From Turbatrix aceti (Eukaryota; Nematoda; Chromadorea; Rhabditida; Panagrolaimidae): 64,000 nt of DNA. Below the pieces are notes generated by a model. That model saw only the letters and a program-made list of their open reading frames with translations, did not search any database and had not been told where the DNA came from. Position 1 is the stretch's first letter. Each line of letters starts with the position of its first letter. A program made the translations under genes and the position numbers. Positions 1 through 64,000 of the stretch are shown in pieces. The stretch covers positions 7,964,739 through 8,028,738 of the forward strand of contig OZ017767.1 in assembly GCA_963969345.1 (NCBI GenBank). The letters run 5' to 3'.

Positions 1-3000
1 ACTATTCGCTCGACGCTCAGTTGACCCCGTACATGTTGTTGTGGTTGATGTTGGTGATGATTCATGACCGGCGGCGGGGGTCGCATGAACCGTTGAGGAG
101 GAGGAGGAGCTGTTGGCGTCGCGGCGACAAACTGTGGTCCGCCGGTGTTGATGAACGCGAAAGCATGACCGGGAGGAAGGTGCTGGATGCCCGCAGGAGG
201 CTGCTGATGAATCTGTTGCATGACCAGATTCTGACGGATCTGTTGCATCGGTGGAACCGGGACGTGGGGAGGATTTGTTGGCTGACGGATTTTGGGCGGT
301 CTGGGTTTTGGAAACAAAGAGTCGTCGTAGTAGTTCAGCATGTCGCGGTACAGTCTTCCGATTTCCTTGCGATCGAATACATGGGCCGGTGGATGCATAA
401 TCATGTTTCTGAAATTTTTTCAGGTAAAAAAAACAAATTGGTTGATTAAAATATGTACTTTTTTTCGTGATCTTACTTTTTTGAAAAAAAGCGCCCACTT
501 CGGCATTAAAAAATCGTTTTTTATGTTCCAAAAAAATTATATTACCCAAAAAGTGTAATTTTTTACCCAAAAATTTGCATTTAGAATTCCATGACTGATT
601 TTTTGTACTTTTTTTTTGATAAAAGTTTGAAACACTTTTTTGTTTCAGAAAAATTTTTATTATCTAAAATGCGCTTTTTTTTATTTTCATAAATTTTTTG
701 AAACAAAAATTTTTTAAAAAATGCAAAAATTTTCGTCGTAAATTTTTGAAAAATTTATGTTAGGAATTTCTGACCAATTTCTGTCAAAATTGAACAAAAA
801 TGCAAAAATGAAAGGATTTTTTTTAATAATTTTTTCTGTTGCTCCGGGAGCGCTCTTTGCCTTCCAAATTTAAAAATTAAATTTTTTTTTCATTCTATTT
901 TTTTAAATCATTTTTTTTTATAAAATCAAAAATGAAAAAAAAATCTCTTGATTTTTTTATTTTAAAAAATATAAATAAAAAAATAAAATTTTACGTAAAA
1001 AATAAAAAAAAAACCCACTCTTCATTCAACTTGATCGACAGCGGCTCGCCCTCGACGTGGTAAAACTCCCGAATCGACAGAAAATGCAGGACATCCGCTT
1101 CGAAGACCGGAATACCCAACATCACGGTCAGTTGACAGGTTGGCACGAGAATGTTCAGAACGCCTTCTTTGTGCTTTTCTCGGCCCGGACCTCTGATATC
1201 CGACGTAAACGACGGCATGAGGCAGACAGCCATGAGTTGTTCCCTCGACATGTATTTGATGATCCTCCGAAGCGCTTTTCCGTCTTCTCTGGGCAGTACT
1301 TCGCCGGTCTCGTCGGGATAGAGCATGTTGTGTCGGACGCGAAATCCGCTGCTCACCTTGACTCCTCGATCGGCGATGATCATCGTATCATGCGTCGAAA
1401 AACTGGACTTTGACGACGCGAGGAAGTGTGCGATGAATCGATTGAATATTCGATCGGTTGCAACGTCAGTTTGCTTCGTGAAACGCTGAACTGGAATTCC
1501 CCGAATCGAGACTTCGTCGATTTCCTCGCTGCCTTCGAATCTGGTAAACAGTCGGGCGGGGAGGAGTTTTCCGCAGAAGTTTAGGCGAACGAGACGCGCG
1601 GTTGACAGATTTTTTCCAGGCAAGGTGTACGGTGGATAGTTTTTGACTCTGAACAAAGAAAAACGGAAAAAAATAGTCTAACTCACAAGGAAAATTTTAG
1701 GCAGCGTTTTGGAAATTCTTCTTCTTCACAAAATTTTGCCAAAAAGTTGCTTTTACAATGAAAAGTTTGTACCGTAAAATTCACCTGCCTGAGGCATCTA
1801 CAGGCGGAGTTACGATCGCCTAAAATCGAGTTTTTGCCATTTTTGACACGTTGTAGCTAAAAAAAACTACGGCATTTTAAAAGCCGAGGTACATATTAAT
1901 CGGCGTAGTTTTTGATGGAGAATATGATAAAAATATAGGTTTGCCACCTTAAAAAATACCGAAATTTCAACATTGGTTTCGGCATTTTTCAAGGTAACAA
2001 CCCTACATTTTTATATTTTTATCGGATTCTCCATCAAAAACTACGTCGATCAGTATGTATCTCGGCTTTTGAAATTCCGTAGTTTTTTCGCTACAACGTG
2101 TCAAAAATCGTCCAAAAGCGATTTTAGGCGATCGTAACTCCGCCTGTAGATGCCTCAGGCAGGTGAACTTTACGGTACAAACTTTACATAGTAAAAGCAA
2201 CTTTTTGGCTAAAATTCGTGAAGATTTTCCAAAACGCTGTCTAACACTTTCCTTGTCAGTTCCAAAAAAAATTCTAGAAAAACACCAAAAAAACTCACCC
2301 AGAACCATAGGTGCAAGTCATGATGATGTACGGCAAAATGCATTTGGGCCTGTCAGCTGCTACTGCCTGACCATTGACGATTTCAGTGCAATCTTGGACA
2401 AAATACTGTAAAACACAGAAAATAACGTTCATGAAGAACAAAAAAAAAGAGGGAAAAAAAAGTTACCAAATCCTTGAAATGCACCATTCCATGATTTCCA
2501 TGATTGTTACTCCTGAAGAGTGTGACACACCTCGTCGGATCGGGGATCTTCTGATTGAGATACGAAATGTTAAAGCTATCGGCATACTTGAAAGGTGTGC
2601 GCACCACCCGACAGATGAGGATCCGCATTGGGGCACCCGGCAGGTTTGGACCGAACGTCAGACTGTCAATGTTTCCTGACAGGAAAACGCCTGAACGAAA
2701 AACGGTATTTCAGTAAAAAATACGTTCAAAAAAAAATTTTTTTTTTTGAATTTCAGAGTTGTTTGAATACAGTTTTAAAGTTAAGGAAAAAAATTTTGAA
2801 AGAAAAAAGATTTTCTTTTTGTTTTTAGAAAAAAAAAAAAAAAAAATTTTTTTAAATAAAAAATGACTTTTTTTAGGTAAAAAACATTTTTTAAATCAAT
2901 TTTTGAAAATTAGGTAGAGGAAATGTTTTTTTACGACCAAAGTAGACACTTTTTTTGAAATTTTGGTAAAAAAAACAACGTTGTACACAAAAAAGCAGTT

Positions 3001-3733
3001 TTTTAATTTCAGGTAAAAAAACGTTTTTGACAAAAAGTAGCCTTTTTTATGTTAGGCGAAGAAAACCCCGCATTTTTTGAGTTTTAAGTAAAAAAAACGA
3101 TTTTTAAAACAAAATTCTATTTTTTTTTCATTTTTGGTAAAAAAATGTTTTTTTTTAGAATAAATTTTGACTTTTTTTAGGTAAATCTAAATTTTCAATG
3201 AAAACTCACCGCACTGGGGAAACCCATGGGTCGTGATCGGCAAATTGCCGGCGGGAAGTCCGTTGAGGAAGACATCGTGCTCAAAAACGGGATCGTATCC
3301 CGGCATGAGGTAAAACATGGTAGCGGTATCCGTGCTCTCGTGACAACTTTTGTAGTAGGCGGAGCGTTCGTTGAAAGCATCCTTCTGTCGTACGTTGTGC
3401 ACGCGCCTGAGATCCAAAACTCGGAATCCCGAAAAAAGGGATTTGTCTTTGAAAAAAGTCGGCAGCTTTTGGTAAAAACTGTTGAGGAGTTCGGTCTGGT
3501 TTTCGTCAATCTTGGCTAGGGAATACAAATCCTCGCGAAGAACTGCCATACCCGGTGAGAGTTCGCTGACTTCAAATTCAGTGTTTTTGTAGCCACTGGA
3601 ATACAAAAAGATACAAAAAATGTTGATTTGAAGCAAAAAAAAAGAAAAAAACTCACCACAAATCGATGACTTCTTCAAAATTATCATCGATTGGATCTAT
3701 GATATCCATTTCCATCGGCTCCGAAATCGACAT
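1..3733 (-). CDS. Partial six-exon gene, possibly TASOR/DUF3715-like (pseudo-PARP fold)
   Basis: Exons read on the minus strand at 3733-3657, 3595-3210, 2690-2467, 2405-2299, 1648-1019 and 408-1; all joins keep the codon phase and use GTGAGT, GTAACT or GTGGGT donors and TTTCAG-type acceptors. The start is the ATG at 3733, just inside an apparent 5' untranslated acceptor (TTTTGTAG). About 610 residues are visible and the frame is still open at the window edge, so the 3' end is missing. The middle contains a HGFPQCGVFLSGN stretch followed by RILICRV, and later a K-YPPY motif. These remind me of the DUF3715 pseudo-PARP domain and the following region of TASOR, a silencing-complex scaffold, but this is from memory and weak. 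The last exon is rich in Pro, Gln, His and Met, as in a disordered tail. That it is a gene is well supported; its function is not. The intron at 1649-2298 carries a foldback element. Confidence 0.6.
1686..2255. mobile_element. Foldback element, family 1 copy A (TSD TCA)
   Basis: Nearly the whole 570 bp is an inverted repeat: it opens with CAAGGAAA and closes with TTTCCTTG, and the arms stay complementary inward, including the shared string CACCTGCCTGAGGCATCTAC. It is flanked by TCA at 1683-1685 and again at 2256-2258, which I read as a 3-bp target duplication. It sits inside an intron of the minus-strand gene. It has no coding capacity, so it would be a non-autonomous DNA element (MITE/foldback). 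Related copies lie at 5281-5879, about 9760-10140 and about 52493-53090. Confidence 0.8.
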
Positions 3734-4496
3734 CTTGCCCAGAAAAAGCTTACGCCTACAAAAAACACAAAAATAAGAATCCAAGGGTTCTCTGCACGAA
3801 AATGTCAACGAACAGTCGGATACGGTAAAAGCAATCAATAGTCATCAAAAAACAACCAAAACAATCGTTTTACAATTATTAGTGTTTTACAATGTTTATT
3901 TTATCAATAACAACCTCCCTAAACGAGCGGAACACACAAGTCAGTTCCCGAGCGGTAAACAAACCCATAAAACGTGGAAAAAACCTTAGAGCGCTTTTTT
4001 TAACCAAAAAACTGCAGTTTGGAATATTAATTGATCGCACGCATTTTATATTGATCAAATCAATGAAAAAGGCAAAAAAAAGGTTATTAGGAAGTAAAAA
4101 AGTTCAAAAATGGCGGTTTTTATAAAAACTCAAGCTAATATGACCATCCCATCCTTCCATCATGACTTTTTGTCATCTAAAAATATTAAGAAAACAATGA
4201 AAATACAATTAGTAATAAGAAAAGCACAAAAAAACAGCTCCAAAAACAAGGATCCAAAGTGTTGTACGCCAAAAAAAGCACCAAAAGCGATCGAAAAAAA
4301 CGAACGCGTGCTTTGCCTCCTCCCCATCCATTGTGTGGTCTCGACGCGAAATTTTCAGTTGAATAGAAAAACTTGGGATTCGTCGCGTACAAAAAAAGTT
4401 ACGCGCTTTTGGACCTTTTTGTTTGTTTTTCGCGTTGTTTTTTTCTTTTTTTTTGTTTCTTTTGATTAAAATGGACGATTTTAGGCTTGGATAGTC
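3734..4496. promoter_or_regulatory. Divergent intergenic/promoter region between the first gene and DDX18
   Basis: About 760 bp lie between the start codons of two divergently transcribed genes, so promoters for both should be here. I see no clear TATA box. An acceptor-like TTTTGTAG on the minus strand near 3754 suggests a spliced 5' leader for the first gene. On the plus strand a seven-codon open frame (ATG at 4471, TAG at 4492-4494) ends two bases before the DDX18 start codon; alternatively the GATTTTAG there is a 5' leader splice acceptor. Confidence 0.4.
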
Positions 4497-7400
4497 ATGA
4501 AGGCAGCAAACGTTCAGAAGAAGGTTTTCAAGCGGAAGCTGGATCGTATGAAGAAAAAACGAACTCAGCCGGCGACTGACGAGGCTGTTTCGCCGCCAAA
4601 GGTTAGCAAGAAAGCCAAGCAGGTTGCTGTTGAAGAACCGGAGGTGGAATCCGAAGTTGAGGAGGTGCAGGAACGGGTGGGGTCGGATGACGAGGCTGAA
4701 GTCGTTTCCGCCGATAAAAACAACGCCGAAGTCGACGCAGAAGGACGAGCTGCGTCCGGCGTGTCCAACAAAGTCCTCTCCAACACTCGCTTTGCCCAGG
4801 TGAACGGACTCGATGCCAAGCTCCTCAAGGCCGTCGAGACACTCGGCTTCGATCGCATGACGCATATTCAGGAGCAGAGCATTCCTCCGCTTCTCGAGGT
4901 TGGTTATGATAAAAAAAAACGTACAAATACGATCAATTTCCAACTTTTTTTTTAGGGCAGCGATGTGGTCGCTCTCGCGCAGACAGGCAGTGGCAAGACG
5001 CTCGGTTTTCTGCTCCCGGCCATCCAGTTGATCTGGAAGCTGAACTGGAAACCCTACCACGGCACGGCGTGTATCGTGATCTCGCCGACGAGAGAACTCA
5101 GCATGCAGACGTACTCCGTCCTCACGCAACTCCTCGAGCATTTTCCGTCCATCAGCCACGGCCTCATCATGGGCAGCGCCAACCGGGATCACGAGCAGAA
5201 AAGACTCGTCAAGGGCGTCAATTTCCTCGTCGCCACGCCTGGTCGTTTGTTGGATCACTTTGAGGTTGGTTTTTGGCTTACAAGGAAAGTGTCAGGGTTC
5301 ATTTTGGAATTTCTTCACGAAACTTTGCCAAAAGTTTGATTTTACTATGAGAAGTTTATACTGAAAAATTCAGTTGCACCGCTCATGATCTGACAGAGTT
5401 ACGGTAGTCGAAAATCACGTTTTTGCCATTTTTGACGATTTTTGTCACGTTGTAGCTAACAAACAACGGCATTTCTAGAATCAGGGTGTGCATCAATCGA
5501 CGTAGTTTTGCATGGAGAATCAGATAAAAATATAAAAATATAGGTTTGCCACCTTAAAAAATGCCGAAATTTGCATTTGAAAAGAGGTCACAATGGCAAC
5601 ATTGGTTTCGGCATTTTTCAAGGTAACAACCCTACATTATTTCTCCATAAAAAAATACGTCGATTGATACACCACTTGGTTCAGAAAATGCCGTAGTTTT
5701 TTAGCTAGAACGTGCCAAAAATCGTCAAAAATGGCAAAAACGTGATTTTCGACTACCGTAACTCTGTCAGATCATGAGCGGTGCAACTGAATTTTTCAGT
5801 ATAAACTTCTCATAGTAAAATCAAACTTTTGGCAAAGTTTCGTGAAGAAATTCCAAAATGAACCCTGACACTTTCCTTGTTAGAGACTGAAAAATTGACA
5901 AAAAAAAACGCACATTTTATGAAAAATCTACAAAAATGCACAAAAAATAATTTTTTTTTGACCTGAAAACAAAAAACTTGGATTTTTGGCCTAAAGAAGT
6001 CTATAAATGCGATTTTTATAAAAAAATGCGAACGAAAACTTTTTTGTCCAAAAGTGGCCTAAAAACAAAATTTTTTAGCCTAAATGCAAAAAAGTGTGGA
6101 TTTTTGGCCAAAAAAAGTCTAGAAATGCGATTTTTATAAAAAAAATGCGAACGAAAACTTTTATTCAAAAGTAGCCTAAAAACAGAAATTTTTAGCCTAA
6201 TAGCAAAGAATGTGGGTTCTTGGCCTAAAAGTGCGATTTTTATTTCAATAAGTGCTAAAAAAACGTTTTTTTCCAAAGTTGATTTAAAAACGCAATTTCT
6301 CGCATTTCCTGTTTTTTTAGAACACAGAAGGCTTCGTCTACAAAAACCTCGTCGCCCTGATTATCGACGAAGCAGATCGGATCTTGGATATCGGATTTGA
6401 GCGCGAAATGAAGCGAATTATGAATTTCCTGCCCAAAAACAGGCAAACCATGCTGTTTTCTGCGACTTTCGACCCAAAAGTTGAGGAGCTCATCAAAATG
6501 TCCACCAACAAAAGCGTCGAGAAAATCGACCTCTCCGAAAAAGTGGCCACTGTCGCTGGGCTTTCCCAGGGCTACGTTGTCTGCGATTCGGACAAACGTT
6601 TTCTGCTGCTATTCACTTTTCTGCGCAAAAACCGGAGCAAGAAGGTCATGGTGTTCTTCTCGTCGTGTGCTTCGGTCAAATACCACCACGAGCTGCTCAA
6701 TTTCATCGATTTGCCCGTTGAGTGCATTCACGTATGTTTTTGGAGGGGTTTTGAGAATTTTTTGGGTAAAGGAAAAATTTTTTTTTTCTTAGGGCAAACA
6801 AAAGCAAAGCAAGCGATCGTCGACATTCTTCAACTTTTGCAACGCGACCGACGGAATTCTGCTCTGCACCGACGTCGCAGCTCGTGGCCTGGATATTCCG
6901 AAGGTCGACTGGATCGTCCAGTACGATCCTCCGGATGATCCGAGGGAGTACATCCACCGGGTCGGGCGTACGGCACGTGGCGCGGATGGCACGGGAAATG
7001 CCCTCATCTTTCTGCGACCTGATGAACTCGCTTTTCTGCGGTATTTGAAGAGCGCGAAGGTCACCCTGGATGAGTTCGAGTTCGCGAACAAGAAACTCGC
7101 GAATATTCAGCCCCAGCTCGAAAATCTCGTCAAGGAGAACTACTACCTGGCTATTTCTGCTCGCGAGGCTTACAAGTGGGTTTTTTGATTTTTTTTATTT
7201 CAAGAATTTTTTTTTTCGAATAATCAATTTTTTAAAAATAAAAAAATATTTGTTTTTCAATTTTTTTACTTTTTTTAATTGTTACTTATTTTTTCTTATA
7301 TTTGTACCGTTTTATAGTTTTTTTTCGATTTTAAAAAATTTTTACCTTTTCAAAATTTTGTTTATGTTTGCGTCGTTTTTTCTATTTTAAATTTTTTTTT

Positions 7401-7741
7401 CCATTTTTACTACCATTTTTTTCTATTTTTATTACCTTTTTTAATTTTGTTTTATGTTTGCACGCACCATTTTTTCTGTTAATTTTTTTTTCATTTTTTA
7501 CCATTATATTTTTTTATTGGCGAATATTGTGTTTTCTAGGGGCTACATCAGAGCCTACGACTCGCATTCCCTGAAGACGGTCTTCGACATCCACACCCTG
7601 GACCTGACCAAAGTTGCCAAGTCCTTCGGCTTCGACGTCCCCCCATTCGTCGACCTTCCCGTCGCGAACAAAATCAAGGCTCGGGGTCCCGTCTCGGTCG
7701 GCAACTATGGATTCAAGAAGGCCAAGGTCACCAAATTTTGA
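4497..7741 (+). CDS. DDX18: DEAD-box RNA helicase DDX18/Has1 homologue
   Basis: ATP-dependent RNA helicase of the DDX18/Has1 group, which acts in the nucleolus in large ribosomal subunit assembly. Five exons (4497-4898, 4956-5264, 6321-6731, 6793-7175, 7540-7741) join in phase to give 568 residues, comparable with yeast Has1. The first ~90 residues are charged and Lys/Glu-rich. The full helicase core follows in order: AQTGSGKT (motif I), [18 protein letters not shown] (motif II), SAT (III), [20 protein letters not shown] (V) and HRVGRTARG (VI). The C-terminal region with AKSFGF and the KAKVTKF tail is typical of this subfamily. Donors of exons 1 and 2 are GTTGGT. The second intron holds a foldback element; the stop lies 148 bp from the convergent lipase stop. 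Exon 3 is the source of the inverted fragments in the lipase intron. Confidence 0.95.
5281..5879. mobile_element. Foldback element, family 1 copy B (TSD TTA)
   Basis: 599-bp near-complete inverted repeat inside DDX18 intron 2, beginning CAAGGAAAGTG and ending CACTTTCCTTG, flanked on both sides by TTA (5278-5280 and 5880-5882). The arms are almost perfectly complementary over roughly 190 bases each (for example TCATGATCTGACAGAGTTAC against its reverse near 5760). The centre shares the block TTTCGGCATTTTTCAAGGTA with copy A. The high arm identity suggests this copy is young. Confidence 0.85.
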
Positions 7742-7889
7742 TCCAATCCGACCAATATTCTGAATTTGAACTTCTGTTTTTGATTTGTTGATTTTGATTT
7801 TTACCAGGCTTTTTTTATGTCCAAAAAAAGGCCGAAATGACTGATTTTTACTTGAAAAAAAAATGAACAAAATTTTAATTTAAAATTTT

Positions 7890-10334
7890 TTAAGGTTTGT
7901 TTTTCTTTAGGCGCTCGAGTTTTTGAATTGTCCGAATTATGGGTTGGTAGATTTTTCCGGCCGCGTGCATGCCCCAGATGTAATCCATGTGATTGTAGTC
8001 GGGGACATGCGTCGTTGCCCGAAGAATTCCTGGCTGGAGAGCGCTGATGAGTTTTTGGACGTCGACCGAATCGGCCAGCCAGTCGTCATCCGAGTAGTAC
8101 AGGTAAGTGGGAACGGTCACGGATGTCAGGTTGTAGGACGGGGGCGTCGTAGAGTTGTACTTTTTGGGGTTGTCCGAGCCGTAATCGTATTTACGGAATG
8201 CCCCCGAAGCCGCGAGTTGAGACCAGTGAGCGACGTTTTTGCTGGATGTTCCGGCTGGTGTGTGCGCCAGGTAGACTGGGATGTGGGTCTGAAGGAGGCG
8301 AATATGGTAAATTTTAAATGGATACGATTTTTTATTGCTTGTAGGTGTTTTTTATAATTTTTGGAATTATTAGGGTCAAAAAAATATTTTGGGTTGGATG
8401 ACGAATTTTTTTGGTTTCTGATCGTCGATAGAGCAAATCGGATCTTGGATATCGGATTTGAGCGCGAAATGAAGCGAATTATGAATTTCCTGCCCAAAAA
8501 CAGGCAAACCATGCTGTTTTCGGCGACTTTCGATCCCAAAGTTAAGGAACTCATCAAAATGTCCACCAACAAAAGCGTCGAGAAAATCGACCTCTCCGAA
8601 AAAGTGGCAACTGTCGAGGGGCTTTTGTCCGAATCGCAGACGACGTAGCCCTGGGAAAGCCCAGCGACAGTGGCCACTTTTTTGGAGAAATCGATGTTTT
8701 CGACGCTTTGTTGGTGGACATTTTGATGAGCTCCTCAACTTTTGGGTCGAAAGTCGCCGAAAACAGCATGGTTTGCCTGTTTTTGGGCAGGAAATTCATG
8801 ATTCGCTTCATTTCGCGTACAAATCCGATATCCAAGATGCGATCTGCTTCGTCGATGATCAAAAACAATAAATCCGGGATTAGATCTAAATTAGCCAGGT
8901 GATCTGATCCAAACCAATTTTTGAATCTCGCCCCTAAATAGAATCCAAAAATCAGAAAAAAAACCAATTCAAAATTTCCCCGTTTTGCACATGTAAAAAT
9001 CCCTTACTGCGTTCAAATTATGCGTGTTAGGACCGGCAATTAGGAACAAAATGTCCTCGCACAGCGGATTAGCGATTTGGGTACCACAAATCACAGTTGC
9101 GAATAATTTGGTGAAAAAATCGTTCGGCATGAAATCGTGCGATCCAAACGCCTTGATGAACAGCGACGTAAAATTCCCAAACTTTCGGCCGAGGTATCCG
9201 AAGAGGCCTTTGATCTTGGAAACCGTGGATACCGGCGCGAGTCCGAAAAAGGCCGCCACCTGGCCGGACGCTGCTTGGGGTTGTGTCGCAGCATGGGCAA
9301 AGAAAAGGGTCGTGCCCTGCGAATGGCCGACGTAGTACAGCTGCGAGGCCTTGGAAACGTTCAGCGCGGTGCCAATCAGACAGGGAAGGTCGTGAGCTGC
9401 CATTTCGTCGATTGAAAAGTTCCAGAAGGCTTCCGAGGAGGGAGAAAGTGTCGCGTGGGTTTGTGTGTAGACATTGCCTCGAACGTTGCCGAGCCAGACG
9501 TCAAAACCGGCGTCCGCGAAGAAGTAAGCTGCGGATTGCCAGGGGAAGTTGGTTGCCCAGTCCGCGGAAGAGCCGAGAAGGCCGTGTTGCAGGAATACGA
9601 CCGGGCGGGGGGCTTTGGTTGGTCCTGACTTACCTGGAACGGTCAAATTATATAAGTATTTTTTCCGTTCGATAAAATTTTTCACAATTTTTTCCCCGTC
9701 GATTAATTGGCAACAATCATTTCATAATGAAATTTTACAGAAATGAAAAAAAGTCAGCCGGAGGCATGATTACGATTTTCGGCAAAAAAGGCCAAAAATC
9801 GCTTTTTTGCCATTTTTGACAATTTTTGGCTCAAAACAACGATTTTTCTAAAGTCAGTGTACAAATTTTGATTTAGAATTCGTGAAAAATATAAAAATAT
9901 AGGGTTATTACTTAGAAAAATGTCGAAAAAATGTTGTCATTGTGAATTTTTTTTTAAATGCGATTTTCGGCATTTTTTTAAGGTGATAACCCTGCATTTT
10001 AAAATTTTCTCGATTTTCTCCGTCAAAAATCACGTCGATCAAAATGTACTCTGACTTTGGAAATGCCGTAGTTTTTTTAGCCACAGCGAGCCAAGAATTG
10101 TCAAAAATGGCAAAAAAGCGCATTTTCCAAAAATCTTTCCCATTAGAACCCACCATAAGGAATCCGATGAAGCGTAAGAATATACCCATCACTGGTCTGA
10201 GGATGAAAAACATCCATCGGGTACCCAAAGTATTCTGCGAGCTGTGGCACTGTCATATCAGCCTCCGGGATGTAATATCCGTCTGCTGACTTGCTAACAA
10301 CAAGCAGGAACGCACAACAGGTCACGAGGAACAT
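7890..10334 (-). CDS. Acid lipase (lysosomal/gastric lipase family, alpha/beta hydrolase)
   Basis: Secreted or lysosomal lipase/steryl esterase that would cleave triglyceride or cholesteryl esters. Three exons on the minus strand, 10334-10154, 9633-9008 and 8288-7890, give 401 residues, the normal length for the family. Residues 1-19 are a signal peptide (MFLVTCCAFLLVV...). The N-terminal lipase segment with DGYILTLHRIPYGK precedes VVFLQHGLLGSS. The nucleophile elbow is GHSQGT; the acid is likely in YYSDDDWLAD and the catalytic His in YNHMDYIWG. HIPVYLAHTPAGTS is another family signature. Joins GG(T) at exon 1/2 and phase 0 at exon 2/3 restore the family sequence exactly. Intron 1 (9634-10153) carries a degraded foldback; intron 2 (8289-9007) carries inverted DDX18 fragments. 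It converges with DDX18. Confidence 0.93.
8418..8860. repeat. Inverted pair of DDX18 exon-3 fragments (long hairpin) in lipase intron 2
   Basis: Two partial copies of DDX18 exon 3 lie head to head. The left arm, 8418 to about 8623, reads in the DDX18 sense and matches 6357 to about 6562; the right arm, about 8624-8860, is the reverse complement of about 6594-6358. The arms pair with each other by about nine bases in ten over some 200 bp around a loop of a few tens of bases. From 8437 to 8521 the left arm is identical to DDX18 6376-6460 (85 bases). Both arms carry the same G at a site where DDX18 has T (6461), so they share one ancestral copy. The left arm changes DEAD to a non-functional DRAN. 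They are pseudogenic; transcription with the lipase intron would produce a long hairpin RNA. Confidence 0.9.
9760..10140. mobile_element. Degraded foldback element, family 1 copy C
   Basis: In lipase intron 1, an imperfect inverted repeat shares internal blocks with copies A and B (ATATAAAAATATAGGGTTA, TTTTTGCCATTTTTGACAAT, and a central TTTCGGCATTTTTTTAAGGTGATAACCCT). The diagnostic CAAGGAAA ends are not recognisable, so boundaries are approximate and the copy looks old or truncated. Confidence 0.6.
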
Positions 10335-10813
10335 TTTTGGACACTACTGAACTCTGACACCGAGGATGGGTGCCAAATGCATTTGTCTGGACTGGCGAAC
10401 GACGGAAAAAAACAACCCACACACCCCACTCATCATCACGGTGAAACCGAATACGTTTCCCTCCTTCAATCCCATACCCGAGAAGGCCAAAGATTGACAG
10501 GAAGCTGCCTGCCTTTGTTTTCGATTTTTTTTTGTGAAACAAAGAAAGCTCGCTCCGTCGTGGTAAAAACAAAAAAAACAGAACGAGGCTTATAAAAAAT
10601 ATTGTTTATGCTTCGCAGCTTCGATTCTCGATGAAAATGGCTGTAACTTGGTGGATAGCACTTTTATAAATGCAAATTAGATCCGAGTTTACAAAAGTTT
10701 ACAAAAAAAAGTAAAGTAAAGTAAAATCGATCATAACCGACAACAAATATAAAAAATTGGTAAGGATCTGGTGCTGCACCAAAAATGGTTAGAAAGTCGA
10801 CTACGATTTACCA
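10335..10813. other. Intergenic: lipase upstream region and 3' flank of the GTPase-like gene
   Basis: About 480 bp between the lipase start (minus strand) and the stop of the next minus-strand gene. The part nearest the lipase (10335-10560) is moderately GC-rich and should hold its promoter. A TTATAAAAAATATT string lies near 10590 but has no obvious plus-strand partner gene. No coding sequence is supported. Confidence 0.4.
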
Positions 10814-12205
10814 CTAGAATGCAGTTTTGATAACGGTAGTGCGAGAAATTTTGTACTCGAATCGAAGTCGCATCTGCATCTGCTCGTTGCCGTACCTTTC
10901 GATGAAATTGTTGACCATGACGCCTTCATTATCCAAAAGCTCGCCGTTCCAATGTTCGGCTTCGTCGACGAGATCGTCAAACATCTCCTTTGCATCCATC
11001 CATTTCTGTCGATTTGCACGTAACCCTCCTCGAAAATCCGAAAGATCTCTCGAGTACAACTCATACCAGCTTATATGAGCCTGGGTATTGACAAAAGTCA
11101 CCAACTGTAGCAAGAACTTGCTACAGGCCTGAACTTTGGAGGGCGTTGGTTGGACGTTCATGCCAGTCAAAAAGCTCTGGGCAAGTTCGTCTGCCGTCAG
11201 GGAAACATCTTCCCCCGTATGGGGCCATATAAAGTTTTTGAGAAGCGATTGAGCGCGATAGAGATTGCAAAACAGATTCGTAGACACGGGATGGACATTA
11301 CCGATGCCGATGAGCAGTTTGAAAATTTCCCGTTTATTCTTGATCCAACGTTTGCCATACGACGGGTTGTGTTTGATTTTGGGATTTACGTTGCACACGA
11401 CAATGTACTGGAAAATCTCGTTGCTGATTGCGAAGACACGATTCATCCTATCTTTTGGGAACTGTAGATCGCTTGTGAAGTCGTGGATAAAGAATTTTGC
11501 ATCAACAGCTGGGCGTTCTTCGGTTTCGTGAGAGATAATGAAAAACACGTTTTTCAACGCGACTTCTGGGATGATAGATAGGTATCGACTGAGCATGTAT
11601 CGGCCTTTATCGGGGTCCTCAACGATGTTTGCTGGCACGAAGAGGCAGATGGCGTTGACGGTATTGTAATTCGTGGTAAGGATAGAGATGAAATGGTTGA
11701 AAGAAGTCATTCTACCGGGATCAACATCGCATCCGGGAATGTCGACGACTGTTAAGAGACGATCCGTGCCCCAGGGATTGAAATCATAGACCCTGGGCTG
11801 ACGGGTCGAAGGCACAGAATCTGGATCCTCGTTTCCGATAACGCCAAACTGGACGACCCGATTATTGAACAAGAATCGGGTGCGTATCGGGCATTTTGGC
11901 TTGGATATTGCGTCTTCCAGTTTTTCGTAATCCAGGACGTTGTTCAAATGGTTGACAAATGCGGATTTTCCGGATTTACTGGCGCCGAGCAGAAAGACAA
12001 CGGTGCGATCTTTGTGGACTGTTTGGGCGACATGCCTTGTTCCGGGGAAGGGTTTTGGCTTTTTCGGTGACCTGCTGCGCATTCTCGTTGGCGGCGGCGT
12101 TACTGGTTGTGGCTCAGGCTGTGGATCTTGCTCTGGCTGCTTTGAGGTGTCGACAGCAGCGACAGGAGGCGATGGAGGCGGTGTAGAACTTGGCCACTGA
12201 CCCAT
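10814..12205 (-). CDS. Single-exon P-loop GTPase-like protein
   Basis: An uninterrupted 463-codon frame, unusual here because nearly all neighbours have introns. Residues 1-60 are Pro/Ser/Gln-rich with a basic RSRSPKKPKPFPG stretch. A P-loop GASKSGKSA follows VVFLL near residue 75, and a G3-like DIPGCD occurs near residue 155, giving a G-domain layout like AIG1/septin-type GTPases. The expected NKxD (G4) motif after the next beta-strand (VFFIISHETEERP) is absent, so base specificity or activity is doubtful. The C-terminal half is rich in aromatic and charged residues with no domain I recognise. I assign it only as a P-loop NTPase of unknown partner. Lack of introns could mean retroposition or recent transfer; nothing else supports either. 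Confidence 0.75.
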   Translation of the reverse strand: MGQWPSSTPPPSPPVAAVDTSKQPEQDPQPEPQPVTPPPTRMRSRSPKKPKPFPGTRHVAQTVHKDRTVVFLLGASKSGKSAFVNHLNNVLDYEKLEDAISKPKCPIRTRFLFNNRVVQFGVIGNEDPDSVPSTRQPRVYDFNPWGTDRLLTVVDIPGCDVDPGRMTSFNHFISILTTNYNTVNAICLFVPANIVEDPDKGRYMLSRYLSIIPEVALKNVFFIISHETEERPAVDAKFFIHDFTSDLQFPKDRMNRVFAISNEIFQYIVVCNVNPKIKHNPSYGKRWIKNKREIFKLLIGIGNVHPVSTNLFCNLYRAQSLLKNFIWPHTGEDVSLTADELAQSFLTGMNVQPTPSKVQACSKFLLQLVTFVNTQAHISWYELYSRDLSDFRGGLRANRQKWMDAKEMFDDLVDEAEHWNGELLDNEGVMVNNFIERYGNEQMQMRLRFEYKISRTTVIKTAF

Positions 12206-13630
12206 AATATGAAATACTCAATATAGAATGTATAATAATTGAATAATTATTATTTACAAACACGAGTAGAAGTTGTGAAATACTGACTGATTTGTGGAAG
12301 GTGAAACAACACGACAACCGTAAAAAGAAGGAAGAACTGACAAGAATCACGGGACTATCTATGTATTTAACTTAAAAAAAAACGCGACAACGTTATCTTC
12401 GAAGAAATAAGCATATACCACGGAGCGATAAAAAAACACGCACTGCAGCATCAGCGATAATAGCTATAAATCGACAATGGTAAAGCACTGGCCGACAAGG
12501 TGTGTCCGGCGCCTTAGAGAAAAAAAATCATGTCGACAGTGCAGTCGATAGAAAGGAGCTGCGGACACTTTTTTTTTCAAAAAACATTGCCCATAAGCAC
12601 GGAAAGAAACTACTTCCGACGGGCGAAGGCGAAGAAATAAAATTGGTTATATATGTCAATCAGGTGATGTCAATCAGGGTTAAAAAAAATACCTGAATTC
12701 CGGCCCGGGCCAAAGACCTTTAATGAAAACGAGTAAATCGATCTGACCCGATTTATTAGTTGTATTTCAATATTTTACCGCAAATGGACAGCAAAGCAGC
12801 TAACAGCAAGTATTTACATTAGCATATGCCTGTATGTCAAACTTGGCTTGTGCGTTTTCAATCTGTAGTATGTAGGGAAGTGTCGTATTTTTTGAGAATG
12901 CCAGCGATTCACCGTGCCCCCCCCCCGGGCGGCATTCACACTTATTGCTGAGAATCTGTCTCTCCAGCGTCCGCGCGGAGATAAAGACTGGGACATTTGA
13001 ATATTTATGATTCTGATCCCATTGTTGTATTGTCCCCTCCCATTTTGTGTTCAATATAAGGACGGCAAGCATGCCATCCGTGGCTTAGTTGGAACTTGTT
13101 GGGAATGTATATTGGTGCAACGTGCGAGTGGTCAAGGCGAGGTAAACTACATACATCCATCAACTTTGTCCCCTGCGTGGAATACGGCGGTTGTACCCCG
13201 GGTAATTCCACAGAGGGCACAAAAGTGTGATGTACGCGGAAAACGATGGTTGTTTATATTTAGGTTTTCCATAACCTTTGTCGGTCGTGTCAAACGAGGT
13301 CAAATCGGACCAAATCGGTAAAATAAATAAATAAAAGAAAATGAAAAGTGCAATTTTTATCAGATCTACTACGCAGAAAAGAAATGAAAAAAAATATCTG
13401 ATTTGACGACTGACATCACTGGCTTACGTTTATGAACGTCCAAGCTCTCTCATTATTTTTTGTTTTGAGACATTCCGTCCTAGAGATGTCTCAGATCAGC
13501 GCTCCGCGAAACATTTTTTTGCCACTTAATGCAAAAAAAAAACAACGACATGAAAACGCACTTTTTTGTCTTTACTATCTATTTTTTTCTGCCATTGAAC
13601 GAACACTCGATCATTTTTTTTGTTGATAAA
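12206..13630. other. Intergenic region with repeat debris
   Basis: Separates the divergent GTPase-like and dynein light chain genes, so both promoters are probably here. Around 13065-13350 is a GC-richer block containing TGGCTTAGTTGG (like a pol III A box) and ending in an AAATAAATAAATAAAA tail, which looks like a SINE or LINE 3' remnant but cannot be assigned. A run of nine C lies near 12917. No supported coding exon. Confidence 0.35.
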
Positions 13631-14439
13631 ATGCCCGTCCAACTCATACCGCAACCCAAATGGGGAGTAACCTTCGAGCGATGTACCCTCGATCTCGACG
13701 CGAAAGACCACATCGAGAAAGCTGTTTTATCGGCTTGCGAAAAGGTAGGCAATGAACTCGGGGCATGGATGGGCGATCGGCTGTTTTTTTTTGTTCTCGA
13801 ACAAACACGAACAATTTTATCAGCGTTTCCGAACGAACACGAACAAACAACGAACAGATTTTTAGCATATTTTATACTAAATTTTGTTCAAACGGGCGTA
13901 AAAACGTAAACTTCGGTACTATGCGTTTTCACGTTTTTGGTGACAGTTTTCTTACACTTTTTATTGCCGAAGGCAATCGACACTATTTGCCTTTTTTGGA
14001 AAAATAACATCAATTTTGTCAGCATTAAACTGATTTTACCAAAATTTTTGTTCGTTTTATCTGTTCGCAAAATTTATCTTTGTTCGCGAACGAACTCGAA
14101 CAAAGCAAATATGTTTTCAAACAAACACGAACGCAAAAATTAGAATTTGTTCGCGAACGAACTCGAACGAACACAAACGTTCGGGTACAAAAATTTAAAA
14201 AAAAAATTTAAAAAAAGTTGCAGTTAACACCGACCCAACCCCAGTGGCGGGTAATTTTCTGCAGACGAATCAAAGAGGCCATGGACACGTACTGCACCTC
14301 TGACACCGATGATTACACCTGGCACGCTGCGATCGGCACTCGTTACGCTCTGAATACGACCAGCGATGACGCGTCTCTCTGTCACCTGAAGATTGGCAGG
14401 TATTTTCACGTCACTATCTGGCGGACCAAAAAATTGTGA
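13631..14439 (+). CDS. Divergent dynein light chain (DYNLL/LC8-like)
   Basis: Two exons, 13631-13744 and 14245-14439, join in phase 0 (donor GTAGGC, acceptor CCCCAG) to a 102-residue protein; LC8 is normally 89. The family layout is visible: a helical KDHIEKAVLSACEK near the start, RRIKEAMDTY, then the hallmark TWHAAIG matching the LC8 TWHCIVG strand, and a final beta strand GRYFHVTIWRTKK in place of the usual FYLGQVAILLFKSG. LC8 proteins are dimeric hubs that bind short linear motifs in dynein intermediate chain and other partners. The partner-binding strand residues are mostly changed, so this may be a specialised paralogue. The second acceptor is the least certain point: GCAG 31 bases downstream would break the frame. 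The intron contains GAACGAACACGAAC-type repeats. It converges on the transporter gene. Confidence 0.7.
13785..14190. repeat. Degenerate GAACGAACAC/GTTCGCGAAC repeats in the dynein light chain intron
   Basis: Many scattered short units of CGAACGAACACGAACAA and TTCGCGAACGAACTCGAA occur through the intron, some forming GTTCGCGAAC palindromes. Similar units reappear near 34024-34050 and in the last intron of the peptide gene at about 41220-41340. They look like a dispersed simple-repeat family; no coding capacity. Confidence 0.6.
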
Positions 14440-14609
14440 ATGCTTTGTTTTTTTGTTTTTTTCTATTTAAAAAATTTCGAACAAGCATACTGTATTATTT
14501 CAAAAAAAAATAATGCGGACAGACAGAACTTGACAATAACGACCCGTGGAGTGAGCAAGACCTGTGCAGGGGAGATGAGGGGGTCTCCTAGGATGGTGGG
14601 TGGGATCGG

Positions 14610-17453
14610 TCAGCAGACGCCGCCCTTGGCCACCTTGACATTGGCTCCCTTGGCGTTGAACGCGTTGGGGAGAGGCAGGGGTTGCTTGGTCGGAATTGGG
14701 TTGCCGAGAGGACAGACAATATCCGGACGTTCGCTGTACGGCACAATCCGCTTGTAAAAAATGAGGTAGACACCCAGAGCGACTGCGCACGTCGTCAATT
14801 CCACGATCCAGAGACAGGTAGGGCCGAATTTGGTGTAAAGGTGTCTGAAAAAAAATTATATTTACAAATGTGATATATGCTAATTTTTTTTGGACGATGA
14901 CACTTACGAAAAAGTAAGGGGACCAATAATGTTGAGAATCTGCGCTGCAGCAACAAAAACGCCCTGCAGGGTGCCCTGTTTGATTGGACCGAGAACCTTT
15001 GAATAGAGGACGTCGAGATTGATTTGGATAATTGGGAGCCCGATGCCGAGGGCGATGATGAGGGAGACGATAAAGACTGCCACGCTCACTTTTGGAGTCG
15101 TTTCACACCACGCAAAATCTGTGTTGCAACCGACAATGACGAGAGTCGAGTTTGGCAGTTTCGAGTCAGCGATGAGCTGTTGGTGCTCTGGGAGGAGTGC
15201 CATTGCTGGAAAATTAAAATTTTAGATTGAAAAATTGCAAAATTGAAAAAAATGTTTCTAAAATAAAAATTTTTACATGAAATATTTTTCAAAATAAAAT
15301 ATTTTAAATAAAAAACGTTTTTTTAAATTAAAATTTTAATTTTCCGTGTCTGAAATTTTTTTTAATATTTTTAGTTAAAAAAAGCAAAAATTTAAAAAAT
15401 TGGAATTAAAAAAATTTAAAATTTGGAAAAAAAATTTACTTTAAAATAAAAACGTGAACATTAAAAAAAATTTTTAAATCGAATTTGAAAACAGAAATTT
15501 TTTTAATTTAAAAAAATATTATTTTTTATTATTTTTTTAAAATTTATTAAAAAAATTATCAATTTTTTAAATGAATTTTAAAAAAAATATTAAAAATAAC
15601 TTATTTTTTTTAATTTTTTTTTATTCTAAGGTTAAAATGAAAAAATATCCAACACAAAAAATTTAAAAAAAAATTTAAATTTCGGCTAATTTTTTGTAAT
15701 TTTGTTTCACGTTCAAAAATTTTCTTTCTCATTCAGAAACCAAACTTACATCGATTGAGGGGCGCTTGAGTGCCCTTGACGTGTTGGTACTCGATTGTTC
15801 CCGAAAGAAAAGGCCAGGGATACGTCACAAGGTGAAACACAAAAAACAATCCGAGCGCCACCGCGAGCGCGGGTCTTTCGTTGAAACGAGATCCGAGCTT
15901 GAAAAACACATATCCCAGAGCAAAAACAATGGACAGAACTCCGATAGCGCCCATGATAGCGCTCTGGATGAGAACTGTGTCTTCGCTTGACCACTGAAAA
16001 GCCGTCATCGCGTAGGGAGGACAGATGGTGATGAGATTGAGGACGACGATTTCGCTCGCAACTTTTACAATGATAAGAACGACGACCGCGAGCACGTCAT
16101 ACTTTGGCTTGTTTGCGTGGTTCGTCGTCGTAGTATTGCTTTCAGAGTCGGAAGAAGAATTTTGAAGGTGCAAATCTTCGAGGAAAACATCGTCAACGGT
16201 GCCCAGAGCAATATCCTCCGTGTAGACGGGAACCGCGACGTCATCTCTGATCCGCATTTTTCCATCAAAACACGAAATGAGAAGCATTATTCCGACAAAG
16301 GAAGTCAGGGCTGTCAGGATGACCGGAGCGGTGTAAAGGTTAAAATGCATGCCAAAGCCGATCGGGATTCCCGGGTACTCGATCCGCGAGAAAACCATTT
16401 GCATGACTGAAAAAAAAAACAAACAATTTGTTGCCGTACTTTTTTAACAAATAAAAAAATTTGAAACTCACAAGGTCCAATGACGAATCCACTGGCTGTG
16501 GCGAGTTGCGTGATGCCAAAGGCGCGGGGACGATCTTTTTCGGTGCTGGCCATGGCGATATGACAACGGAAAACGCTGCACACGCCGGATGAGATGCCGA
16601 GGAAAAGTTCGAAAATGATAAAGAAAAAGACGTAGGAATTTCGGAACACTTCGACGAGGCAGTAGGAAAGGGATGAGAGGATGGCTATCGTTTTGCCGAT
16701 GATCATTGCAGGTCTGAATTGTTTTATTTAAAATGCATTTTTTTTGTAAAAACATTTTGATCGTTACAAACCGCGTTTTTGATTTATTACACCTTTTTTC
16801 CATTTTTTTATTTTTGAAAAAAATTATGCTTTTTTAAAAAAAAAATCCAGTTTTTTTAAAATTTTATTTTGATTCATTAAACTGTTTTTTTTTTTACTTT
16901 TTTTTGATCGTTAAAAAAATTTTCTGTTTAAAAAAAACCTATTTTTTAAAATTTTTTATTTTGCTTTATCAGACTGTTTTTCACTTTTTTTGATTGTTGA
17001 AAAAATTTTGGATCTTCAAAAACTTCAGTTTTTGTTAATTGGACTTTTTTTATTGCAAAACCAGAAAATGAATAATTTATTGTTTATCGGGAAACAGCCG
17101 ATGCCTGCAGGTAGATAATTGCGCAAATGTCCATGACTCACGTCAATAACGTCAAATGACTAATTTCTCATGCAAAAAATTGTTGATCCCCCAAAAAAAC
17201 CAAAAAAAAAGTTTACTCACCTGGTATCAGAGGTCTTATTGCAGAGATACCCGCTGAGCATTGAAAAAATGACATTGCCCAGAGCGTACAACCCGCGGAT
17301 AAAGCCGTAGAGATTTTCAGTCGTCGAAACGTCTACTTTTTTCATGTACGGCCAGACCGTAGGCGTAATCGAACTCATCGTAATCGAACTCAGCAGGGCA
17401 ACGATGTTGGAGATCATGATGGACCTCCAGTCCGTTCCAAATGTTTCTTTCAT
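14610..17453 (-). CDS. MFSD8/CLN7-like major facilitator transporter
   Basis: Polytopic membrane carrier of the MFSD8/CLN7 group, lysosomal in animals where studied (MFSD8 has been linked to chloride conductance). Exons 17453-17221, 16713-16472, 16406-15750, 15205-14908 and 14844-14610 join in phase to 554 residues (human MFSD8 has 518). The start region reads DWRSIMISNIVALLSS followed by VWPYMKKVD, closely paralleling the RWRS...WPYLQKID opening of MFSD8; about twelve hydrophobic segments follow, with a long acidic/Ser-rich cytosolic loop (about residues 210-250) in the middle. The frame stays open upstream of the ATG through an exon-like segment ending at a donor near 17516, so the true N-terminus may be longer by roughly 30-70 residues. 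Convergent with the dynein light chain gene, 170 bp apart. Substrate cannot be read from the sequence. Confidence 0.88.
15209..15749. other. Long AT-homopolymer intron of the transporter gene
   Basis: A 544-base intron that is almost wholly runs of A and T with short AAAATTTTT steps. No inserted element or coding remnant is recognisable. The similar intron at 16714-17220 is also homopolymer-rich with no recognisable content. Confidence 0.6.
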
Positions 17454-17710
17454 GCTTGCTGAAATTTTTTTTTGATGATAGAAGCCAACAAAAAAATCAA
17501 AAAATTTGAGGGCTTACAAGTTTCACTCGCAGAATCAGCAGGTTTCTTAGAAAAAAAGTCGAGTCCAGACCAGGCTTGGGACCACCTGGCTTTGATTTCT
17601 GAAACAAAAAAATTTATTTTCAGAAAGTCAGAAGAATTGTTTGACTCCGGGCACTGCCGAAGATGAACGTGATTTTCAACCGCAACTTTTCGGTATTTAT
17701 TGACTAACAA

Positions 17711-18660
17711 TCATCACCGCGACCACCGAACTCATCCGAACTCACATCATTACCAAAATTGTACCAAACATAGAACATATTCGATTTTTTAATGATGCAC
17801 ACTCCTCTTCACGCCCTCACTCATTCAAAAACTTGCTGTGTGCGTGGCAGAATTGTCTGTTAGTACCTGATGACGCCTGACGCATTACAGGAGCACTCAT
17901 CGTCAAAAAAAAAGGAGTTCTTCGAACGGCCTCCACGGATGCTATGCATGTGCGAAGTCGCCAGGGGGTGTTGTGTTTACTACTGTATTTACTAATTAAT
18001 TAATTTGTCAGACATACTTATGATGTAGTTTCTGATCACAAATCAGAGCTTAAAATTCCTGTTTCACTACATTAAAAACCACCTAAAAAAGAAAAAGGCT
18101 ACATCGAGTTTTTTTTTTAGAACAAATTTGTGGTTAACAAAGTTTTTTTGAACTACAAGGAAATTAACAAATTTTAATTTACGTATATAAAAAATTTTTT
18201 ATTTTTTTTATTTTCAATTTTATTTTTACGCATGATACAGGTAAAATAAATCCAGCAGAGCGCAGGTGGCCGAACATGGTCACAGGTTCTATTTATGATC
18301 AATTACATAAAAAATGGTTTTGTCGTGTTTTCGCAAAAGTTGCACACGCTGGCGCAGACAAACTTCGACGATTATAATAATTTTTGTGTCTCCAGCGAAG
18401 ACAAAACACAGATCGGTGGTTGTGGATCGTAAATCGGGAATCGGGTGACACAAAGTACAAAACAGTGTGATTTGAAATTTGCGAGGCAGAGTTGTAAACC
18501 AGGCCAAAAATGCCGAGTGAGCATAGAGATTTTATTACACTCAAAAAATTTTTGAAAAAAAATTCACGGCAACAAAAATTATTTTTTAACTCAAAACATG
18601 TTTGGAATAGAAAAATTTTTAATTAACTACAAATTTGATTTAGTATTTATAAAACTTTTT
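17711..18660. other. Intergenic, no gene recognised
   Basis: Upstream of the transporter gene. The first few hundred bases are of mixed composition and may include its promoter. Short open frames on the minus strand near 18290-18540 lack splice context and family resemblance. Confidence 0.3.
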
Positions 18661-18669
18661 TTTTTTTTT

Positions 18670-19016
18670 TTCGGATATGGCCATCATCTGCAAGGACGTC
18701 GGACTGGAAGTCAACGTCAAGAAGACGCAGTGGATGGTACAGAAATGGCGGGATCAGCGACCTATCTCCTCCGGACTTCTCCTGAAGGACATCGAGGACG
18801 ATTTCGAGCTCTCCCTCCACTTTACGCTGGGTCGATTCGCTCAACTCGGTGTTCAACAAGACGAAAACCAGACCACAGCAACGATGGGAAGAAGAAATCG
18901 CGACCAAAACGAATCGAGACATTTACACCTACGTGGACATCATTTGTGCCTCCTAACATCTGGTCTAATGATAACTAACCACTGAGTAATGGTGAAATAA
19001 ATAAATAAATAAAAAA
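18670..19016 (+). mobile_element. 5'-truncated non-LTR retrotransposon (LINE) fragment
   Basis: The frame from 18677 begins with a reverse-transcriptase-like segment (ICKDVGLEVNVKKTQWM, compare the G-x-x-V-N-x-x-K-T-x-x-M motif of LINE reverse transcriptases), becomes unrecognisable after some 30 residues and is damaged downstream. The unit ends in ATGGTGAAATAAATAAATAA, a simple-repeat 3' tail typical of target-primed LINE insertions. A T-run precedes it. Only the 3' end of the element is present, so it is dead. Confidence 0.65.
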
Positions 19017-20870
19017 ACTTTTTTTTCTTCATTTGTTGATTGTTGAAAAAAAATTGCATCAAAAAAAATATCACAGTTTGGATATAAATAAAAAAAAGAC
19101 AATTTTTACCATTTTTGAGATATAAATTTAAAAAAGACAATTTTTGCTCATTTTTTAGGTTCGGCTCGGATTTTTTAATCGAGCAGGCGGCTTTGCTCGT
19201 TCGCTCGGGCTCAAATGACAACTCTTTGCAGGGGACCTTTTTTGTGCCGCAACTGTGACTCAGATCAGCGCTGAATCGGCTTATGCGGGACACCCGCAAA
19301 AAAAATCGTGAACAATAATTATTGGTATTTAGTAAATATTTTGGAACGGATTATGCCCCATAATTGATCACTGCTACAGTTTAGTTTAATCCAAGATCCA
19401 AAGATTAATGAGGCCAGTATTTTTGCCACTTTTAAAAAAAGTCCGATGAATACATTGCATCCCAAAAACCTGTCGTTCTGCTTGCTAATAATTTGTACGG
19501 ATTTGTATTCATTTGATGAGATTTTATCTAATAGTATGTTTGTATGTACGTCAGCACCTGCATGATGGACTTTGTAACAATCGGAAAGTACGATCGTCCG
19601 GATAATCTTCCGTTGATGGCACTTTGACGAAAAAGATGGTGCTTGACTGATTTGCAAGATTTACTACTGTAATTGAAGGATAGGATCAAAAAACCCTCAA
19701 AAAACACACGATTCTTTGTTGGGTGCGCTGAAGAAACGCAAAGAATCATGATCGCCAGGAATCGTCACGTATGTATATTTACGTAGTGCCCCAATCTTTT
19801 TCGCTCCGTCAACCATGAGAAAATCACGCTTCCTATGAGTACATTTTGTGTTTTCAATGATTTTTTGTACGTAAGTGCTTAGGCACTCGAGACCCATCCA
19901 AAGACACTTACTTTCAACTTTTTGTCTCATGGCTGTGACTGGAATCGGTAGAAGTCGGTAGGCAGTTCTGAAAACAGGCATGAAAACATTGATGGTCAAC
20001 GGTCGCCGTCGAAATAAAAAAATAGTAAATGCGTGAACGCGACGCGGAAGAATCAAAATAATCGAAGGGGGAGAAAAATTGAAAATTTGAGGGTAGCGGA
20101 CTTTTAGGGAACGAATGAACGAACGAACGAACGGTCGGTCAAATAACTGAACCAAAGACGAGGAAGGAAAATCCCCATCAAAAAATGAGGCTAAGCAGGA
20201 TGGGAAAGACGATTGCTTTCTGGTTTTGCTAAAAATCCTCGAAGCCTGAATAATTTTTGAGAGAAAACAGGAAAAATTAAACATTCCGTGAAAACAATCG
20301 GCTTTTGTGTAATACTTCCTAAAAGATCAGTGCACATTTTTTCATGTTTGTAAACCGCTACGATCTGTTCAAAAGTATCGTTAGACCCCAGATGCACTAA
20401 TATTTATAATATTTGTGCGATCGCGATCGACCCAAATAGTCGTACTTTGTGTTGTTGCGTGTTTGCAACGAAAGCACAGATTGCACAAATTAATTGACCG
20501 TAAAAAATTATGATCGTTGACTTGTTCCCTGATTTTTTTTTGCAAAACAGAACACAAAAATGTTGTTAATGTAGTGGAAGTCATTCGGGATTAAAAATTG
20601 GGTGTGGTACTAATTTATGGATCTTGAAACTCTCGAAACGAAAATCTTAAAATTTTTGTCGAAGCATTTTTTTTTGTCCAAGCAATCTTCAAAAAATGGA
20701 CGTTCTGAATAATTATTTTAATAATTAAAATTAATTACGATTACAAATTGAAAAAAAAAATTGTGATAAATATTATCTGATATGTATGTATAAAAAAAGA
20801 TAAACATCCAACAAAAAGAAACAAACAAGAAAAGAACGACTGAACAATGCTCGTTCCCTGCAAAAGAAGG
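19017..20870. other. Intergenic, no gene recognised
   Basis: Mixed AT-rich DNA. A 195-codon open frame on the minus strand (19697-20284) spans a more balanced stretch but resembles no family and has low-complexity composition; I do not call it a gene. A GAACGAACGAACGAAC run lies near 20115. Confidence 0.3.
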
Positions 20871-21110
20871 CAGTTTTTTTCCAACGTGTCTTCACCCAAC
20901 TCGAGGAGTCTCATAACCGCACAGGCGACATGATCATCTGTGATGCGATCAGACACGCATGCGCTCGGCCCCGCGGTCACCACGCTAGGCGCTGTCGGGG
21001 TGGTAATTGATGGCACCGCCTTCAGAAGACGTCGTCACGTGTTGCGGGTTCTGTTACAACGACCCGGACGTGTGTAGCCTTCGTCGGGAGAACTTACTAT
21101 AGGTGAAGTG
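20871..21110. other. GC-rich island, possible orphan exon or promoter
   Basis: A sharply GC-richer 240-bp island in AT-rich surroundings. On the minus strand it encodes about 50 residues (with ITDDHVACAVMRLLELGED) that look more protein-like than background but match nothing I know and have no clear partner exons. Could equally be a decayed element. Confidence 0.2.
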
Positions 21111-24100
21111 ATCAAGGTGTAATTGATTACCCCCCGGTTGATTAGGCCGTGGTGTGATGTCAGGTTGCAAAAAAAAACAAAAAAAAACTGGCTTTGCCCG
21201 CATCGATGGCCAAAAAAACTCAAACAAATTACTAAAATGATGTCTAAATTTTTTTAAATCTATTGAGTGTCCAAATTTCAAATTTGAACTTTCAAATTTC
21301 TAAAAACCCGCCAAAATTTGATTTTCGCTGCGAGAAATCGCAAAAACAGGACGTTCGATGCGCGCATAAACATTTGTAATCTTAAAGTTAAAAGGTGACA
21401 ACAATTTTCAAAAACCACAAAAACTATTTCAGACCAACCCACAGACATGTTTAGCAAACAATTCTGATCAAAAACACAAAATCAAAAATTTTAAAGGCAG
21501 TCCGAAGCACGCAGCCGTAAAATCTTCCGAAGAACCCTCGAAAATAACGGTAATTGGATTGTAAAAAACGTGTTCAGAACAAAATTATTCCAGACTAACA
21601 ATGACTCATGTTACGCGTATTTATCCCGCTGGTTTTGAAATTTAATTTAAAAAAATTGTTCTTAAATCAACAATTGTTTTTTCTATATGAATTTCAATTG
21701 TATTTATTTTTAGAAATAAAAAAAAACAAAAAATAGAAATAAAAAAGATGCAAGTAAATGTTTTAAAAAAATACGTGCGTTGAAAATTTCTAAAACTTCT
21801 TTTCTTGGTTTTTTTCTTTTGTTTACTACTTCACTAAAAAAGTCTTTTTTTTGGGATTTCAGATATCCGTCCGACCCACTGACATGAAATAGCTTCTTTG
21901 TTCGTACGTAATTGACCATAAAATTCTCCACACAAACACTGGAGTACATACAGAGTTTGAATGAGTCGGATTCTATCGGAACAACCGATTTTTTTCCAAC
22001 AAACATCGCCTAAAATTTTTTATTACCGTCATTCGACGAAAAAGATGCCTTCTTTTTCGCACGTTCTTACCAAAAAAAATTTTTATTGCATTTTTTTGAC
22101 GTCAAAGGGCTAAAAAAAATATTTAGACAATACATAAGTCAGAAAAATAAAAAAATAAGAAGTGTATTTCTTCTTGTTCCCGACCACCTCCCACTTGTTT
22201 TTTTCCTACAAAATGATTCTTCCTCCTCCTTTCCTCGAATATTTTTGTTATTGTTCTGTCTTTTTGTATTGTCCACTCCCCGCAACCCCCACTCCCACAT
22301 CCTCCACCACACTACGTTATGTATTTATCTGGCCCAGATTTCTAAAAAAATATTTAAAGTAATAAACTAAATATAAAAATCGATAAACAAAAGCGAAAAC
22401 AAAAAAAATAATGGATTTTTGGTCCTCGAGAAAATTCACCTCGTGGGAATGAAACTGAATTTTCCGTAATAGGTGGCGTAAACAACACAATCGTTTGTAA
22501 ACCAGAATATGTATAAAAAAAGAAAAATAAATAGCAACCTTTGCTGCTGATATGTATGTATGTATCAGCGGAGGTTGGTTTGTGATTATCTAAAAATAAC
22601 AGCATCACACGCTGATGACGGGTGTCTGCCATGCGCGAACCCGGTTCGGTTGTGATCAGGAGTATCGATCCGAGCAACAACCCAACCCATCCAACTTTCC
22701 TTCCATGGACGGACGTCGGCGGTGTTGATTATTGTCGATTGTGAGCACCGTCAACGATGCTGCTTCAAGAATTTCTGCGCCGACCGACGGCGTCAACCGC
22801 AAATCCAGTTCCCGCAAAGGAGAACAGAACAATTGCAACCATGGTTGGTCAGAAGCTACTATGTATACACGAACGTGCCCCTCTTCCTCTTTCCGCCGCG
22901 AGTAATCGTCGAAAACTTGTTGTTTGTGACCATACAAACTTTCCTCTTTGCCAATCGCCTCCGGCGTGAACGCCTGTCAGCCAGTGTTGCATTTATGTTT
23001 ATTAAAACAATTTTATGCAGCGAGTGAAGATCATCGTCATAAATGCAAACAAGGTCCATGTGAAAAAACCCGATTAAAGGAATTTGTGTTCGTTAATGAA
23101 TTTTTTGGGATTTGAGATTTCATAGATGAATACGGTAGTATTGAGTAGCTTTGCCAAGTCGGATACAGTCGGCAACAATTCTGAAGTGATCAGGCGTAAA
23201 AAATAGGTTTCTTTTTTTTGTCAAATGTCAACATCTTATGCGTACTTTGATTTTCTTTGCGCCGCAAATTGGTAAAAATTTTTTTGGTGGTGTTTATTAT
23301 AGAATAATGTTTTTGGATGCGTTAAATAATTTTTTCTTTTTTTTTTTGAATTCATCTTGCATGGATTTTTTTTTTAATATTTGGCAGTCGTTTTTTTCGT
23401 ATTTCCGGTTTGGTTTCGTATGAATCAGAATCCATCGGCGAGTTGCTGTCATACACTCAATGATAAAAATGACAAATTGGAGCTCGGTTCTGATCACCTA
23501 AATAATCAGTAGTATACTTATAACTGGATAAAAATGAAGCAGGTGAAAAAAAACAAGTTGCTCACTACTATTTGTGGAAACTACTAATTAAGAAAAAAAT
23601 CAGCCGTGCGTTCTTTGGTAAATTTGAATTAACAGAAAAAAATTTATACCGCGCAAGGTACACAATTTTTGTATTAATTTAGTAATTTAATTTAGTTACG
23701 CTGCCTACAATCATTTTTTTTTGACTGTCCTTCCCGGAAACAAGGTGGAACGGATCTTGATAATGTACTGAGCATGTCACTGATCACTGATGAAACAAAA
23801 TTTGACCATGGCGACATGATGGTGGGGTATCGGAATTCGATGGTAAAAAGAAGGTAAAAAATGAATAACTGATGGTAAAGACTTCAATTGAACGAAAAGC
23901 AATCATAAATTAAAAATTTTATTGATTTATTTGACTAAATTTTTTCAAATATTTATTTGACATTAATCTGAAATTTGGGATTGCATAATCAGTTGATCCT
24001 ATAACTGATAAGGCCAGTATTGATGGATACCCAAAATCTCCGAAAATAAATTCGACCCGAATCCTATATTCAAAATTTTTGGATACCCCCTTTGAAAAAC

Positions 24101-24292
24101 CCTAAATTCTGGTATTTCGAAAAATAGAAACAAGTTTGATAAAACTTCCTAAAGAACAAAAATGGGATCTCTTTCGTAATTTTTTTAAATAAATATAAAT
24201 TTTAAATTAAAAAAAATGTGTTTTTTGTTCAAAACTCGACATTAATACAACGAAACTGTCGGGTTCTTCATCAGGTACCGGTAAAAAGCACT
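21111..24292. other. Gene-poor AT-rich stretch
   Basis: No exon with convincing splice sites and family resemblance. A GC-richer segment at about 22600-23000 contains overlapping short open frames on both strands but none is persuasive. The rest is homopolymer-rich. Confidence 0.35.
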
Positions 24293-24868
24293 GAAAAAAA
24301 TTACATTCATGATTGGTGACATTTTTTGGTGTTTTTTTCTTTTTTTAACTGAAACGAATTTTTAACGGAAGTAAAAAATTTTTTTTAGCATTTTTTGTCA
24401 TCAATTTATGCACTCTGATCCGATAAAAGATCGAATATCAAAAAACAAAGTGTTATCAGATTTTGAATTTTTTTTGAGATTTGGCTAATTTTGGGAGGAT
24501 TTTTGATCAAGTGCTCGACAACGAAAAAAACGTCAAAACTAATACAAGATTTTTTTAGTAACTGACAATAGTGTTTTTCATTAAATAAATAAAAAATTTT
24601 AAACTGATTTCAAAAATGGAAAAAAATTACATTCATGATTGGTGACATTTTTTGGTGTTTTTTCTTTTTTTAACTGAAACGAATTTTTTCTAAGTAAAAA
24701 ATTTTTTTTGGCTTTTTTTGGCATCAATTTATGCACTCTGATCCGATAAAAGATCGAATTTCAAACAACAAAGTGTTATCAGATTTTGAAATTTTTTTGA
24801 GATTTGGCTAATTTTGGGAGGATTTTTGATCAAGTGCTCGACAACGAAAAAAACGTCAAAACTAATAC
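24293..24868. repeat. Direct repeat, two copies of about 250 bp
   Basis: Copy 1 (about 24293-24546) and copy 2 (about 24619-24868) share long identical blocks, for example TTACATTCATGATTGGTGAC, ATTTATGCACTCTGATCCG and AAGTGCTCGACAACGAAAAA, in the same orientation. They are separated by about 72 bases (TTTAGTAACTGACAATAGTG ... ATTTCAAAAATGG). That same spacer recurs almost intact at about 26789-26862 at the start of Reeler intron 1, so part of the unit is dispersed. Confidence 0.8.
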
Positions 24869-25280
24869 ACGCACCCGAAGTGCGCCTAGGCCTATCGTCA
24901 ACTAATTCGCACCTAAAAAAAACTGTTTTCTATGGCTAAATTAGTAAAAAAAAAAATCGTGTTCCCCCAACGGTGTGAATTCTATCACAAAATTACAACC
25001 CTTGGTGTACCACAATTAACGATTCAATGAACTCGGTAAAATTGTAGGTGTACGTGGAACGGCTGGGAGAAACGCGGAAGCAAAGTGGACAAAAAAACTA
25101 GCAAAAACAAAAAGTAATAAAGAATTGGTGTTTGTTTCTGTCTCGCAGGTTCGCGCAGAATGAGCGAGCGAGCAGTCGACGATCGTTATTATTTTCAGCC
25201 AGACAAAAAACGTGCATTCCTATTTTTTTTTGCCCTTAGGTGATACATTTGTGATACATATTTATTTATTTATGTTGCAA

Positions 25281-25571
25281 TTAAGCCTTGGGCTCGAATG
25301 GATCATTAGCCTCGAAATCCCCTCCAAAAATATCCCTAATCATGATCGGACCCCCCAGGATGGACGGATATTTATGTACGCCGCGATCATGGAAGGGAAT
25401 TCCCCGCATTTTTATTGGTAACCACGTATAAACCTGTCTGGCATTGATAAAATTGAATGACGTCCGTCCATTTACGGCCACTAGAAAATTGATGAAAGGA
25501 CAGACGACGTGCTTGACTTTGAGGACCAATTTTGAGGATATCAGCGAGTTGGAGGAGGAAACAGTGATCAT
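25281..25571 (-). CDS. Hypothetical small protein or terminal exon
   Basis: A 96-residue frame from the ATG at 25571 to a stop at 25281-25283. The C-terminal 60 residues (with NGRTSFNFINARQVY, MRGIPFHDRGVHKYP and a DPFEPKA end) look non-random and proline/glycine patterned, but match no family I recognise. AATAAA follows within 20 bases of the stop, although an AAATAAATAAATA run is also how LINE tails look. It could be the last exon of a gene whose other exons I cannot see. Confidence 0.3.
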   Translation of the reverse strand: MITVSSSNSLISSKLVLKVKHVVCPFINFLVAVNGRTSFNFINARQVYTWLPIKMRGIPFHDRGVHKYPSILGGPIMIRDIFGGDFEANDPFEPKA

Positions 25572-25733
25572 TTTTGTCGTTCTTCGAAGCGTGCAATTTT
25601 TTAAGCGGCAAAAAATGGGTTTTTTTTCTGTAAAAAAAGTATTATAATTTCTTTTATCAAAAACACTGTTATATTTTTCTGTGCAGATATTTTGGTAATT
25701 TTTTTGTAACAAAAATAATTTTTTTTGTAACAA

Positions 25734-26648
25734 AAATGTAACAAAAAATTTTTTATTTAGTAAAAAAATTTTTTTTTTAAATAATTTTTTTTAAGTTTAA
25801 AAATTTTTGTTATGAAAAAAATTAACGTAAATTTTTTCCGAAAAAATTGTCTGATATTTTGCCAAAAAAACATTGATTAAAAAAATATTCATTTACCAAA
25901 AAAAATTCTTTTTAAATTTTTTTGTTACGTGTAAAACGCAGTTTTTTTCAACTTGGTTCCATTTTTCATTTTTTTGCCCCAACAAAAAAACTCAAAAGGA
26001 CACAAAAAAAGACTAGATCGTCACGTCAGGTAACCTGTTTTCTTTTTTTATGACTGCCTGTTTGGATGATGTCAGTTTCAGTTGTCAAGTGTCAAGCAGG
26101 CGCTATCATGAAAATGCGTTCTGTTCACTCTTCTTCTTCTTTTTTTTATTTAAACCTGAGGAGAAAATGCGGGCAACAGCAGCGGCAGCAGGCGTCGCTG
26201 CTCCCTCCTCTCCCAGATAACGATCTGGAGACACGAGTTCAGTTTGACTCCCTCAAAGTCGAAGTCGAAGACGAATTCGTGCTCATCGGGGAAAGGAATG
26301 GAGGAGACCCGTTTCTACAGCCCCAGCAGCACCACCAGCACCAGCAGCCGCTGATGCTGATGCTGCTGCTGATGATGATGACGCTGCGTGGCACCCGAGC
26401 GATTGCGCGTGATTTGTCCCTCGATCGACCCGACCGACCCCTGCGAGGTGTGACTGTCGTGTTGTCCTCCTCGTTGTTCTTCCTCTTCCCCGAGGCCATG
26501 TTTGTGTACGTGTACGTACAGACGCCTCCCTCCTTTACCTCTACCTTCACCCCCGCAACTGTTCTGCCAGATCAGAGCACCGAGGCTTCAGGTGTCGTGC
26601 CCGATCGCATCGCTGATTGACTGACTGACTGACTGTGTCTAGTTTGAG
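25734..26648. promoter_or_regulatory. Upstream and 5' leader region of the Reeler gene
   Basis: After AT-homopolymer DNA (25734-26040), 26060-26640 is GC-richer with CAG/CTG-type triplet runs (about 26330-26395) and ends in a GACTGACTGACTGACT tetranucleotide run just before the Reeler start codon. A 184-codon open frame (26066-26620) here looks like translated simple repeats rather than a protein. Probably promoter and untranslated leader; no clear TATA box. Confidence 0.35.
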
Positions 26649-29600
26649 ATGCTCAGAACACTTATCACAGCGACTCTGGTTGCCATTGTCGGAGCGTGGC
26701 CCGATGGATCGCCCTGCATCAAGCCGGCTTATGAATCCATGAATCCGCTCGAGGCTGTGGAGCATCAAGGTGGACTTATGGTAAGTTAAGATTTTTTTAG
26801 TAACTGACGATAGTGTTTTTCATTAAATAAATAAAAAATTTTTAAATTGATTTCAAAAATGGTTTTTTAACTGAAAAAAATTTCAAACTGAAAATTTTTT
26901 TACAGAAAAGTTTTTTTACTGAAACATTTTTTTAACTGATATTTTTTTCAAGCAGATGTTTTTTAGAATAATTTTTTTACAGAAAATTTTATTAACTGGG
27001 TCAATCATCTCATCATATATAAATTTTTTTAACGGATTATTTTTTTAGCACGTATTTTTTTAACTGAGTCATATGAACATCTTTTCAATGATAAATTTTT
27101 TTATTCGTAACTTTTTTTTGTTAACCTTCTTCATAAATTTTCTTAGATTTTTTTTTGACATTGACAAAAATTTTTTTATTCATATTTGTTTCAGATGACG
27201 CCACCACCCTTCTACATCGAAGTAGATCGCAAATGCTACTGGAAAAATCAACCAATTGGCGGTAAGGCTTTTCACAAATTTTTTTTTCACCTTTCTCACA
27301 TTTTTTTCCAAATCAACGCTCAAATCTTGTTTTTGCACTTTCCTCTCTTTTTGACTTGTTTTTTTTACTTTTTTTAAATTGACGGAACCACCTTCGATTA
27401 ACACGATTAAACCCCCCCCCCCCAAAAAAAATCAATTACCAAAATAAATACGAAGAAATTAGAGCAATCAGACAACCGAAAAATAAATTTTAAATTTCAG
27501 TGGCGTTGAAAGGCAACTCATCGAGTGACCACTATATGGGATTCGCGATTCAGCCGTACATCGTAAAAGGACCCAGAACTGGCCAGAGGTAGGGTGAACC
27601 AAACACGTTTTACATACTATCATTGATCTGATTTACAACCATTACAAATCATTTTACATAGTTTCCAAAATTGAATACATACATCGTTAAAACTGTAAAA
27701 AAATATAAAAATGCAACAGTGCAAAATTCTCGGTCACGGTTGTTTTAAAAAAATATTTTTTTTTCTTTTTTGGCAGAGTTCTGTTTTGGGACCTAGAATA
27801 ACGACCCAGTAAATCAAATAAATAGCAAATGCACGTAAGAGAAAATATGTATGTATGTGAGAAAAAGATTTTATCACACCAAACTGAACGCGCATGCATG
27901 CAGGTGGTTGAGGTTCCAGGGGGCGCGTGTCGGTGGGGGTTATGTATTTGAAAATCGAATCAACATAAAGTAACGACCGTCTCGCCTCGAGTGAAGGTTA
28001 TTGAATACGGGGACAACAATATGGCATTGAGAAAGCGTGATTAGGTAGAAGACACATGTTAGATGGAACAAAGAACAAAGCACAATAGAAATGTAAAAGA
28101 TAACGATCGCTCGTATATCAGGAAACTTGAAAAAAAGCACGTGCACAGCGCAGATTTTGGTCTTGCAACGACAATTTTGTTATGAAAGAATACCGAATTT
28201 TTTCGTGGTGGGACTTTTTTTCACTGTAAACAACCTTTGTAACTGCGGTTTCGAAGCGAAAATTTATTGTCAAAAAACACTGTTGTGCCAATTTCTTATT
28301 TTACGGTGATCGTGCTTTTTTTTTGTCTCGAAGCGAAAACCCTCTTCTATAATAAATCAATATCGTATTTTTTCGTGTCTAGACATTTTATTTACGGAAA
28401 TCGTAGGAACTGTTTTACGTCAAAATACCGTATTGTTTTCGTGCTTCCATTTTTTAACTGTGAGAACGGACGTCGTTGTCTTGAAGCGAAAACTTACTAT
28501 GAAATAAAATCGGATTTTTTTCGTGTAGGGACATATTTTTTTCACTGTAAGGCAAATTGCGCATTCGAAGTGAAAATTTATTTTCAAAAAACATCGCATT
28601 TTTTGTATATTTTTAACTGTGATCAGCGACTTCGGAGCGAAAGTTCACTCCAAAAATACGATATTTTTTACCGTTTTTTACGTCATATTTTTTATAGAAT
28701 AGGACAATTCCTACGGTTGGATGACAACGGTTCCTGGCAGTTCCAGTGTTTCACGAAGAAGGATTCGGTGACTCACTCTCACGACGAAAAAAAATCCAAT
28801 ATAAAGTTGTGGTGGAAAAACGACGACGATGACACGCAGTATATTCAGTTCGTGGCTACGGTAGTCGTTCACCTCAAGCAATTCTGGGTGAAATCTGTGC
28901 TTTCACCCCCGATTGCGCCGTGCCGTATCGAGAATCAGGTCACCGATTGGGCGAGGCCTGTGATGACGACTCCGCCCCCTGCAAAGCAGTTCAAAATGGA
29001 CACGTGGCGAATTTTCAACCACGAAAGCTCAGGCACCTTCCCGAGATCTATTTCTGGATTTTCGAGTGGAAAGGATGAAATTCGTGTCAGGACTCTGCAG
29101 CCAATTCCGACGCTGAGGACAACGACTCCCCAAACAACGACTTTGACGACGCCGAAGACGACGATTGTCGTGGTCACCAGGCCTCCACCGACGACGACGA
29201 CTCCTGAGCCGGTGAGGACGACTCAGCCTGCTACTGTAGCTCCGGTGACCAGCGCACCGTTGCCGGTGCCACCCAGGCCACAGCCGAGGGATGAGAACAG
29301 TCGTCGACTCACGCACATTATTCCACTGCCCAACATGGAAACTAACAGTAAACGTGGGTTTTTGAATCTTTTTGGGGCATTTTGGCCTCGAATTAGACCG
29401 AAAAAACACGGCAAAATAATCCCTGAAACAGTTTTTTTCAAAATTGCAATTTTTTTATGATATTAGTTACAAAAACGTACATTTTCACAAAATTTAGCAA
29501 CAAAAAAATTCTGAACAAAAATTCTGAAACTCAAAAAAGTCTAAAAAATGCAAAAAAACAAGAAATACCGATCGTAACAGAACGGAATATGGTAAAACGA

Positions 29601-30198
29601 ACAGAAATGACAGAAAAGCAACGATAGAAAAGTAACACTTTTCGCATCATAATCTTATGTTACTTTTACTTCGTCCTGACACGAAATTATTGATCGTCAA
29701 TTCTATGTTACTTTTACATTGTCCTGACAAGAAAATAATAATCGTAACAGAATTAATAATCGTAAGTAACATCCAAAAAGTAATAACCTTTTTACTTCAT
29801 CATCTTACGTTACTTTCATGCAATATTATCAATTCTTTTATTATTTTGAACATTTATTTTGATGAAAAACCGCCGTTTTATCCTTTTTTTCAGGCAAAAA
29901 TGTAGGCCGAACAGTCGCAGGCCAGGTAACCCCCGCCCCGGAACAAGTCGACGAAGAAACTCAAGCACGAGCTCGTCTCCAGACTATTCGTCGTCGAATC
30001 GAACAACAACAGAAGCAACAGCAACAATTAATCCGACAACAACAACAACAACAACAGCCAGTCCAGCAGGTGCAGCAACGACGCGTGCCCCTCTGCCTCG
30101 ACACAGATCCCCTCAGGCAGTGCCGTGGCTGGATCCCGTACTGCGGGCGATCGGCTTACATGACCCGATTTTGTCCTCGCACCTGCGGATTCTGCTAG
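26649..30198 (+). CDS. Secreted Reeler-domain protein with Thr/Pro-rich and Gln-rich linkers and a C-terminal ShKT domain
   Basis: Five exons (26649-26780, 27195-27261, 27501-27588, 28698-29353, 29894-30198) join in phase to 415 residues. Residues 1-17 are a signal peptide ending before WPDGSP. Residues about 18-165 form a Reeler domain: PDGSPC...YESMNP, TPPPFYIEV, YMGFAIQPY, FQCFTKKDSVTH and VATVVVHLKQFWVKS follow the family in order. Next come a TTT/P-rich, mucin-like linker (about 230-290), a charged coiled segment, and a run of Gln (about 360-385). The last 34 residues are an ShKT domain with six Cys in the usual spacing, ending CGFC. Reeler proteins act outside the cell (matrix, immune defence) and ShKT domains bind partners such as channels or are structural. 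Intron 3 holds degenerate tandem repeats. Convergent with the first ADSS gene, 176 bp apart. Confidence 0.88.
28170..28690. repeat. Degenerate tandem repeats in Reeler intron 3
   Basis: A core like TCGAAGCGAAAA recurs near 28250, 28330, 28480, 28565 and 28633, each time followed by TTTATTGTCAAAAAA- or CTTACTATGAAATAA-like sequence and a TTTTTCGTG block, giving irregular units of about 70-150 bases. The long open frame across this region exists only because the repeats avoid stops; the splice acceptor at 28697 marks the true exon start. Confidence 0.65.
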
Positions 30199-30374
30199 GC
30201 TTCCAAACTCGCTCAACCAAAAATTCCTCCCTTTTTTCATGTTCATCGTTTTTTGTTGTTATTTATCGGTTTGTGCGATTTTCGTACACAATAAAAGTTG
30301 ATGTGCTTTTTTTCAGGCACTTGACAGGAAAATCGGTAGAAAAGTTGAAAAACTCCAAAATATGTTGGTTGCTT

Positions 30375-31995
30375 CTATCGAACAATGAGAGCCTCGCGCG
30401 ACGCTCCGACCCCGATGAGCTTGATCGGGACGCCGATGTAGTTCTCGATGAAGCCGATGTAATTCTTGCAGGCTTCGGGGAGTTCGTCGTACGAGCGAAT
30501 GTCGCTGGTCGGCGTCCTCCAGCCGGGAAACTCCCGATACTCGACTTCGAGACGATCCCAGTCATTCGCCTTCGGAGGCGGAAAAGCAATGTGCTGCCCG
30601 TCGAGTTTGTAGCCTACTCCGATCTTGATCGTCTCAAACCCATCCAAAATGTCCAGCTTTGTCAGGGCAAAATGGGTAAATCCATTGATGACGGTAGCGT
30701 AGCGGAGCAGCACAAGATCCAGCCATCCACAACGCCGTTTTCTGCCGGTTGTCACACCAACTTCCTGACCGACTTTCTGGAGCTGAATGCCATCCGCGTC
30801 TTCGGATTCGGTGGGAAAAGGTCCGGAACCGACGCGGGTTTGGTAGGCTTTGACGACGCCGTAGACTTCCTTGACGGCTGTTGGAGGGATGCCGAGGCCG
30901 GTACACACGCCACCGACCGTGGTATTGCTTGACGTCACGTACGGGTACGTGCCATAGTCGATATCCAGCAAAGTACCGTTCGCGCCTTCGACGAGCACTT
31001 TTTTGCCGTCGATGCGAGCACCGTGGATGTAAAAAGTCGTGTCGACGACAAGATTGAGTTCGCGAAGCTTCTCAGCGTGCGTCTTCAGCACTTTGAGCTC
31101 TTCCTCTTCGTTGACGTCGACGGAGGGGAATTGTTTACGGTAGAAAGCGTTGAGAGACTTGTACCTGAAAGAAATAGAATTTTCCCTTCAAGACCAAAAA
31201 ATGTTTCGTTTCTTACTTCGCGGTAAATTCACTCCAATCACCGAGGAGATCAGCAACACGAAGGCCATTTCGGAAGGCCTTCGTCGAGTAGGTGGGTCCG
31301 ATACCGCGATTCGTAGTTCCAATTTTGCTGAAATCAATCAATGTTTCCATATAAATTAGAAGCGTTCACCTGAGAGACAGAAAATGCCCGACAAAACCCG
31401 TTTGGGACAAAAAAAATCTTATGTTAGTTAATCAAACCGACCTTTTACCACTAAGAGCGTCTTCCTGTCGTCCGTCGACCTGGGTATGAACGTCGAGAAC
31501 CAATTGTGCGCGATCCGAGATGAAAACTCTCTTCTCCCATCCGGGTTGATCGGTCGTAATACCGTTGTGTTCGAGTTCTTTAAAGAACGCACCAATGTTG
31601 AAAACGACACCGTTTCCGATGACGTTTGAGCATCGTTCGGAGATCATTCCAGAAGGAAGGAGATGGAAGTCGTATTTCTTGCCATCGACGATGACGGTGT
31701 GCCCGGCATTGTTGCCGCCTTGACAACGCGCTGTCACGTCGACCTAGAGAAAAACGTATAAAAAATTATGCGACAGATGTTGCAACGTAAAAAAAAAGTT
31801 TGCGGTGATAATAATTTTTAGGCCTAAAAATTATTTTTTACGGATTTTGCATGTTCAACTCACCTGTTCGTGCTGGATCAAAAAGTCGATGATTTTGCCC
31901 TTGCCCTCGTCGCCCCACTGAGCGCCGAGCAGAACGATCACCGGAGCGCCTCGAGCACCTGCCCAGCCGTCCGGAATGGAGGTTTCAGCCGTCAT
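30375..31995 (-). CDS. ADSS: Adenylosuccinate synthetase, copy A
   Basis: Cytosolic enzyme that joins IMP and aspartate using GTP, the first step from IMP to AMP. Four exons on the minus strand (31995-31864, 31743-31442, 31327-31217, 31164-30375) give 444 residues, the normal length. [11 protein letters not shown] carries the catalytic Asp29 and phosphate loop, NNAGHTV the catalytic His59, [11 protein letters not shown] the IMP-binding region, and [21 protein letters not shown] the switch segment. The last 20 residues are conserved family sequence. The ATG lies 15 bases after a TTTATAG acceptor, so the leader is probably spliced. A 1.5-kb transposon-like insertion starts just beyond that acceptor. 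This and copy B are a tandem duplicate, almost identical in exon 1, the first half of exon 2 and the end of exon 4. Confidence 0.95.
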
Positions 31996-32009
31996 TGGGA
32001 CACGATTCG

Positions 32010-33551
32010 GCCTATAAATGGGCGATATTAACGTTAAGTTCCCCACATAACTTTGGTTCCCCACAAAGTTCCCCCCCGAGTTCCCCACAACAGCGACGCC
32101 TTATGTGGGGAACTCGATCCCCCATAGATGGTTAAGTTCCCCATATCGCAAATGGGGGAACCCAACCTCCATGACAAAAAATGTGATGTGGGGAATTCAG
32201 ATTGCAAATTTCTCCTTGGAGGGGACCTCAATACGCACACGTTAAGTTCCCCAGCTCCCGTTCCGGAGGTTAGGTTCCCAAAGAGTCCGAACTTGAATAG
32301 CACCGTTTTTTAGTTCACCCCAAGGTTGGGGAACTACATATACGTCATATTTGGTACACAACATGGATGGGGAACTAAAAGTTTGTACGATTTAGTTCCC
32401 TATTCCGTATCGATGTATATTTGTGAATTTAGGCTTACTTACAGTAAGAAGAGAGGGGAACTAAAAGTATGTCAATTAAAGTTCCCCATCTAATCCCGCT
32501 TTCAGGGGGAACTTAAAATGCACAACGTTTAGTTCCCCGCATGAGTGGGGAACCAAAAATCTGTACAATTTAGTTTCCCATTCTGAATCGATGTATATTT
32601 GTATATTTAGGCTTACTTACAGTAAGAACATGTTTTATTTTACTGTAAACATGTGTTTTAGGGGGGGGGGGAATTAAAGGTGTGTCAGTTAAAGTTCCCC
32701 ATCTGTTCCCGTCTCCGATGGGAGCTTAAAATGCACAACGTTTAGTCCCCCCCTTAAGAGGGGAACTAAAAGTTTGTGCGATTAAGTTCCCCACTAAAAT
32801 TTGGGCTTACTTACAGTGAGGACGTGTTTTTGGATGGGGAATTAAAAGTGTGTCAGTTAAAGTTCCCCATTTATTCCCGTTTTTAAGGGGAACTTAAAAT
32901 GCACAACGTTTAGTCCCCCTCGTTAAGGGGGGAACTAAAAGTTTGTGCGATTAAGCTCACCACTAATATTTAGGCTCACTTAGAGTAAGAACCAGAGGGG
33001 AACTTAAAGTATGTCAGTTAAAGTTCCCCACGCAAAGGTTATTATGAACAACTTAAAAAAACCGAAAATAACAACATAAGGTTAAAACCCGTGTTCAAAA
33101 ATATACAGTTTTGTCCCCAAATTTCATCTTGACAATTCAATGCAAGCAATTACGATAAACTTACAACTAACAAAACAAACATAATCAGCTTACACTCAGG
33201 TACGAATTGAATCAAAGATAAAACGCCGAAACTCGCAAAGCGATGCACAAAAAGCGGGAAAACAGACATAGCGATGCTCAAAAGGCTGGAAATCCCGCGC
33301 GTTTGAGGACGCACATCATTGAGCAAAAAAACAAGTATGCACATAGTTCTTTTTTGCATAGGGGGGAACCTAACCATCTATGGGGGATCGAGTTCCCCAC
33401 TAAGAAAGTCTTTTTTTTGTGTATAGGGGGGGAACTTAACCATCTATGGGAGATTGAGTTCCCCACCAAGAGGATAGGGTGGGGAACTGAATGAAGGTGG
33501 GTATCGACATGTGGGGTATGGGGAACTTAAAGTAAATATAGCCTATAAATG
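32010..33551. mobile_element. GTTCCCC-repeat transposon-like insertion with 11-bp target-site duplication
   Basis: GCCTATAAATG occurs at 32010-32020 and again at 33541-33551. In the paralogous ADSS copy B the same flanks are joined directly (CGGCCTATAAATGAATAACTC, about 35967-35987), so 32021-33540 plus one duplicate is an insertion of about 1.53 kb. Its ends are imperfect inverted repeats of about 22 bases sharing TTAAGTTCCCCA. The inside has no open frame but roughly 3-4 degenerate tandem units (about 32478, 32690, 32862, 33020) built from GTTCCCC/GGGGAAC inverted pairs, AAAATGCACAACGTTTAGT and GGCTTACTTACAGTAAGAA. Target duplication length fits Mutator-like non-autonomous elements best; the family is otherwise unknown to me. 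Confidence 0.85.
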
Positions 33552-34330
33552 AATAACTCTCTGAGGTCACTGATTGTAGATAACGAATGAACGCGTAAAC
33601 GCACTCCGGAGGAAAAGGCAAAATGGCAGGCCGATGATCGCAACAAATACATACAAAAATATGTAATGCATAAGTGCAAACACCTGAACGCGCAGGTCAG
33701 GTGCCGTATGCCACATATACCGATCCAGAGCTCTTGAAAAGGTCATTGATCGTAACACGACAATCCTGACGACCCCCGCGATGACAACAGACCAAAACAA
33801 GGATAGTGAGGGGTAACATACGTTTATGGTCACGAAAGCGGGAGGAGCCAACAGCCAACAGTCAACATAACAATTATCGGGTCAATGCGTGATTAGAAAC
33901 ATACAAAAAATGTTACTCATGTTAGACATAAAAAAAACTCAATCAAGAAGTCCTTTACATTTTATTAGCGACCAATCAGACCAAACCACTTGTATAATAA
34001 AAAAAAAATCATTAATTTAGTTAATGAACGAACGAACGAACAAACGTTCGCGTTAACGCGGATATCATTAATTTTAAAGTCCCAGCACGTTATTCGAAAA
34101 ACGGGACAAAAAAGGATGGGAAATTGGGAAAAAAGAGGAAAACGGGAATGATCACTGAAAAAAAGCGTTCGCGATCAAAAAAATATATCGTGTCAAGACC
34201 ACCTTTCTTACCGTAAAGGAAACAAAAGAAGGTGATTATTCGCGTTTGGTTAGTAGTCCGAGTTATATGTTTTTTGTTTGTTGCAAGGCACTTCTACGGT
34301 AGAAAAATCCAAAAAGGAAAAAAGAGCGTT
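33552..34330. other. Region between the ADSS copies
   Basis: 33552-33610 continues the ADSS copy A upstream sequence and matches copy B upstream (35983-36022: AATAACTCTCTGAGGTCAC..TTGTAGATAACGAATGAACGC), so the duplicated unit extends at least this far. After that similarity fades. 33850-34240 is AT-rich with a GAACGAACGAACAAACGTTCG run at 34026. Nothing coding is seen. Confidence 0.5.
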
Positions 34331-35954
34331 CTACCGAACAATGAGAGCCTCGCGCGACGCTCCGACCCCGATGAGCTTGATTGGGACGCCGATGTAGTTC
34401 TCGATGAAGCCGATGTAATTCTTGCAGGCTTCGGGGAGTTCGTCGTACAAGCGAATGTCGCTGGTCGGCGTCCTCCAGCCGGGAAACTCCCGATACTCGA
34501 CTTCGAGACGATCCCAGTCATTCGCCTTCGGCGGCGGAAAAGCAATGTACTGCCCGTCGAGTTTGTAAGCTACTCCGATCTGGATCGTCTGGAAAGTGTC
34601 CAGGACGTCCAGTTTCGTCAGAGCGAGATGTGTGAACCCGTTGATAACGGCAGCGTAGCGGAGAAGGACAAGATCGAGCCAGCCGCAGCGTCGTCTTCTG
34701 CCGGTTGTGACGCCCCATTCACGACCAATTTCCTGGAGCACCCTTCCGTCGTCTTCGGATTCGGTGGGAAAAGGTCCGGATCCGACGCGGGTTTGGTAGG
34801 CTTTGACGACGCCGTAGACTTCCTTGACGGCTGTTGGAGGGATGCCGAGGCCGGTACACACGCCACCGACCGTGGTATTGCTCGACGTCACGTACGGGTA
34901 AGTGCCAAAGTCAATATCGAGCATGGCACCGTTCGCCCCTTCAACGAGGACTTTCTTACCCTCTACCCGGGCAGAATGGATGTAGAGGGAAGTTTCGACG
35001 ACGAGACCGAGTTCACGGAGCTTCTCGGCGTGAACTTTGAGCACATGGAGTTCTTCGTCCTCGTTGACATCGACGGAGGGAAATTGTCTACGGTAGAAAG
35101 CGTTGAGAGACTTGTATCTGAAAAAAATATATTTTCCCTTCAAGACCCAAAAAATCTTTTGTTCCTTACTTCGCGGTAAATTCGCTCCAATCACCGAGGA
35201 GATCAGCAACACGAAGGCCATTTCGGAAAGCCTTTGTCGAGTAGGTGGGTCCAATACCACGATTCGTAGTTCCAATTTTGCTGAAATCAATCAAAGTTTT
35301 CATAAAAACCCACATAAATCAGTCGGCAGACAGAAAAGGCCAGTGAAAACCCGTTTTCAAGAAAAAACTCCTCATTAAATCAAAAAAGGACATAAAAACC
35401 GACCTTTTACCACTGAGAGCGTCCTCCTGTCGTCCGTCGACCTGAGCATGAACGCGAAGGACCAGGTGGGCGCGATTCGAGATAAAGACCCGCTTCTCCC
35501 AGCCTGGCTGATCGGTCGTGATCCCATTGTGCTCAAGTTCATCGAAAAACGAGTCCAAGTTGAAAACGACACCGTTTCCGATGACGTTTGAGCATCGTTC
35601 GGAGATCATTCCAGAAGGAAGGAGATGGAAGTCGTATTTCTTGCCATCGACGATGACGGTGTGCCCGGCATTGTTGCCGCCTTGACAACGCGCTGTCACG
35701 TCGACCTAGAGAAAAACGTATAAAAAAATATGCGACAGATGTTGCAACATAAAAAAAGTTTACGGTGATAATAATTTTTAGGCCTAAAAAATATTTTTAT
35801 GGGTTTTGCATGTTCAACTCACCTGTTCGTGCTGGATCAAAAAGTCGATGATTTTGCCCTTGCCCTCGTCGCCCCACTGAGCGCCGAGCAGAACGATCAC
35901 CGGAGCGCCTCGAGCACCTGCCCAGCCGTCCGGAATGGAGGTTTCAGCCGTCAT
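34331..35954 (-). CDS. ADSS: Adenylosuccinate synthetase, copy B
   Basis: Same exon structure as copy A: 35954-35823, 35705-35404, 35280-35170, 35117-34331, giving 443 residues, one shorter than copy A in the fourth exon. All catalytic and binding motifs are intact ([24 protein letters not shown]), so it should be functional. Exon 1 and much of intron 1 match copy A almost base for base, while the middle of exon 2 ([11 protein letters not shown] against [11 protein letters not shown]) and parts of exon 4 differ, a patchwork that suggests gene conversion. Its upstream flank lacks the GTTCCCC insertion and so preserves the original site. Confidence 0.95.
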
Positions 35955-35984
35955 TGGGACACGATTCGGCCTATAAATGAATAA

Positions 35985-38900
35985 CTCTCTGAGGTCACGG
36001 ATTGTAGATAACGAATGAACGCACGAATGTTCGATGAGAAAAAAACAATCAGCACAAAGAGTATGTAAAACTCCCATATTTTTTTGTTATTTTATAGGCC
36101 AACGGTCGCGACAAAAAAAAGTGCACACTGCGCAAGACCAATCCCCTGAACGCGCGCAGGTAATGAATGATGCTTGCCCCCCTCCCCACCCGATCACGAA
36201 AGAGAAAACAAAACGAGTTCCCCTGAGACGTCCGTCGGCTGGCAGCACGCGAAGTTGTCCGTGGACGTCTTCGCGCGGGAGCAGACGCAGCGGAAAGACC
36301 TTCCGTCGCCGCCACCGCCATCGTCGCAAGAACAGACAACGGACGTCATCGCAAGAAGACTTCCGGTGTAAAAATGAGCAAATATTACGAAAAAGTGGCT
36401 GAAAAAGGACAAGCCTAATCCGGAAAGGGACAAGAAGAAAAAAAAGAGGAGAAAACATCAAAAAAATAGGATGAGACAAAGCAGAATCTCAAAGCGAAAA
36501 TTTTGAAGCGGCAGAGCGCTCGCGCGTGGCAGCCTGCGTGCCGGGCCTTTTTGTTTCTGGCTCGCTGTTGCGTTGCAACCAACGCTGCTCTTTTTTCTCC
36601 TTTTTCCACGCCGGTTTATAAAAAAAAAAGAAAGAACCTTTGTGGAAGGAACGTAGCTAACATCAGCGTCGGTGGCGGTGACGGACGACCGACGACTGGA
36701 GAGGCGTATTTAGTAGCTGGGGTGTCGGACGACGACGATGACGACGACCAGGGAAGGCGAGGCGCGGAAAAGTAAGCTTAGAAAGTTGGAGGAGGGTGAG
36801 GCCTGCTGGGAAGGAAGTGAGGTTGCGTCAAATAAAAAAAAATGCTGATGGGTGGGCTTTTAGTGATGGGTGTTAGTTAGTTTTTTTTTGTTTTGGGCAG
36901 AAAAAAATTTGCAAGCACGTCCATGCCAGAACCAAAGTGGTGCCAACACTTTTTATTTACATTTATTTTAACACCCAAATTCTTCTTAGTCAGATTTCTC
37001 CTAAAATGCATTCGCGAATTTTGGGACGGAGGGAAATCAGAAAAAAAATGAAAATGTGCCTCAGGCAACGAGGAAATAGGGACAATTAAAGGGGCTCTGT
37101 GGTCAAAAAAATGTTCAACAAGCAATTCAGTCAAGCAAACGCAAAAAAAAGCAAAGCGGCTTTACACAGCACTCTTTGAACTTTTTTTTTCAGTTTCGTT
37201 CGCACCAATGAAAAATTTTTTCGAGTTTTTAAGGGGCACGCCGCCACGTAGATATGCCAGGGGACAACGTGCTGAGGGCAACGGACAACACAACGGCTGT
37301 TGATTCATTCGACAGCAGTTGTCCCCCCTCCCTCTGCCGTGGTGGATGTGGATTTACGACATACCGGGCCAAGCAGATCGCTACGAGGTCATGGCATGAC
37401 GTTGGATGCACGTATACACCCGGGAGAGGGGGTAGGAGCAAGGAAAAACGTCTGAATAAACAATAAACAGCACCACCGCAGTTTATTGAAAGCTAATGTT
37501 CTTCTTCGATGATCATGATCATGATCACGACGACGATCAAGCGCATGCGCTGGCTGGCAGATAAAGTTGCTATCGGACGATTTTGAGGGTATCATCCTCC
37601 ACCGAGCAACCAACCGCACCATGTTATGTTATGTTATTTTATGTTATCAACTTGTTGACATCATTTTTTTGTGTTTTGAACGTAGATTAGTGTTTTTTTC
37701 GTTTTGTTTTTGTCGACATCTTTCATCTCAGGATCATTCATCGAGGCCGCGATCATCAGTCGTCATCAATCAAAGGGGCAACGCGGTTTGTTGTACTCAC
37801 TCGTCTTTGTCTTGTCTCCGGGCAGTTTTGTTTATCCTCGTTTACGCATTGGCTAACTTCTTCCTCTTTTTTTCTGATTTAATGGTTTAAGGGGAAGGTG
37901 GGAAAACAGCTCGGTGTGTATGTGCATAGCGATTGATCACACTAGAAACGGCGCTTGTCAACAATTATTACTACAAGTATTCGAAATTCAATTGGAAATA
38001 TGCCGTGATGAATATCAATATGTAACGTACCCAAAACAAAAATTCTACCTGAAATGAACTGCATCAAGAAACAAGCCGACTGCTTGCACCGTTTTCCTAC
38101 GATAAGCTAAAGACTATCAGCTGGACTTCAACGAAGGTACGGCAAAACAATCACAAACCACTTCCTATCTGTTCACGTGTCCAACGCCTCTGGAAGTCAT
38201 GGACCCGAACCCTTTAACTCCATCAGGCAATTCAAAGGACACAGAGCTGCTTGCAGCTAATGTGACACGCCTTGCACAGTAATGTAGGTTCCAACCCTTG
38301 TGGTTTCCCACCCAAATAATTTGCTTGAGGTTGTTATCTCTGCATTTCTTTTCTCTATGTATTATGAATATTGATAAGTTTTCAACCACGAGGCTATCAT
38401 GTTCTGACTCCCTTTTTTTCTTCACATGACCAACATTTCGATTGATGTGAGTCACGAAGCTATCGCTATTCTGTTTTTTTTAACAGTGCGTCGATGAAAT
38501 TTATGGAGCAAACAGTTTTGATAACATTAAAAAACTCCGAAATTCGAGAACATACTGATGGGGGTTATGTACGATTGTTTTGGACACCTGCAAGTCGATG
38601 CGTGTTATTCAGTCGTATTTACCTTACCTACGGACACTCACGCACGTACCAAGGCTCCCGCTCTGTCGTGATCGGATTAGACATGATAGCACTGTCCCAG
38701 ACTTTGCTCTTTAGCTGCATTTCGTTGCTTTTCCAGATGAAGACATCTACATACTCTGGACGACAGGATTACTCGTACACCTGATAGACAATGAGGCGCG
38801 ACGAGACTGGTGTGTTCAAAGTACAGTAACAACTGAATTTGGTCTTTGAAGAGTGAGTGTGCGTGCAAAACGGTATATGCAACATGTTGTATGCCATAAC

Positions 38901-39980
38901 TTCAGTTCAATGCAACATGTGATCAGAATACCAAGCAGGTCACTGATTTGGTGATAAATACGGCCACTCCTGTGAAAAAGCATGTTATGTGTAAATTTAC
39001 ACAACAACGTGACCTTTTGCGTCAACGATTGGGTGAATAAACACGAGGGGGTGTTTAGGTATTTTTGAATCTATGCATTACGAATTCGAAACGTTTTTTA
39101 TTACAAAAAAGTTTTGAATGTATGGTGCTCAACGGTCAGAGGCCATTTTTTGTATTGTGTCAATGTCAGATAAAGGAAGTGAACATTACTGATTCTGATG
39201 GTCACTTATCAAAGGCTCGAACCAGGTCTTGTTTTTGACTTTTTAAGAGCCTTTGGAGAAAAACAGAAAGAATTAAACCTGCAAAATACAAGTGCGAGCG
39301 CGAAAAATAAATGCGCCGTGGAAGAGTCGAATGTGCAGAATTTGTGCTTTTCTTGTGATAACACGTGGAATAATGCTGGATCAAGTTTGTGTGACTTATA
39401 CCGAGTGTATAGCTTGTAACAGATTTATGAAGTTCTCATCTCAGACGTCTGCGGTATCTCGCAATGAACAAAGTGATTCAAGGGTGTTCCAGAATAGACA
39501 CTGATAGAAACTTTTGGAACAGACGCTCCTATCCATTTTATTCTTCTGGTTACGGAAGCATTTCAGGTTTCGTCATCTCTCTTTTCTTTGCCCTTTTCAA
39601 TGCATAATAATTTAGTGCTTCAAACCACGTCAACAATAAAGAAGGAAGTCATTGATAAACATCAGTTCTTTTTTCCGAATCACTAACCGCATCAACTGTA
39701 GCCCTGCAGCAGGGAGCGGGTGTACGCATCGCGTGTGTGCGACGGACGATCACCCCCACCTTCTCCTAAATGATCTTAGCTGCAAATACTCCACCCTCTT
39801 TTTCTGCATTCCGCCGATGGCTATAAAAAGGCTGCTGCTGTCCACGAAATCGCCATCACAGTAGCAAGCCTACCTGCAAAAGAGACACAATACCATCTCT
39901 GCGTTACCTATTCAACTCATTCAAAGCAGTTTGTTCGACAGACAACCTTCTGAAATTTTAATTCAAACACAACATCAACA
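35985..39980. other. Long intergenic region
   Basis: 4 kb without a supported gene. 35985-36420 is upstream of ADSS copy B. 36480-37460 is GC-richer with short open frames on both strands and a GACGACGACGATGACGACGA repeat near 36729; a TTTATAAAAAAAAAG string lies at 36614. 37620-37645 is a TTATG microsatellite. 37900-39800 has more balanced composition than the rest of the window but no exon I can defend. Confidence 0.35.
39822..39830 (+). promoter_or_regulatory. TATA box of the putative peptide gene
   Basis: TATAAAAAG lies in a GC-richer context (GATGGC before, GCTGCTGCTG after), about 150 bases before the ATG at 39981. Spacing and context fit a plus-strand core promoter, with transcription expected to start near 39850-39860. 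Confidence 0.55.
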
Positions 39981-41715
39981 ATGGCCATGTCAAGATATTT
40001 TCTTTGTACGGCTTTATGTTGTCTTATTTTTGTACTTTTCACAATGGCAGATGCAAAGCCAATCCACGGTAAGCATTTTTTTGATTTGTTTTGTCTCTGA
40101 TCTTTCCTTTGCTCGATGCTTCTACCCAAACCCGGAATCTGACTTACTTCCTTGACCCGAAATGAACCCTAACTATAATGTTAGCACGAGACAAAAAGTG
40201 CTTCATCGTGCTCGTTAGCCGATGGTGATTGTATTAGTCGTCTCCCTCTCCCCTCTCCCCAGGATTAGGAACATTCCAATCGCTTGTTTAGTTGGTGATA
40301 AGGTCCTTGATTTACGTCATTGACTTACTCTACACACAGTAGACACTCGTATTTTTATTTCAACGACTACCTATGCTTAGGCTAAACATGAAGCCATATC
40401 ATCGAAGCAATGCATTCTTTTCTTTTCTTCGATGTTGATGTTTTTTCACTGTCCATAATCGCCTCAAGACTTGAATAGTTCTACTTTTGACACGTGAGAT
40501 AGACTGGGGTACTGTAGAATAGACATGATTGGTGCGCTGGATGGATGTGTTGTGCCCTTTGGACCCTGGGTGACAGTCTTCACTGGGGGGTGATGTTAAT
40601 CTGGTAAAGTATGACAAAGGATTCATTCATCGTTTTTTTTCAGATTCAAGAGACAGAAGAGACGTTCAAGTACTGCAACGATTGGTTATCCAAATCATTG
40701 AAAACGAATCTGGTATGCGTGCACTTCCGAGACCGGGATAAACTGTCTTCTATGATGATCCATCAAATTCACCAATTCAAACATAATCCGTGGTGCACAG
40801 CGTGCAATTCTTCCTCTCTTTCATTATTTTCAATCAAATCCAATGGGTTGACTGCAGTGCTTCACTCCATCGATCTCAAAATCTGATTTTGCATCCCTGT
40901 TTCTTGTGTTGTTAGACGATGATGATTGCTGTGTAGTTAGTTATACATAAACAGATTCTCAGACAGGTCAAATCAGCGTTTAATTTCTATTGGGTGTTTT
41001 TTTTTCAAATTGGTAGACTTTGTACGTATAAAATTAACTGAATTGACAAAAACGCACAAAGAAGAATCAAAGGTCAAATGTGAACACGGATTTCAACGAA
41101 ATGTAAGTTCTCGTCTTTGTCGAAACTGTCTACTTAATTACCGTAAATTGGATTGTTTTTGATTGCTGACATCAAAACAAGTATTTACTTGCTGACTTTT
41201 ATATCAGTGGAAAAGACTCAATCGTGAACGAACATTTGCGAACAAATTAAATTTTTTTTTCATATTCGTTCTTGAAAAATTTTTTTAAAATTAGTTTTCT
41301 CGTGAACAGAATAAAATTTTTGAACAGATAACGCAAACAAAACTGATCACTAAATTTTTTATTTTTGGTTTTCCAATTAATAAACTGATGCGAGCAGTTA
41401 CAGAAAATGTTGATAAACTTTACGATTCAAGTTAGCTCAATTTATAAAAAAAAACTGTGTTTGATTGAGAATGCTATTTTAATTTTTTTTAAATCATTAA
41501 AAAGTAATTGCATTCGTTCGTTTTTTCAGAACGTATCCATTGACCAAATATTCGATTACATTGGAAAACGAAAATATGTCACTAATAAGTTGGATGGTGA
41601 AATATCGTATGACCGTACTCCCGAAAGGACTTTGATCGACTCGCCAAGCACTTTTCGACTAATCCGGTACCTTTGCACCTCTAGACGGCAAAAAAACTGG
41701 GTATACTTTTTGTGA
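39981..41715 (+). CDS. Putative secreted peptide (neuropeptide-like) precursor
   Basis: Four exons, 39981-40068, 40644-40712, 41017-41102 and 41530-41715, join with matching phases (1, 1, 0) to 142 residues. Residues 1-26 are a strong signal peptide (MAMSRYFLC... LFTMADA). The mature region contains RDRRDVQVLQRLVIQIIENE, an amphipathic helix after a dibasic site, and later IDQIFDYIGKRK, a Gly followed by dibasic residues, the standard signal for a C-terminally amidated peptide. Helix plus C-terminal GKR is reminiscent of DH44/CRF-type hormones, but the spacing (about 57 residues) is long and the middle exon is the weakest call. A TATA box lies upstream. No known peptide family is recognised with confidence. 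Convergent with the Pax gene. Confidence 0.45.
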
Positions 41716-41993
41716 TGAACGTTTGTAAAGTTCAACGATAAGCAAAGGCACCAGCACATGTCCTCGTGCATGCACCGACCGAGCTCACGATGACACAGTC
41801 AAATTCCTCAAATTTTTTGCACGATAAATCTTATCTGTTGCTTCTCTTTTTTTTGTTCCATGGCCCAAATCTTTGAATGGAATTCACTGTCAGGGGTGAG
41901 AAAAATCAAATTTATCTTGCACGATCGTAACGTGAATAACTGAATTTCAATCAATACCTTTTGTTTTAAAACTTACAAGATCGGACGGTCGCC

Positions 41994-43055
41994 TCACATG
42001 GCAAAAAACTGAGGATGATAATTTGTTTGAGAAGCAGAGTGATTTGGTGCCGGCGAAAACATCTGATTTCCTCCGTTGTTGCCTGGATGCGGGATTTGAG
42101 ATGAAAAGGGAGAAGGATGAGGGGGATAAGTCGGTGCCAGGCCAGCTGACAGAAAATACTGAAAGGCCTCTGAGTGTCGGGCATTGGACAGTGACGATGA
42201 CTGCCTCGAGCGAAGGATACGACTAATTGACGAGATCGATGGCGCGTTGTCTTTATCGCAGATTCCGTCGGTGATGAGTCGCTCTCGGATCTCCCAGGCA
42301 AAAATTCCCGGATCTTGTTCTTTAAGGACGCGAACGTAATCGATGACTCTCGGAGTCGCTACTTTCGGTTTTGATCCACCGATCGTGCCTGGCATCACGG
42401 AACCACTCTCGGTGTATCGGCTTAGAATCTTGCTGACGCATCCGTGACTCACCCGGAGCTGTCTCGAGATTTCGCAGGGTCTAATGCCCTGGCACGCGAG
42501 TTCGACGATCTTCATTCGAACCCTCAGGGGCAGGGGTCGGCCGTTGACAAAGATGCCACCCAGTTGGTTGATCTCGCCGCAGGGGAGTTCATTCGAGAAT
42601 CTTGCTGAAAACTGAGTTCCTTTGAAATCTAATACCCTTGGAAAACACATATAAAATTAAATATGTGCATATTGGGTTGACGCAATATTCAATTCCAAAA
42701 CGCAAACCCTCTTTTTAAGTTCCCCCGCAGATCATCGGATTACGATAATCTTCAGGCGCACCCTGCGCTTACCTTTTTGGTCCTCGCCAATTTGTGCCAT
42801 CGCGGACGGCAGCGGTGGCGGTAGCGGTAGCGGCAAAGACCTTGGAGAAGGCGTCGCCGTCGGAGTTGAAGCATACTGTAGATTTGCGAATGGAGAAGAA
42901 GATTCGGAGTAGGCACAAGTAGACCTCGCGCCGTGCTGCATCTCACGAAAGCCGTTGATGGAACTGACGAAGCGAGACGCAGCCGGATCAAGCCACACGC
43001 GGCGGGAGGAGGGGAGGAGGGACGGACCCATTCCGTTGCGGTCACAGCGCATCAC
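41994..43055 (-). CDS. Paired-box transcription factor, Pax1/9 class
   Basis: DNA-binding developmental regulator. Exon 1 (43055-42773, Ser/Pro-rich, ending MAQIGEDQK) joins in phase to exon 2 (42604-41994), giving 297 residues if the stop at 41994 is the end. A complete paired domain runs from [17 protein letters not shown] through [27 protein letters not shown] and [13 protein letters not shown] to SSISRILR. The [20 protein letters not shown] and CDK features follow Pax1/9 rather than Pax2/5/8, Pax6 or Pax3/7. No homeodomain is present, as expected for Pax1/9; I see no octapeptide. The tail of about 70 residues is short, Ser/Pro/His/Asn-rich. GTGAGG overlaps the stop, so further exons downstream are possible. 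The start codon choice in exon 1 is uncertain. Confidence 0.85.
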
Positions 43056-43875
43056 ACTAGGAACTCCTTTTCGGGAGCGCGCGAAATCCCGTTGTCAAAC
43101 AATGCCCCCGACGAGTTAATCGTTTGGCCGCGTTTCCGCTACCGTCTTCAGTATAGTTCAAACAGGACTGACTGAAACCAGCTCCTCCCGAATATGGCCT
43201 AAGTGCAAATAACTTTCGTTTCCTGATCATCTTTTTCTACGCCGTTTATAAATAAGTTTGCCCTTTTGATGGCTTTCTTTGAGGCTGACTGGGTAAGCAG
43301 AGTTTTACCGCAAAATGCGAAGACAAAGGCAAAGTGATGTTTGAAGAGTTTTGTGGCATGAAAATATTTTGCGCACATTCGGGAAAAAACACTGCTGATG
43401 GCGATTTGACGATTTGCCATCATACCCTTAAAATCGAATAAAAAATAAACAAAAACAAACAAAAAATCGCTTCACAACAATGTTGTGTTTGTTTCAGCGG
43501 AGAAAATAACTGCGGCTGTTTACATCAGTGATAAATAATCACACAGGTTTGTTTGTGAAATTCCTTTTCTTCTCAAATCAATTTTTAACCGCTGCTGTAA
43601 ATATAACCCCTCCTTTGCTTTTTTCAACATACAATCGATGCACTTCTACCAAAACTAAGTAAGTATAAAACTGTACACAAGGGTCGAGGAATCACATGTA
43701 CTACGAACTTGCACTAACTTGCATTTGACTTGTTGCGCCGTTGTCCAAAAAATCAACGCGCAAGTCTGTCCGGTGCAGCAATTCAAGGAAAGCGATCAAA
43801 GCTTAGTCAAAAAATCTCACTATTCCCATCTGAACTGGTATAATCCAGTCGCATTCGCTTAGTATCGCTGCTGTC
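43056..43875. promoter_or_regulatory. Divergent intergenic region between the Pax gene and the following gene
   Basis: 820 bp between divergent starts. 43056-43190 is GC-richer and probably Pax promoter/leader. A TATAAAACTG string at 43665 on the plus strand, about 210 bases before the next start codon, may be a core promoter for the plus-strand gene. Confidence 0.35.
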
Positions 43876-44878
43876 ATGCTCGTGCTAGTGCCCGTGTCCA
43901 AGCCCAATTCCATTTTCTCAGTCGACTTCTTCGTCCTCGACGACCTCGTCCAACGCATGGTCATCCGTGCCGCCCCCTGGCACACGATCAATTGCCTAAG
44001 CGTTATCCCAGATCTATCATCATTCGTCCAAAAACTGCGGGGAATACCGGTTGAACTCATCGAAATAAATTTTTCTCCTGAGGATACCTATTTTTTTGTC
44101 TACCAGCACATCATGTTTGGTTCAAGAAAGTTGAACCATCCAACAAAGGTTACTCGAAAGCCGTCTAACTTGTCATCACTGAGTCCCCTCACTGTTTGTT
44201 TATTATCGTTCGGAAAAGGCAAAAAGAAACTGGATTTCCTGAAAAATCTTGTAAAATGGTGTCCAGAAGGTATTGAAATTCTCTACGCGATTTTGACTCC
44301 CGAAGAGTTTACCTACCTGATTTTACCTGGGTGCAGGAAGGTCAAGATTGTCAGGTGCACTATCAGTGGAGATAAACTGAATATCTTTGATGTTGTGCAT
44401 CTTTTTGCTTATGCAATCCATCTAACGTAAGTTTTTAAACTTTAAAAAAAAACTGCTCGTTAACGTTGACCTTCTAAAGTTATACTTACGGTAAAATTTT
44501 CAGCCTACATTTCGAGAACAAAAAATTCTACACCAAAGACATCCAAGCACTTATCCAGGCTAGATCCAATTTTGTGTCCAGCGAACCAATTAGCACGATT
44601 GAGATTCACAATGTCGACAACCGCGTGGATCCAAAAGATATCTTTGATCTTTATCCGGTAAGATTTTTAACTGTATTTACTGTAGACGAAATGTTTTGAC
44701 GTGTTTGCAGTCAGGAAAACAACTTGCGATCGTCACCGTATATTTTGACGACTTCATCGGCGAAGAAACCATGCAGCGATTTCGCGAGGCGTTCAAGACT
44801 TACGACAAAAACGCCACATTCGACATCAAGCCACGTTACTTATCCATGCGATATATTAGGAAACCTAGATATGTTTAG
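43876..44878 (+). CDS. Uncharacterised three-exon protein
   Basis: Exons 43876-44426, 44504-44657 and 44711-44878 join in phase through GTAAGT, GTAAGA and TTTCAG/TTGCAG sites to 290 residues; AATAAA follows at 44895-44900, supporting the 3' end. No transmembrane segment or signal peptide. The sequence alternates hydrophobic strands and short helices (FLKNLVKWCPEGIEILYA, KVKIVRCTISGDKLNIFDV, TLHFENKKFY, STIEIHNVDNRVDPKDIFDLYP) in a repeating fashion like the leucine-rich or FTH-like C-terminal parts of nematode F-box proteins, with a possible degenerate F-box at the N-terminus. That comparison is only impressionistic. Likely lineage-specific. Confidence 0.7.
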
Positions 44879-44900
44879 ATTTATTTTTGAAATGAATAAA

Positions 44901-45797
44901 AATTATTTTTACAGACATGTATCGTACATATAACTGATGCGGTACTTTCGCGCGGAACCGATTGGAACCCGTAATTGTCAGGCTCCAAATTCGAAATTTT
45001 TCGGTAAACTGAGAAATTGTTTTGTATTTAAAATTTTAATATTATACTTTTGTGATGTGACCATTTTTCTGGAATTTTGAATATTCGTATCCGGAATTTT
45101 CGGGTAACCGGTCACAAATTTGAAATTTTAAGTAAACTGCGCTTGTAAATGTGTTTAATATTTTCCAATATTAAAAAAAAATCGAAACAATTTTTGGGAT
45201 TTTCAAATACCCGGACACGAAAACCCGGAATTTAGTGTCGGGTATCCGACAAAACTGTCGCCTCGTAGCTCAACATAGTTCAAAGGATTATTTGCATGTT
45301 GAATCCAGGAAATGCGACAACGCGATACAGTTTATTTCCAAAGCCACGTGCAAATCTACAAAAAAGGACCCCATTCAAATTTTATCTCATGAATATCCAA
45401 AAGACAACTAATAAGGCAACGAGACATTCTTCGGTTGTTTTGTGCGTCCGCGTGTGATTCTCTCCTCGCGTCGTCGACTTCAGTTTGCGAGGTGAGCTGT
45501 GCGCTGGGATCAGGCAGTCCGGATCATTCTTACGCGCATCCCCCAAAAACCCGACCCCCCGCCCGCGTAGCACAAAAACTGTGTGAATGCGGCAATTTTG
45601 TGCCGGATTTTTTGGCTCGCCAAAAGCCATGCAAGCTTTTTCGGCAAAAGATAACGTGGATAACTAAAAGTTGCGTTCGCGTATGCCCCACCTTTTTTGC
45701 ATATCCCATCAGCCCTCAGTTGAGTATAAGGTGAGCAAAGTCGTTTCACACAACTCCACTGATTACATTTTTCCCCTCTGGACTGATCTGACTCCGC
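44901..45797. other. Intergenic, upstream of the first SDR gene
   Basis: 44940-45250 contains scattered CCGGAATTT / GGTAACCGG / CCCGGACACG motifs that look like a decayed repeat. TATAAGG at 45727-45733 lies about 70 bases before the SDR start codon and could be its TATA box. A GTCGC...GCGAC pair at 45258-45319 was considered and rejected as a tRNA. Confidence 0.4.
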
Positions 45798-47418
45798 ATG
45801 CGTTCTATCCGAGTCGCCACCACCCTTCCGCGCCTCCTCGCAACCCCTGCCGTGCCTTCACGATGCCTCGTTTCAGCATCCGTCCTCCAGCGTAGAAACG
45901 CCAGTGACAACATGCCTGGGAAATCGCTCTCTTCGACAGTGTCTGGCCATGTCGAACACGCTAAAGCCGCAATGCTGCCCGCCTTCGCAGCTCTCAACAA
46001 CTACATCGCCGAAGTCGGACCTTGCAAGTTTGCCGCTGGTCTTCTGGCCGCTTCGATTCCGACGTACTACACGTTCCGGTACATTCGTGAGCTCTTCACG
46101 CTCAGCGACCTCCAGAATCGCGCTGTCTTCATCACTGGATGCGATACCGGATTCGGTCACCTACTTGCCCTAAAGTGTGCCAAGAATGGCCTGCCTGTCT
46201 TCGCTGCTGTTCTCACCGATGAGGTTGGTTGAGGGGAAATGGCCAGACACTGTCGAAGAGACAAAATGCATAAAACTGACAAACGAAGGACATAAAAATT
46301 CATAGGATAGAAGATGAAGAAAAAAACTGAGGGTATTTCGATTTCTGGAAAAAGAAAACTGCGTTCTGTAGAATCTCGCCACGAAAGTTGTCAGATTTGT
46401 TACTTTCTTACGGTACGAAAAACAAAAAACTGGTATCCTTTCTCTGTACATTTGGTAGTATAATCCCGACACGAAAAGTACGCTTTTGTTATTTTCGTTA
46501 TCAGATTTCTCGTTTTTTATTACTTTTTTACGGTACTTTTTTAAAATTCTCGTTACGTTCGTTTTTTTTTCATTTCAGGGCGCTGCCAACCTCCAAAGAG
46601 CCAGCCGTGGCTTCAAGGGCACTCTCCACACCATCAAGGTCGATGTCCGCAACGATGAATCGTTCGCTCAGGCTGTCAAGTTCGTCGAATCGAAGCTCCA
46701 TCACCATCAAAGTTTTATTTTGCAATTTTTTGAGTTTTTTGATTGTTTACGATTTTTTTCAGAGCTGTGGGCCATCGTGAACAACGCTGGCATCGCCATC
46801 TTCGAAGGCCCGGATGACTGGACTTCAATTGAAACGCACAAACTCGTGTTCGACATCAACACGCTTGGCCTCGTCCGCGGCGTCAAGGCCTTCCTGCCGA
46901 TGCTCAAGGAGTCGCAAGGCCGCATCCTCAACTGCACATCTGTCCTCGGACGTTTCGGCATCCAGGGTCTCAGCTCGTACGTTGTGAGCAAATTCGCCGG
47001 AGAAGGCTATACCGATGTGCTTCGCCGCGAACTTCGTCACTTCGGAATCACCTGCCACCTCTTCGAGCCTGGATTCTTCAAGACCGCTGTCATCCCGACG
47101 GACAAGCTCAAGGCTCAGGTCGACAAGGCCTGGGCGAGACTTCCTGCCCACGTCAAGGATCAGTACGGCGAGGATTACTACCGTAAGTACGTCGAGTACT
47201 ACATTGGCGCCAGCAACAATGCCTCGCTCAACGTCAGCTGGGTCGTCGACCAGTACTACCACGGCATTACCGCCAAGTATCCGCGTAACCGTTACCAGTC
47301 GGGATACGATTGTCTCTTCAAGTTTATTCCCTTCACTTTTTGTCCCACCTGGTTCCAGGACTTTGCCTACCGCCAACTTCTCCCTGACCACGTTCCCGCT
47401 GTCGCTCGTCGCGGTTAG
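45798..47418 (+). CDS. Short-chain dehydrogenase/reductase (dhs/RDH-like), copy 1
   Basis: NAD(P)-dependent oxidoreductase of the retinol/17-beta-hydroxysteroid dehydrogenase-like (SDR9C-type) group. Exons 45798-46223, 46579-46711 and 46763-47418 give 404 residues. Cofactor motif ITGCDTGFG, structural NNAG, catalytic Ser in NCTSVLG and YVVSK for the Tyr/Lys pair are all present. A hydrophobic segment (FAAGLLAASIPTYY) before the Rossmann fold suggests membrane anchoring. The first ~38 residues (Arg-rich, no acidic residues until ASD) look like a mitochondrial presequence and are absent from copy 2; the alternative start at 45912 (MPGKS) aligns with the copy 2 start. Donors are GTTGGT and GTTTTA, the latter weak. 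AATAAA at 47530. Tandem duplicate of the gene at 49413. Confidence 0.93.
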
Positions 47419-48127
47419 TTAGGTCGGGTGATGGTCGTCGCCTTGTTTGGAATCCATCACAACTGGTGACTTCAAAATTTTACTAATTCGAGTGTGTATT
47501 ACGCATTTTTTTCTGTATTTAGTGATGAGAATAAATTTTTGATTGAATCTAGTAATATTGGGTAAACTGATATCAATCTTTGGATGTTTGTTCGAAGAAC
47601 ACGCGAAGATCAGGTGGACAGGTGAATGAAAAAAATACGAAGTGCAATGCGCTTTTTCTGTTCATTCATCAATCAAGGAACGATCACTGTGGTTCCTCAC
47701 CGGTTGATCTCCGGGTTAACTATGCTTTTCAAAAAACTGGGGGACTTGAGTGACTAAAGGGTTGTAAACTGTCTATTTCTTTGACTGTGACATTTTTTAA
47801 AATAAAAGTATTTTAAAACCACCTGGGCCCAGGCTATCACAACTGAGGTTAGATTGCTGCGTTCTTGCGTCATCTCGCAGGCAAACGCTCACAATTTTAC
47901 TCGCAAGCAAGCCAGTGTCCCAGCCAGCTCCCCTGTCTACCTCAAACCAACCAAACGCAAACGATTTTGTTGCGTTTGTGTGGTTTTTTTGTTTTACAAA
48001 ATAAATAATAACTGAACGTGCTTATTAATGGGACGAATTGGATAGTTTTAACTGAAGTAGGTTCCTGCGGTCTAAATAGTTCATGTATCAAGCACCCCAA
48101 GTGTCACTGACATTTTCTGGTGTCAGC
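47419..48127. other. Intergenic between the SDR copies
   Basis: 3' flank of copy 1 (polyadenylation signal AATAAA at 47530-47535) and upstream of copy 2. No coding sequence or recognisable repeat. Confidence 0.4.
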
Positions 48128-48508
48128 TATAAATTTTCCCGGATGGGGTTAGAGTCAAGTCAGCAAGCTGGCAACAGCAGCCTCGATGACGGCCGTGTTC
48201 GTCGTCATCGAGGGCGCGAGCGAGCGAGTGAGCGCGCGCATGTCCGGCTGGCCTGACTTTTAGAAAAAAAACGGCAAGTCGCCTTCGTATTTGCCTGCTG
48301 CTCGCAATTTCTCTATTCATTTTGTAGCGCCGCCGCCGCAGCCGCAGCAGAAGCAAACTAGAGGCAAGGCGAGGCGCCGCTCGTTCGCTTTCCCTCTCCT
48401 CTCCTCTCACATTGCTGCTGCTTGTGGCGGTGTGGTGCGTCTTGCTAGCCTGCCTAGCTCACTGAGACTGAGGCACCAGCAGCAAGAACGCAAGAAGAAC
48501 GTTGCTAT
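48128..48508 (+). promoter_or_regulatory. TATA box and non-coding first exon of SDR copy 2
   Basis: TATAAAT at 48128-48134 is followed by a GC-rich leader (about 48158-48508) that ends at a GTAAGC donor (48509); the partner acceptor TTTTTTTAG at 49390 precedes the start codon by 22 bases. The leader contains GCC/GCA repeats, a short upstream open frame and a perfect 11-bp hairpin (CCTCGATGACG at 48181-48191 with its complement at 48203-48213). Confidence 0.6.
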
Positions 48509-49390
48509 GTAAGCCATGTGCGCTGTCGTTTCTCTGGGTCTCTGTTATCGACTGTGAAATAAAAACTGCAGTTTTTATGTTTTTTAGGTTTACTTGTTTT
48601 TTCCCTCTTGTTAACTGTGAATTCACTGCCATGTTACCTAAATTTCCGCACGCAAAGTCATAAAAGGCTTACCTATCGAAAAAAAACTAATGAACGCGCA
48701 TTTTTTTCGCAGAAATAAACGCATTCTTCCGTAAGTGATTTATTCCACAAGTTTTTTACTTCACGCAGCGCGTAGGGTACCTACCAGACTACAAAGAGGA
48801 AGCAAAGTGTCTTTTATCGCCCCCTAGGTCGCAGTTTCCTATCAAAAGTCAAAAACACTGTCTGTTTATACGCCGAGCCCTAATAATCACTATTTTTCAT
48901 TCGAAAATCGTTTGTTTTCACGTAAAAGAAATAAATTACGATTATTAGATGCCATAAAAGCAAAAAAAACTGAAGTAAATGATGCTTTTGATAATTGCAC
49001 GCAGCGCAATCGTGTCGGGACTTTTTTTTATCGTAATAAAAAGACATAAACAGCCTTGTTTTGTGTGCATTCGTATTTTTTTCTTCTTCCAATTTTGATA
49101 AGCGGCTGGTTCTCTGCTTTGGTCTTCAGTCGGGAGAAAATGGGTAGAGTCATACCTTTGTTAACCCTTTTATGGCAGTGAACGTGACTGACTCTATCGA
49201 TTTTCGAATTGCCTACGTTGACTTTTGTCCATTTTTTGTCTAATGAGAAATAGGAATAAAACTGAGGTCTAACAGTGAAAATGGGGATGTTGCGAACTCG
49301 CGAGGCTTGTTGTTTTTATATTGATCGTAATTGTAACTGTATTTGTGAAATCTCGAATTTTAGGCTACGTTTTATATCGTTTTTTTTAGG
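48509..49390 (+). other. Leader intron of SDR copy 2
   Basis: About 880 bases between the inferred donor GTAAGC and acceptor TTTTTTTAG. AT-rich, no recognisable element or coding remnant. Confidence 0.45.
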
Positions 49391-49412
49391 TTTCTGATAA
49401 ACTCAACGAGTA

Positions 49413-52228
49413 ATGCCGTCGTCTGCCGTCGAATCCGTCAAAGCCGCAGTTGCACCGGTCCTCGAGACGGTCAACAAGGTGATCGCTGACGTTGGACCTG
49501 TCAAGCTTGCCGCTGGACTCCTCGCTGCGTCTGTGCCGACGTACTACACGTTCCGGTACATCCGTGAGCTCTTCACGCTCAGCGACCTCCCGAACCGTGC
49601 TGTCTTCATCACGGGCTGCGACACCGGCTTCGGCTACTTCCTCGCTCTCAAGTGCGCCAAGAACGGTCTTCCCGTCTTCGCTGGTGTTCTCACCGATGAG
49701 GTTGGTTGAGGGGAAATGGAAAAAAATGGTCAAAAACTGCGAAAAAACAGATAGAGAATGAGAAAAAAACTGTTGTGATAAATATTAGGAAGATTGAAAA
49801 AAATGTATGAAAACGGGAAGAAAACAAAAAACAGGTTAGAAAATGAACAGAAGTATTATACATTGGTTGGCTCTACGACAGTTCCGCGAACTTGACATTT
49901 GCGCGGACTTGCCATTTCCGCGAAAGACAATTCCGCGGGCTTGCCATTTGCGCGGAAGTCAATTCCGCGAAGGACAATTCCGCGGAGGACAATTCCGCGG
50001 AGGACAATTCAGCGGACTTGCCAATTACGCGAATCTTGAGACCAAGACGAGTCAGGTGAGGCGCGTGCGCACTGAGATATCTCAAAGCGAAATCTAGCAT
50101 TTTCGTTGCAGGAGAATGCATTTTCATTCATGTTTTCCATTTTTGATAATAGTTTTCGTTGTAGGAGCATCAGAATTTGAATTTTTGACTTTTTTTCACC
50201 GTTTGCATCCCTTTTCAGTCGTCTTTTCTTATTTTTCGTTCTTTTAAAATCGTTTTTTTCGCTTTTTTGTTGCTTTTTTCGGTGTTTAATGATCAATGGC
50301 CATCAGAGACGGGCTACAGGCGGGAGGAGGACAGGAGAGAGAGTCAAGGAGCGAGTCAGGGAGCGAGTCCTTTATTGGGTCTTGGATCATGCTTATATAC
50401 ACATCGGTATGCTAATTAGATAGATAGGTAAGACAGGTGTGGGCAGTAAGGGAAGAGGACGTGAGGACGTCAAATAGGAAGGTGAAAACACGAGAAGAAA
50501 CCTGCTTTGTGTTTTTAGGCAAATGATAGCAGTAATCAGTTAGAAACAAAAAAATGCTTAATCTGTGGTTTCATTTTCATTTCCGTACAATGGACTTCCG
50601 GGTGGGCGTCCATGGTATGGTACGACGAGAAAACAACTTTTTGGGGCAATCTGAGAAGACCGACATAAAACTCCGAAGCAAAAACGAATGAAAATGAAGA
50701 GAAAGGCAAAAAAAAATTTAAAACTTTAAACGGTCGACTCCCAAAGCGAAAAAAACGATTTTAAAAGAACGAAAAATAAGAAAAGACGACTGAAAAGGAA
50801 TGCAAACGGTGAAAAAAGTCAAAAATTCAAATTCTGATGCTCCTACAACGAAAACTATTATCAAAAATGGAAAAAATGAATGAAAATGCATTCTCCTGCA
50901 ACGAAAATGCTAGATTTCGCTTTGAGACATCTCAGTGCGCACGCGCCTCACCTGAGTCTCTTGGTCTCAAGATTCGCGTAATTGGCAAGTCCGCTGAATT
51001 GTCCTCCGCGGAATTGTCCTCCGCGGAATTGTCCTTCGCGGAATTGGCCAGTCCGCGCAAATGGCAAGCCCGCGGAATTGTCGTTCGCGGAAGTGACTCA
51101 CCACGACATTGGCTCCGTTGCTTTGTAAATTCTCGACACGAAAATTGTACATTGATACGTTTTTGTTATTTTCGTTGCAAGATTTCTTGTTGAGTTTATT
51201 ACTTTATTACGGTGCTTTTGGAAGTTACTTGTTACGTTTGACTGAGTATTGGTTACGTTTGGTATAATCTTGGCACGAAAGTTTTACGGTTGTATCTTTT
51301 GGTTATTTTCGTTAGAAGATTTGTTTCTTGGCTTATTATTTTTACTTTTTTACGGTACTTTTTAATGTTACGTTCGTTTTCCTTTTCAGGGCGCGACCAA
51401 CTTGGAAAACGCGAGCCGTGGACTGAAGGGCGTTCTTCGCACCATCAAGGTCGATGTCCGCTCTGATGAATCGGTCAACGCTGCCGCCAAGTACGTCGAG
51501 GACAACCTCCAGCCTGGACAAAGTTGGTTTTTTGGTGTTTTTTTGAAAAAAAGGTGTAATTTTCCATTTTTTCAGAACTTTGGGCCATCGTGAACAACGC
51601 TGGCATCGCCATCTTCGAAGGCCCAGATGAGTGGACTTCCCTGGCGACTTACCAGCTCGTCATCGACATCAACACCGTTGGCATCGTCCGCGGCGTCCAC
51701 GCTTTCCTCCCCCTTCTCAAGGAATCCAAGGGTCGCATCGTCAACATGACCTCTGTCCTCGGCCGTTTCGGCATCCAGGGTCTGTCGACCTACGTTGCGA
51801 GCAAGTTTGCCGCTGAGGGCTATACCGATGTCATTCGCCGCGAACTCCGTCACTTCGGAATCACCTGCCACATCCTTGAGCCCGGATTCTTCAAGACCGC
51901 TGTCATCCCGACCGACAAGCTCAAGGCTCAGGTCGAAAAGGCCTGGGAGAGACTTCCCGCCAACGTCAAGGGCCAGTACGGCGATGATTACTACCGTAAG
52001 TACGTCGAGTACTACATCGGCGCCAGCAACAATGCCTCGCTCAACGTTGACTGGGTCGTCAACCAGTACTACCACAGCATCACCGGCGCATATCCCCGCA
52101 ACCGCTACCAGCCTGGCTACGACGCTCTCTTCAAGCTGATTCCGTACACCTTCCTCCCGACGTGGCTTCAGGACTTTGCCTACCGTCAACTTCTCCCCGA
52201 CCACGTTCCCGCTGTTGCTCGTCGCTGA
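49413..52228 (+). CDS. Short-chain dehydrogenase/reductase (dhs/RDH-like), copy 2
   Basis: Exons 49413-49700, 51390-51522 and 51576-52228 give 357 residues with the same structure and motifs as copy 1: ITGCDTGFG, NNAG, NMTSVLG and YVASK. The putative membrane segment is VKLAAGLLAASVPTYYTFRY. It lacks the presequence-like extension of copy 1. The C-terminal 200 residues are nearly identical between copies, including KTAVIPTDKLKAQV and YIGASNNASLN. Both first donors are GTTGGT. Intron 1 is 1.69 kb because of a foldback insertion; the remaining intron DNA (51120-51389) resembles intron 1 of copy 1. Substrate is unknown; family members act on retinoids, steroids or lipids. Confidence 0.94.
49878..51096. 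mobile_element. Foldback element with CCGCGGAATT subterminal repeats in SDR2 intron 1
   Basis: Left arm about 49878-50262 and right arm about 50744-51096 are near-perfect reverse complements. The outer part of each arm is an array of short units such as ACAATTCCGCGGAGG and TTGCCATTTGCGCGGA; the inner parts share ATGCATTTTCATTCATG and TGATGCTCCTACAACGAAAA. The central 480 bases are unique and GC-richer (AGGAGCGAGTCAGGGAGCGAG, CTTATATACACATCGG), with no clear open frame. Structure is that of a foldback transposon; target duplication not found. Confidence 0.8.
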
Positions 52229-52492
52229 GTTGCTCGTTGGCTGATGCACGATGCGATCCGATGCGCTATGGTATCTCCGATTATTTTCGATTCATTTGGA
52301 TTAGTCCAATAATTTTCATTTTCATCTTTTTGATTTCTACATGGTATTTAGAACTTGTAGCCATTTATTGGATGTCTTTGACAGTTTTGTTAATTAATTA
52401 AGTTGTCAAGTAATTTGTCAATGATCTTTTTTCATGTTTTTCGATTATAAAATCGTAATTCGATGAATTTGGTGATTTATGGGTTTTTTGGG

Positions 52493-53090
52493 GTGTTAGT
52501 TTACATTTCGGATTTTTTTTGTGAAATTTTGCTAAAAAAGTTGTTTTCACTATGGAAAGTTTTTACGGTAAAATTCACCTGCCTGAGCATCTACTGGCAG
52601 AGTTACAATTGCCGAAAATCGTATTTTTATCATTTTGACAATTTTTGGCATGTTGTACCTAAAAATTTACGGTATTTCGAAAGCCAGGTTATATTTTGAT
52701 GGACACGTGATTTTTGATGGATTATCCGAAGAAAATATAAAAATATAGTGTTATCACTTTGAAAAATGCTGAAAATTGCAAAAAAATTCACAATGGCAAC
52801 ATTTTTTTAGCGTTTTTCAAAGTGATAACCCTACATTTTTATAATTTTTTCGGATTCTCCATCAAGAATTAGGATGTTGATTAAAACATAACCGGACTTT
52901 GAAAATGCCGTAATTTTTTAGGTACAGCATGTCAAAAATTGTCAAAAATGCAAAAACGCGATTTTCGACAAGCGAAACTCTGCCAGATTGCTTCAGGCAA
53001 GTGAATTTTACGGTAAAAAATTTTCATAGTAAAACCCACCTTTTGGCGAAATTTCATAAAAAATTTTCTAAATGTTGTTTGACACAGTTT
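52493..53090. mobile_element. Foldback element, family 1 copy D
   Basis: Imperfect inverted repeat sharing the family 1 blocks TTTTTACGGTAAAATTCACC, ATTTTTGGCATGTTGTACCT and a central TTTTTCAAAGTGATAACCCT. Termini are degraded and no target duplication is visible. It lies between SDR copy 2 and the heat-shock gene. Confidence 0.7.
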
Positions 53091-53377
53091 TTTACAAGTA
53101 GCCAGAAAATGGGGGGAGTGCACTTTCGCGCATTGTCTGCCTGCACGCGTCCGGCGTGAAAGTGCACCTGCCCACGTAAATGTGTATTCGACTGCCGACC
53201 ACGAACCGCCGATTCACTCACCTCAGTGCGGATTCGATTAGTCACCACCCCCGAAAATCACTCCGAAACAACCCGAAAAACCCCTGGCGTATGTTTTTCG
53301 AGTTTTTTCGACGACCCATCGACCCAGCACTGTTTGTGTTTGTGTTTGTAAATCGGCTTATCGCCCCCGGACACGTC

Positions 53378-53385
53378 CGGAAGCT
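53378..53385. promoter_or_regulatory. Possible heat-shock element upstream of the hsp20 gene
   Basis: GAAGCTTC within CCGGAAGCTTCCACC is a perfect tail-to-tail pair of nGAAn units, the minimal heat-shock factor site, 110 bases before the start codon. CATAAAA at 53399-53405 may serve as the TATA box. A third GAA unit is not obvious, so strength is uncertain. Confidence 0.4.
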
Positions 53386-53495
53386 TCCACCAACACTCGC
53401 ATAAAACTCCGCTCACCGGCGTAGATTTTCTCCACAGCCTCCGACAGTCGAGGTTACGTCAAATCAAGCTGCAGCACCGCTCCGAACGCCGCGAA

Positions 53496-54332
53496 ATGTC
53501 CTCTCTTCGCCGTTATCGACAGTATCGGGATCCTTTATTTTCGCCCTTTTTCCCGTCCCGTTTCTTCGACGATGCTGAGTTTGATCGGCCTCTCCAGGCT
53601 CCGTATTGGGCTGATAAGACCCTCTTGGACGGTCACCGTCTGGGAGAGACTGTTGGCGACGTCGTCAGCGCACCTGACACCTTCAAGGTCGAAATCGACG
53701 TCTCGCAGTTTCAGCCGGAGGAGCTGAAAGTCAATGTTGTCGATAATCAGGTCGTTATCGAAGGAAACCACGACGAGAAGGACGACAAGTACGGAAAGGT
53801 GGGTCTTTGAACGAAAATGAACAAATTTTGTTCCAGAACTTTCAAAAAAATGAAAGTTGTTTGAATTTGTGAACGTTGTTTACGATCACTTGGCTCTCGA
53901 CACGAAAGCGCTTTCTTTTGTAGGTTCTTGACACGAAAGAGATTTTCGTTTCAGAAATCAAATTAAAAAAATTGTATTACTTTCAGAACAAAAACAAAAA
54001 ATCGATGCGCGTGCGCATTTTTGGTTGCCAAACGGAAAAACTAAAACAACTCAAAAGTTTTCGTGTGGGGACCAAAAGCGCGCAAAAACGGTTTTTTTAT
54101 AATTTTCGTTTTGAGTTTCGTTTTTTTTTCATGTTTTGGGATTGGAACATCTTTGACGGATCATTTTTAGGTTGAACGCCATTTCATTCGCAAATACACT
54201 CTTCCCGCCAACACGAAGCCCGAAGAAGTAACATCCGAGCTCTCCCGCGAAGGCATCCTGACGGTGCAATCCGTGCGTCAGCCAGTCGAGGATTCCAAGG
54301 TTCGCAACATCCCTATCCAGCCTAAGAACTGA
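53496..54332 (+). CDS. Small heat-shock protein (HSP20/alpha-crystallin family)
   Basis: ATP-independent holdase chaperone that forms oligomers and binds unfolding proteins. Two exons, 53496-53798 and 54171-54332, give 154 residues. The N-terminal arm (RRYRQYRDPLFSPFFPSRFFDD) is aromatic-rich as in the family. The alpha-crystallin domain runs from about residue 62 (DTFKVEIDVSQFQPEELKVN) through [28 protein letters not shown] to SREGILTVQ. A C-terminal IPI motif (RNIPIQ), which docks into neighbouring subunits, is intact. The intron (53799-54170) splits the domain between K and VERHF. AATAAA at 54433 marks the 3' end. Confidence 0.95.
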
Positions 54333-56275
54333 AAAATGGCACTTTTTGTCGATTTGCGGATCGAGGTGTTTTCGACGCTGTTTTATCGTTATCCCATGAA
54401 CTGATTGCTTTGTCGTGTCATTTGCACTCATAAATAAACTTGTTTGAATTATTATACATACGCTCTTAATTGTAATTTTTCTTTTCTGGCACACGCCATC
54501 CAGAAAAACATATTCACGTCTCATTTTATCGCCTGAGGGAAACTACCCCGGCCAGAGGCCAGTTTGCTGGTGTTTCAAATCTTTGAGGTATTCGCAAACA
54601 AAGCCGGTCACTGGTCTGGTCACGAATGTCGAGTTTGAGTGAGTGTCTTCGAGGACGTCAGACGCCCTCGCTTCCTTTTCCTCTGTTCAATGGCACAAGC
54701 TAGTTTTAATAAGCGCTGTCTGTGAAATTTCTATTTCGGATCGAGGAAGTCGTATTTTTTATTTAAATAATAAGGCGTGTGAACTGGAAAAAAAGTGTGT
54801 TGTTGTTTTTTTGAACGCTCTCGGAAAACAAGTTCGATATAGTATGGCTGAAATTGGATACGACTCTCACGCACTGTAGTTTACCTTCTTTTACCTTCTT
54901 TTTTTACACACACCTCCCTCAACCTGCTTGTGACCCAAATTCCTATCGAACATTGTTTTTCGTACCACAAACACGCATTTTTTTATTTCGTGTCTCTCCA
55001 TGCAGGTATTCTAGGTATTTTTTACGGATTTTCATTCCGAAATAAACGTAAATTTCAAAAACGCGCGCAACAAGAAATATTTGTACATTGTGCGGTTCTC
55101 AAAACGAAAATAATAGTCTTACCACGATTTTTTTTCGTAAAAGTTTCAAGGAAATTTTTTTCTTGAAAAATATAGTTTTTTTGTTTCTTGTTTATTTACG
55201 ACATTTTTTTCGACAAAACACAAGTTTGGTCATTTTTTTTTTGTAAAAAAAAGTCTGTGCATCTTTGTTTATTTATGTTCGCTCGGAAACTAACCCAAAG
55301 TCCCACAAATTAGTTTTTGTTTACATATTTTTTGAAAAATATTTAGAAAAAAAGTGCGTTATGCTTTTCTCACTGATATTTACTTTACAGTGCTCAAATA
55401 TTCCCAGAAAGTGGGTTACGGTAAATAATTTATTTAAAATTTTACGGAATCTTTTCCGTCTTTTCATTCACGTTTTCTTCATGCTTGGGTATTTTTAGAA
55501 GATTACATACTACGTTTCGAACCGGATTTACTATGTTAAATGACCACATTATCAGTGTCTGCAGACGCGTCTGGTGTTCTTGTGTTTGGTTGGTTACCTC
55601 ATTATCACAGGCATTAGTGCGTTTTATTGTCTTTTTAGTGCATCCGGTCTTTGGGAGAGCCGAAAACCTGAGTTTTGCTTTTTGTGGGGCTCCGATGATG
55701 GCTCTAATTAATTAGATTTTTTGAAAATTTGAAAATCGGGTTTTTTGAGTTGTGTAAAAATTTTTTTTCGCATTTTAAAAAATGTTAAAATTAAAAAACT
55801 GTCTTTGTAATTTTTTTGTGTTTTTTTTAATATTATTTATTTATTTATTTTTAACCCAAAAATTACCGTATTTCATCTTTGATGCGCTTTCAGGGTGGTC
55901 TTTTTTTTGTTGGTTTTGTATTTCCCTGAAAGCTAAAAAAATATTTGGTTACCTAATAAAGGTAATTTTTGTTTCCAGAATGTTTTGTGACGTATTTTTT
56001 TGGGGGGGAAGGGGCATTATTTGGTGATTTGGAGTTGCGTAGACCCAAAAAAAACTCAGCCGGGGTCCGTCAAAAAATCCCATGACTCAGCCTGTTTTTT
56101 TATATTGTTCGAAACTACAGACACCACTATTGTGCATCATCAGCACCGCTTGCGCTGTCAACTGAGGTCCGCCCGGAGCGGATTTCTTCTATGATATTTA
56201 GCAACGCTTCCCCCGAGACCCCCGCCCCTTTGAACACTCCGTGGCCTCGTGGTGATAAATCAGAGCCTTCATAAG
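54333..56275. other. Gene-free AT-rich region
   Basis: After the heat-shock gene's 3' flank nothing codes convincingly. Homopolymer runs dominate 54890-56030. GC rises after 56150 as the next foldback begins. Confidence 0.4.
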
Positions 56276-57251
56276 CGCACGATGGGAATTTCTCCCTCAT
56301 TTTTGCGACCACGCGTGCGTCCGTGTTGACGCGTGCTTTTTCCCACTATTTTCTCTAGCCTATTTTTTTGCTCGTTTTTTGCGAAGTGTGTTCTGTTTGC
56401 GCAGGAATCTCGAAGCCAGGAATCAAGATTTTGATTTCGCGTTTCTTCTGCTTTATTGTGCTTGGATGGTAGGCCATTTCTGTCCGCCGTAGGAATTTTT
56501 CCGATTTATGCGCGTTGCGCTAGAGCGCTGCCAAAAAGCGTTATTTTCGAACTTTATCGGATCGCCATTCGGCCGGTTTTCAATCGATTGGTCCAAAAAT
56601 TTTTTTGGGCATTACTATTAGTCCCCTTAACCTCTGTGCAAAGTCGCCTCCCGCTGTCTATGCGAGTTTTCGTCAGACGAATTTGCGAGGTTTTGATCGC
56701 TCAACGGCTCCCCAGATGACAGAACATCGGTTCTAAGCAAGCTATATGTCACCTTAGGGCTCCAGGATTGCTGACATGCATTTGGAATATTTTTTTTAAC
56801 AGCCGGATCACAAATGGAAGGTAATGGCCTCGCTTTAGCCCAACAAACCATAAATGGTGGTATCACAAGAACGCGCATAGACATCGGCAAGCGACTTTGC
56901 ACAGAGGTTAAGGGGACTAATAGTAATGCCAAAAAAAATTTTTAGACAAATCCACCGAAAACTGGCTAATTGGCGATCCGCCAAAGTCCATAATTAACGC
57001 TTTTTAGCAGCGCTCTAGCGCAACGCGCATAAATCGGAAAAATTCCTATGGCAGACAGAAATGGCCTACCATCCAAGCACAATAAAGCAGAGGAAACGCG
57101 AAATCAAAATCTTGATTCCTGGCTTCGAGATTCCTGCGCAAACAGAACACACTTCGCAAAAAACGAGCAAAAAAGTAGGCTAGAGAAAATGGCGGGAAAA
57201 ATGCGTACGCACGCGTGGTCGCAAAAATGCACCGAAAATTCCCATCGTGCA
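56276..57251. mobile_element. Large inverted repeat (foldback element)
   Basis: Left arm about 56276-56690 and right arm about 56870-57251 are near-perfect reverse complements: GCACGATGGGAATTT at the left edge mirrors AAATTCCCATCGTGC at the right edge, and GGTTAAGGGGACTAATAGTA mirrors TACTATTAGTCCCCTTAACC. About 180 unique bases lie in the middle. Short open frames on both strands are mirror images of each other and are not genes. It abuts the minisatellite at 57251. Confidence 0.85.
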
Positions 57252-57474
57252 CAGGCCCGACAAAATGCAGGGATGCACACCAAAACCGCAGGGATGGAGT
57301 CACCCCAACCATCCCTGCGCTTTTGTCGAACATCCCCGCGCTTTTGTCGAGCATCCCCGCGCTTTGGTCGAGCATCCCTGCATTTCCCCATGCTGCACGC
57401 CTGCTGAAATGCGGGGATGCACACCGAAACCGCGGGGATGCACACCGAAACCGCGGGGATGCATGCACTGATTA
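57250..57474. repeat. GC-rich minisatellite, about 22-bp units (array 1)
   Basis: Units such as CATCCCCGCGCTTTTGTCGAG and its variants repeat several times, in both orientations: GGGATGCACACCGAAACCGC on one side, GCATCCCTGCATTT on the other. The array starts with ACAGGCCCGACAAAATGCAG at 57251. The same sequence in reverse ends array 2 at 59717-59736. Confidence 0.75.
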
Positions 57475-57552
57475 TTGTTTTGCCCCCCCCCCCCCATTAT
57501 CGGCTGATTTTTAGCTCAATTTATTTAATAATATAAGAATCCATTAATTTTT

Positions 57553-58381
57553 TTACAATACAAAATTATTATTCAGAACTACAAAAAAGAAAAAAAATTG
57601 CTCGTGATGTCGAGATGTTGCAGAGGCTGCTGATAACTTTCTTATCTCTCCAGAAGGCCTAACCGCAGGGCTTCTGTCCCGTTTTCGTGCCGGACTGTTA
57701 GCTTCTTCTGTTGGCTGGAGTTGATTAGGCGAAGCTGCTGGGCACCCAAAGTTGTTGGGGAGAACGACGTCGGTTTCAGGCATCCAGTTCGGCCGGCATT
57801 CAAGGCTGACAAAGGCAATGATCTAAAAGCAGATTCAAGTAAATCATGGTTTTTGGATGTCGGGATAACTCACGTGGTTGAATGCGCGCTCTTCGTGGCC
57901 GAACACGTTGATTTACACGGTCCTTTTCTTTGAAGTCGGTTTACCTAAAATCAGTAAAGTTAGTTGATTTTCCGAGTTTTTCTTCAAACGTACAGTAAAT
58001 TTGAAGATAAGCGGGGATTACCATCATCTGAAACTTTGAGTAAAAACAATAACGAAGCCCGAAAGTTTTTTTGCCCCTGAATTTCATTCCAACTGCCTTT
58101 CAACCAATTTTTTTCCATTTTCTGCGATTGTGAAGCCATTCTTGGCACCCCATCTGTCGCAGCGCCATCCTACCTAATAAATCGCAAGAACTCATCATAC
58201 AATCGCAAAGAAAGGTCAAAAACCGGGTAAAACTTGGTTGGTTTTCAAAAAAGTCGTCATCATGCCCCAAAACTTTGAAAAGTTGAAAAAAAACTTACGC
58301 CGACAGCAGCAGCAAAGGGATCATCGCTTGGGGTGAGTTGCCGATCGGGTGTAGTCACGTGGAAGCTGTTACCGGAAAATC
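57553..58381 (-). other. Possible orphan exons on the minus strand
   Basis: A segment at 58381-58299 with an acceptor (TTTTAG) and donor (GTAAGT) encodes FSGNSFHVTTPDRQLT followed by PSDDPFAAAVG. A segment starting at 57822 after another TTTTAG encodes IIAFVSLECRPNWMPETD and continues, Ser/Pro-rich, to a stop at 57553. They join in phase 0. A third exon-like piece (about 57940-57873, donor GTGAGT) lies between but does not fit the same frame. I recognise no family. They lie between the inverted minisatellite arrays and could be gene fragments carried by an element. Confidence 0.25.
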
Positions 58382-58705
58382 CTAAAACAAAAACAATAGA
58401 ATTCACGCCAAAAAACAACGATTACAATACATTCGTAAAAAAAATAACAGACAGAAAAATGAAAAAATGACAAAGTTCTTGGACTGGCCAAAACGAGCGA
58501 GCTCGCTCGAAACATTCGCGTTGAGACTCCTCAAAACAAGAAAAGTCGCAAAACTGCGGCCGTGTAAAAATTTATTGAACGAAATTTATTTCAAAATTCG
58601 AAAACATTAGTTTCTGACAAGGTATCTTTGTGTTTTATAGTTTGACAAATAAGATTCGAACATTGCCTTTCGAGCAGTGCTACTCATGTTTCAAAAAATT
58701 TTAAT

Positions 58706-59385
58706 TTTTGACAAAATTGAAGGAGGTGTACTAGAAAAATCATATCTCGTACGAAATTATACTTAGAAACCCAATTAAAAGTGATTCTGAAGCACAACTA
58801 AATTTTCTATCCATTAAAAATAGTCTCATTTTCCACAATTCTTTCCAAGTTTCTAAAAAATCTAAATTTCTAAGAAAAACCTAATTTTCGGAACTTTTTA
58901 GAACTTCAATCAAAAAACCAATATTAGAATCGAATTCTACAGTATCTTTTACGTTCGGGACACGTGTTTCAGAATTTTATTATTTTCCTGCGCGCCGGTG
59001 CATAAATTCTTCTGAACCCCACTTTTTTTGGTTTTCAGACACCAAACTTTTACAAAGTAGGGTTCAGGGAAAAATTCAGCGCGGAGCGCATTGAAATTGC
59101 ATTTTTACGAAAAAATAGGACCCGGCGTGAAAATAAACGCAGAATCCAATGACGTACTCAGTTTTTTGATCAAAGTTCTAAAAAGTTCCGAAAACCTAAT
59201 TTTTCTTCGAAATTTTTTTTGGAAACCTTTTTTTGGGCATTTCTAAGTTGACATGGTATACTTTTTTGTCAAAAATAAGTTAGACAATTTTGTTGGGCTT
59301 CAGAATTGCTTTCAATTTTGTTTCCAGCTCGTTTGGTTCGCACGCAGTGATTTTTCTACCACACCTCCTTCAATTTTGATAAATT
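58706..59385. mobile_element. MITE-like element with AATTGAAGGAGGTGT termini
   Basis: CAAAATTGAAGGAGGTGT at about 58712 is mirrored by ACACCTCCTTCAATTTTG at about 59364-59381, and complementarity continues inward in patches (TAGAAAAATCA; TTTTTAGAACTT against AAGTTCTAAAAA). Length about 670 bp, no open frame. The arms have diverged, so the copy is old. Confidence 0.6.
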
Positions 59386-59545
59386 TGATAAAATAAAAAA
59401 AAATAAAATATGTCATTTGAAGGTACACATTTACTTGATATGTACCAAAATTTTTGAAAGCAAAAGTCAATTATAAATCGAGTTGCGATTTTTTATTTAA
59501 AATGGCGTCGAATTTAGAAATGTTTTTGAACTTGGCAAGCATTCG

Positions 59546-59742
59546 TGCGCATCCCCGCGCTTTTCGTTCGCATCCCTGCAAAAAGCGTAATGCAGGGATG
59601 CAACGAGAAAGCGCGGGGATGCATCTCAGCCTCAAACACCCAAAAAAAGCATCCCCGCGGTTTTGGTGTGCATCCCCGCGGAATTTTTGCATCCCCGCGG
59701 TTTTGGTGTGCATCCCTGCATTTTGTCGGGCCTGTGTGAAGC
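59546..59742. repeat. GC-rich minisatellite (array 2, inverted relative to array 1)
   Basis: Units such as GCATCCCCGCGGTTTTGGTG repeat at about 20-30-base spacing. The array ends with GCATCCCTGCATTTTGTCGG then GCCTGTG, the mirror of the start of array 1. Unit variants (CGCGC against CGCGG) are shared by both arrays. Confidence 0.75.
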
Positions 59743-62700
59743 GTTCTCCTAAATTTTACATAGTCAGTGACTCGACTGATGTGAATGACCCTGACATGAG
59801 CCGTATGTGTACATATGTTTTCTAGAAGAAAAAAAATTGTCGACTGCTCAGGGCTCACATCAGCCGATGATGGTTTGTTCCTTCGTTCGCGATTTGTGGT
59901 TTGCGATGTTCTGACAGCGTCATCGTTTCTTGGGCCTGTCCGGAGGAGTTGAGTTCCGGGCTGACAAGAAAACTGTCTGTCTGCTTCAATGTAACCGGAA
60001 ACCCACTCTTCACAGGTGCCACCCCACTCGGCACAGGTCACATTTTATTATTCACGACAGTCATAAATAATTTTGTCGCTTTTTTGAGTTCTGTTTTGGT
60101 TTTTCACTTTCACACGTTCGGCAACACGTTCGAGTGGGGTTTGGCCCAGTTTTGGGAACTTCGGTGGAAGCAACATCCTCTCTTGACAAAAGCAAAGATT
60201 TTTAGAACACTTGGAAAATTTTCCAGCTAGCAGAGCGCTCTGGTGTTTGAAACTTTTTAGGGGTTTAGTCGGAAGCACGTGACCGTACATAATTTTTAAA
60301 ATTGATCTTTGGCACGAGAGCAAAAAAAATAAATTAGCGATTTTTTATGAGTTGTAAAAAAAATTGAAATGAGAGAAGAATGTCGATGAGCGAGATGTGT
60401 GTTCAATTATAAAATTTATTTTTGATGTAGTACTACTTGCAAGTTGTACTCATGTCTCCAGTGTGTATAATTAGGTTTTTACTGCACTGGTTTTACACTT
60501 TGTTGGTCACGTGAACTTTTTGAGCGTTATTTGGAGTGCCAATTGCGCTCTTGACACGAATGTTTGTTTGTTACCTACGATTATTTGATTAACGGGGTGC
60601 TGTGTTTATTTTTGGGATTTGAGTACCTTTTGGGGTTTTAACAAAAAAAAATAAAAAAAATTTTTTTTTTAAATTTACGATTTTTTAAAAAAAAATTTAC
60701 GATTTTTTTTGACAAAAATTTACAATTTTTTTGAAAAAAAATTATTTTGCAGTTGAAATGTTATTTTTTTTAATTGCAAGCAAGAAAGCTTTTACTGTTA
60801 AAATAATGTATTTACAGTATAAAAAAAATTTGTAAGAAAATATAACTTTTATGTTCAAATTATATTTATTTATACAATAAAATGTATCAAAAAAAAGTTG
60901 CAACTATTGTTTTTTAAAATTACCAAGAAAAGATAACCGACACAATTTTTTGCAACTTCTGAATTCTACATGTACTTTGAATTGCTTCTCATGTTTCTCG
61001 ACTTTTTTCTGTCTTCTGGTCATCGACGCACTCAAGGAAACTCGAGTGATTTACAAATCAGCCCTTGTTTTCCATTTTTTCATCTCCACCACCTCAGAAA
61101 TTTGCCGTTCGCACATTTTTGGCACAACAATCAACTCTGGTCTCGACTTCGGTTCAACTTTCTTCGAACTATTATACGACCACCACCCCCTCTTTTTTCT
61201 TTCCTTTCTTGTGCCCCAGGCTGTGGCTTACGAGGGATAGATGGCACTTCCGGAATTAGACCGAATCCCCCTTCTGTCCTCTGTTTTCTGTTTTTTGTCC
61301 TCTGTGCTCTGTCAGACGACGGAGGTGTGTTGGCGGAGGCATGATGGATTACCCTGTTTATCAGCGTTGTCACAACTCTGCCAGCATCTGGTGACAGGTC
61401 ATCCAGAAAGAACGGTGGGGTAGTACTTTCAATCGGTTCGTCGGACAGATGAGGGATGTTGTGTTACCCATTCAACAACTAAACAACTTTTTGCTTGCCT
61501 GCTTGCACTTTGGCGTTCGTTCTGGTGATATCCTGTCTCTGTCTGACTTTTGGGGTTCAGGATGTGCTGCGTATATCCGGGATCGTCTGACTGACTCATT
61601 AATCAAATCTTACCCGTAGGAGTTATAAAACAACACTCAATTAAAAGTGGCCTTGGCACTGACGCACGGGAAGTTCGGTGGAAAGACGTGAAACATTGCT
61701 GTTTTTAAATATTTTGATATTTTTTTTAGACTGTAAATGTTGTTTATAATTTTGTTTTTAAAAATAAAAATTGAAATGACTTTTAAGAATAAATAATGTT
61801 TTTTTTTCGGGAAACAAAAAAAACACGTTTTGTCAATTGTTTTTTCTTTTTTTCGGTTGTTTGAATACGGAAAATTATAATTTTTATAATGAACAACATT
61901 TTTTAAACTGAAAAAAGTTTTTTGATTGTAAAAATTTGTTCTTTAAAAAAATGGGATAAAAACGTATTTTTTATTCAAAAAAATTTTTTTTGTTGTGTTC
62001 GTTTTTTATTTTAAAATTATTTTTGTATATTTTTTATTTGTTTAAAAAACTCAAAAACTATTTTGCAAAAAGATTTTGTCCCAAAAAATTGAGTATTTTT
62101 GACTTTTGCACCACGAAAAAAATTCATCACAGACGTACTTTACTCCAGAGTACGAGGAACTCTCGAGAATCCAGAATCATATTTTTTTACAACATTTCTA
62201 AACTTTTAATATCCTATAAAAACGACCAATTGTCTGTATCAATTATAACACGCTCACGGACATAGAATTGTCTCCGCGACAAATTTTCTCCCTTTTTTTT
62301 TATTGTTTTTTCACGTGCATTCCGGGCTTTACGTCGAAGACTGAATTTTAAATAATTTTTTTTCTTCAACGTGAGGAATGAGTCCAAACCACGTCTATCT
62401 CCTTGCCAGGAGGGCACAACCGGAGTCATCCTCGAGGTGGCGTGTCCCGAGTCTGTTTTTTTTAAGCACTGGATTAGTCGTAAGTTTTATGGTAATGCCT
62501 GCGGCGCTGGACTTGACCGCTCCCCCCAGGCGAGAAGGCAGGGGGCCCAGGGAGTCAGTCTTGGGATATGGGATATTTATCCATCCCATCCTCCCATCCT
62601 CCCCCCTTTCCCCCACTTCAAAAATGATGTCAACGACTCACTCGATTTTTTTTTGTTGGCACAAACAAGACTGACTGAATTTTTGTTCTTTTGGTTCTTT

Positions 62701-64000
62701 TTTTGGCAATTTTTGTGCCAACAAGAAAAAAAAAAGAAAAAAAAGGATAACAAGGATCAAAGGGATCTTTTTTTTTCTGGCGAACACTTTTTTACTTTTT
62801 TTACAGCAGAACACAATTTTTTTTGTAATTGAAGTCGTCGTGTTAATTGTTTGCTCACATCAAAATTTGCAGCTCGTGCGTAACTTTTTTTAATCAAGTG
62901 CCATTTCGTCTGCGAAAACTCTGCTAAATATGTAGGTCGTAGAACCGTGGAGATCAAACAGCTCTAATTATTTGTAATCATAACTCACATGATTATGATT
63001 ACAGAAGGCTATTTTGAGTTGGTGCGACGTCAAAAAAATCTTTTTTTGGGTTTCATGTGAGCATAAAATATTATTTTACCTTTCAAATGATTTTAATAAA
63101 AAATGAAAAAGAATTTTGCGTTCAAAAAAACAAAAAAATTCTCCTTTTTTTATGTTCAGAATATAAAAAAATTCTAAACAAACATTTTTTATTTGTTTCC
63201 AAAATTTTGCACGAGAATCTTTGAACTCGACAAATTGGGCCACTTTTGGAAATGCGTAGACCATAAAATTCCGGATGAAAAAAAAACGTGAAATTTTATT
63301 TACGATCTTGCTTTGTTTTTTTGCCGACAGCACAAAGATTTGAAGAATTTTTTTGTCAATGTTGACAAATTAGTTTGAACCAATTTTTTTTTATTAGTTT
63401 TCATTTTCTTTTTATTTTCATTTTTGTCGTCAAATTCAAAAATAAAAATTTTGCTCGATTGATCGAAGACAATTTTGTCTCGCCTTTTCATCACAATTTT
63501 CACAAATAAACTGACAGATTTTATTGAAGATAGCGCGAAAAAACTATTCTGGAGTCAGTCACATAAGTTGGTGTTCTGCTCGTGCGAATGTTTCTCAAAA
63601 GTGACCGAGTCTCGAATTGCGTCTGCAAAAGTGCTATCTGATAAGAAAAAGTTTGAATGGTTTCTACGTATGTATGGCGTATGCCATGGCATATGTGGGT
63701 GACTCTACCCTCGACGACGTTGTTTTGGTTGTTTTTCGGTTTCACAACCAAATGTTGGTCTCTGGGGGTTAATAAACTGGGGAGAAAAGTCAATTGTTGA
63801 AAAAAAGCATAAAAAATGAATGAAAAAGTAATAAGTATTATGTTTAGTATTATTTGAGACTTGCTTTCCTAAATGGCATATGTATTTATGTATTTTTTTA
63901 GTATCGATGAAATAAAAAATCTGGAAAAAATGAAAATTGTCAGCTGACAATTTGGGAAGGGACCACCACAAATGTTTGTCGGACGAATGTTCACTTTGAT
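59743..64000. other. Gene-poor AT-rich right end of the window
   Basis: 4.3 kb without a supported gene. 59900-60230 and 60960-61600 are more balanced in base composition and have short open frames, none with splice context or resemblance. 60640-60940 and 61700-62100 are A/T homopolymers. 62380-62620 is a GC-richer block with CCATCCTCCCATCCTCCCCC. Nothing further is recognised up to the window edge. Confidence 0.35.

Follow-up and report, generated by a model that had tools for sequence, protein, structure and literature searches.

The window, i.e. the whole stretch of 64,000 nucleotides analysed here, carries on its plus strand a DDX18/HAS1-type DEAD-box helicase gene (4497-7741), assigned by an open spliced frame, by Pfam and by homologues. 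Its five exons (4497-4898, 4956-5264, 6321-6731, 6793-7175 and 7540-7741, stop codon at 7739-7741) encode a predicted product of 568 amino acids in which the Pfam domains DEAD, Helicase_C and CTE_SPB4 were matched. Homologues numbered 6978 at E <= 1e-100. Some of the 120 that were listed are named DDX18, and among these 120 no protein was more than 67% identical. In a tree of 27 proteins the helicase grouped with those of Panagrellus, Halicephalobus and Panagrolaimus and with one JGI row (support 100/99); its branch was long, 0.9 changes per column. This grouping marks the source as a nematode, probably from the panagrolaimid side. A search of the 59.9-Mb genome (28 contigs) returned no second DDX18 gene copy. 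Within exon 3, positions 6357-6596 on the plus strand aligned to both arms of the hairpin described below. This donor stretch encodes the region of the DEAD and SAT motifs.

Convergent to DDX18, an alpha/beta-hydrolase lipase gene with a predicted product of 401 amino acids lies on the minus strand at 7890-10334 (exons 10334-10154, 9633-9008 and 8288-7890), supported by an open spliced frame and by Pfam matches to Abhydro_lipase and Abhydrolase_1. The protein given to Pfam came from an earlier splice choice; it was without the last four residues, and a few others were different around intron 1. Judged by eye, the lipase appears to have a signal peptide. Intron 2 of this gene (8289-9007, minus strand, 719 nt) runs from GT to AG and leaves the spliced frame open.

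Inside intron 2, a single stretch of DDX18 exon 3 is present twice, in head-to-head orientation. An earlier note on this DNA had claimed this arrangement, and it was confirmed over 208 and 239 aligned columns with a loop of 30 nt. Arm A (8418-8625, plus strand) is an ungapped copy of 6357-6564 with 194 of 208 positions identical (93.3%). Being sense on the plus strand, it is antisense to DDX18 in the lipase transcript. The perfect match of 85 bases previously described in this arm (8437-8521 with 6376-6460) is exact. Arm B (8624-8861, minus strand) is a reversed copy of 6358-6596, 94.6% identical over 239 columns with one 1-nt deletion, and is sense to DDX18 within the lipase transcript. Where the arms meet, the two T at 8624-8625 can be assigned to either arm. 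The loop (8626-8655) separates the innermost paired segments, 8572-8625 and 8656-8709, and its sequence is the extra part of the longer arm B. The fragment starts 677 nt beyond the DDX18 stop codon, close to the 700 bp given before. The span previously assigned, 8418-8860, is close to that of the DDX18-derived part, 8418-8861; the full arm pair is slightly wider, 8408-8872, as it includes about 11 nt of arm-to-arm similarity outside that part (shuffle P 0.0045). Here DDX18's own flank is unmatched. These outer 11 nt are T-rich, as are both flanks on that strand, and contain no known end sequence. They are a weak hint that the intron received one copy first and that the second was perhaps generated in place.

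When the intron was folded, as the earlier note had proposed, the predicted energy of the whole intron was -388.4 kcal/mol in the lipase orientation and -393.9 kcal/mol in the opposite one. For the hairpin stretch (8380-8900) the prediction was -351.2 kcal/mol, whereas shuffled sequences averaged -142.4 (sd 6.1, z -34) and 0 of 100 attained the energy of the hairpin. By this folding model a chance hairpin is excluded. Two features of hpRNAs, the hairpin RNAs that are processed to siRNAs, were found: long inverted arms that can pair into an extended duplex, and extended complementarity to the target, 93% and 95% to DDX18. As judged from these features the hpRNA-like structure is real and could work like an hpRNA; its use is not evident from the sequence. 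No Rfam match above the gathering score was obtained in the window and ARAGORN (bacterial setting) reported no tRNA; a known RNA family was thus rejected for the hairpin.

The relationship of the hairpin to other foldback DNA was examined by a self-comparison of a 258-kb block, consisting of the window and 194 kb of flank on the same contig. The block was chosen around the hairpin and is a non-random sample. At four settings 9, 12, 10 and 18 foldbacks were obtained; all are lower bounds, and the first setting misses longer loops. Among the 9 foldbacks the DDX18 hairpin alone had a fully open, separate nearby copy at 85% identity or more. Foldback DNA is common in this non-random block and an exon-derived hairpin is uncommon there. 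In the genome (59.9 Mb, 28 contigs) the hairpin had four matches, every one in the hairpin itself or in DDX18, and the whole intron 2 had no match besides its own locus and DDX18 exon 3. The same search with three other foldbacks of the window listed at least 40 matches for the arm at 5277 (659 candidates, 40 scored), at least 40 for the arm at 56337 (49 candidates, 40 scored) and at least 48 for the foldback at 49875 (64 candidates, 40 scored). Like the hairpin, these three families have long inverted arms, and one of them sits in a DDX18 intron; yet each has many matches whereas the hairpin has none besides its parent. Therefore, the hairpin does not belong to the dispersed foldback families in this genome. 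By its alignments it is part of a gene that was duplicated locally in inverted form and is single-copy. The genome-wide copy search covered the DDX18 hairpin and these three foldbacks, and other gene-derived hairpins are possible in the block or elsewhere in the genome.

These data bear on two further readings. A foldback transposon or MITE with a captured piece of DDX18 would fit the frequency of foldback families in the genome and the arm-to-arm similarity reaching past the DDX18 part. However, neither the hairpin nor its intron has a further genome copy, and the outer nucleotides do not correspond to a known end sequence. As a single-copy element without dispersed relatives it was disfavoured as a transposon, and we regard this origin as very unlikely. 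Palindromic artefacts arise in long-read data, and the hairpin might in principle be an assembly artefact such as a read palindrome. A palindromic read would produce near-identical arms, whereas here the arms differ at 21 of 206 columns, each with changes of its own, and they are sited apart from the parent. An artefact is thus hardly credible.

The window and its surroundings hold several other repeats. The foldback 5277-5883 in DDX18 intron 2 belongs to a large dispersed family; its arms of 243 nt are 93% complementary, one arm has an identical copy at C2:416218, and relatives are located at about 1722-2259, 9794-10126 (lipase intron 1) and 52525-53063. The arms of foldback 49875-51084 are up to 98-100% complementary. 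Near-identical copies at C5:10243027 and C2:9016839 indicate that it was probably mobile recently. Foldback 56337-57201 has arms of 342 nt; one arm is identical at C4:9951785 and several copies are 95-96% alike, which suggests a recent spread. One of the 9 foldbacks of the block, at C2 about 8154385-8156794, looks like a gene-scale inverted duplication, a head-to-head pair of trypsin-like genes (open frames, by eye). Outside the window, a fully open stretch of 202 nt occurs twice in direct orientation, at C2 8138687-8138888 and 8140072-8140273; with 97% identity and a distance of 1.2 kb, the two copies are another local exon-size duplication, here non-inverted. Also outside the window, a tandem array of units of about 1.3 kb, about 92-96% alike, occupies C2 about 8100387-8108728.

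Next, the changes in the arms were compared. Relative to DDX18, arm A has 14 differences in 208 positions and arm B 12 substitutions and one deletion. Two changes are common to both arms, 12 are private to A and 10, plus the deletion, are private to B, so that DDX18 is departed from at 25 sites, 23 of them in a single arm. Most simply, the two arms would be of about the same age and would have drifted while selection held DDX18. Arm B is frameshifted, and the DEAD codons are gone from arm A. Neither arm, therefore, retains a coding role and a coding fragment was rejected. The 21 columns at which the arms differ comprise 8 that give G-U pairs in the plus-strand transcript, 6 that do so in the minus-strand (lipase) transcript and 7 that do neither. 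Thus, in this one genome, the differing columns carry no bias toward pairs kept in the lipase transcript, and no sign of constraint on pairing was seen in them.

The positions of the private changes were less easily accommodated. Third codon positions hold 13 of the 22 (P 0.012). When the mutability of G and C was set to 2, 3 or 5 times, P was 0.027, 0.040 and 0.058, and leaving aside an outer five-change cluster sharpened the excess to 12 of 17, a cut which was chosen after seeing the data. In the 13 nt 8423-8435 at its outer edge (parent 6363-6375) arm A carries 5 of its 12 private changes, all of them transitions. The unbroken run of 85 nt in arm A had a P of 0.007, the corresponding value for arm B was 0.60 and for both together 0.086. 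All these statistics are several tests on few changes from one genome. The third-position excess is weak; it is unexpected under free drift and unexplained. Both the excess and the run could stem from conversion by DDX18 or, if the population is diverse, from the copying of different alleles.

Might the lipase intron RNA serve as an hpRNA-like trigger? It would be cut by Dicer to siRNAs, perhaps amplified by an RNA-dependent RNA polymerase (RdRP), which measurably lower DDX18. Domains of the RNAi machinery are encoded in the genome: the RdRP domain had 16 genome matches at six loci (own grouping), the Dicer dimerisation domain 2, PAZ 16 and the ADAR deaminase domain 1. The two Dicer dimerisation loci, C6:6654810 and C4:11354926, each have a PAZ match about 1 kb away, possibly two Dicer genes. 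Of 423 22-mers in the hairpin, 102 would be perfectly antisense to DDX18 in the lipase transcript (arm A) and 69 perfectly sense (arm B). In addition, the third-position excess could mean that conversion from DDX18 kept the arms matched. On the other hand, the changes show no preference for pairing in the lipase transcript, persistent strong silencing would be unlikely to target a helicase that is conserved and has no second gene copy, and ADAR could blunt the duplex. On balance we consider a trigger doubtful, though worth keeping in mind. A stricter version, in which conversion keeps the intronic hpRNA matched to DDX18 and lipase-making cells lower their helicase, appears quite improbable.

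The closest known layout is that of hp58 in Drosophila simulans, a young inverted repeat from an exon-2 fragment, located one gene from its target. Data link it to Dcr-2, and loss of dcr-2 raises its target (PMC10317233), a precedent which speaks for a trigger. Similarly, the DDX18 hairpin is an inverted fragment of a single exon one gene from its parent. Two other D. simulans loci described there share single traits with it: hp88 arose within an existing transcription unit, and hp-ODox1 is homologous to Tapas exon 2 over about 200 bp (PMC10317233). Both hp88 and hp-ODox1 produce siRNAs and are far or apart from their targets. The DDX18 hairpin differs from hp58 in its nematode host and its intronic site, and from all three in that any siRNAs from it are hypothetical. 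For older fly hpRNAs co-evolution of hairpin and target is reported (PMC10317233). Among titles and the beginnings of abstracts we found no published nematode intronic hairpin derived from a neighbouring gene's exon, a weak negative.

In C. elegans, according to the sections of PMC4282642 used here, about 25% of expressed genes have inverted repeats in introns over 1 kb, and in tdp-1 mutants intronic inverted repeats occur in 40% of the underrepresented genes vs about 25% of those expressed. These repeats resemble the DDX18 hairpin as nematode intronic duplex RNA, predicted in our case; in those sections they are not described as copies of a neighbouring gene's exon. The tdp-1 observation (PMC4282642), together with the very stable fold of intron 2, would agree with an action of the duplex on the lipase itself, i.e. 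slower splicing, ADAR editing or less lipase mRNA. Yet the splice ends of intron 2 are outside the hairpin and usable, and foldbacks in two other introns of DDX18 and the lipase (5277-5883 and 9794-10126) argue that such introns are tolerated. An effect on the lipase is unlikely.

We conclude, with moderate confidence and from the sequence of one animal, that the hairpin is most likely a selectively neutral fold-back duplication. In a local event, lipase intron 2 would have received about 240 nt from DDX18 exon 3, about 2 kb away, as two head-to-head copies; template switching or error-prone break repair with fold-back are mechanisms that could presumably do this. Judging from position and predicted fold, the lipase pre-mRNA would then, as long as it retains the intron, carry an imperfect duplex of about 210 bp. 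This duplex probably leaves with the spliced intron and is degraded or edited, any siRNAs would be too few to matter, and both arms would drift. The neutral duplication is favoured because the hairpin matches only its own locus and DDX18 in the genome, because private changes are similar in number (12 vs 10 and a deletion) with 2 shared, because G-U pairs of the lipase transcript are not preferred (6 vs 8), because neither arm keeps a coding role, and because foldbacks are ordinary in the region (9 in 258 kb at one setting). Moreover, as a second DDX18 gene copy is absent, a strong trigger would probably be costly. It is weakened by the third-position excess (13 of 22) and by the 85-nt run of arm A, although arm B and both arms together were unremarkable. 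The earlier note had left the choice between an siRNA trigger and a young non-functional duplication. The anatomy fits both; selection for pairing was not seen, and the evidence leans to the duplication. Its suggestion that lipase expression is linked to ribosome assembly did not gain ground, position being the sole support.

The origin of hairpin siRNA loci has been called an ongoing conundrum (PMC10317233). A single-copy inverted exon fragment beside its parent, inside another gene and in an animal which bears RdRP, is a natural test of trigger vs tolerated noise. If siRNAs were found, the locus would be a nematode counterpart of hp58, and if the trigger reading were true, it would represent a newly born siRNA locus, derived from an exon and directed at a conserved housekeeping gene. 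Should siRNAs be absent, it would illustrate the way in which a duplex matching such a gene is tolerated by a genome.
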